This document shows positions 1 to 36,228 of a stretch of DNA of 36,228 nt, in pieces. Origin of the DNA: Nitrospiria bacterium (GTDB lineage Bacteria; Nitrospirota; UBA9217); the NCBI GenBank assembly GCA_919902495.1, contig CAKKRC010000002.1, positions 1-36,228 on the forward strand. The letters are read 5' to 3'. Below the pieces are notes generated by a model. That model ran no database searches and was not told the origin of the DNA. It saw nothing but the letters and a program-made list of their open reading frames with translations. How positions within the stretch are numbered: the stretch's first letter is position 1; the number at the start of each line of letters is the position of its first letter. A program made the translations under genes and the position numbers.

Positions 1-52
1 CACGTACGGTGGTGTGGGAGGACGGCGGGGGCGACCCCGCCTCCTACCCGAT

Positions 53-255
53 TCGTTCCGATCGACGACGCAGCCTGTCAGTTCACGTCGTCTTCTTTTT
101 CCTTCCCCCGCGGGCGGCCGGCGGACGCGTCCGCTCCTCGGCCGTCTGCTCTTCCCGCCGCCGCTTCGGATAGATCCTGATGGGAGAGCCGTGGAAGCCG
201 AAGGCCTGGCGCAGGTTATGCTCGATGTACCGGATATAAAAAATGGACGCTCTCG
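53..255 (-). pseudogene. Duplicated 3' fragment of der (GTPase Der C-terminus)
   Basis: Bases 53-217 are identical to 1980-2144, which hold the last 45 or so codons of der plus about 30 bases beyond its stop. Read on the minus strand the fragment encodes the end of the KH-like domain and the basic tail of Der, with its stop at 83-85. From 218 to about 255 the match continues but is imperfect and includes a 2-base deletion that shifts the frame, and then it ends. The fragment has no GTPase domains and cannot make Der. It is either one end of a duplication or insertion that carries the propeller gene at 401-1723, or an assembly artefact; the decay at the inner edge argues for a real, older event. 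Confidence 0.8.
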
Positions 256-337
256 ACATCTAATAGTTGTTTTCTCCAGTTATTTATACGCAGAAATTGC
301 CTTTTGCGCATACCCCGAAAATACCCCGTCGATTCGC

Positions 338-367
338 TTGCCCTTCTTCTATATCTTGTCCTATAAT
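338..367 (+). promoter_or_regulatory. Promoter of the propeller lipoprotein gene
   Basis: A perfect TATAAT box (362-367) lies 18 bases after TTGCCC (338-343). Transcription would start near 374, giving a leader of about 27 bases that contains the ribosome-binding site TAAGGAGG at 385-392. Confidence 0.6.
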
Positions 368-400
368 TGGCTACTCTGAATGGCTAAGGAGGCGCATGTT

Positions 401-1723
401 ATGAGGACGAAGATATGGCTGGTGGTATTGCTCGCGCTTGCGACGTTGTCGTTGGTGGTCGTTTCTTGCGGCGGCGGAGGGGTGAATGCAGTATCCTGGA
501 CCGGAACAAAACAGATGGGTGTTGCCGGAAAGAACACGATAGCTAATGGCATAGCTGTCGACGCAAGCGGCAACGTGTATGTAGCGGGTTACACGAATGG
601 AGGACTGGACAACAATGCTCTTACTGGGAGTTTTGATTTTTTCATCACGAAGTTTAATGCTTTAGGGAACAAGGTCTATACTAAACAGACGGGTACAAGC
701 GGCAAAACGACCATGGCCTCCGGCTTGGCTGTTGACCTTGATGGCAATGTGTACGCAGCAGGTTACACCGATGGAGGTTTGGATGGAAATGTTCTTACAG
801 GAACGTCTGATTTTTTTGTCTCCAAATATGGTCCCTCTGGGAACTTGCTGTCAACGATTCAAACTGGCACGACAGGGAAGTCTGCCGGAGCCCAAGGCAT
901 TGCCGTAGATCCGATCGGAAACGTGTACGTGACAGGTTATACCTATGGTGGACTTGCGGGAAATCCACTCGTGGGCGTGTCAGACTACTTCCTTTTCAAA
1001 TACGGTCCGGCATGGAACCTCCTCTATTCAAAGCAGACAGGCAGCGCGGGCAAATACAGTGAGGGATATGGTGTTGCCGTCGATTCAAACAACAATGCGT
1101 ATGTTGCCGGCAGAACGACCGGCGGTCTTGGCAGCAACACCCTCGTTGGAACGTATGATCTCTTTCTCGCAAAACATGATTCATCAGGCGCTGCGCTTTC
1201 TACCTACGAAACAGGCAGTACCGGCCTTTATAGCAGCGCAGTCGGCGTGGCTGTAGACGCCGGAGACAATGTGTATATTGCAGGCGTTACGAACGCAGGA
1301 CTTGACAATAACACCCTTACGGGAACCTCGGACTTTATCCTCATCAAAATCAACGCGGCGGGAAACAAAGTATATACAAGGCAGATGGGTGCAGCCGGGA
1401 CGGACACTAAGTCCAGCGGTATTGCTGTCGACTCAAACGGTTATGTCTATATTACCGGTTATACGCTCGGAGGATTGGATGGACATGCGCTTACCGGCAC
1501 AAGAGATTACTTTCTCGTTAAATATGATCCAGACGGGAACCGTATCTGGACAAGGCAGTCGGGTGTTACAGGGAAACTTGCCGAGGCAACCGGTGTTGCA
1601 GTGGACGCAAACAACAATGTATATGTAGCGGGTTATACAGATGGGGGGCTGGACGGCAATGTGCTCGCAGGTACATATGATTTCTTTATCGCCAAGTATG
1701 ATTCTGACGGTAATAAGAAGTAG
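401..1723 (+). CDS. SBBP-repeat seven-bladed beta-propeller lipoprotein
   Basis: This is a predicted secreted lipoprotein of 440 residues. The start at 401 is chosen over the in-frame ATG at 380 because TAAGGAGG sits 8 bases before it and a classic lipoprotein signal follows: MRTK, a hydrophobic stretch, and the lipobox VVSC with Cys23. The mature part is seven repeats of 58 residues, each with a G(I/V/L)AVD...GNVYVAGYT core, GGLDGN...LTGT, then (D)FF(I/L)xK(Y/F). This matches the SBBP beta-propeller repeat. The N-terminal piece WTGTKQMGVAGK supplies the outer strand missing from the last repeat, a velcro closure expected of a seven-bladed propeller. The function is unknown; such proteins are usually surface-exposed. 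The gene sits between two copies of the der 3' end, has its own promoter and a terminator at 1944-1976, and so looks like an independent insertion. Confidence 0.88.
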   Translation: MRTKIWLVVLLALATLSLVVVSCGGGGVNAVSWTGTKQMGVAGKNTIANGIAVDASGNVYVAGYTNGGLDNNALTGSFDFFITKFNALGNKVYTKQTGTSGKTTMASGLAVDLDGNVYAAGYTDGGLDGNVLTGTSDFFVSKYGPSGNLLSTIQTGTTGKSAGAQGIAVDPIGNVYVTGYTYGGLAGNPLVGVSDYFLFKYGPAWNLLYSKQTGSAGKYSEGYGVAVDSNNNAYVAGRTTGGLGSNTLVGTYDLFLAKHDSSGAALSTYETGSTGLYSSAVGVAVDAGDNVYIAGVTNAGLDNNTLTGTSDFILIKINAAGNKVYTRQMGAAGTDTKSSGIAVDSNGYVYITGYTLGGLDGHALTGTRDYFLVKYDPDGNRIWTRQSGVTGKLAEATGVAVDANNNVYVAGYTDGGLDGNVLAGTYDFFIAKYDSDGNKK

Positions 1724-1943
1724 ACGCATAGCAGGGGGGCATGGGAAAGCGATTTCAACGGGATCCTTTGCGGTCGGAACGATCACCGGAGTCACGCTCA
1801 TGAAGTACTAGACCAACGGACGGTGATGATGTTTTGATCGGTGAGAGACCTGAAGCTGGCCTGCGTGGAGAAGGCGACGACCAATAAGGACCTGAAGCAG
1901 TGCCGGCCAGATTCTCCGATGGGCGGTCAGTAAGATCAGAAAC
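1724..1943 (+). other. Intergenic region with possible coding remnants
   Basis: No intact gene is seen. Two short open stretches look protein-like: 1745-1813 (ending in TAG) and 1843-1933, reading roughly DLKLACVEKATTNKDLKQC and ending in TAA. They have no ribosome-binding site and are interrupted, so they may be decayed 3' gene pieces. I do not recognise them. Confidence 0.25.
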
Positions 1944-1976
1944 AAAGGCCAGCAGGGTATCCTGCAGGCCTTTTCT
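1944..1976. terminator. Bidirectional terminator between the propeller gene and der
   Basis: The stem AAAGGCC-A-GCAGG (1944-1956) pairs with CCTGC-A-GGCCTTT (1961-1973) across the loop GTAT, with one A-A mismatch. It is followed by TTTTC on the plus strand and by TTTG on the minus strand. It can end both the plus-strand propeller transcript and the minus-strand der transcript. Confidence 0.7.
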
Positions 1977-1979
1977 TGT

Positions 1980-2144
1980 TCGTTCCGATCGACGACGCAG
2001 CCTGTCAGTTCACGTCGTCTTCTTTTTCCTTCCCCCGCGGGCGGCCGGCGGACGCGTCCGCTCCTCGGCCGTCTGCTCTTCCCGCCGCCGCTTCGGATAG
2101 ATCCTGATGGGAGAGCCGTGGAAGCCGAAGGCCTGGCGCAGGTT
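1980..2144. repeat. 165-bp direct repeat, copy 2 (copy 1 at 53-217)
   Basis: This segment is identical, base for base, to 53-217 at an offset of 1927. It spans the der stop codon and about 30 non-coding bases, so the identity is not explained by selection on protein. The two copies flank a 1.76-kb segment holding the propeller lipoprotein gene. Perfect identity suggests recent duplication or ongoing gene conversion. Confidence 0.9.
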
Positions 2145-3404
2145 GTTCTCGATGTACCGGATGTAGGAGAAATGGACCCCCTCGGGATAGTTCACGAAGA
2201 CGACGAAGGTCGGCGGCTTCACCGCGACCTGGGTTACGTAGAAGTACTTGACCCGCCTGCTCCGGTACATCGGCGGTTCATGCCGCGACGTCAGGCGCTC
2301 GAACACGCGGTTCAGCTCGGCCGTGGGCACGCGCTTCTCCCGCTCTGCCACGATCTTGTCGATCTCGTCGAACACCTTGGTGATCCGCTGGCGCGTGAGC
2401 GACGACAGGGTGAGCACGGGCGCATAGTCGGCGAACTTGAGACGATACCGCACGTCATCGATGAGCTTTTTGTATGCCTCTTCCTTGTCCTGCACCAGGT
2501 CCCACTTGTTCAGGATGATGATGATGCCTTTGCCTTCCTCGTGGGCGATGCCGACGATCCGTTCGTCCTGCTCGGTGACGCCTTCCGCCGCATCGAGCAG
2601 GACCAGGGCCACGTCGCACCGGTCAACGCCCTTCATGGCGCGCATGACGCTGTACTTCTCCACGCCCTGGCTGATCCTGCCCCGGCTCCGGATGCCCGCG
2701 GTGTCCACCAGGACATATTCCCGTCCGTAATACTTGTACAGGCTGTCCACGGCGTCCCGCGTGGTGCCCGACACCGGGCTCACGATCATGCGGTCCTCGC
2801 CGGTGAGAGCGTTCACGAAGGAGGACTTGCCGACGTTGGGCCGTCCGATGATGGCGATCCGGGGGGGGACCCGCGCTCCTTCTTCGGGCTCGGGTCCTGC
2901 CGGCGTTTCGGGCAGGAGCTTCGCGAGCTCGTCCATGAGGTCGGAGAAGCCCGTGCTATGCAGGGCGGACAGGGGGATGAGCGTGTTCACGCCCAGGCGA
3001 TAGAAATCAGGCAGGAGCCCTTCGTGCCGGGCGCCGTCCACCTTGTTGATGGCGTAGATGACCGGTTTTCCCGCGGCGCGCAGACGCTGGGCGACCTCGA
3101 GATCGGCAGGCAGCAGGCCCTCCTGGCCGTCCATGAGGAATATGATGTAATCGGCCTCTTCGATGGCAAGCGTGGTCTGGTCGCGGATCTTCATGAACAT
3201 GGGATCTTCGGACTCGGGCTCGAACCCGCCCGTATCCACGAGGTGGAACTTCTTGCCGTCCCACTCCGCGTCGGCGTAGTTGCGGTCCCGCGTGACGCCG
3301 GGCATGTCCTCGACGATGGCGAGGTTCCTCCCGAGGATGCGATTGAACAGTGCGGACTTGCCGACATTCGGCCTGCCCACGATGGCGACGACTGGTTTGG
3401 TCAT
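2010..3404 (-). CDS. der: Ribosome-assembly GTPase Der (EngA)
   Basis: Der is a tandem-GTPase factor for maturation of the 50S ribosomal subunit. The 464-residue product has two G domains and a C-terminal KH-like domain, the usual layout and length. The first G domain has GRPNVGKS (10-17), DTGG (57-60) and NKVD (120-123). The second has GRPNVGKS (187-194), a DTAG motif and NKWD. The KH-like domain ends near YIRYIENNLRQAFGF, followed by a basic tail KRRREEQTAEERTR...GRKKKTT. The gene is alone on the minus strand and diverges from the DUF4124 gene. The ATG has only a weak ribosome-binding site. The last 45 or so codons are duplicated at 53-217. Confidence 0.97.
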   Translation of the reverse strand: MTKPVVAIVGRPNVGKSALFNRILGRNLAIVEDMPGVTRDRNYADAEWDGKKFHLVDTGGFEPESEDPMFMKIRDQTTLAIEEADYIIFLMDGQEGLLPADLEVAQRLRAAGKPVIYAINKVDGARHEGLLPDFYRLGVNTLIPLSALHSTGFSDLMDELAKLLPETPAGPEPEEGARVPPRIAIIGRPNVGKSSFVNALTGEDRMIVSPVSGTTRDAVDSLYKYYGREYVLVDTAGIRSRGRISQGVEKYSVMRAMKGVDRCDVALVLLDAAEGVTEQDERIVGIAHEEGKGIIIILNKWDLVQDKEEAYKKLIDDVRYRLKFADYAPVLTLSSLTRQRITKVFDEIDKIVAEREKRVPTAELNRVFERLTSRHEPPMYRSRRVKYFYVTQVAVKPPTFVVFVNYPEGVHFSYIRYIENNLRQAFGFHGSPIRIYPKRRREEQTAEERTRPPAARGGRKKKTT

Positions 3405-3421
3405 ATTATTATCAATGCTAT

Positions 3422-3439
3422 GTCTCTGCGTCTCTGTGG
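3422..3439. repeat. Octamer array, GTCTCTGY type
   Basis: GTCTCTGC and GTCTCTGT stand in tandem followed by GG, just upstream of the der start. On the minus strand they read ACAGAGAC. The same octamer recurs at 12434-12469, so this is one of the short-period arrays scattered through the spacers of the window. Confidence 0.6.
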
Positions 3440-3568
3440 CGAAACGAGCAATTACTATAGCACTAATGTCCTTGTTAATTCAATAAAAAACCTTGCGAAC
3501 CCTTGGTAATTATGATATTTATTAACATTCTTAGCATCCCATCACCCTGTACACGACCGGAGGCGCCT

Positions 3569-4090
3569 GTGTTGAGATCGCTGGTTCTGCTGATGTTGGT
3601 GGTATCTGTTCTGGTGACGTCTGAGGCGCGCGCGGAGTTCTATAAGTGGGTGGACCGCGACGGCAGGGAATTCATCACGAATGAAAAAGAGAAGATTCCG
3701 GCTGAATATCGTCATACGGCAAAGCCCGTGGAGGTCCGTGACGACCGGGTGAGCGTGGGGCAACAGCCGGTTGCAGCGGACAAGAAGACGGTCAAGGTCG
3801 CTGAGCACAAGGACCGGTACGGCAGGGGCGAGGAATACTGGAACAAACGGGCGGAGAACCTGCGACGTCAGATCCGGGAGCAGCAGGACGAGCTTGACCT
3901 CATCGTGCAGCAGGAAGAGAACGACAGGACAAAGCCGAAATCGAAGAGCAAAAAGAGCAATTCCCGGTCAGCGCATGACAAGAAAAAGGCGAAGATCGAA
4001 AAAAAGATCGCCCGTCTCAAACATGAGCTCGACGTGCAGCTCCCCGAGGAGGCAAGGAAGGCCGATGCGTATCCCGGCTGGATCCGGTAG
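3569..4090 (+). CDS. Exported DUF4124-domain protein with a coiled-coil C-terminus
   Basis: The gene encodes about 173 residues. GTG at 3569 is preferred because GGAGG ends 5 bases before it and a clean signal peptide follows: LRSLVLLMLVVSVLVTSEARA, with cleavage after ARA. An upstream in-frame ATG at 3503 would add a non-signal extension. Directly after the signal comes EFYKWVDRDGREFITNEKEKIP, a DUF4124 domain, which is typical of periplasmic proteins of unknown role. The rest is highly charged: an EQQDELDLIVQQEE helix, a Lys/Ser-rich linker, and KKAKIEKKIARLKHELD, probably coiled coil. The protein likely acts in the periplasm; its function is unknown. It diverges from der. Confidence 0.8.
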   Translation: MLRSLVLLMLVVSVLVTSEARAEFYKWVDRDGREFITNEKEKIPAEYRHTAKPVEVRDDRVSVGQQPVAADKKTVKVAEHKDRYGRGEEYWNKRAENLRRQIREQQDELDLIVQQEENDRTKPKSKSKKSNSRSAHDKKKAKIEKKIARLKHELDVQLPEEARKADAYPGWIR

Positions 4091-4132
4091 GTCATAGGCA
4101 CGACCGTATATCCAGGAGCGAACGCATTCTCC

Positions 4133-4150
4133 GTCCCGCCTGGGCGGGAC
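4133..4150. repeat. Perfect 8-bp inverted repeat after the DUF4124 gene
   Basis: GTCCCGCC and GGCGGGAC are separated by TG. There is no T-tract, so it is not a classic intrinsic terminator; it could be a 3' stabilising hairpin or a REP-like remnant. Confidence 0.5.
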
Positions 4151-4222
4151 TGCGGGATCAGCGAGCGATCAGAATAACTGATAATTTCCCGAACCCGGAC
4201 AAGCCGGAACCAAAGGTCATCT

Positions 4223-4389
4223 CACGCAAAGCCGCAACCAAAAGTAGGCGCTTCTAAGCGAGGACGCAAAGGAAATCTTTAGGTTCTTGTTTTAAGCAGA
4301 ATGACCTGCTTTTCTTTGCGAGCTTGGCGACTTTGCGCGAAATATTCTTGCCATTTTGTGTAGAATTTTATTTCTTAGTTACTAAGGAC
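4223..4389. repeat. Repeat element copy 1, with inverted ends and a structured core
   Basis: This fills most of the 339-base gap between the DUF4124 and receiver-PilZ genes, which otherwise holds no gene. Inverted arms CACGCAAAGCCGC (4223-4235) and GCGACTTTGCGCG (4327-4339) pair with two mismatches. Inside is a 36-bp core (4240-4275) that matches 30839-30874 at 32 of 36 positions, with a hairpin CGCTT/AAGCG at 4249-4260. A second module, CTTAGTTACTAAGGAC (4374-4389), matches 30889-30904 at 15 of 16. The two modules are about 100 bases further apart here than in copy 2. Confidence 0.65.
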
Positions 4390-4394
4390 CTAAG

Positions 4395-4418
4395 CTCCTT
4401 GCAGCTTGCTGCAAGGAG
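4395..4418 (+). promoter_or_regulatory. Hairpin that buries the ribosome-binding site of the receiver-PilZ gene
   Basis: CTCCTTGCAGC (4395-4405) pairs perfectly over 11 bases with GCTGCAAGGAG (4408-4418). The AAGGAG at the 3' side is the only ribosome-binding site before the ATG at 4430. In the folded RNA the site is closed, which would repress translation unless the hairpin is opened or bypassed. There is no following T-run, so a terminator is unlikely. Confidence 0.6.
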
Positions 4419-4429
4419 CGTCAACCTGC

Positions 4430-5104
4430 ATGAAGAATGTCATCATTGCACAAACCATCCTCGATGCTATCGAACTAAGAACAACGTTGTTCGGCAGGGG
4501 AAGTATCAAGCTGCATACGGCGCGGTCCTCGGAAGATATCCTGGATATCCACCGCCGGTTAAAGGCGGACCTCATCATCACGGAGTTCTCCTTTCCGGAG
4601 ATGGGAGGAGTCCGGCTTTGTTCCTCGATACGCGGTGAACCGGGCCTCAAGGACGTCTCCCTCATCATGTACTGTGATGGCGGCCCTGTATTCCAGGCCG
4701 CCTGCCTCGATGCGGGCGCGAATGCCGTCGTCCAGAAGCCGGTGGACGCGTTCAGCCTGTTCTCAAAAATATCCGAACTGATCGTCATTCCGCAGCGGAA
4801 GGATATGCGGGTGCTCCTGCGCATTTCCGTGGAAGGCCGGCAACAGGACGCCTCATTCGTCGCTACGTCGTATAATATCAGCCTTTCCGGGATGCTCCTG
4901 GAAACCAAACGAGAGCTGAACAAAGGCGACAAGCTGTCCTGCTCGTTCAGTATTGCGCACGCAGAGGTCAACGCCCAGTGTCTGATCATGCGGGTGGACA
5001 GGACCGATGAGGGACGGTTCCGTTACGGGGCCAAGTTCCTGAGCCTTGATACGAAGTCTATTGTGGTCATCGAGCAGTATGTGAAAAGCAGGATCAGACC
5101 TTGA
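4430..5104 (+). CDS. Degenerate receiver (REC) plus PilZ domain protein
   Basis: The 224-residue product has an N-terminal receiver-like domain (about 1-118) and a C-terminal PilZ domain (about 120-224). The receiver lacks the usual acidic pair after strand 1 (VIIAQ instead of a VDD motif) and has Glu52 (LIITEFSFPEM) where the phosphoacceptor Asp should be; Lys103 in VQKP is kept. It is probably not phosphorylated, or is locked in an active-like state. The PilZ domain has R123-x-x-x-R127 and N149-x-S-x-x-G154, the residues that bind cyclic di-GMP. A role in c-di-GMP response (motility, surface or envelope traits) is inferred from the family. Start at 4430, with AAGGAG 11 bases upstream inside a hairpin. 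Confidence 0.85.
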   Translation: MKNVIIAQTILDAIELRTTLFGRGSIKLHTARSSEDILDIHRRLKADLIITEFSFPEMGGVRLCSSIRGEPGLKDVSLIMYCDGGPVFQAACLDAGANAVVQKPVDAFSLFSKISELIVIPQRKDMRVLLRISVEGRQQDASFVATSYNISLSGMLLETKRELNKGDKLSCSFSIAHAEVNAQCLIMRVDRTDEGRFRYGAKFLSLDTKSIVVIEQYVKSRIRP

Positions 5105-5112
5105 CGGCGACT

Positions 5113-5584
5113 GCATTGCAAATTGGAAATTGCAAAGTGCAAATTGATAAGACAAATCTAATGTAAATTGAAAAATATAGATGGAAAACAAGCGGAACAG
5201 CTTTCAGAACGCTTTTTGTCGTATGCAGTTGATGTCGTAAAGATATCTACGCTGCTGAGAAAGACTGCGACAGGACGGGAGATCGCCGGACAATTATTGC
5301 GGTCGGGTACCTCGTCAGGGGCGAATTACGAAGAAGCGCGGGGCGCTCAGAGCAGGGCGGATTTTCTTCATAAACTTCAGATCGTTCTCAAGGAACTGCG
5401 CGAGTCATTGTTTTGGCTCAGGTTGATCGATAAAGCACAGATCATAAAAGAACAGGGTGTCGCAAGTGCCATCGACGAGACCCGTCAGTTGGGCAATATC
5501 ATTGCGAAATCTGTCGTTACCGCCAAGAAACAGAAATAATTTTCAATCTGATATTTGCACTTTCCAATTTGCGCTTTACAATGC
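5113..5584 (+). mobile_element. Inverted-repeat cassette carrying a four-helix-bundle gene (IVS-like)
   Basis: The left end begins GCATTGCAAATTGGAAATTG (5113) and the right end, read on the minus strand from 5584, begins GCATTGTAAAGCGCAAATTG. Both arms then share GTGCAAAT. The arms are AT-rich, made of ATTGCAAA-type units, and point inward around a single gene (5168-5539). The right end stops 2 bases before the leuS ribosome-binding site. Genes of this family are known from intervening sequences in 23S rRNA flanked by complementary arms; here the same design sits between protein genes. No transposase is encoded. Confidence 0.6.
5168..5539 (+). CDS. Four-helix-bundle protein (23S rRNA intervening-sequence family)
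   Basis: The 123-residue product is all-helical and matches the four-helix-bundle family first seen in 23S rRNA intervening sequences and related to the Avd accessory protein of diversity-generating retroelements. Key features are AQLLRSGTSSGANYEEARGA (about 42-62), the family signature, then RADFLHKLQIVLKELRESLFWL and a C-terminal helix ending KKQK. The start is probably TTG at 5168; there is no clear ribosome-binding site, and the next ATG is out of frame. The molecular function is not established. No reverse transcriptase or template repeat lies nearby, so a retroelement role is not supported. Base composition is more AT-rich than the neighbours. Confidence 0.85.
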   Translation: MKNIDGKQAEQLSERFLSYAVDVVKISTLLRKTATGREIAGQLLRSGTSSGANYEEARGAQSRADFLHKLQIVLKELRESLFWLRLIDKAQIIKEQGVASAIDETRQLGNIIAKSVVTAKKQK

Positions 5585-5596
5585 CTGGAGGTTCGT

Positions 5597-8068
5597 TTGG
5601 AAGAACGTTATAACCCGAAGACCGTGGAAGATCGATGGCAGCAGCAGTGGGCGGCCAATAAGACCTTCAAGGTCACCGAGGACGCGTCAAGGCCCAAGTA
5701 TTACTGCCTCGAAATGTTCCCCTATCCGTCGGGCAGGATCCACATGGGCCATGTGCGGAACTATTCCATCGGCGACGTGGTGTCCCGATACAAGCGGATG
5801 CGCGGGTTCAATGTGCTCCATCCCATGGGGTGGGACTCATTCGGCCTGCCGGCGGAGAACGCCGCCATCAAGCACGGTATCCATCCCTCGCAGTGGACGC
5901 TGGAGAACATCGCGTTCATGCGCGATAAGCAGCTGAAAAGCATGGGCCTCTCCTATGACTGGGACCGCGAGGTGACTACCTGTCTGGAGGAGTACTACCG
6001 CTGGAACCAGTGGCTCTTCCTGAAGATGTACGAGAAGGGAATAGCATATAAAAAGCGCTCCTACGTGAACTGGTGCCCTTCCTGCAGCACGGTCCTTGCT
6101 AATGAACAGGTGGAGGAGGGATTGTGCTGGCGCTGCAGTTCGGTCGTGACATTCCGCGAACTGGAGCAATGGTTCTTCAAGATCACGGCCTACGCCCAGG
6201 AATTGCTCGACCATTGCGACAAGCTTCCCGGCTGGCCTGAGCGGGTCCTCACCATGCAGCGGAACTGGATCGGCAAGTCCACGGGTGTCGAGGTGGACTT
6301 CACGCTGGATGGGTCCGGTGAGAAGCTCACGATCTTCACCACCCGGCCGGACACGCTCTATGGCGTCACGTTCATGAGCATCGCTCCTGAGCATCCCATG
6401 GTGGAGACGCTCATCAAGGGAAAACAGCAGGCCGATGCGGTCCGGGCCTTCTGCCAGCGGATCATGGGTGAGGACAAGGCGGTACGCACCGACGAGAATC
6501 AGGAAAAAGAAGGCATTTTCACCGGGGCCTTCGCGGTCAATCCGCTGAACAACGAAAAGGTGCCCGTCTGGGCCGGCAACTTCGTGCTCATGGACTACGG
6601 GACCGGCGCCATCATGTCCGTCCCCGCCCATGACCAACGGGACTTCGAGTTCGCGAAGAAGTACCAGCTCCCGATCCGTGTGGTGATCCAGAATGCGGAC
6701 CAGGACCTGGACGCGGCCACCATGCGGCAGGCATATGTGGGCGAAGGCGCTATGGTCAACTCAAGACCTTTTGACGGGACCCCGAACGTTCCGGGCAAGG
6801 AGAAGGTCGCGGAATATGTCGAGCAGAAGGGCTACGGCAAGCGGACGGTGAACTGGCGGCTCCGCGACTGGGGCATCTCCCGCCAGCGCTACTGGGGCAC
6901 GCCGATCCCGATCATCTACTGCGAACGCTGTGGGACCGTGCCGGTGCCTGAACTGGACCTCCCGGTGATACTTCCGACGAACGTCGAGTTCACCGGCAAG
7001 GGCCGTTCACCGCTTGCGGAGTCCGCGTCATTCCGCGACACGACCTGTCCGAAATGCGGCGGAAGCGCCCGGCGCGAGACCGACACGATGGATACCTTCG
7101 TGGATTCTTCCTGGTATTTCCTGCGCTATTGCTCGCCGAAGCATACCGAGGCCCCCTTCGACAAGAAAGCTGCAGGCTACTGGATGAGCGTGGACCAGTA
7201 TATCGGAGGCATCGAGCATGCAGTGCTCCATCTCCTGTACGCCCGGTTCTTCACCAAGGTGATCAGGGACCTCGGCCTGTTCGACGGCGACGAACCGTTC
7301 CAGAACCTCCTGACCCAGGGCATGGTGATCAAGGATGGCGCCAAGATGAGCAAGTCCAAGGGCAATGTGGTGGACCCGGACTTCATCATTTCCAAATACG
7401 GCGCTGACACGGCACGGCTGTTCTCGCTCTTTGCCGCGCCGCCGGAGCGCGATCTCGAGTGGAACGACCAGGGCGTTGACGGCGCATACCGGTTCCTCCA
7501 CCGGGTCTGGACGGTCGTGTACAAGTACCATGGCAAGATCAGGACCGTACAGCCTGCGGGAAGGGAAGCCACGGGCGACCCGCTCTACCGCAAGACCCAT
7601 CTTACGATAAAAAAGGTTACCGAGGACATCGAACGGGAGTTCCACTTCAATACGGCAATTGCGGCGCTTATGGAACTGGTGAATGAATTGTACGATTTTA
7701 CCGCGCAAGGCGTACCGGACGACAAACTGCCCGTGCTTCGCACCGCCATCGAAGCGCTGATATTGCTGATAGCACCGTTCGCCCCTCATGTTGCCGAGGA
7801 GCTTTGGGAATCGCTCGGCAACACCACCGGTGTTGCCGGCACGGACTGGCCGTCCTTCGATGCCGGTGCGCTTGTTTCCACTGAGGTGACGGTGGTCGTT
7901 CAGGTGAACGGGAAGGTGAGGGGCAAGCTCACGTTGCCCGCCGGCCTTACAGACAAGGAGATTGAAGCGGCTGCCCTGGCAGAAGGCAAGGTCAGGGAAC
8001 ACCTTGCAGGAAAGACGCCGAAGAAGGTCATCGTTGTTCAGGGGAAACTCGTGAACGTGGTAGTCTAA
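5597..8068 (+). CDS. leuS: Leucyl-tRNA synthetase
   Basis: LeuS charges tRNA-Leu in the cytoplasm. The product is 823 residues, normal for a bacterial LeuRS. TTG at 5597 is chosen as start: GGAGG (5587-5591) lies 5 bases before it and the protein then begins [15 protein letters not shown], as in the family; the open frame further upstream reads into the neighbouring cassette. The class I signature HMGH is at 49-52 and KMSKS at 583-587. Zinc-type cysteines occur in CPSC...CWRC. The CP1 editing domain (about 225-420) contains the TTRPDTLYG motif, and a C-terminal anticodon domain and tail complete it. lptE follows in the same direction and may be co-transcribed. Confidence 0.97.
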
Positions 8069-8073
8069 ATCCA

Positions 8074-8100
8074 GTGCGAAGTGCGGAGTGCGGAGTGCGA
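8074..8100 (+). repeat. Heptamer array GTGCGGA overlapping the lptE start
   Basis: Four tandem heptamers follow the leuS stop: GTGCGAA, GTGCGGA, GTGCGGA, GTGCGA. The array supplies both the GGAG ribosome-binding site (8085-8088) and the GTG start codon (8095) of lptE. Related heptamers occur at 14740, 17781 and 24033. Confidence 0.7.
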
Positions 8101-8622
8101 AATAACATCATCATAATCGTGCTGCTGGCGTCAATCCTTGGTGTGCACGCCTGCGGATACCGGCTTTCCGGAAAGGGATCTCTGGTGCCTGAGGGGGCAA
8201 AGACCATCGCCGTTCCCGCATTCATCAATCATACCAATGAGCCCTATGTCGACCTGGCAGTGACCAAGGCGGTCGTGGACGAGTTCATTGCGGACGGAAG
8301 ACTTCGGATCGTGGATGTGGAGATTGCCGACCTCGCGCTGCGCGGCGTTGTCGTGAAATATGAAGTGGCAGCGCTTTCCTTCACGGCGGATTCCTATGTC
8401 CAGCAGTATAAAGTGCGTATCGTGGTAAATGCAAGCCTCGACGACCTCAGGTCGAAGAAGACCATCTGGAAAGAGGCGGGCATCGAGGCTGTTTTCATCT
8501 CCGACTATAAGGTGGCCATCGGCGACATCACCTCCACGAAGTCCGGGAAGGAATCAGCCATAAAAAAAGCGGGCCAGGACATCGCCTGGACGCTCAGAAG
8601 CAGGGTGCTGGAAGGATTTTGA
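8095..8622 (+). CDS. lptE: LPS-assembly lipoprotein LptE
   Basis: LptE is the outer-membrane lipoprotein plug of the LptD translocon that inserts lipopolysaccharide. The chosen GTG at 8095 gives a 175-residue protein with a compact lipoprotein signal: MRNN, IIIIVLLASILG, then lipobox VHAC, followed by the typical GYRLSGKGSL opening. An upstream GTG at 8074 would add seven residues encoded purely by repeat units. The body shows the family pattern TIAVPAFINHTNEPYVDLAVTKAVVDEF and a late helix ending LRSRVLEGF. It is followed after 3 bases by holA, an lptE-holA pair also seen in proteobacteria. Its presence indicates an LPS-bearing outer membrane. Confidence 0.88.
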   Translation: MRNNIIIIVLLASILGVHACGYRLSGKGSLVPEGAKTIAVPAFINHTNEPYVDLAVTKAVVDEFIADGRLRIVDVEIADLALRGVVVKYEVAALSFTADSYVQQYKVRIVVNASLDDLRSKKTIWKEAGIEAVFISDYKVAIGDITSTKSGKESAIKKAGQDIAWTLRSRVLEGF

Positions 8623-8625
8623 TCG

Positions 8626-9630
8626 ATGACGAAGTATGAGGACCTGATCAAGAGCCTGAAACAGGGAAAGCTGCTTCCCCTCTACCTGTTCTTCGGCGAG
8701 GAAGAGTTCCTGGTCCAGGAGGCCGTCGACCTGATCATCAGCAAGGCGGTCGATCCGGGCGCCCGGGACTTCAACTTCAATACGGTCTATTGCAAAGGGT
8801 CGTCGGGCAACGAGATCGTGAATCTCGCCCAGACCTTTCCGTTCATGTCCGAGCGCCGCCTGGTGATCGCCAAGGAGATCGAGGCCCTCAAGGCGGGTGA
8901 TCTTGAAGAGCTTGTCACCTACCTGAAATCTCCGTCTCCCACCACCTGCCTGGTGATGATCTCGAACCAGCTGAAATATGAGAAAAAGGCTGTTATCTCC
9001 GCCGTTGAGGCGAACGGCGCCGCCGTCCGTTTTTACGCGCTCCTGGACGGAGAGATGCTTGGCTGGATCGACCGCTGGGCCCGCCAGCGGGGCCTGGCCA
9101 TCCAGCGGGACGCCGCGCAGTACGTGTGGCAGACCCTGGGAAACGACCTCCAGGCCATCAGCAACGAGCTTGAGAAGACGGCCATCTATATCAAGGTCCG
9201 GAAGAACATCACCTATGACGACGTGAAGGCGGTGGTGGGGGACTTCCGGGACTACACGCCCTTTGATCTTGCGGCGGCGCTCGGGGCAAAGAACCGGGAA
9301 AAGGCCTTTCTCATCCTCTCCCGTCTGGTCCAGGAAGGGGCGGCGCCGGTCGGACTGCTGGGTTCAATCGCGTGGAACTTCCGTCGGCTTATGCAGGTAA
9401 AGGCCATGGAGTTCGCCGGGACAGGGCTTGATGAGGGGATGAAGAAGCTCAGGCCCCCGGTGATCTTCCACCAGGCGGCGGCGTTCAAGGAGCAGGTGCG
9501 CAGCTATTCCCTGGCGGAACTGGAAATGGCCTTCGAAGTATTATTGAACGCGGACAAGGCGATGAAGTCAAGCGGTATCGGCGGAAGGCTGGTGCTGGAG
9601 CGGATGATCATGAGACTGTGCGGGGTTTAG
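8626..9630 (+). CDS. holA: DNA polymerase III delta subunit
   Basis: HolA is the wrench subunit of the clamp loader that opens the beta sliding clamp. The 334-residue product has the family N-terminus, with PLYLFFGEEEFLVQEAVDLI (about 17-36), the degenerate AAA+ fold, and the C-terminal helical collar domain (about 215-334) with AALGAKNREKAFLILSRLV. Length is normal for the family. ATG at 8626 follows the lptE stop by 3 bases, with AAGGA about 10 bases upstream inside lptE, so the pair is probably coupled. It ends convergent to rpsT. Confidence 0.93.
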   Translation: MTKYEDLIKSLKQGKLLPLYLFFGEEEFLVQEAVDLIISKAVDPGARDFNFNTVYCKGSSGNEIVNLAQTFPFMSERRLVIAKEIEALKAGDLEELVTYLKSPSPTTCLVMISNQLKYEKKAVISAVEANGAAVRFYALLDGEMLGWIDRWARQRGLAIQRDAAQYVWQTLGNDLQAISNELEKTAIYIKVRKNITYDDVKAVVGDFRDYTPFDLAAALGAKNREKAFLILSRLVQEGAAPVGLLGSIAWNFRRLMQVKAMEFAGTGLDEGMKKLRPPVIFHQAAAFKEQVRSYSLAELEMAFEVLLNADKAMKSSGIGGRLVLERMIMRLCGV

Positions 9631-9642
9631 AGGATAGATGAT

Positions 9643-9726
9643 GGTGAGAGGGTAGGAAGGTGAGAGGGTAAGCGACAGGAATGGAAACGGGTTGTTTCTC
9701 AACTTCCCAACTTCTTACCTTCTCAC
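9643..9726. terminator. Purine-octamer hairpin between convergent holA and rpsT
   Basis: The left arm is four octamers (GGTGAGAG, GGTAGGAA, GGTGAGAG, GGTAAGCG at 9643-9674). The right arm (9696-9726) is the pyrimidine counterpart (TTCTCAAC, TTCCCAAC, TTCTTACC, TTCTCAC). They can pair over about 30 bases with G-U pairs allowed. The placement between convergent stops suggests a bidirectional terminator, but there is no clean T-run. Confidence 0.5.
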
Positions 9727-9741
9727 GTTCGCGATTTTCGA

Positions 9742-10011
9742 TTACGCAGCGCCGATCTTGCCGACCTTGATGGAAAGGCGGGAGATCTTGCGGGAGGCGG
9801 TGGTCCGATGAACGATGCCGGCGGATGCTGCCTTGTCATAGGCCTTCATGGCCTTGACCAGCGCGTCCTTCGCGGTAACGGCGCTCTTCGCTTCAACGGC
9901 CTGCTCGACCTTCTTGGACAGGGTCTTGAGCAAGGATTTCACGGACGTGTTCCGCTCGTGCTTTTTTACGTCCTGTTTCTGCCTCTTGATAACTGACTTG
10001 TGTATCGCCAC
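9742..10011 (-). CDS. rpsT: 30S ribosomal protein S20
   Basis: S20 is a primary 16S rRNA-binding protein of the small subunit. The 89-residue product begins MAIHKSVIKRQKQDVKKHERN and is strongly basic and helical, with the family pattern VHRTTASRKISRLSIKVGK at the end. The start is GTG at 10009-10011 with AAGGAGG 6 bases upstream on the minus strand. A non-ATG start also occurs in E. coli rpsT, where it serves autoregulation; that parallel is inference. The gene stands alone, convergent with holA and divergent from murJ. Confidence 0.95.
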   Translation of the reverse strand: MAIHKSVIKRQKQDVKKHERNTSVKSLLKTLSKKVEQAVEAKSAVTAKDALVKAMKAYDKAASAGIVHRTTASRKISRLSIKVGKIGAA

Positions 10012-10046
10012 GGTACTCCTCCTTGGAATAATTAAACAGGCTGTCT

Positions 10047-10075
10047 TTTTAACATAAACAACAGCTTACTGTCAA
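10047..10075 (-). promoter_or_regulatory. Promoter of rpsT
   Basis: On the minus strand a perfect TTGACA (10070-10075) is followed after 17 bases by TTAAAA (10047-10052), preceded by TATG. The ilvD promoter has the same layout (TTGACT, 17 bases, TTAAAA preceded by TATG), which strengthens both. Confidence 0.5.
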
Positions 10076-10180
10076 GGGAAAAAACGGTAAGTTCGCTGAA
10101 ACTAACCCTTTTCAGACCGGGGAAAGTTTGTTAGAGTGGGCACGAGAGCAAGTCACGAAGCCTCAAAAGAGCCCAGCCGA

Positions 10181-10216
10181 ACACGAATGTCACGAATGAG
10201 ACGAATAGCACGAATA
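10181..10216 (+). repeat. Nonamer array ACACGAATG type
   Basis: Four tandem nonamers stand upstream of murJ: ACACGAATG, TCACGAATG, AGACGAATA, GCACGAATA. The rest of the rpsT-murJ spacer (10076-10180) holds no gene. Confidence 0.65.
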
Positions 10217-10231
10217 CAGGCAGGAGCAGAA

Positions 10232-10252
10232 ATGGTGACCGGGCATGTCTGA
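10232..10252 (+). promoter_or_regulatory. Six-codon upstream minicistron overlapping the murJ start
   Basis: AGGAG at 10222-10226 is 5 bases from ATG at 10232, which opens a tiny frame (MVTGHV) ending at TGA 10250-10252. The murJ ATG at 10245 lies inside it in another frame and is 18 bases from that AGGAG, too far for normal initiation. Translational coupling from the minicistron is one reading. Confidence 0.35.
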
Positions 10253-11837
10253 GAACATCAAGGTGGCAAAGGCGGCCGGGGTGGTGGGGGCGGCGACGCT
10301 CCTGTCCCGCATCATGGGGTATGTGCGGGACATGGTGATGTCATGGTCCTTCGGCACCAGCGCCGCTGCTGACGCTTTTTACGTTGCCTACCGCATACCG
10401 AACATGCTCAGGGAACTGCTGGCCGAGGGCTCCATGTCAGCGGCCTTCATCCCGGTCTTCACCGAAACCCTGACGAAGGGGACGAAGGAAGATGCGCGTC
10501 GTCTGGCGAATGCCGTGTTCGCGCGGCTCCTGGTCATCCTGGTGATCGTCACCGGCATCGGGATCATCTTTGCGCCCTATATCGTCAAGGCGATCGCCTG
10601 GGGCTGGAAGATCGAGAACCAGCGGGAAAAGTTCCTCATGGCCTCCACGCTAACGCAGATGATGTTTCCCTATTTGCTGTTCGTCGGTCTCGCGGCGCTG
10701 GCCATGGGAATGCTCAATTCGCTCCGGTCCTTCCTTACACCGGCGCTTTCGCCGGTCATGCTGAACATCATGACCATCAGCGGAGTGATCTTCCTGGCTC
10801 CGCGGATGCCGGAGCCCATCATGGGGGCCGCCATCGGCGTGGTGCTGGGCGGAATGTGCCAGTTCCTCATTCAGCTTCCCGGCCTCAGAAAGCAGGGGAT
10901 GATGCTGAAGCCCCAGTTCGTACCGAGCCATCCCGGTGTCCGGAAGATCGGCAAGCTCGCGCTCCCGGTGCTCCTCAGCTCCTCGGTGACCCAGCTCAAT
11001 ATCTTCATCAGCACCATCCTTGCCTCGTTCCTGGCCACCGGGAGCATCACCTTCCTGTTCTACGGCATGCGGTTCATCCATTTTCCTCTGGGGATCTTCG
11101 GCGTGGCCATCGCCACTGCCGTACTCCCGACGCTTTCCGCCCAAGCGGCGAAACAGGAGATGGAGAATTTCCGCGAGACACTGTCGCTGGGTCTCCGGCT
11201 GGTGTTTTTTATCATGTTCCCGGCCATGGCAGGCCTTATCATGCTCCGGATCCCCATTGTGAATCTCCTGCTTGAGCACGGCGAATTCAACCGTCTATCC
11301 ACGCTCGGCACGGCAACGGCGCTCCTCTACTATGCAGTCGGACTTTGGGCATTCGCCGGGGTGCGGGTGCTGTCGCAGGCGTTCTATTCGCTCCAGGACA
11401 CGAAGACCCCGGTCAGGATCGCAATGCTGGCCCTGGTCGCGAACATCGTGCTGAGCGTGATACTCATCCAGACGCCGCTTCAGCATGGCGGCCTCGCGTT
11501 GGCGAACTCGCTTGCAGCTGCCCTGAACATCACCCTGCTCACCAAGCGGCTTCGCAAGAAGATCGGACACATGGACGGCAGGCGGATATTCTCGTCGCTC
11601 CTCAAGATCGTTCCCGCGTCGATCTTCATGGGCGCCATCGGCTGGTGGGTCAGCAGAAATCCCGTGTGGGACTCGCCGGGGAACATCCTGTACAAGATCG
11701 AATGGCTTGCCGGCGGCATGGCCGCGAGCGTGGTCTTCTATGTCCTCGCCATGTGGGCCATGCGGAGCGAGGAGCTCAGGTTCCTGTGGGGGATGGTGAG
11801 GAGAAAAAACAGACACGGTGACACGGGGACGCGGTGA
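10245..11837 (+). CDS. murJ: Lipid II flippase MurJ
   Basis: MurJ flips the peptidoglycan precursor lipid II across the inner membrane. The 530-residue product is a MOP-family transporter with about 14 membrane helices. Family hallmarks include an N-terminal VVGAATLLSRIMGYVRDMVMSW, the region AFYVAYRIPNMLRELLAEGSMSAAFIPVF (about 45-73), and RVLSQAFYSLQDTKTPVRIA (about 377-396). The C-terminal residues RHGDTGTR and the stop are encoded by the octamer array at 11812-11859, so the array has invaded the gene end. The start at 10245 lacks its own close ribosome-binding site (see 10232-10252). Confidence 0.95.
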   Translation: MSENIKVAKAAGVVGAATLLSRIMGYVRDMVMSWSFGTSAAADAFYVAYRIPNMLRELLAEGSMSAAFIPVFTETLTKGTKEDARRLANAVFARLLVILVIVTGIGIIFAPYIVKAIAWGWKIENQREKFLMASTLTQMMFPYLLFVGLAALAMGMLNSLRSFLTPALSPVMLNIMTISGVIFLAPRMPEPIMGAAIGVVLGGMCQFLIQLPGLRKQGMMLKPQFVPSHPGVRKIGKLALPVLLSSSVTQLNIFISTILASFLATGSITFLFYGMRFIHFPLGIFGVAIATAVLPTLSAQAAKQEMENFRETLSLGLRLVFFIMFPAMAGLIMLRIPIVNLLLEHGEFNRLSTLGTATALLYYAVGLWAFAGVRVLSQAFYSLQDTKTPVRIAMLALVANIVLSVILIQTPLQHGGLALANSLAAALNITLLTKRLRKKIGHMDGRRIFSSLLKIVPASIFMGAIGWWVSRNPVWDSPGNILYKIEWLAGGMAASVVFYVLAMWAMRSEELRFLWGMVRRKNRHGDTGTR

Positions 11838-11859
11838 CGCGGAGACAAGGGGACAAAGA
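11812..11859 (+). repeat. Octamer array GACACGGN across the murJ stop
   Basis: Six tandem octamers: GACACGGT, GACACGGG, GACGCGGT, GACGCGGA, GACAAGGG, GACAAAGA. The murJ stop codon (11835-11837) lies inside. The array ends just before the ribosome-binding site of the next gene and is mirrored by an inverted octamer array at 12434-12469 after that gene. Confidence 0.75.
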
Positions 11860-11874
11860 ACAAAGGAGGACGAA

Positions 11875-12396
11875 ATGAAAAAGGCGATATTCTCCACTCC
11901 CCTTGGGTGGGTTGGAGTGGGTATTTTTGAAAAGGGGATATGCAGGATCGTTCTGCCCCGGGGTTCTCAGAAGACAGCGAAGAGCGAACTGGCAAACGTG
12001 AAACACGAAATGGCGAACACAGCAGTGTCGCAAACCTCTGACCGTGACTTTAAAAAGACGGTAAAGCTCCTTCAGCAATATTTTTCCGGCAGACGTGTAT
12101 CATTTGACCTGCCGCTCGACCTGAGTTATTATACGCCCTTCCAGCGGGCTGTCTGGAAAGCTGCGGCATCGATCCCTTACGGCGAAACGCGGTCCTATGC
12201 CTGGATCGCGAAAAAGATCGGAAAACCGAAAGCAGCCCGGGCGGTCGGCCAGGCGCTGGGGGCCAACCCGGTCCCGATCCTGATACCGTGACACCGCGTC
12301 ATCAGCTCGGCAGGTACGCTGGGCGGGTTCTCCGGTGGGCTGGAAATGAAAAAAAAGCTTTTGAGACTGGAACAACATGACAGGAACCGACGCTGA
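11875..12396 (+). CDS. ogt: Methylated-DNA-[protein] methyltransferase, predicted selenoprotein (TGA at active site)
   Basis: The protein repairs O6-alkylguanine by moving the alkyl group to its own active-site residue. ATG at 11875 follows AAGGAGG by 5 bases. The frame shows an N-terminal strand region (MKKAIFSTPLGWVGVGIFE), then the DNA-binding core: YTPFQRAVWKAAASIPYGETRSYAWIAKKIG, the helix with the arginine finger KAARAVGQALGANP, and PVPILIP. At the catalytic Cys of the PCHR motif the codon is TGA (12289-12291). The same frame continues HRVISSAGTLGGFSGGLE, then MKKKLLRLEQH, to a second TGA at 12394-12396, exactly as in the family. Reading TGA as selenocysteine gives 173 residues with Sec139; stopping there would leave a 138-residue protein with no alkyl acceptor. 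A bSECIS-like hairpin lies just downstream. A pseudogene or base error is the alternative. No sel genes are in the window. Confidence 0.8.
12305..12324 (+). promoter_or_regulatory. bSECIS-like hairpin for selenocysteine insertion
   Basis: GCUCGGC (12305-12311) pairs with GCUGGGC (12318-12324) over 7 bases, two of them G-U, closing the six-base loop AGGUAC. The loop starts 21 nt after the TGA and has G at positions 2 and 3 followed by U. The E. coli fdhF SECIS has loop AGGUCU at nearly the same distance. Position, stem and loop G fit the known rules for bacterial SECIS elements. Confidence 0.7.
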
Positions 12397-12433
12397 ATCG
12401 GCTCGCACAAGATTAAAGCTTTTTATCTTGTTG

Positions 12434-12469
12434 TTCTCTGTGCTCTCTGTGTCTCTGTGTCTCTGTGGC
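12434..12469. repeat. Octamer array GTCTCTGT after the methyltransferase gene
   Basis: TTCTCTGT, GCTCTCTGT (one extra base), GTCTCTGT, GTCTCTGT. On the minus strand this reads ACAGAGAC, similar to the GACACGGN array at 11812-11859, so the selenogene is bracketed by inverted arrays. Confidence 0.7.
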
Positions 12470-12516
12470 TGATCTGGTTCTTCGTTCCACATTCTTTTGT
12501 TAAAGGGAAAAGTACA

Positions 12517-13143
12517 ATGCAATTAGCGAGACTGGTCGTCGGGCCGCTGCAGGTGAATTGCTATGTCGTCTATGACGAGAAGACCAAGGAAGCCATCGTC
12601 ATCGATCCGGGCGACGATGGGCAGAACATCCTTCATCTGGTCAATGGCAAAGGGCTCAAGGTCAAGTATCTCGTCAACACCCACGCCCACTTTGACCACG
12701 TGGGCGCGAACGAACTGCTCAAGGAGGCCACCGGCGCAGAACTGCTTATCCACGAAGGGGACAGCAAACTCCTGGGGGCCACGGCGAAAGAGGCCAGAAT
12801 GTTCGGCATGACCGCGCCCTCATCACCCAAGGCGGACCGGTTCGTGAAACATGGCGATGTCATACAGGCAGGTGCTATCGCGCTCAAAGTGCTCCATACC
12901 CCCGGGCATTCAGCAGGAGGAATATCTCTCGCGGGGGAGGGAGTGGTATTCACCGGGGACGCGCTCTTTGCCGGGTCCATCGGCAGGACCGACCTCACGG
13001 GCGGAGACCTCATGACGCTCATCACCTCCATCAAGGAACATCTCATGACCCTTCCTGACGATACGGTGATACTTTCCGGACATGGTCCGCAGTCCACCAT
13101 CGGCGAGGAACGCCGCGAGAATCCCTTCCTGAACGCCCGATAA
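12517..13143 (+). CDS. Metallo-beta-lactamase-fold hydrolase (glyoxalase II-like)
   Basis: The 208-residue product carries the metal-binding motif THAHFDH (about 54-60), HTPGHSAGG with a further metal His (about 129-137), TGDALF with the bridging Asp, and a late SGHGP His. It resembles the short GloB-like or thioester hydrolase branch of the MBL fold, which cleaves hydroxyacylglutathione-type thioesters; the exact substrate cannot be read from sequence. ATG at 12517 starts the typical MQLARLVVGPLQVNCYVVYDE. An open frame upstream from 12457 crosses an octamer array and is not used. The ribosome-binding site (AAAGGG) is weak. Confidence 0.85.
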   Translation: MQLARLVVGPLQVNCYVVYDEKTKEAIVIDPGDDGQNILHLVNGKGLKVKYLVNTHAHFDHVGANELLKEATGAELLIHEGDSKLLGATAKEARMFGMTAPSSPKADRFVKHGDVIQAGAIALKVLHTPGHSAGGISLAGEGVVFTGDALFAGSIGRTDLTGGDLMTLITSIKEHLMTLPDDTVILSGHGPQSTIGEERRENPFLNAR

Positions 13144-13152
13144 GGCTTTTAA

Positions 13153-14739
<1,587 letters not shown>

Positions 14740-14770
14740 TTTCGGATTTCGGATTTCGGATTGCGGATTG
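14740..14770 (+). repeat. Heptamer array TTTCGGA directly after guaB
   Basis: TTTCGGA three times, then TTGCGGA and TTG, starting at the base after the guaB stop. The period and the CGGA ending match the GTGCGGA arrays at 8074, 17781 and 24033. Confidence 0.7.
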
Positions 14771-14777
14771 TTTGTAG

Positions 14778-14799
14778 GGGCGGCCCTGTGTGGCCGCCC
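14778..14799. repeat. 8-bp perfect hairpin GGGCGGCC, REP-like
   Basis: GGGCGGCC and GGCCGCCC pair around the loop CTGTGT. There is no T-run; it may stabilise or end the guaB transcript, or be a repetitive extragenic palindrome. Confidence 0.5.
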
Positions 14800-14811
14800 G
14801 TTCTATCAATA

Positions 14812-14834
14812 GTAGCCGCAGGCTTAAGCCTGCG
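14812..14834. repeat. REP-like palindrome, copy 1
   Basis: The 18-bp palindrome CGCAGGCTTAAGCCTGCG (14817-14834) preceded by GTAGC. An inverted copy with a single mismatch over 23 bases lies at 31695-31717. Confidence 0.65.
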
Positions 14835-14846
14835 AGGTCAGGAACA

Positions 14847-15071
14847 ATGTCCAAGATCACCAGCATCAGCAAAGCGCGCGAGAAGAGAACGAAGAATACC
14901 GACACGGCAGTCCGGCATGACGGATTCCAACCCTGTAGTCCCGACATGACCATCTGCGGGGACTGTCAGGATAATCGCGCGAAGATAAAATGCCCGCGGC
15001 TCAAAGAGTGGCTGGCGAAAAGAAACATTCGACACGGAGACATGGGGACACGGGGACGCGGAGATCTTTAA
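14847..15071 (+). CDS. Small cysteine-containing hypothetical protein
   Basis: A 74-residue frame begins MSKITSISKAREKRTKN and carries Cys30, Cys37-x-x-Cys40 and Cys49, suggesting a small metal site. I do not recognise a family. The ribosome-binding site is weak (AGGA 3 bases before ATG). The last residues are encoded by the octamer array at 15031-15062, so the original stop may have been lost to repeat growth. It could be a real small gene or a chance frame. Confidence 0.35.
   Translation: MSKITSISKAREKRTKNTDTAVRHDGFQPCSPDMTICGDCQDNRAKIKCPRLKEWLAKRNIRHGDMGTRGRGDL
15031..15062 (+). repeat. Octamer array GACACGGN
   Basis: GACACGGA, GACATGGG, GACACGGG, GACGCGGA in tandem. This is the same family and orientation as 11812-11859. 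Confidence 0.7.
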
Positions 15072-15162
15072 GACGGAAAAGCGACGCGTTGCCGTTGCCT
15101 TGTGCGTATTTTGAATGTTTACTGTTCGGCCCTGGCGGTAAAGATCTTATAGAAGGAGCATT

Positions 15163-16734
15163 ATGGAAGAACGACTACAAAAGATTCTATCGGCAGCAGG
15201 GATCGCCTCACGCCGGGCAGCCGAGGAGATCATCCTCGAAGGCCGCGTGCGGGTGAACGGGAAGGTCGTGACCGAACTGGGAGCCAAGGCCGACCCGGAC
15301 AAAGATCACGTCAAGGTCGACGGCAAACTGATCAACCCGAAACAGCCCAAGGCCTACATCATGCTGAACAAACCGGCGGGTTTCGTCACGACCATGTCGG
15401 ACCCCGAGGGCCGACCCATCGTCGCGAACCTCCTGAAGGGCGTCAAGGTCCGTGTCTATCCCGTGGGCAGGCTGGATTATGACACCGAGGGACTGCTCTT
15501 GCTGACCAACGACGGGGATTTCGCCCATCTGGTCACCCACCCCCGGCACGAACTTCCGAAGACCTACCTCGTAAAGGTCAAAGGCGCGCTGGAGGACCGG
15601 CACGTCGCAAGCCTGGAACAGGGCGTATTTCTCAAGGACGGCAAGACGGCGCCCGCCAGGGTCAGAAAGCTTCGTAAGGAAGAGTCCAACTCCTGGGTCG
15701 AGATCACGATCCACGAAGGCAGAAAACGCCAGGTACGTCGCATGATCGACTACACCGGCCATTCCGTGATCAAGCTCAAACGCACCAAGGTCGGCAACCT
15801 GAACCTCGGAGACCTTCCGATGGGCGCCTATCGTCACCTGACCCTCGACGAGGTGCGGGGACTGCGTGAAATGGCGACGCAGGAAGAAGCGAAGCGTCCG
15901 GCGCCGAAGTTCATTGCGCAGAAAAAGAGCGAAACAGCGCAGGTCAAGACCGTACAGCGCGATGAGGGAGATGGGGAGATATGGGGCCGCGGTGAAGAAA
16001 AACGAAGGTCCCGCGTTCATGCCCCCCGCGGTGCGGCAGGAGTGCGAGGAAGCATTGGCGAACGTCCGGCGTCAGGAACGGCCGGACAGCGAACGCCGTG
16101 GCAGGGAAAAGAAAAGGACAGCAAGGCTCGCGGGGGAGCCGTAGACTATCGCCCGCGAAGTGCAGGCGACAGGAGACCGGCGTTCAGTGGAAAGCCGGCA
16201 GCAGCGAGGCCGCCCTGGAACGAGCAGCGAGGTCCGTCCGCTGGTCCGCGACCGTCCGGAGAAAGACCGCGGCCATTCGCCGGGCGGGCAATGGATCATC
16301 GGGGTCCCCGGCAGGAAGAGCGGGGGACGATGGCAGGCGGCAGAGAGCCTGGAAGTGACGAAAAACGTACCTGGCGTCCGGCGGCCCCGGGCAAAGTGTA
16401 CGGTACCCGGAACCAGGGGCCGGCTAGATCTTCGAGCTTTAAAACGGGAGGCCCGAAGAGGACCGACGCAAGACCGAGACCAACGGCGGCACCGGCGACG
16501 GATCATCGGGGTCCCCGGCAGGAAGAGCGGGGGACGCGAGCAGTCGGCAGAGAGCCTGGAAGTGACGAAAAACGTACCTGGCGTCCGGCGGCTCCGGGCA
16601 AGGTGTACGGTACCCGGAACCAGGGGCCGGCCAGATCCTCGAGCTTTAAAGCGGGAGGCCCGAAGAGGCCTGGATCGCGTCCTTCCGGACCGCGGCCGTC
16701 AAATCCTCGTGGCAGCGGCGGCCGCCGCAGATAA
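15163..16734 (+). CDS. rluB: Pseudouridine synthase, RluB/RsuA family, with long disordered tail
   Basis: The enzyme isomerises a uridine in rRNA (23S for RluB). The first 235 or so residues are a normal enzyme: an S4 RNA-binding domain (1-60, MEERLQKILSAAGIASRRAAEE), the catalytic domain with GRLDYDTEGLLLLTNDG and nucleophile Asp105, and EGRKRQVRRM. About 285 further residues form a tail rich in Arg, Pro, Gly, Ala and Ser, with two near-identical blocks 69 codons apart (DHRGPRQEERGT... to ...SSSFKxGGPKR). The tail is probably disordered and RNA-binding, as in some E. coli RluB and RhlE homologues. AAGGAG lies 5 bases before the ATG. The exact target uridine is inferred from the family. Confidence 0.9.
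   Translation: MEERLQKILSAAGIASRRAAEEIILEGRVRVNGKVVTELGAKADPDKDHVKVDGKLINPKQPKAYIMLNKPAGFVTTMSDPEGRPIVANLLKGVKVRVYPVGRLDYDTEGLLLLTNDGDFAHLVTHPRHELPKTYLVKVKGALEDRHVASLEQGVFLKDGKTAPARVRKLRKEESNSWVEITIHEGRKRQVRRMIDYTGHSVIKLKRTKVGNLNLGDLPMGAYRHLTLDEVRGLREMATQEEAKRPAPKFIAQKKSETAQVKTVQRDEGDGEIWGRGEEKRRSRVHAPRGAAGVRGSIGERPASGTAGQRTPWQGKEKDSKARGGAVDYRPRSAGDRRPAFSGKPAAARPPWNEQRGPSAGPRPSGERPRPFAGRAMDHRGPRQEERGTMAGGREPGSDEKRTWRPAAPGKVYGTRNQGPARSSSFKTGGPKRTDARPRPTAAPATDHRGPRQEERGTRAVGREPGSDEKRTWRPAAPGKVYGTRNQGPARSSSFKAGGPKRPGSRPSGPRPSNPRGSGGRRR
16293..16674 (+). repeat. Two ~175-bp direct repeats inside the rluB tail
   Basis: Copy 1 starts at 16293 and copy 2 at 16500, an offset of exactly 207 bases (69 codons), so the frame is kept. 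Each covers about 175 bases with only scattered differences. Confidence 0.85.
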
Positions 16735-16746
16735 TATTTAGTAGGT

Positions 16747-17058
16747 ATGTCTTCATCGGGCATGACTAGCAACAGGGAACAACTTCGCGCGCATGTCACC
16801 GTCCGCGGTCTTGTGCAGGGCGTCTGGTTCCGCGCAAGCACCAAGGATGAGGCGGACCGCCTTGGCGTAACCGGATGGGTGAGAAACCTGCCGGACGGGT
16901 CCGTGGACGCTGTGTTCGAAGGGGAAAAGAAGAAGGTCGAAGAGATCGTCGGGTGGTGCCACCGGGGCCCCTCGGGCGCGAAGGTGAACAACGTGGAAAT
17001 TGTCTGGGAACCTTATAGAGGAGAGTTCGGTCATTTCGATATTCGCTATGGCAGGTAG
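16747..17058 (+). CDS. acyP: Acylphosphatase
   Basis: AcyP hydrolyses acyl phosphates such as acetyl phosphate or carbamoyl phosphate. The 103-residue product has VRGLVQGVWFRAST with catalytic Arg29 and GWVRNLPDGSVDAVFEG with Asn47, the two active-site residues. The ATG at 16747 has a weak ribosome-binding site; a second ATG at 16762 is possible. The end overlaps the DUF4253 lipoprotein gene by 11 bases, so the two are translationally linked. Confidence 0.92.
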   Translation: MSSSGMTSNREQLRAHVTVRGLVQGVWFRASTKDEADRLGVTGWVRNLPDGSVDAVFEGEKKKVEEIVGWCHRGPSGAKVNNVEIVWEPYRGEFGHFDIRYGR

Positions 17059-17773
17059 GCATCTCGTCATAATCGCGTTGGTCCTCATTACCGCTGTATC
17101 CTGCTCCAACGGGGATAAACCACTGGCGACGGGCAAGAAGGCTGCGCCTACGGTCATCCTGAGGCCCAAACCCAAAGTGATGACCGCGGAGCAGAGAGCA
17201 GAGCTTGGATTTTCCCCGGATATTATCGCCCAGGTAGAGGCCGCGGGAAATGCCCAGGCAGAACCGTTCTTTGACGAAGTGATGATACGTTCCTCGAACC
17301 TGAAGGGCGATGTCATGATCGCGACCGCGCGGTTGTCAGGATTCAGCGTTCGTTCAGCGAACGCCGACCGGATCATCATGGACCTTGCACCGTCCTTCCG
17401 GAAGAAGGGGTACCTCATTTTCAGGAGCCAGCAGAACTTCGGGAATGTCCCCGATGTGATCACGGTGGTCAGGGGCAACAATTCCTACGATATCCTCCTG
17501 ATCCAGAGGACCGAGGCGCCCCGGCATCATCTGGACACGAAAAAGATCATCAAATGGCTCAAGGAACAGCAGAAGCTGGCGTCCTTCGTCATCACCGGTG
17601 CCGGGTCCGACTGGCTGGAGGCCCGTTTTATCAAGCCGCCGAAGAACATGAAGGCCTTCGCACGAAAGGTAGCGGCATTTTCGCCTGATGTCCTTGCCGA
17701 GAACAAAGGGACCCTTGAGAAGCTCGTGGACACCATGGAGCGGACCGGTGGGTTCTCCCTGTGGTGGGACTAA
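17048..17773 (+). CDS. Lipoprotein with C-terminal DUF4253 domain
   Basis: The 241-residue product starts at ATG 17048, inside the end of acyP. It has a lipoprotein signal: MAGRHLVIIALVLITA and lipobox AVSC (Cys19). A central segment with AEPFFDEVMIRSSNLKG is followed by a domain matching DUF4253: YDILLIQRTEAPRHHLDTKKIIKWLKE, GAGSDWLEARFIKPP, FAxxVxxFxPDVL and the family-typical end WWD. DUF4253 is usually cytoplasmic and of unknown function, so an envelope-anchored version is unusual. I recognise the domain from its pattern, not from a search. Confidence 0.75.
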   Translation: MAGRHLVIIALVLITAVSCSNGDKPLATGKKAAPTVILRPKPKVMTAEQRAELGFSPDIIAQVEAAGNAQAEPFFDEVMIRSSNLKGDVMIATARLSGFSVRSANADRIIMDLAPSFRKKGYLIFRSQQNFGNVPDVITVVRGNNSYDILLIQRTEAPRHHLDTKKIIKWLKEQQKLASFVITGAGSDWLEARFIKPPKNMKAFARKVAAFSPDVLAENKGTLEKLVDTMERTGGFSLWWD

Positions 17774-17780
17774 AGCGGCA

Positions 17781-17808
17781 GTGTCGAGTGCGGAATGCGG
17801 AGTGCGGA
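17781..17808 (+). repeat. Heptamer array GTGCGGA
   Basis: GTGTCGA, GTGCGGA, ATGCGGA, GTGCGGA in tandem, 7 bases after the DUF4253 gene stop. Confidence 0.7.
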
Positions 17809-17888
17809 AGATCAGTGTTCAGGGATAGTTCATCGACCATGAAGCTATTTAGCATGGATTACACTCCATATATTTGAAACAGTAAAAC

Positions 17889-18773
17889 ATGAAGACTGCC
17901 GTGAACATCCTTCTCGGAATAGTGCTCCTCGTCATCGCGTTATCGTTCATCCTCGTTTACGCCAATACCCATCCTCCGCGTTATCCGTTGAACGTACCGC
18001 CGTCCGACTATCAAAGGGACTATGAAAATGTCACGTTCGTCACGAAGGACGGGCTGACGCTAGCGGGCTGGCTGATAAAGCCGGACCGCTCCGGCAGGAA
18101 AACGCCCGCTGTCATCATTTGTCACGGTCTCGGGGCGAACAAGTCGGACTTTACCGATCTTGCCGTCTTCCTGGCGCGGCGGGGTTATCTTGTCCTTACA
18201 TTCGATTTTCGCGCTCACGGGGACAGTAAAGGGTCAAGGACATCGCTGGGATATCACGAGCGGAAAGATGTGATGGCGGCACTTCACTATCTGTCCACGC
18301 GGCCTGAGGTCGACCAGGGACGCATCGGCATCTTCGGGTTCTCCCTCGGCGGTGCAACCGCCATCCTGGCCGCCGCCGAAACGGGGAAATTCAAGGCTAT
18401 TGCAGCCGACAGCGCTTTCACCAGCCTCAGGGACCAGGCCCGTCAGGCGATCACCGGTTTCTATCATCTGCCCGCATTCCCCTTTGTAGGTCTTTCGGTC
18501 CTGGGCTACGAACTCTATTTTCAGACGAGGGCGAGCAACATCGATCCTGAGTCAGTCATCGGTGCGATCGCTCCCGCACCCGTTCTTATCATCGCCGGCG
18601 AGGGCGACGACATGATCCCCGCTGAGAATGGAAGACGGCTTTTCCAGGCGGCGAACGAGCCAAAGGAACTTTGGATCATCACCGTCGGAGGCCATGGGGG
18701 AACCGTTGCCGCTGCGGGAAACGAGTACAACAAGAGGGTCGGGGACTTTTTCGACAGGTATCTGAAGCAGTGA
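17889..18773 (+). CDS. Membrane-anchored alpha/beta hydrolase
   Basis: The 294-residue product has an N-terminal membrane helix (about 5-25) followed by a serine-hydrolase domain. The oxyanion region is ICHGLGANKSDF (about 77-88), the nucleophile elbow GFSLGG, the acid is in GEGDDMIP, and the catalytic His is in GGHGG. It resembles the BEM46/YqkD-like group of alpha/beta hydrolases, whose substrates are mostly unknown. The catalytic domain probably faces the periplasm, but topology is inferred. It lies 35 bases before the tsaB promoter region and is probably a separate unit. Confidence 0.87.
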   Translation: MKTAVNILLGIVLLVIALSFILVYANTHPPRYPLNVPPSDYQRDYENVTFVTKDGLTLAGWLIKPDRSGRKTPAVIICHGLGANKSDFTDLAVFLARRGYLVLTFDFRAHGDSKGSRTSLGYHERKDVMAALHYLSTRPEVDQGRIGIFGFSLGGATAILAAAETGKFKAIAADSAFTSLRDQARQAITGFYHLPAFPFVGLSVLGYELYFQTRASNIDPESVIGAIAPAPVLIIAGEGDDMIPAENGRRLFQAANEPKELWIITVGGHGGTVAAAGNEYNKRVGDFFDRYLKQ

Positions 18774-18795
18774 TCAGGAACCGCAGGTGTTTTGT

Positions 18796-18824
18796 TTGAC
18801 AGGGAAGGATTTTTTCGCTAAGGT
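18796..18824 (+). promoter_or_regulatory. Candidate promoter of tsaB
   Basis: A perfect TTGACA (18796-18801) is followed after 17 bases by TAAGGT (18819-18824). The tsaB ATG is only 7 bases past the -10, so transcription would start at or next to the start codon (leaderless mRNA). The same bases AAGG could instead be a ribosome-binding site for a longer transcript. Confidence 0.4.
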
Positions 18825-18831
18825 ACGGTCT

Positions 18832-19530
18832 ATGTATATTCTCGGCATCGAAACAGCCACCAAGACCGGAGGGGTCGCCATCGTATCGGAGACAGGCGTC
18901 CTCGCCGAGTACACGCTGAATATCGAGGTGACCCATTCGGAACGGCTCATGTCCACGGTGGACCGGGTGCTGAAGGATACGGGGTTCACCCTTGCGGAGA
19001 TGGATGGATACGGAGTTTCGATCGGGCCGGGGTCGTTCACCGGTCTCCGTATCGGCCTGTCGACCATCAAAGGGCTGGCCTTCGCTACGGGAAAACCCGT
19101 GGCCGCAGTGCCCACCCTCAAGGCGCTTGCCTGGAACATTCCCTTTCCGCGCTATCCCGTCTGTCCGCTGCTCGACGCCCGGAAAAAGGAGGTCTATGCT
19201 GCGCTCTACAGGCACGACGGCGGGACCTATATTCAGGAAATGCCCGCTTCGGTCATATCCCTTGCGGAAATGGCGGGAACAATGACCGGGGACATCCTCT
19301 TCACCGGAGAAGGGGCGCGTCTCTTTGCGGGGGAGATACAAAAGGTCTTCGGCGACCGGGCGCATTTTGCTCCCTTGTCCTCATCGGTCCCGTCCGCCGC
19401 AAGCGTAGCAGAGATCGCCCTGATGATGCTTACGGCCGGTCAGCAGACCGAACCGGATTCACTTGTCCCAATGTACATTCGAAGACCGGAGGCCGAGGTG
19501 GCGTGGGAGAAACGTCAACGATCTCGATAG
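18832..19530 (+). CDS. tsaB: tRNA threonylcarbamoyladenosine biosynthesis protein TsaB
   Basis: TsaB is the partner that activates TsaD in making t6A37 on ANN-decoding tRNAs. The 232-residue product begins MYILGIETATKTGGVAIVSE, the ASKHA-fold start, and has GYGVSIGPGSFTGLRIGLSTIKGLAFA (about 61-87), the family signature. ATG at 18832 is favoured over an upstream in-frame start because the family starts here. It overlaps rimI by 28 bases; the tsaB-rimI pair is common and fits joint translation-related roles. Confidence 0.93.
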   Translation: MYILGIETATKTGGVAIVSETGVLAEYTLNIEVTHSERLMSTVDRVLKDTGFTLAEMDGYGVSIGPGSFTGLRIGLSTIKGLAFATGKPVAAVPTLKALAWNIPFPRYPVCPLLDARKKEVYAALYRHDGGTYIQEMPASVISLAEMAGTMTGDILFTGEGARLFAGEIQKVFGDRAHFAPLSSSVPSAASVAEIALMMLTAGQQTEPDSLVPMYIRRPEAEVAWEKRQRSR

Positions 19531-20003
19531 CCCCTATGAGAAAAGAGGACCTGGACCAGGTCCTTGCGATCGAGCAGGCATCATTTACCATGCCCTGGTC
19601 GCGGAACCTGTTCCTTTCGGAGTTCCGCAATGCTCCGGTCTCGCTCATGCTGGTGGCTCATTCATCGCTGGAGCCCCCTGCGATCATCGGGTACATCGTC
19701 TGCTGGATCGTCGCAGATGAACTGCACATCTTGGACCTTGCCACGGAGCCAACGCAGCGGAGAAAAGGGATCGCCCGTCACCTGGTCCTGGCGGCCCTCA
19801 AGTATGCGTATGAGCGAAGCGTCCGGAGGGCCTTTCTTGAAGTGAGGGCATCGAACGATTCGGCTTTGAACCTGTATGAGGGATTTGGATTTGTCAGATC
19901 GATCGTGCGAAAGGGCTATTACGACCTTCCCGTCGAGGACGCAGTCGTTATGTCCCTTGATCAGGAGGGGTTACAGAGATTAGTGCAGCAGGCGGCAAAA
20001 TGA
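19503..20003 (+). CDS. rimI: Ribosomal-protein-alanine N-acetyltransferase
   Basis: RimI acetylates the N-terminal alanine of ribosomal protein S18. The 166-residue GNAT-fold product has EQASFTMPWSRNLFLSEF (about 25-42), ELHILDLATEPTQRRKGIARHLV with the acetyl-CoA loop QRRKGIA, and LEVRASNDSALNLYEGFGF, all typical. The start is GTG at 19503 within tsaB; an ATG at 19536 would remove 11 residues and lacks a ribosome-binding site. Confidence 0.9.
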   Translation: MGETSTISIAPMRKEDLDQVLAIEQASFTMPWSRNLFLSEFRNAPVSLMLVAHSSLEPPAIIGYIVCWIVADELHILDLATEPTQRRKGIARHLVLAALKYAYERSVRRAFLEVRASNDSALNLYEGFGFVRSIVRKGYYDLPVEDAVVMSLDQEGLQRLVQQAAK

Positions 20004-20187
20004 GGGCTTGGTAAACGGTACGCAATGATCATGTAAGCTGTTAATAGTAAAAGGAAATACATATAATTATCGAAAAATAATTTGCCTTGCCTTTTCAGGT
20101 CAATTGTGCTAACTTTTACAAAACTGAATAGCGTCCCACGATCTTCTTGTCATTCAAAGACCCCAATACGAAAAGGAGGGCATGCTT

Positions 20188-20427
20188 ATGAATGTGATGG
20201 AGGTATCTGAGGAAGCACTAAGGGTTAAGCTTAGGACGGAGAATGCGGAGTTCCAGCAGTTGGAGCAGGAGCACAGAAAGCTCGATAGCGAGCTCATGAA
20301 TTTCGAAACACACGTGTATCTCAGTCCTGAGGAAGAGTTCGAGAGGAGAAGGCTTCAGAAACTTAAACTGGCGGCAAAAGATAAAATGATGGAAATGATC
20401 AGGCGCATCAAAACTGGGAACGCCTGA
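20188..20427 (+). CDS. DUF465 (YdcH-like) small coiled-coil protein
   Basis: A 79-residue helical protein with LRTENAEFQQLEQEHRKLDSEL, HVYLSPEEEFERRRLQKLKLAAKDKM, the pattern of the DUF465/YdcH family, which has no settled function. ATG at 20188 is chosen because AAAAGGAGGG ends 7 bases before it; ATG at 20182 is too close to that site. It stands alone, with a strong terminator behind it. The 184-base spacer upstream is AT-rich and probably holds its promoter, but no convincing box pair was found. Confidence 0.85.
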   Translation: MNVMEVSEEALRVKLRTENAEFQQLEQEHRKLDSELMNFETHVYLSPEEEFERRRLQKLKLAAKDKMMEMIRRIKTGNA

Positions 20428-20435
20428 AGAAGTAG

Positions 20436-20467
20436 AGGCAAGGGGAAGGTCCCTTGCCTTTGATATT
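20436..20467 (+). terminator. Intrinsic terminator of the DUF465 gene
   Basis: AGGCAAGGG (20436-20444) pairs perfectly with CCCTTGCCT (20451-20459) around GAAGGT, followed by TTTGATATTTTC. Confidence 0.8.
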
Positions 20468-20488
20468 TTCACTACCAGACTGTTCGAG

Positions 20489-20525
20489 ATCCCTCCTTAC
20501 GGAGAGCGTAAGGGGGGATTTTTTT
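20489..20525 (+). terminator. Second strong terminator just before the ilvD promoter
   Basis: A 13-bp stem (20489-20501 with 20507-20519, one G-U pair), loop GAGAG, and a seven-base T-run. It lies upstream of the ilvD -35 box, so it most likely insulates the operon from read-through. It could be an attenuator only if a promoter exists between 20460 and 20488, which I do not see. Confidence 0.8.
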
Positions 20526-20526
20526 A

Positions 20527-20555
20527 TTGACTCTCCTGCTGTATCTATGTTAAAA
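20527..20555 (+). promoter_or_regulatory. Promoter of the ilv operon
   Basis: TTGACT (20527-20532), 17 bases, TTAAAA (20550-20555) preceded by TATG, the same layout as the rpsT promoter. Transcription would start near 20562, giving a leader of about 26 bases with GGAGA before the TTG start. Confidence 0.55.
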
Positions 20556-20587
20556 ATAATAACTATTTCGCCATTGGAGACGCTATT

Positions 20588-22240
20588 TTGAGAAGCGACA
20601 GGATCAAAAAAGGCGTTGAACGGGCCGGTCACCGGTCCCTTCTGTTCGCCACAGGGATCACCCGGAAAGGGCTCGATATGCCCATGATCGGTGTCGCCAC
20701 GAGCTTCACCGACCTTATCCCGGGTCATATCGGCATGCGCGACCTCGAGCGGTTCATCGAAAAGGGAGTGCACACCGGAGGCGGCTGGCCGCTTTTTTTC
20801 GGTCTTCCCGGCATCTGTGACGGCATCGCCATGGGCCATATCGGCATGCATTACTCGCTGCCGTCGCGCGAACTCATTGCCGATATCGTGGAGTCCGTCG
20901 CTACCGCCCATGCGTTCGACGGCTTGGTGCTTCTCACGAACTGCGACAAGATCACGCCGGGAATGATCATGGCGGCCGCGCGCATCAATATCCCGACCAT
21001 CGTCGTGACCGCCGGCCCCATGCATTCCGGCAATTTCCGCGGCCAGCGGGTGAACCTCATCAGCGCTTTTGAGGCCGTGGGCAAGGTGAAGAAGGGCGAG
21101 ATGTCCGAGGCGGACCTCGCCGAGCTTGAAATGTGCGCCTGTCCGGGCCCGGGATCGTGCCAGGGGATGTTCACGGCAAATACCATGGCCTGCGTGACCG
21201 AGGCGATCGGCATGAGCCTTCCGGGGTGCGCGACCGCCCTCGCGGTATCCGGTGAAAAGCGCCGGATCGCTTTTGAGAGCGGCAGGCGCATCGTGGAACT
21301 GGTCAAAGAAGACGTTACACCGCGAAAGATCATGACGAAGAACGCCTTCGAGAACGCCATCAGGATAGACATGGCGCTCGGCGGTTCGACGAACACGTCG
21401 CTCCATATCCCGGCGATCGCCCATGAGGCCGGCATAGAACTGCCGATCTCGATCTTCGATGCGATCAGCAGGAAGACGCCCCATATCTGCAACATGCTTC
21501 CCGGGGGCCAGCACTATCTCGAGGACCTCGACGCAGCGGGCGGCATTCCCGGCGTGCTTTCACGGTTCGCGTCCGTCCTGAAGGACTCCCCGACGGTGAG
21601 CGGTTCGTCCATCGTGAAACTCGCGAAGGCAGGCCGGGTGCGGAACGCGGACGTGATCCGGCCGCTCGACAGGGCCTATCACCGGGAAGGCGGCATCGCC
21701 GTGCTTTCCGGCAACCTTGCCCCGAACGGTTCGGTGATCAAGCAGACCGCGGTGAGCGAGAACATGATGTGGTTCGAGGGAACGGCCATTGTCTTCGATT
21801 CCGAAGAGGACGCCATGGCGGCCATCATGGGCGGGAAGATCAGGGCCGGCCATGCCATCGTGATCCGCTACGAGGGACCAAAGGGCGGTCCCGGCATGCG
21901 CGAGATGCTTTCGCCGACATCCGCCATCATGGGGATGGGGCTCGGCGAATCTGTTGTGCTTATCACCGACGGCAGATTCTCGGGAGGTACCAAAGGGCCG
22001 TGCATCGGCCATGTTTCACCCGAGGCGGCGGAAGGCGGCCCCATTGCGGTCGTGAAGAACGGCGACAAGATCGTTCTCGATATTCCCAACCGGAAGCTGG
22101 AGCTCAAACTATCCAGTGCGGAGATCAAGAAACGGATGACGAAGTGGAAACCGCGGGAACCCAAGATCAAGAGCGGCTGGCTCGCCCGGTACGCGAAGGT
22201 CGTCACATCGGCGAACACGGGAGCAGTTGTAAAAGCGTAA
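20588..22240 (+). CDS. ilvD: Dihydroxy-acid dehydratase
   Basis: IlvD dehydrates dihydroxy acids to the 2-keto acids of valine and isoleucine, using an Fe-S cluster. The 550-residue product has [11 protein letters not shown] with Cys119 and [16 protein letters not shown] with Cys191, both cluster ligands, and the first-domain motif [18 protein letters not shown] near the end is a family hallmark. The start is TTG at 20588 with GGAGA 7 bases upstream. It is first in the operon; ilvB follows after 47 bases. A 14-codon BCAA-rich frame overlapping the start is discussed in the findings. Confidence 0.96.
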
Positions 22241-22287
22241 TTGAGCTAACAAGCTTGCAGGCTGACAAGCGTAAAAAGGATTCCATC

Positions 22288-24027
22288 ATGTCAAACAAAG
22301 AGATCACCGGCGCGGAAATATTCCTTGAGAGCCTGAAGCGGGAAAAGGTCGATACCATTTTTGCCTATCCCGGCGGTGTCGTGCTCAAGATCTTCGATGT
22401 ACTGTACGATCAGAAGGACATCCGCATCATTCTTCCCCGTCACGAGCAGGGCGGCGTGCACATGGCCGACGGCTATGCCCGCTCCACAGGCAAGGTCGGT
22501 GTCGCCCTGGCAACCTCGGGGCCCGGTGCGACGAACACGGTCACCGGTCTCGCCACGGCCTATATGGATTCCATCCCGATCGTGGTATTCACCGGCCAGG
22601 TGCCGACAGCGCTCATCGGGAACGATGCGTTCCAGGAAGCCGACATTGTCGGCATCACCCGGCCCTGCACGAAGTACAACTTCCTGGTGAAGGACGTGAA
22701 GGACCTGGCGCAGACCATCAAGGAGGCCTTTTACATCGCGGCGAGCGGAAGGCCGGGTCCGGTGCTCATCGACCTGCCGCGTGATGTGGTGACGACCAAG
22801 GCAGAGTTCATTTGGCCGGAGAAGGTGGATATCCGGAGCTACAAGCCGTCGGTCACCGGCAACAAGCGTCAGATCATGCAGGCGGCCGCGGCCATCGCGA
22901 AGGCCAAGAAGCCCGTCGCGTATATCGGCGGGGGCGTCATCAGTTCGAACGCAGCGGAGCAGATCCGCGAATTCGCCGAGTTGACCAGGATCCCCGTGAC
23001 CCATACGCTGATGGGCATCGGCGGATTCCCGGGCACCCATCCGCTCTCGCTGGGCATGCTGGGCATGCATGGCACCTACTATGCCAACATGGCGATCCAC
23101 CACTCGGATCTCATTGTCGCCATCGGCGCGAGGTTCGACGATCGGGTGACGGGCAAGGTGGAGGGGTTCGCGCCCGAGGCAAAGATCATCCACATCGACG
23201 TGGACCCCACGTCCATCCGGAAGAACGTGCGCGTGGACATCCCGGTCGTCGGTGACGTGAAGCACGTGATGGTGGAGCTCAACAAGGAACTGCGCGCCAT
23301 AAAGGAACCGTGGGACGCGATCCGAAAGAGCTGGATCAAACAGATAGATGCCTGGCGCGAGGAACGGCCACTGACCTACGAGCAGTCCGACGAGGTCATC
23401 AAGCCGCAGTTCGTGATCGAAAAGCTTTATGAGCTCACCGGCGGCGATGCCATCATCGTCACCGATGTGGGGCAGCACCAGATGTGGGCGGCTCAGTTCT
23501 TCAAGTACGATACGCCGAGGAACTGGCTGTCGTCCGGCGGCCTCGGTACCATGGGCTACGGTCTGCCGGCGGCCATCGGAGCGAAGGTCGCCCGTCCGGA
23601 CAAGAACGTGTTCAGCATATCCGGAGACGGCAGCATTCAGATGAACATCCAGGAGATCGCGACCTCTATTGAGAACAATATCCCGGTGAAGGTGATCATC
23701 CTGAACAATCGCTTTCTCGGTATGGTGCGACAGTGGCAGGAGCTATTCTACGCCGAGCGCTATTCATCCGTGGACCTTGGCAGTACGCCGGACTTTGTGA
23801 AGCTCGCTGAGGCTTACGGGGCGATCGGCCTGCGTGCGGTGAAGCCTGCGGATGTAGAGGCGGTGCTGAAAGAGGGGCTCAAGGCGAAGAGAACCGTGTT
23901 CATGGATTTCGTTACCGCGCGGTATGAAAAGGTCTTCCCCATGGTGCCTGCTGGAGCATCCATCAACGAGATGATATTCGGCGAAGAAAAGAAAAAGGAA
24001 GAGAAGAAACTAAAAGCGGTCAAGTAA
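22288..24027 (+). CDS. ilvB: Acetolactate synthase, large (catalytic) subunit
   Basis: IlvB condenses pyruvate to acetolactate (or acetohydroxybutyrate) with ThDP, the entry step of branched-chain synthesis. The 579-residue product begins MSNKEITGAEIFLESLKREKVDTIFAYPGG. Catalytic Glu53 lies in RHEQGGVHMADGYARSTG; the ThDP/Mg motif is GDGSIQMNIQE...VKVIILNN (about 446-475). ATG at 22288 is chosen over a far-upstream frame that overlaps ilvD. AAGGA is 8 bases before it. Confidence 0.97.
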   Translation: MSNKEITGAEIFLESLKREKVDTIFAYPGGVVLKIFDVLYDQKDIRIILPRHEQGGVHMADGYARSTGKVGVALATSGPGATNTVTGLATAYMDSIPIVVFTGQVPTALIGNDAFQEADIVGITRPCTKYNFLVKDVKDLAQTIKEAFYIAASGRPGPVLIDLPRDVVTTKAEFIWPEKVDIRSYKPSVTGNKRQIMQAAAAIAKAKKPVAYIGGGVISSNAAEQIREFAELTRIPVTHTLMGIGGFPGTHPLSLGMLGMHGTYYANMAIHHSDLIVAIGARFDDRVTGKVEGFAPEAKIIHIDVDPTSIRKNVRVDIPVVGDVKHVMVELNKELRAIKEPWDAIRKSWIKQIDAWREERPLTYEQSDEVIKPQFVIEKLYELTGGDAIIVTDVGQHQMWAAQFFKYDTPRNWLSSGGLGTMGYGLPAAIGAKVARPDKNVFSISGDGSIQMNIQEIATSIENNIPVKVIILNNRFLGMVRQWQELFYAERYSSVDLGSTPDFVKLAEAYGAIGLRAVKPADVEAVLKEGLKAKRTVFMDFVTARYEKVFPMVPAGASINEMIFGEEKKKEEKKLKAVK

Positions 24028-24032
24028 CGATA

Positions 24033-24063
24033 GTGCGGAGTGGTGAGTCCGGTGTGCGGAGTG
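24033..24063 (+). repeat. Heptamer array GTGCGGA between ilvB and ilvN
   Basis: GTGCGGA, GTGGTGA, GTCCGGT, GTGCGGA, GTG in tandem, filling most of the 46-base gap. Confidence 0.65.
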
Positions 24064-24073
24064 AAAACAACCT

Positions 24074-24547
24074 ATGAAACACATTATATCAGCGCTGGTT
24101 GAGAACAAATTTGGCGTGCTGTCGCGCGTGTCGGGGCTGTTCAGCGGCAGGGGGTTCAACATCGAGACGATCTCCATTGGTCCGACGCTGGATCCTACCG
24201 TCTCGCAGATGACGATCGTGACCACCGGTGATGAACGGATACTGGAGCAGATACTCAAACAGCTCAACAAGCTCATCGATGTCATCAAGGTCACTGATTT
24301 CGCGGACAAGGAGTTCGTCGAGCGCGAGATGTGCCTTATCAAGATCAATACCCCGGTGGAGCACCGGTCCGAGGCGCTCCGGATTGCCGACATCTTCCGT
24401 GCCCGCGTCGTGGACTCCACTCAGAAATCGTATACCTTTCAGGTGACGGGCGACGAGAAGAAGATCGAAGCCTTCATCGAGCTATTGAAGCCCATGGGTA
24501 TCAAGGAAGTCGTTCGCACCGGCAAGATAGCCATCACCCGGGACTAA
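24074..24547 (+). CDS. ilvN: Acetolactate synthase, small (regulatory) subunit
   Basis: IlvN carries the ACT domain that binds valine and controls IlvB. The 157-residue product begins MKHIISALVENKFGVLSRVSGLFSGRGFNIETISIGPT, the standard ACT start with the ligand-binding Gly loop, and continues into the second ferredoxin-like domain with ADIFRARVVDSTQKSYTFQVTG. Length is normal for the family. It follows ilvB in the operon, separated by a heptamer array. Confidence 0.95.
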   Translation: MKHIISALVENKFGVLSRVSGLFSGRGFNIETISIGPTLDPTVSQMTIVTTGDERILEQILKQLNKLIDVIKVTDFADKEFVEREMCLIKINTPVEHRSEALRIADIFRARVVDSTQKSYTFQVTGDEKKIEAFIELLKPMGIKEVVRTGKIAITRD

Positions 24548-24607
24548 GACCATAAGGGAAGTTGGACGATGCAGGACACCGCTCTGCGGCACCCGGCATC
24601 TGGTTTT

Positions 24608-24631
24608 CGGACATCGGTTCACCGATGTCCG
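24608..24631. repeat. Perfect 10-bp hairpin upstream of the lipoprotein gene
   Basis: CGGACATCGG (24608-24617) and CCGATGTCCG (24622-24631) pair around TTCA. No T-run follows; it could be a processing or stabilising hairpin in the ilv transcript. Confidence 0.5.
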
Positions 24632-24652
24632 ATGTCGTTCTCAGAGGTGCTT

Positions 24653-25288
24653 ATGAAACAGGCTATGCTCCGTGTTCTTCTCAGTGTCATGACGGTCGGT
24701 ATGCTGTCAGCATGCGCGGAAAAGGGGCCGGTGCTTCTCGACGGCATAAAGTATCAGGCGCCTGAGGCGCTGGTTGCCGGTGTCCCGAAGATCGTCGTCG
24801 GGGTAGCTCCGTTCAAGGATGACCGCGGAAAGACCGCGTCGGTTCTCGGCAAACGGACGATCCGCAACTACATCGAGAACGATCTCGTAGTGCAGGGCAC
24901 GACGGCGGTCCTTGTCACTGAAGCGTTCAAGGACGCGCTCAAATCCCGCGGCGTCACGGTGAAAGATGCGCCTGCCTGGGACATGAAGTCCGAAACGGTA
25001 CAGGGCGACGGTTTTGATATCCTGATCGGCGGCGAGATCAAGATGCTCTGGGTAGAGGTCGTTTCCCAGCCGCTGAATGTCAAGATCGCTGCGGAGGTCC
25101 AGCTCCGGGTATCTACAGCCGATGTTGCGGAGAAAAAGATATTCCGCACGCTGGTCCTGAACAGCAAAATGGAGCGCCAGGACGTGGCATTCTCATTCGA
25201 GTCCGTCTCTGGCGCGTTATCCGAGGCGCTTTCGTCGGCGCTGGACCAGCTGATGAAGGACGAAGAGTTCAAGAAGAAGATACACTGA
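24653..25288 (+). CDS. YajG-like lipoprotein
   Basis: The 211-residue product starts at ATG 24653, behind AGAGGTG. It has a lipoprotein signal MKQAMLRVLLSVMTVGM with lipobox LSAC (Cys21). The body (VVGVAPFKDDRGKTASVLGKR, FKDALKSRGVTV, ILIGGEIKMLWVEV, ALSEALSSALDQLMKDEEFKKKI) resembles YajG-type outer-membrane lipoproteins of unknown function. Its place between ilvN and ilvC, which are usually adjacent, makes it an insertion into a metabolic operon. The family call is by pattern only. Confidence 0.65.
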   Translation: MKQAMLRVLLSVMTVGMLSACAEKGPVLLDGIKYQAPEALVAGVPKIVVGVAPFKDDRGKTASVLGKRTIRNYIENDLVVQGTTAVLVTEAFKDALKSRGVTVKDAPAWDMKSETVQGDGFDILIGGEIKMLWVEVVSQPLNVKIAAEVQLRVSTADVAEKKIFRTLVLNSKMERQDVAFSFESVSGALSEALSSALDQLMKDEEFKKKIH

Positions 25289-25303
25289 TATATTTATCCA
25301 TAG

Positions 25304-26335
<1,032 letters not shown>

Positions 26336-26348
26336 GACAATAGTCATT

Positions 26349-26438
26349 GCCACGAAGTCACGAAGGCACGAAGTTTAAATCAGTAGTTGTGATCCGAATA
26401 ATGAGGCGCAATTCTTTGTGTCTAAGTGCCTTCGTGGC
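26349..26438. repeat. Inverted octamer pair (CACGAAGN) upstream of psd
   Basis: The left arm 26349-26369 contains the octamers CACGAAGT, CACGAAGG (a third follows). The right arm 26418-26438 is its reverse complement at 17 of 21 positions, including an unbroken 9-bp match GCCACGAAG/CTTCGTGGC. The right arm ends next to the psd ribosome-binding site CTGGAG. Confidence 0.7.
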
Positions 26439-26453
26439 TGGAGTTTGAAAATT

Positions 26454-27098
26454 ATGATGAAAAATTACGGAATACCGGTCGCCGCCGAAGGCTGGCCGTT
26501 CATCGTGCCCCTCGCAGTCGTCACGGCGCTGCTGTTATTCTTCGGCTGGAAGAACACCGGGTACGCAACGCTTGCGCTGACCCTCTTCGTCCTGTTCTTC
26601 TTCCGCGATCCCGAGCGGACCGTACCCGAAGGCAAGAGCCTGGTGGTGTCGCCTGCCGACGGAAGAGTTATCGTCGTGAAGGACATCTACGAGCCGGATT
26701 ATCTCAAACAGGATGTGAAGCAGATCAGCATCTTCCTGTCCGTGTTCAATGTGCACGTGAATCGTGCTCCGATCGGCGGGACCGTCGAAACGGTAAGATA
26801 CAATCCCGGCAAATTCCATGTGGCGTCGGTGGACAAGGCTTCGCTGGACAACGAACAGACGGGAATGGTGATCTCTGACGGCGCGAACAAGGTCCTGGTG
26901 AAACAGATCGCCGGACTTATCGCCCGCCGGATCGTCTGCTACGCAAAACCGGGCGACCTGGTCAAGCCCGGAGAGCGCTATGGCCTGATCCGGTTCGGTT
27001 CCCGGGTGGATATATTTCTCCCGAAGAATTCCGAGATCATGGTCAAGGTCGGCGACCGTATCAAAGGGTCGCGTGACGTTATCGGAGTGCTTAAATGA
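26454..27098 (+). CDS. psd: Phosphatidylserine decarboxylase proenzyme (short type)
   Basis: Psd makes phosphatidylethanolamine from phosphatidylserine in the inner membrane. The 214-residue product is the short form: two hydrophobic helices at the N-terminus (about 12-50), RDPERTVPEGKSLVVSPADGRV, FLSVFNVHVNRAPIGG with the catalytic His, and the self-cleavage site RFGS, where Ser183 becomes the pyruvoyl group. ATG at 26454 (or the adjacent ATG at 26457) follows CTGGAG. It overlaps pssA by 4 bases (ATGA), so the two enzymes are made together. Confidence 0.94.
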   Translation: MMKNYGIPVAAEGWPFIVPLAVVTALLLFFGWKNTGYATLALTLFVLFFFRDPERTVPEGKSLVVSPADGRVIVVKDIYEPDYLKQDVKQISIFLSVFNVHVNRAPIGGTVETVRYNPGKFHVASVDKASLDNEQTGMVISDGANKVLVKQIAGLIARRIVCYAKPGDLVKPGERYGLIRFGSRVDIFLPKNSEIMVKVGDRIKGSRDVIGVLK

Positions 27099-27841
27099 GA
27101 AAAGGTATATACCTTCTCCCGAACATCATCACGCTGTCCAGCATGTTCTCAGGCTTCTACTCGATCATCGCGTCGTTCAACTCCGATTACGAGCGGGCGG
27201 CGTGGGCCATCATGATCGCGTCGGTATTCGATGTCCTGGACGGATGGGTCGCGCGGATGACGCACACGACATCGAAGTTCGGGATCGAGATCGATTCGCT
27301 GTCCGACGCGATCTCGTTCGGCGTCGCTCCCGGGGTGCTGGTGTACAGCTGGTCGCTCCAGTCCTTCGGCAAGATCGGCTGGCTTGGCGCTTTCTTCATG
27401 GTAGCCTGTGCTGCCCTTCGGCTCGCGCGGTTCAACGTGCAGATGGGCAGCGAAGAGAAGAAACATTTCACCGGACTGCCGTCTCCTGCGGCAGCCCTGA
27501 TGATCGCAACAACGGTCCTGGCCTATCAGGAGGTCATTGACGCGCTGAAGGAAATGCATCTGGCGGGGCTGGCGGATGTGATCAGCCTCGATTACTGGGT
27601 CCTGGCGTTGACCTTTACGGTGGCCGGGCTCATGGTGAGCAACATCACCTATCACAGCGTGAAGGAGGCCAACCTGAAGGAACGCCGCCCCTTCGGACTG
27701 CTGGTGGGGATCGTTGCGCTCCTGACCGTCGTGGCCTACCATCCAGCCCTCGTGCTGTTCCTCATCTCGCTCACCTATGTCCTCGCGGGCATCGGCGAAG
27801 CGCTCTTCAAACTGCTGAAGCCGAGAACAACAGCGGCATAG
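27095..27841 (+). CDS. pssA: CDP-diacylglycerol-serine O-phosphatidyltransferase
   Basis: PssA makes phosphatidylserine from CDP-diacylglycerol and serine, feeding Psd. The 248-residue integral membrane product carries the CDP-alcohol motif DG-x2-AR-x8-G-x3-D-x3-D in DGWVARMTHTTSKFGIEIDS (about 49-68), followed by LSDAISFGVAPG. It has several membrane helices. Start overlaps the psd stop. It sits between ilvC and leuA, as in Geobacter-like genomes. Confidence 0.95.
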   Translation: MRKGIYLLPNIITLSSMFSGFYSIIASFNSDYERAAWAIMIASVFDVLDGWVARMTHTTSKFGIEIDSLSDAISFGVAPGVLVYSWSLQSFGKIGWLGAFFMVACAALRLARFNVQMGSEEKKHFTGLPSPAAALMIATTVLAYQEVIDALKEMHLAGLADVISLDYWVLALTFTVAGLMVSNITYHSVKEANLKERRPFGLLVGIVALLTVVAYHPALVLFLISLTYVLAGIGEALFKLLKPRTTAA

Positions 27842-27901
27842 AAGGGAACAGGGTTTGGCGCGCATCGGGTGCCGGGCCGCCTGGTCCACGCATCGCATTT
27901 C

Positions 27902-27940
27902 ATGAAAACCGTTATTCTGCTGTCGAGCGAAGCTCGATGA
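27902..27940 (+). promoter_or_regulatory. Possible leader peptide frame before leuA
   Basis: A 12-codon frame, MKTVILLSSEAR, ends at TGA 27938-27940, 13 bases before the leuA start. It holds Thr-Val-Ile-Leu-Leu in a row, and the last codons form a hairpin TCGAGC-GAA-GCTCGA (27923-27937). This looks like a leader-peptide attenuator, but there is no clear ribosome-binding site for it and no terminator hairpin with a T-run. Confidence 0.35.
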
Positions 27941-27953
27941 TGTGGAGGATAAT

Positions 27954-29483
27954 ATGAACAGGGTCATAAAAATATTCGATACAACGCTCCGCGACGGTGA
28001 GCAATCACCCGGCGCGAGCATGAATGTAGAGGAAAAGGTCACCTTGGCAAAGCAGCTTGCCCGGCTTGGCGTCGACATCATCGAGGCCGGGTTTGCCATC
28101 AGCTCTCCGGGCGACTTCGAGGCCATCAAGCGCATCGGGAACGAGGTGGAAGGTCCGATCATCTGCAGCCTCGCCCGCGCGAAGAAGGAAGACATCGACC
28201 GTGCGTGGGAGGCGCTCAAGGACGCTCCGAAACGGCGCATCCATACCTTCCACTCGACGTCTGATATTCATCTCAAACACCAGTACCGGATCTCGCGTGA
28301 CGAGGCACTCAAACGCTCGGTCGAGATGGTGAAGCATGCCCGTTCCTATGTCGACGACGTGGAATTTTCTCCCATGGACGCGACGCGGACCGAAATTGCC
28401 TATCTCCATGAGGTCGTGGAGGCGGTGATCGAAGCGGGTGCCGGCACCGTGAACATCCCCGACACGGTCGGCTATGCCATGCCGGAGGAGTTCGGGGCTT
28501 TGATCAAGAGCGTCAAGGACAAGGTCAGGAACATAGACAAGGCGGTCATTTCGGTGCATTGCCACAACGATCTCGGCCTTGCAGTGGCGAACGCCATCGC
28601 GGCCATCCGGAATGGTGCCGGCCAGATCGAATGCACCGTGAACGGGATCGGCGAGCGCGCCGGCAACTGTTCCATGGAAGAGGTGGTGATGGCGCTGCGT
28701 ACGCGGAAGGACTTCTTCGGCGCAGACACGCGGATCAACACCGAGGAGATAATCCGCTCGAGCAGGCTCGTGACCAAGATCACCGGGATCCCGGTGCAGC
28801 CGAATAAAGCCATTGTGGGCGCGAACGCCTTCGCCCATGAGTCGGGCATCCACCAGGACGGACTGCTCAAGGAGCGGACGACCTACGAGATCATGCGGCC
28901 CGAGTCCGTTGGGCTCGTCAAGACGAACCTCGTGCTCGGCAAGCATTCCGGCAGGCACGCCTTCCGCGACCGTCTCAAGCAGATCGGGTATGAGCTTTCG
29001 GAAGAGGACCTCAATAAGGCGTTCGAGCGCTTCAAGCGCCTCGCCGACCAAAAGAAAGAGGTCTTTGACGAGGACCTTGAGGCCATCATCTCAGATGAGG
29101 TCCAGCAGATCGCCGAGGTGTACGTTCTGAAAACCATCAGGGCGGAGAGCGGAACCGGCATAACGCCGGCCGCCACCGTGGAGATGGAGCTTGACGGCAG
29201 GGTTGTGATGCAGACGGGAAGCGGTGATGGTCCCGTCGACGCCGTGTACCGTACGATCGCGGCCATTACCGGGACAAAGAGCAAGCTTGACGCCTATCTG
29301 GTGAAAGGCATCACCGGCGGTACGGACGCCCTGGGCGAAGTGACGGTGAAGGTTGAGGAACAGGGAAAGAAGGTGGCCGGCCACGGCGCGGACACCGACA
29401 TCATTGTCGCAAGCGCGAAGGCCTACGTGAATGCCCTGAACAAGCTGGAGTACTGGAAAAAGGGAAAAGCAAAAACCAGTTGA
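27954..29483 (+). CDS. leuA: 2-Isopropylmalate synthase
   Basis: LeuA joins acetyl-CoA and 2-ketoisovalerate in the first step of leucine synthesis. The 509-residue product has the DRE-TIM start [16 protein letters not shown], the metal-binding [18 protein letters not shown], and the C-terminal LeuA allosteric domain (about 385-509), which binds leucine for feedback. GGAGG at 27944-27948 lies 5 bases before ATG 27954; the in-frame GTG at 27942 overlaps that site. Confidence 0.96.
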
Positions 29484-29508
29484 AACCACTCCAAGGATAT
29501 TGTATATT
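29480..29508 (+). promoter_or_regulatory. Promoter of leuC, likely leaderless
   Basis: TTGAAA (29480-29485) overlaps the leuA stop, then 17 bases, then TATATT (29503-29508). The leuC ATG is 9 bases past the -10, so the mRNA would start within about 3 bases of the start codon. No usable ribosome-binding site is present. Confidence 0.55.
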
Positions 29509-29517
29509 CTTCGAACT

Positions 29518-30777
29518 ATGATGACCATAACAGAGAAGATATTGGCCGCGCACTGCGGAAAAAAAGAAGTGAAGCCGGGCGAATTGATCAACGCCAGGCT
29601 GGACGTGGTGCTCGCGAATGACATTACCGCGCCCATATCCATCAAGGAGTTCCGTGCGGCAGGGGCGAAAAAGGTGTTCGACCCAGAACGCATCGCGCTG
29701 ATCCCCGACCACTTTGCCCCGAACAAGGACATCGCTTCGGCCGAGCAGTGCAGCATGCTCCGACAGTTCTCGCGTGAGCACAGCCTCTCCCTCTACTTCG
29801 AGGTGGGCAGGATGGGCATCGAGCACGCGCTCCTTCCGGAGCAGGGGATAGTCGTTCCCGGCGATGTGGTGATCGGCGCGGACAGCCACACGTGCACCTA
29901 TGGCGGGCTAGGCGCCTTCTCCACCGGAGTGGGCAGCACCGATGTCGCCGCGGCCATGATCACGGGCGAGGCCTGGTTCAAGGTGCCCGAGAGCATGAAA
30001 TTCATCTACAAGGGCAAGATGGGCAAGTGGGTCGGCGGCAAGGACATCATTCTCCGCACCATCGGCGATATCGGCGTCGATGGCGCGCTCTACCGGGCCA
30101 TGGAGTTCACCGGCGAGGCGATCACGAAACTTCCTATGGCCGGCCGTCTCACGATCTGCAACATGGCGATCGAGGCGGGGGGGAAGAACGGGATCATCGA
30201 ACCAGATGAGATCACCGAGAAGTACGTGTCGAAGCGGGCCCGGCGGAAATACAAGTTCTACAAGAGCGACAAGAAGGCTGTTTATGCCGACGTGCGGGAG
30301 TATGATCTCACGGGGATGGAGCCGCAGATCGCCTGTCCGCACCTCCCGGAGAATGTAAAACCCGTAAGCGCAGTGGCATCCGTGAACATCGATCAGTCCG
30401 TGGTCGGTTCCTGCACCAACGGCAGGATCGAGGACATGCGCGAAGCGGCAAAGGTGATCAAGGGACACAAAGTACATCCCTATGTCCGGATGATCGTGAT
30501 CCCGGCCACTCAGGCTATTTACAAGCAGTGTATCAAAGAGGGTCTCATTGACGTCTTCATCGATGCCGGCGCCGCCTTCAGCACACCGACCTGTGGACCT
30601 TGTCTGGGCGGCCATATGGGCATCCTCGCTGCAGGCGAGCGCGCCATAGCAACAACGAACCGGAACTTCGTCGGCAGGATGGGCAGTCCCAAGAGCGAAG
30701 TGTATCTGTCCAACCCGGCCATAGCGGCCGCGTCGGCAGTGCTCGGCAGGATCGGACGGCCGGAAGAGCTGAAGTAA
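29518..30777 (+). CDS. leuC: 3-Isopropylmalate dehydratase, large subunit
   Basis: LeuC with LeuD isomerises 2- to 3-isopropylmalate through a [4Fe-4S] cluster. The 419-residue product is the shorter, archaeal/HacA-like type. It has [37 protein letters not shown], and [11 protein letters not shown], which carry the cluster cysteines. The start is one of the tandem ATGs at 29518/29521. The TTG at 29500 lies within the -10 region. It is followed by a 201-base spacer before leuD. Confidence 0.94.
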
Positions 30778-30787
30778 GGAATTTCAC

Positions 30788-30962
30788 CACGGAGTCACGG
30801 AGACACGGAGAAAAGCACACCGGAAAGTTTACCGCAGCAAAAGTAGGCGCCTCAAGGCGAGGACGCAGAGGAAAGCGAAGTCGTACCGCTTAGTTATTAA
30901 GGACTGGTATGCTGCCGGGTAAATAGTGTTTAACTTGCCGTTATCTGTGTTCATCTGTGGTT
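30788..30962. repeat. Repeat element copy 2 with arrays at both ends
   Basis: The spacer between leuC and leuD holds no gene. It starts with three octamers (CACGGAGT, CACGGAGA, CACGGAGA; 30788-30811) and ends with two decamers (ATCTGTGTTC, ATCTGTGGTT; 30943-30962) that read ACCACAGAT on the other strand, so the ends are roughly inverted. Inside are the 36-bp core (30839-30874), with the hairpin CGCCT/AGGCG at 30848-30859, and the module CTTAGTTATTAAGGAC (30889-30904), both shared with 4223-4389. Confidence 0.65.
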
Positions 30963-30978
30963 ACAAAAAGAGGTTCTC

Positions 30979-31476
30979 ATGAATTTCAAAGGCAAAACAT
31001 GGAAGTTCGGAGCGGACGTTGACACGGACGCCATTGTACCGGCGCGGTATCTAAACACGTCTGACCCACTTGAACTGTCGAAGCACTGCATGGAAGATTC
31101 GACAAATCCCGACTTTATGAAGAAAATGAAGGTCGGCGATATTATTGTCGCTGAGAAGAACTTCGGCTGCGGGTCTTCCCGCGAACATGCGCCGATCGCG
31201 ATCAAGGCTGCCGGGGTGTCCTGCGTCGTGGCGAAGAGCTTCGCCCGTATCTTCTACCGGAACTGCTTCAACATGGGGCTCCCCATCTTCGAGAGCGTGG
31301 AAGCAGTTGACGGTATAAAGGAAGGGGATCAGATAGAGGTGGATGCCGATGCGGGAGTGATCCTCAATCTGACATCGAACAAGACCTTCAAGGTAGCTCC
31401 GGTGCCCGCCTTTATGCAGGAATTAATAGCTGCCGGCGGTCTGATGGCGTATACCAAGAAGAAGGCAGGCCTTTAA
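30979..31476 (+). CDS. leuD: 3-Isopropylmalate dehydratase, small subunit
   Basis: LeuD is the swivel domain that completes the active site of LeuC. The 165-residue product has FGADVDTDAIVPARYL, the substrate loop NFGCGSSREHAP, and SFARIFYRNCFNMGLP, all diagnostic for the short LeuD type that pairs with a 420-residue LeuC. AGAGG lies 6 bases before the ATG. Confidence 0.96.
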   Translation: MNFKGKTWKFGADVDTDAIVPARYLNTSDPLELSKHCMEDSTNPDFMKKMKVGDIIVAEKNFGCGSSREHAPIAIKAAGVSCVVAKSFARIFYRNCFNMGLPIFESVEAVDGIKEGDQIEVDADAGVILNLTSNKTFKVAPVPAFMQELIAAGGLMAYTKKKAGL

Positions 31477-31497
31477 TCGACAGCGTGCATCAATCTG

Positions 31498-31704
31498 ATG
31501 AGAACGATCCAGTCGAATATCAGCCAGGACTCTTTAAGACCACTCTGTGAGCCCTGCGTATATTACAGCAAGAACCTAGACCCGTCATTTTCCACTCCTG
31601 CAGAGCCATTACAAAACCGATGCGGATTGGATTTTGCTCCTGAGGATGATGGATGCGTCGAGATGCGGACGAATAACTGCAGAGCGAGAAAGAGCGCAGG
31701 CTAA
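31498..31704 (+). CDS. Small cysteine-rich hypothetical protein
   Basis: A 68-residue frame with Cys17-x-x-Cys20, Cys42, Cys53 and Cys61, a spacing that could bind a metal. No family is recognised and no ribosome-binding site is clear. Its stop codon lies inside the REP-like palindrome at 31695-31717. It is the only protein-like frame in the 309-base leuD-leuB gap; a chance frame is possible. Confidence 0.35.
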   Translation: MRTIQSNISQDSLRPLCEPCVYYSKNLDPSFSTPAEPLQNRCGLDFAPEDDGCVEMRTNNCRARKSAG

Positions 31705-31717
31705 AGCCTGCGGCTAC
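31695..31717. repeat. REP-like palindrome, copy 2 (inverted relative to 14812-14834)
   Basis: CGCAGGCTAAAGCCTGCG followed by GCTAC. Its reverse complement differs from copy 1 at one of 23 positions. Confidence 0.65.
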
Positions 31718-31746
31718 CAAGTCGAACCGGAATGATTTTGCAACCG

Positions 31747-31767
31747 CACCCTTCAGGGTGTTTTTTT
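31747..31767 (+). terminator. Intrinsic terminator in the leuB leader
   Basis: CACCC (31747-31751) pairs with GGGTG (31756-31760) around TTCA, followed by seven T. It ends 18 bases before the leuB ATG and only 2 bases before its ribosome-binding site, so leuB must be expressed by read-through, antitermination or a promoter I do not see. Confidence 0.6.
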
Positions 31768-31785
31768 ACAGGAGGACTCAGAAAC

Positions 31786-32862
31786 ATGTCCAAGACTTAC
31801 AAGATCGCATTGCTGCCTGGTGACGGAACCGGACCCGAGGTCGTTAAAGAAGCGGTAAAAGTCGTGAATGCAGCTGCTGCCAAGGGCGGGTTCAAGCTTG
31901 AATTCAGTTCGTTCGATTTCGGCGCTGCACGGTATCTCAAGACCGGCGAGACGCTTCCGGACAGCGCGATCGGAGAGTTCAAGAAATTCGATTCCATGTT
32001 CCTGGGCGCCATCGGACATCCGGATGTGAAGCCGGGCATTCTTGAAGCGGGGATCCTGCTCAAGATTCGCTTTGCCCTGGACCAGTATATCAATCTCCGG
32101 CCAGTGAGGCTTTATCCGAACGTGGAGACGCCGCTCAAGGACAAGGGCCCCGAGGATATCGATTTCGTGGTGATACGCGAGAACACCGGCGGCATCTACA
32201 CGGGACACGGCGGCGCGACGCGCGTCGGCACGTCCGAGGAGATCGCGACGCAGCTCATGATCTATGACCGGCGCACCGTGGACAGGTGCCTGAAATATGC
32301 CTACGAGCTCAAGAAAAAGCGTAATGCCATGAGCCCGAAGTACGCAGCGAAGCCCATCACGCTCATACACAAACGGAACGTGCTTACCCATTGCGGCGAC
32401 CTCTGGTACCGGGCTTTTGAGGAGATGGGTGCGAAGCAGTATCCCGAGCTCAAGCGGGATTATAATCACGTCGATGCAGCGAACATGTGGTTCGTAAAGA
32501 ACCCCGAGTGGTTCGATGTGGCTGTTACCGAGAACCTCTTCGGTGACATCATTACCGACCTCGGAGCCATGATCCAGGGCGGCCTCGGAGTTGCTTCAGG
32601 CGGGAACATCAATCCCGAGGGCGTATCGATGTTCGAGCCCATGGGAGGTAGCGCGCCGAAGTATGCAGGCCAGAAGGTGATCAATCCCATGGCTGCCATC
32701 GGCGCGGCTATGATGATGCTCGATTCTCTGGGCGAAGCCAAATCCTCGCAGGCGATCGAGGCGGCTATGATTGCCACCATGAAAAAAATGAAGAGCCAGG
32801 CCGCAGGAAAGATGGGCATGTCCACGACGGAAGTAGGGGATATGGTGGCGGGGTTGATCTAA
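31786..32862 (+). CDS. leuB: 3-Isopropylmalate dehydrogenase
   Basis: LeuB oxidises and decarboxylates 3-isopropylmalate to ketoisocaproate with NAD. The 358-residue product has IALLPGDGTGPEVVKEAVKVV, LLKIRFALDQYINLRPVRLY, VIRENTGGIYTGHGG, HKRNVLTHCGDLWYRAF and FGDIITDLGAMIQGGLG with the Mg-binding Asp residues. The RENTGG form differs from the RELTGG of E. coli LeuB and is shared with isocitrate, homoisocitrate and tartrate dehydrogenases, but the operon context favours LeuB. AGGAGG lies 10 bases before ATG 31786. Confidence 0.9.
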   Translation: MSKTYKIALLPGDGTGPEVVKEAVKVVNAAAAKGGFKLEFSSFDFGAARYLKTGETLPDSAIGEFKKFDSMFLGAIGHPDVKPGILEAGILLKIRFALDQYINLRPVRLYPNVETPLKDKGPEDIDFVVIRENTGGIYTGHGGATRVGTSEEIATQLMIYDRRTVDRCLKYAYELKKKRNAMSPKYAAKPITLIHKRNVLTHCGDLWYRAFEEMGAKQYPELKRDYNHVDAANMWFVKNPEWFDVAVTENLFGDIITDLGAMIQGGLGVASGGNINPEGVSMFEPMGGSAPKYAGQKVINPMAAIGAAMMMLDSLGEAKSSQAIEAAMIATMKKMKSQAAGKMGMSTTEVGDMVAGLI

Positions 32863-32906
32863 AACAAATTCCGATTTCATAATATATACAGAAGGGATGA
32901 GCTAAA

Positions 32907-34019
32907 ATGATGCGAGTAGGTTTTATCGGTTGGCGCGGCATGGTGGGCTCGGTGCTCATGGGCCGCATGAACGAAGAAAAGGATTTCGATCTCATCAACC
33001 CGGTGTTCTTCACCACGTCGAACGTGGGCGGCAAGGGGCCGAACGTCGGCAAGGATGTCCCGGTGCTCAAGGATGCGAAGAACATCTCTGAGCTGAAGGC
33101 GATGGATGCAATCATCTCCTGCCAGGGCGGCGACTATACGACCGAGGTCTACCCCAAGCTCCGTGAGGCCGGCTGGAAGGGCTACTGGATCGACGCGGCG
33201 TCAACGCTCCGCATGACGAACGACTCCATCATCATCCTCGATCCGGTAAATATGAAGGTGATCAAGGACGGCCTTGCCAAGGGCGTCAAGAATTACGTCG
33301 GCGGCAACTGCACGGTGTCGCTCATGCTTATGGCCCTCGGCGGCCTGTACGAGCGCGATCTGGTCGAATGGATGAGCGCAATGACCTATCAGGCTGCGTC
33401 AGGCGCCGGAGCGAACAATATGCGCGAGCTCCTGAAGCAGATGGGCTCCGCTCACGCGTCGGTCAAGACACTGCTGGATGATCCTGCAGGCGCCATCCTG
33501 GACATCGACAAGAAGGTCTCCGAACACGTTCGCTCTGACGCATACCCAAAGGAATTCTTCGGCGTGCCGCTGGCATGTTCGGTCATACCCTGGATCGATA
33601 AACAGCTCGAGAACGGCCAGAGCAAGGAAGAGTGGAAGGGACAGGCCGAGACGAACAAGATCCTTGGCCGCGAGGGGAATCCCGTACCCATCGACGGCAC
33701 CTGCGTGCGCGTCGGCGCCATGCGCTGCCACAGTCAGGCGCTCACGGTCAAAATGAAGAAGGACGTGCCGCTGAATGAGATCACGGATATGATCGCAAAG
33801 CACAACAAGTGGGTGAAAGTGGTCCCGAACATACGCGAGATCACCATCAAGGAACTCACGCCCGCCGCAATCACCGGAACGCTGACGGTGCCGATCGGCA
33901 GGCTACGCAAGATGAACATGGGGCCGACGTTCCTGAACGCGTTCACCTGCGGCGACCAGCTCTTGTGGGGCGCGGCTGAACCGCTCCGGCGCATGCTGCG
34001 GATATTGGTGGAAAAGTAA
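32907..34019 (+). CDS. asd: Aspartate-semialdehyde dehydrogenase, gammaproteobacterial type
   Basis: Asd reduces aspartyl phosphate to aspartate semialdehyde, leading to lysine, threonine, methionine and diaminopimelate. The 370-residue product is the E. coli type: [21 protein letters not shown], the active site [10 protein letters not shown] with Cys135 (the same number as in E. coli), and [17 protein letters not shown]. It has the family's [23 protein letters not shown] region. A different-type asd follows after 1 base, so the organism has two isozymes in tandem. Confidence 0.94.
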
Positions 34020-34020
34020 T

Positions 34021-35034
34021 ATGCTCAAGAAAAAAAGCAAATACGTTGTTGCTGTTGTCGGCGCTACCGGGGCCGTTGGCAGGGAAATGGTCTCGATCCT
34101 CGAGGAACGCAAGTTCCCGGTATCCGAGCTGGCGCTGCTGGCGTCTGAACGTACCGAGGGAGAACGGATCGAGTTCAATAATAAGAACTGGACGGTTAAA
34201 AAACTGGGGAAAGACTCGTTTAAAGACGTGGACATTGCGTTGTTCTCGGCGGGAAGCGAAAGAAGCCTGAAATTCGCGCCTGTTGCCGTTGCAGCCGGAG
34301 CCGTAGTGATAGATAACTCCAGCGCTTTTCGTATGGACCCGAAGGTTCCCCTCGTAATACCGGAAGTGAACGCCCATGCGATCGTGAAACACGGCGGGAT
34401 CATCGCCAATCCGAACTGTTCTACCATCGCCCTGCTTATGGTCCTGAAACCGATCCATGATGCAGTGAAGGTCAAGAGGGTTGTAGTCACCACGTTCCAA
34501 TCCGTGTCCGGCACCGGGAAGGAAGCCATCGACGAGCTCGCCAGCCAGACCGTGGCGCTCCTGAACTTCAAGGACATAGAGACGAAGGTCTTTCCCTACC
34601 AGATCGCCTTCAACTGTATACCCCATATCGACAGATTCCTGGAGAACGGCTATACCGGTGAGGAAATGAAGATGGTACATGAGACAAGCAAGATCATGGA
34701 AGATGGATCCATTGGCCTGACCGCCACCGCGGTCCGGGTCCCTGTTTTCCGGTGCCATGCTGAATCGGTCAATATCGAGACCGAAAGGAAGATCAGCGCG
34801 AACGAAGCCCGCGCCGTTCTCTCCAAGATGCCGGGCGTTATGGTGTATGACGATCCCTCCCGAAGCATCTATCCGCTTCAGCTCGATGTGACCGGGAAGG
34901 ACGAGACCTACGTGGGAAGGGTCCGTGAGGATGAGACCATCAAGAACGGCCTGAACCTATGGATCGTGACCGACAATATAAGAAAAGGCGCCGCGCTGAA
35001 CGCGGTCCAGATAGCGGAACTCCTTCTCCCCTAA
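34021..35034 (+). CDS. asd: Aspartate-semialdehyde dehydrogenase, Bacillus/USG-1 type
   Basis: The 337-residue product is the shorter Asd type: YVVAVVGATGAVGREMVSILEERKFPV, the active site IANPNCSTIALLMVLKPI with Cys133, and FQSVSGTGKEAIDEL. It keeps the catalytic His region RVPVFRCHAESVNIE. It starts 1 base after the other asd and is clearly co-translated. Sequence identity between the two is low, so this is not a recent duplication. Confidence 0.94.
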   Translation: MLKKKSKYVVAVVGATGAVGREMVSILEERKFPVSELALLASERTEGERIEFNNKNWTVKKLGKDSFKDVDIALFSAGSERSLKFAPVAVAAGAVVIDNSSAFRMDPKVPLVIPEVNAHAIVKHGGIIANPNCSTIALLMVLKPIHDAVKVKRVVVTTFQSVSGTGKEAIDELASQTVALLNFKDIETKVFPYQIAFNCIPHIDRFLENGYTGEEMKMVHETSKIMEDGSIGLTATAVRVPVFRCHAESVNIETERKISANEARAVLSKMPGVMVYDDPSRSIYPLQLDVTGKDETYVGRVREDETIKNGLNLWIVTDNIRKGAALNAVQIAELLLP

Positions 35035-35040
35035 GGTGTA

Positions 35041-35068
35041 TTGCGTGGTATCGTACTTCATTGATACT
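35041..35068 (+). promoter_or_regulatory. Candidate promoter of the cytochrome gene
   Basis: TTGCGT (35041-35046), 16 bases, GATACT (35063-35068), then only 8 bases to the ATG. No ribosome-binding site precedes the ATG, so a leaderless transcript is possible. Confidence 0.35.
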
Positions 35069-35076
35069 TATCCCGT

Positions 35077-35913
35077 ATGATCAAATTCCTCGAAAACCTC
35101 TTTGAAAAGCTTGATCGCGGATTGACTACCCGGGACAAGACCATCCTTGTCTCGATCCTGCTCGTTATCTGCATTATCGGAATTGTCCTCGCGGTGCGAT
35201 ATTACACCTATATTCAGAAGAATCCTGAGTTCTGCAGCAGTTGTCATTTGATGGAAGAGGCGTATACCGCCTGGAAATTGTCAGGACATCGACATATCGT
35301 CTGCCAGGACTGTCATCAACTCGGGATCATCGAACAGAACGGACTGCTCATCAAATTCGTGTTCACGACAGACCGCAAAACGCCGGAGCCGCACGGCCTG
35401 GCGACCCCCTGGACCACGTGCACCAAATGCCATTGGGACGAGGCATCACAGGGCGCCACGCATATTACGAAATCAACCGGTCATGCGAGGCACATTTCCG
35501 TAGAAAAGCTGGAATGCAGGGACTGCCATCAGAGGACGGTGCATTCATTCCGTCCAGATAAAAACGCCTGTCTTCGCTGTCACAAGGAATGGAAGATCCA
35601 CGGAATGGGGATGGAAGAAGTATCCTGCATGACCTGTCATCCTTTTGCTGCAAAAAAGCCGGGTGGATTCATCCCTGATCGGGAGCGCTGCCTCTCGTGC
35701 CACCGGTCCTCCACCAGGACATCGTTTCCACCAAAGGTCCCTATGGCCCGGTTGAATTGTTACGAGTGCCATAGGCCTCACACGCGGTTAAAACCCGTAG
35801 ATGAGGACTGTCTTCGTTGCCACACCCGGGAAGTTCTGAACATCAAGGATGTTCATCGTTCCGGCAGCCGGTGCATAACCTGTCATCGACCTCACCGCTG
35901 GATCGCAAAATAA
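35077..35913 (+). CDS. Membrane-anchored decaheme cytochrome c (NapC/NirT-like N-terminus)
   Basis: The 278-residue product has a cytoplasmic N-terminus, one membrane helix (about 21-45, TILVSILLVICIIGIVLAV), and ten CxxCH haem motifs: CSSCH, CQDCH, CTKCH, CRDCH, CLRCH, CMTCH, CLSCH, CYECH, CLRCH, CITCH. The first part (NPEFCSSCHLMEEAYTAW) matches the NapC/NirT quinol-oxidising family, which has four or five haems; the extra five or six make this a longer electron conduit. It probably takes electrons from quinol and passes them to periplasmic partners. The partner is not in the window. Not linked in function to the leu/asd genes. Confidence 0.88.
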   Translation: MIKFLENLFEKLDRGLTTRDKTILVSILLVICIIGIVLAVRYYTYIQKNPEFCSSCHLMEEAYTAWKLSGHRHIVCQDCHQLGIIEQNGLLIKFVFTTDRKTPEPHGLATPWTTCTKCHWDEASQGATHITKSTGHARHISVEKLECRDCHQRTVHSFRPDKNACLRCHKEWKIHGMGMEEVSCMTCHPFAAKKPGGFIPDRERCLSCHRSSTRTSFPPKVPMARLNCYECHRPHTRLKPVDEDCLRCHTREVLNIKDVHRSGSRCITCHRPHRWIAK

Positions 35914-36148
35914 GTAGTATTAAGTAGTATTATAGAGAAACTGAGGACAGGCCCTGTGAGCAATTTCATATGGGATACAATTGCACTTATTTGTAAAAAA
36001 ATAGATGCAGAAAGGTGCAAAAAAAATCATAAAATATGTCTTATCCTGCAAGTATTTGTGCTACAATTCTTACCATAAATCATAAATGTAGATAAGCTAT
36101 TGCTGCAAATGTAGATATGAGAGGCATAATCTGAAAGCGAGGTGGCCT
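35914..36148 (+). promoter_or_regulatory. AT-rich control region of the HTH gene
   Basis: No gene is seen. A 10-bp unit TAAGTAGTAT is repeated twice right at the cytochrome stop (35911-35930). An extended -10, TGC-TACAAT, lies at 36059-36067. Between it and the HTH gene start are two identical 11-bp direct repeats, AAATGTAGATA, at 36084-36094 and 36107-36117, 23 bases apart (about two helix turns), possible operator sites. Confidence 0.45.
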
Positions 36149-36228
36149 ATGTATAACATCGACGTTCTGGAGAAAAAGCGGCTGGAAAAGGGTTTGAGCT
36201 ATACCGAGATCGCCGACACTCTTGGTAT
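36149..36228 (+). CDS. HTH-type transcriptional regulator, N-terminal part
   Basis: The gene runs off the window. The visible 26 residues, MYNIDVLEKKRLEKGLSYTEIADTLG, look like the first two helices of an XRE/Cro-type helix-turn-helix. GAGGTGG lies 4 bases before the ATG. Paired direct repeats upstream may be its own binding sites. The class beyond HTH cannot be told. Confidence 0.6.
   Translation, partial: MYNIDVLEKKRLEKGLSYTEIADTLG

Follow-up and report, generated by a model that had tools for sequence, protein, structure and literature searches.

The window, a stretch of 36,228 nucleotides from a Nitrospiria bacterium, contains at 5113-5584 a cassette of two inverted arms with one four-helix-bundle (4HB) gene between them. 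The cassette lies between a response regulator-PilZ gene (RR-PilZ; 4406-5104, forward strand), whose stop is located 8 nt before the cassette start, and leuS, of which the Shine-Dalgarno sequence GGAGG (5587-5591) and the TTG start at 5597 (together 5587-5599, forward strand; start supported by the leuS starts of relatives) follow directly 3'. The gap between the end of the right arm (5584) and the ribosome-binding site is 2 nt. The left (5') arm (5113-5150, forward strand) is purine-rich and built of the degenerate tandem heptads ATTGCAA, ATTGGAA, ATTGCAA, AGTGCAA and ATTGATA, which match the reverse complement of the right arm (5540-5584, reverse strand), an inverse heptad array with a CAATGC end recognised by inverted-repeat matching and Tandem Repeats Finder. 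The latter program reports period 7 with the unit ATTGCAA in 4.6 copies at 5115-5146 of the left arm and a period-14 array at 5553-5582 of the right. Over 32 nt (5113-5144 and 5553-5584) the arms are 84% complementary with exact GCATTG/CAATGC ends, a second inverted pair (5118-5150 and 5540-5572) overlaps the first, and the left-right complementarity is ~9.5 s.d. above shuffles of the cassette's own flank. The original prediction of GCATTG inverted ends around one 4HB gene, inserted directly before the leuS ribosome-binding site, is borne out by these positions. The AT-rich arms it described do exist, but they are tandem 7-nt arrays and not plain AT-rich repeats.

The open reading frame between the arms (5168-5539, forward strand, TTG start) matches the profiles PF05635 (E 7e-14) and TIGR02436 'four helix bundle protein' (E 3.5e-21), and AlphaFold2 modelled its product with a mean pLDDT of 92.6. 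Foldseek aligned the model with BT_0352 (2rld, E 4e-6), with Xcc0516 (2gsc) at a TM of ~0.7-0.8 and a weaker E than for 2rld, and with Avd (4dwl, 8ub7) at probability 1.00 and a TM of ~0.7-0.8, but at an E of 0.08-0.3. The PF05635 and Foldseek matches agree with the assignment, made beforehand, to the family and fold of the proteins of 23S rRNA intervening sequences (IVSs). Homologues start with ME(D/E)KA..QLS at an ATG whose equivalent in the window (5181) is shifted out of frame by one base, leaving TTG as the sole start from which the window frame opens. Judged from its sequence, the window copy may be starting to decay, the alternative being an assembly error. Neither the open reading frames nor a profile search revealed a transposase or nuclease encoded within the cassette, in line with the predicted lack of a mobility enzyme, and arrays of this kind are dispersed without any cassette-encoded enzyme. 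An Rfam search of the window returned zero family matches, and promoter and terminator scans gave results at chance level.

The cassette was followed through a family sample of 14 related genomes (G000, the window genome, to G013), mostly MAGs. The gene order RR-PilZ to leuS is conserved over much of this family. The original prediction had proposed looking for the empty site in relatives, and the leuS site is indeed empty in eight genomes (G004, G006, G008, G009, G010, G011, G012 and G013). Four genomes, G000, G002, G005 and G007, carry the cassette at leuS, with a DUF4124-like gene as its upstream neighbour in G005 and G007. The congener G001 has lost the gene and retains short remnants of the arms. 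Neither an insertion event nor an intermediate nor a target-site duplication was seen, the empty sites here and at the arrays being too diverged for comparison of such duplications. Because the insertion is found in four genomes, has been lost in one relative and is apparently damaged in the window, the window copy is best seen as an old insertion, passed on by vertical descent and now apparently starting to decay. It is not a recent mobile insertion, and the mobility that had been envisaged is not supported in that form.

The design at leuS recurs throughout the family. PF05635 genes were detected in 14 of 14 genomes at 1 to 11 copies per genome, and ~60 4HB genes are enclosed by arms of this kind, whose 7- or 8-nt unit is particular to each gene. 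The further copies that had been anticipated for the window genome amount to seven PF05635 genes in all, and four of the others (L009-L012) have the same architecture with the units GTCGGCA, 8-nt GACGCGGG, 8-nt GAAGTTGG and TTGCGGA. Left-right arm similarity exceeded 95% of mismatched pairs in 44 of the 54 4HB copies with enough flank. The best flank period was 7 in 39 and 8 in 11 of 57 copies, whereas 300 random positions gave 27 and 15, and the modal arm length is 5 units. At the dinB site both arms carry TTGCGGA in G000 and GTGCGGA in G001 and G004, a single example of the pattern that concerted arm evolution would give; a wider comparison of the two arms used windows that held conserved host sequence. 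Purine-rich arm polarity (81 of 86) was considered as a mark of gene orientation and dropped; since an inverted pair is symmetric, the polarity means only that the 5' arm is purine-rich from the outside in.

A scan of named genomes extended this picture, with at least 568 relatives, of which the best 80, chosen by similarity, were taken and 76 were analysable. The best 80 come from Nitrospirota, Acidobacteriota, Nitrospinota, Planctomycetota, Bacteroidota, Verrucomicrobiota, Chloroflexota, Patescibacteria and other phyla. Within this selection period 7 was best in 71 of 76, compared with 19 of 240 positions drawn at random from these loci, and the arms scored above control in 67 of 76. The combination of a 4HB gene with inverted arrays of short tandem units recurs in many bacterial phyla. 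Period 7 was also found in 12 of 12 copies on plasmids of named organisms (Nostoc, Anabaena, Planktothrix, Treponema, Bernardetia and others), and some of these plasmids carry perfect arrays, (TAATTCG)4 in Dolichospermum being one. The left arm of this Dolichospermum copy (L376) has two perfect arrays in a row, TAATTCG four times followed by TTGGAAT six times, and the right arm has the first unit only. On plasmids of Pseudanabaena, Nostoc and Anabaena (L368, L371, L372) the 4HB cassette sits beside cas1 or between cas2 and cas1, and on other cyanobacterial plasmids it has a helicase or DUF1156 gene on one side and a methylase or Swt1-HEPN gene on the other.

The key feature, which the original prediction missed, is that the heptad arrays of the cassette are matched by hundreds of gene-less arrays elsewhere. 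The window alone contains gene-less inverted pairs of 8-nt CGCAAAG units (4221-4342) and of the 8-nt GAAGGTGA/GAAGTTGG type (9643-9730), both absent from G001. Single gene-less arrays on the forward strand comprise GTGCGGA directly after the leuS stop (8069-8107; also GTGCGGA in G001), TTTCGGA at 14732-14775 (a GGGAGTC-type array at the same site in G001), 8-nt GACACGGG at 15029-15066 (absent from G001) and GTGCGGA at 17779-17809 (TTGCGGA at the same site in G001); further arrays are 8-nt GACACGGG at 11810-11858, 8-nt CACGAAGT at 26345-26376 and 8-nt CACGGAGA at 30784-30819. On the reverse strand, an 8-nt TCTCTGTG array occupies 12435-12474, a site that is empty in G001. A single G001 contig aligns with the whole window at ~85% identity and breaks mostly at arrays, and about half of the window arrays are missing or have a different unit there. 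A separate sequence, AAAAGTAGGCGCTTCTAAGCGA, which includes a small palindrome, lies inside or beside 8-nt arrays in the window (4240-4275, ~30835-30865) and in G001 (C131, ~31630-31660), and looks like a second small element inserting into them.

In ~430 kb of G000 (partly masked), periods 7 and 8, and also 14, were in excess; inverted pairs numbered ~19, besides 46 single tracts, a few of which are N-masked. Further gene-less arm pairs made of the unit seen in the leuS cassette lie on C51, C93 and C26 of this genome. As the loops of gene-less pairs are unrelated to one another, copying of whole elements is not evident. Arrays are dispersed close to gene ends: with simple open reading frames as gene calls, 21 of 28 array starts lay within 30 nt of a stop codon, compared with 9.0 expected and a maximum of 15 in 2000 simulation runs. 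Unit abundance differs greatly between genomes. A three-unit TTGNAAA pattern had 151 matches in G000, 388 in G005, 255 in G003 and 117 in G007, compared with 1-6 in five genomes, counts which are not array numbers since overlapping matches within one array were counted separately. GTGCGGA, GTAGACA and GCATAGG gave similar between-genome contrasts, and reversed-pattern controls gave ~0-5 matches in most genomes, with a maximum of 29 for GTAGACA in G012.

The units follow the proteins. Clades of the protein tree share a common unit, namely TTGNAAA, GTGCGGA, 8-nt GACGCGG, 8-nt GAAGTTGG, GGGTCCA, GTAGACA or GCATAGG, and three of the unit-sharing clades were found at two different genomic sites. 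Across 72 cassettes, protein identity correlated with unit similarity (Spearman 0.54; Mantel test excluding same-site pairs, 0 of 1000, permutation maximum 0.20). Further, the presence of a gene clade predicts the abundance of its unit in the genome (0 of 5000 permutations, and 1 of 5000 with genes per genome kept). Several genomes are rich in a unit and lack the matching clade (TTGNAAA in G003, 255; GTAGACA in G005, 166; GTGCGGA in G011, 201; also GCATAGG in G005), for which MAG gaps, gene loss or another cause may be responsible. The units share the degenerate heptad NRANTKM, with 2.5 bits compared with 1.6 (maximum 1.7) in position-permuted controls. With a dN/dS of 0.02-0.15 where dS is unsaturated, the 4HB protein is under purifying selection. 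The clade-unit coupling could arise partly from descent of the cassette as one unit. Taken together, the recurrence of the design in many phyla and the hundreds of gene-less repeat copies per genome in this family suggest that the 4HB protein family and the short repeats are connected.

Repeats of a like kind are also found near GxxExxY genes. These genes (PF13366, PDDEXK_3, of the PD-(D/E)XK fold family) were present in each of the 14 family genomes, and 30 PF13366 loci (L241-L270) with arms had a median arm score of 35.5 versus 18 for mismatched pairs. Their arm units are mostly of 8-10 nt, such as CACAGAGA and the period-10 ACACGGATTA. Within the family of 14 genomes, the GxxExxY genes at these loci are enclosed in cassettes like those of the 4HB genes. 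The window itself has a 9-nt tandem array of ACACGAATG in 3.9 copies at 10181-10215, which resembles the GxxExxY-associated units.

The arrays themselves are of known kinds. Dispersed tandem units of 7-8 nt, typically 3-5 in number, are described as short tandemly repeated repetitive (STRR) or heptameric repeats in cyanobacteria and also from Xanthomonas, Beggiatoaceae and Geobacter. Xanthomonas GGGAATC arrays have four units, are mostly transcribed and stop-proximal, and form ~70 inverted pairs (PMC4692102). The units of Beggiatoaceae are TAACTGA, with 7-nt slippage proposed (PMC4679880), and the paired 7-8-nt arrays of G. metallireducens were guessed by their authors to be global-regulator sites (PMC2700814). 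Inverted array pairs are common to Xanthomonas, Geobacter and the cassette class. The coupling of gene and array is the new finding; the literature search found no link of 4HB or GxxExxY to repeats, although most subscription journals lay outside it and priority is not certain.

Comparison with systems that contain related proteins or related repeats places the cassette more closely. Like the 23S rRNA IVSs of Leptospira and Coxiella with their S23/IVP open reading frame (PMC4990558), the cassette has one PF05635 frame between inverted arms and no mobility enzyme, and IVS forms without a frame are known (PMC4990558). Unlike them, it lies in a spacer between protein genes and not in an rRNA helix, and it has 7-nt tandem arms, with gene-less counterparts that run into the hundreds in the rest of the genome. 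No rRNA was found near the 4HB gene in 40 cross-phylum relatives examined, and 23S (LSU) rRNA is absent from the G000 assembly. The 23S IVS seems to be one particular case within a far larger class that resides mostly in the spacers of protein genes. Avd, of diversity-generating retroelements (DGRs), shares the 4HB fold and forms a pentameric ring in an RNA-protein complex (4dwl, 8ub7), and Xcc0516 is a pentamer of four-helix bundles according to Lin 2006, as cited in PMC4990558. In contrast to DGRs, no reverse transcriptase stands beside the cassette; the single one in G000 is on another contig (C10). A parallel in organisation is that of REPINs and RAYTs (PMC3116915), extragenic inverted doublets with hundreds of gene-less copies and few repeat-flanked cognate genes. 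However, the cassette class is made of short-unit tandem arrays and not of REP palindromes, and its gene encodes a four-helix bundle without the HUH tyrosine transposase of RAYTs, PF05635 being all that is encoded. Y1 transposases are found elsewhere in 14 of 14 family genomes. The lack of a transposase in the cassette also distinguishes it from insertion sequences and composite transposons.

The explanation towards which we lean, with some reserve, is a REPIN/RAYT-like one. The cassette would belong, as a gene-bearing member, to a domain-wide class of dispersed inverted arrays of degenerate 7-8 nt tandem units, and these short-unit arrays would have as cognate partner a ring protein that is not a transposase. 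The pentameric 4HB protein would recognise the unit of its own cassette, either as RNA or as single-stranded DNA, perhaps with one heptad per ring subunit, the modal arm having five. Such binding would let the protein keep or spread arrays in trans by means of host replication or repair enzymes, much as RAYT-REPIN pairs work, minus the transposase. Reverse transcription as the spreading step is not favoured because a reverse transcriptase was found in 5 of the 14 family genomes and in none of the other nine, which include the array-rich G005 and G001. Counting against the favoured explanation, gene-bearing copies occupy identical sites in different genera. Chief among the rivals is a regulatory system of protein and binding sites, in which the 4HB protein would be a post-transcriptional regulator or mRNA-end binder, the stop-proximal arrays its regulon and its own arms a means of autoregulation. 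The location of arrays just 3' of stop codons fits this idea, as do the clade-unit coupling, the purifying selection, the mostly transcribed and stop-proximal Xanthomonas arrays and the global-regulator guess for Geobacter. Nevertheless, we consider it unlikely: loss or replacement of about half of the window arrays in a relative of 85% identity would be rapid turnover in a regulon, many unit families occur together in one genome, and arrays outlast the lost gene in G001 at leuS.

Arrays could also grow by replication slippage and invert by template switching in hairpins, the 4HB gene being carried by chance or tolerated. Degenerate tandem units common to both arms, unrelated gene-less loops and the 7-nt slippage proposed in PMC4679880 would all be expected if the gene were a passenger of this kind, but 4HB genes in such arms across many phyla, the match of clade and unit at different sites and the shared NRANTKM motif would then go unexplained, which makes this account improbable. 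Least probable, and hardly to be expected, is that RNase III would cut a long stem in the leuS leader and free the cassette RNA as in fragmented 23S rRNA. The protein family is the same, the Coxiella IVS offers a precedent (PMC4990558), and the arms could form a stem, being paired in the predicted MFE fold of the cassette RNA. Yet the energy of the whole-cassette fold is ordinary, not stronger than that of shuffles (z -0.55), the arms are degenerate arrays and not perfect stems, and the cassette and the 40 relatives noted above are away from rRNA.

The REPIN/RAYT-like reading can be taken further, in a more tentative proposal that is plausible without being the expected outcome. It holds that a new class of elements has 7-8 nt arrays with 4HB rings and 8-10 nt arrays with GxxExxY nuclease-fold proteins, that each array would be read unit by unit by its cognate protein, and that spread would occur in trans without a known transposase or reverse transcriptase; the 23S IVSs, STRRs, Xanthomonas GGGAATC repeats and Geobacter 'regulator sites' would be its members or derivatives. 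Both the 4HB S23/IVP proteins and the GxxExxY proteins form widespread families labelled 'function unknown', the heptameric arrays are widespread repeats labelled 'origin unknown', and pairing the proteins with the arrays makes both questions testable through the binding of own versus foreign units. The pairing also offers a frame for the origin of 23S rRNA IVSs, a question standing since about 1990, and makes the 4HB protein a candidate partner for the global regulator proposed in Geobacter.

Two further features of the window are apparent in its alignment with G001. A 207-bp tandem duplication (1.8 copies, 94% matches) at 16293-16668, in a region of open reading frames, gives extra alignment pieces. 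At a point corresponding to window position 32899, G001 (C131, ~52400-53060) has an extra gene of ~650 bp, which looks like a methyltransferase, between genes that adjoin in the window.
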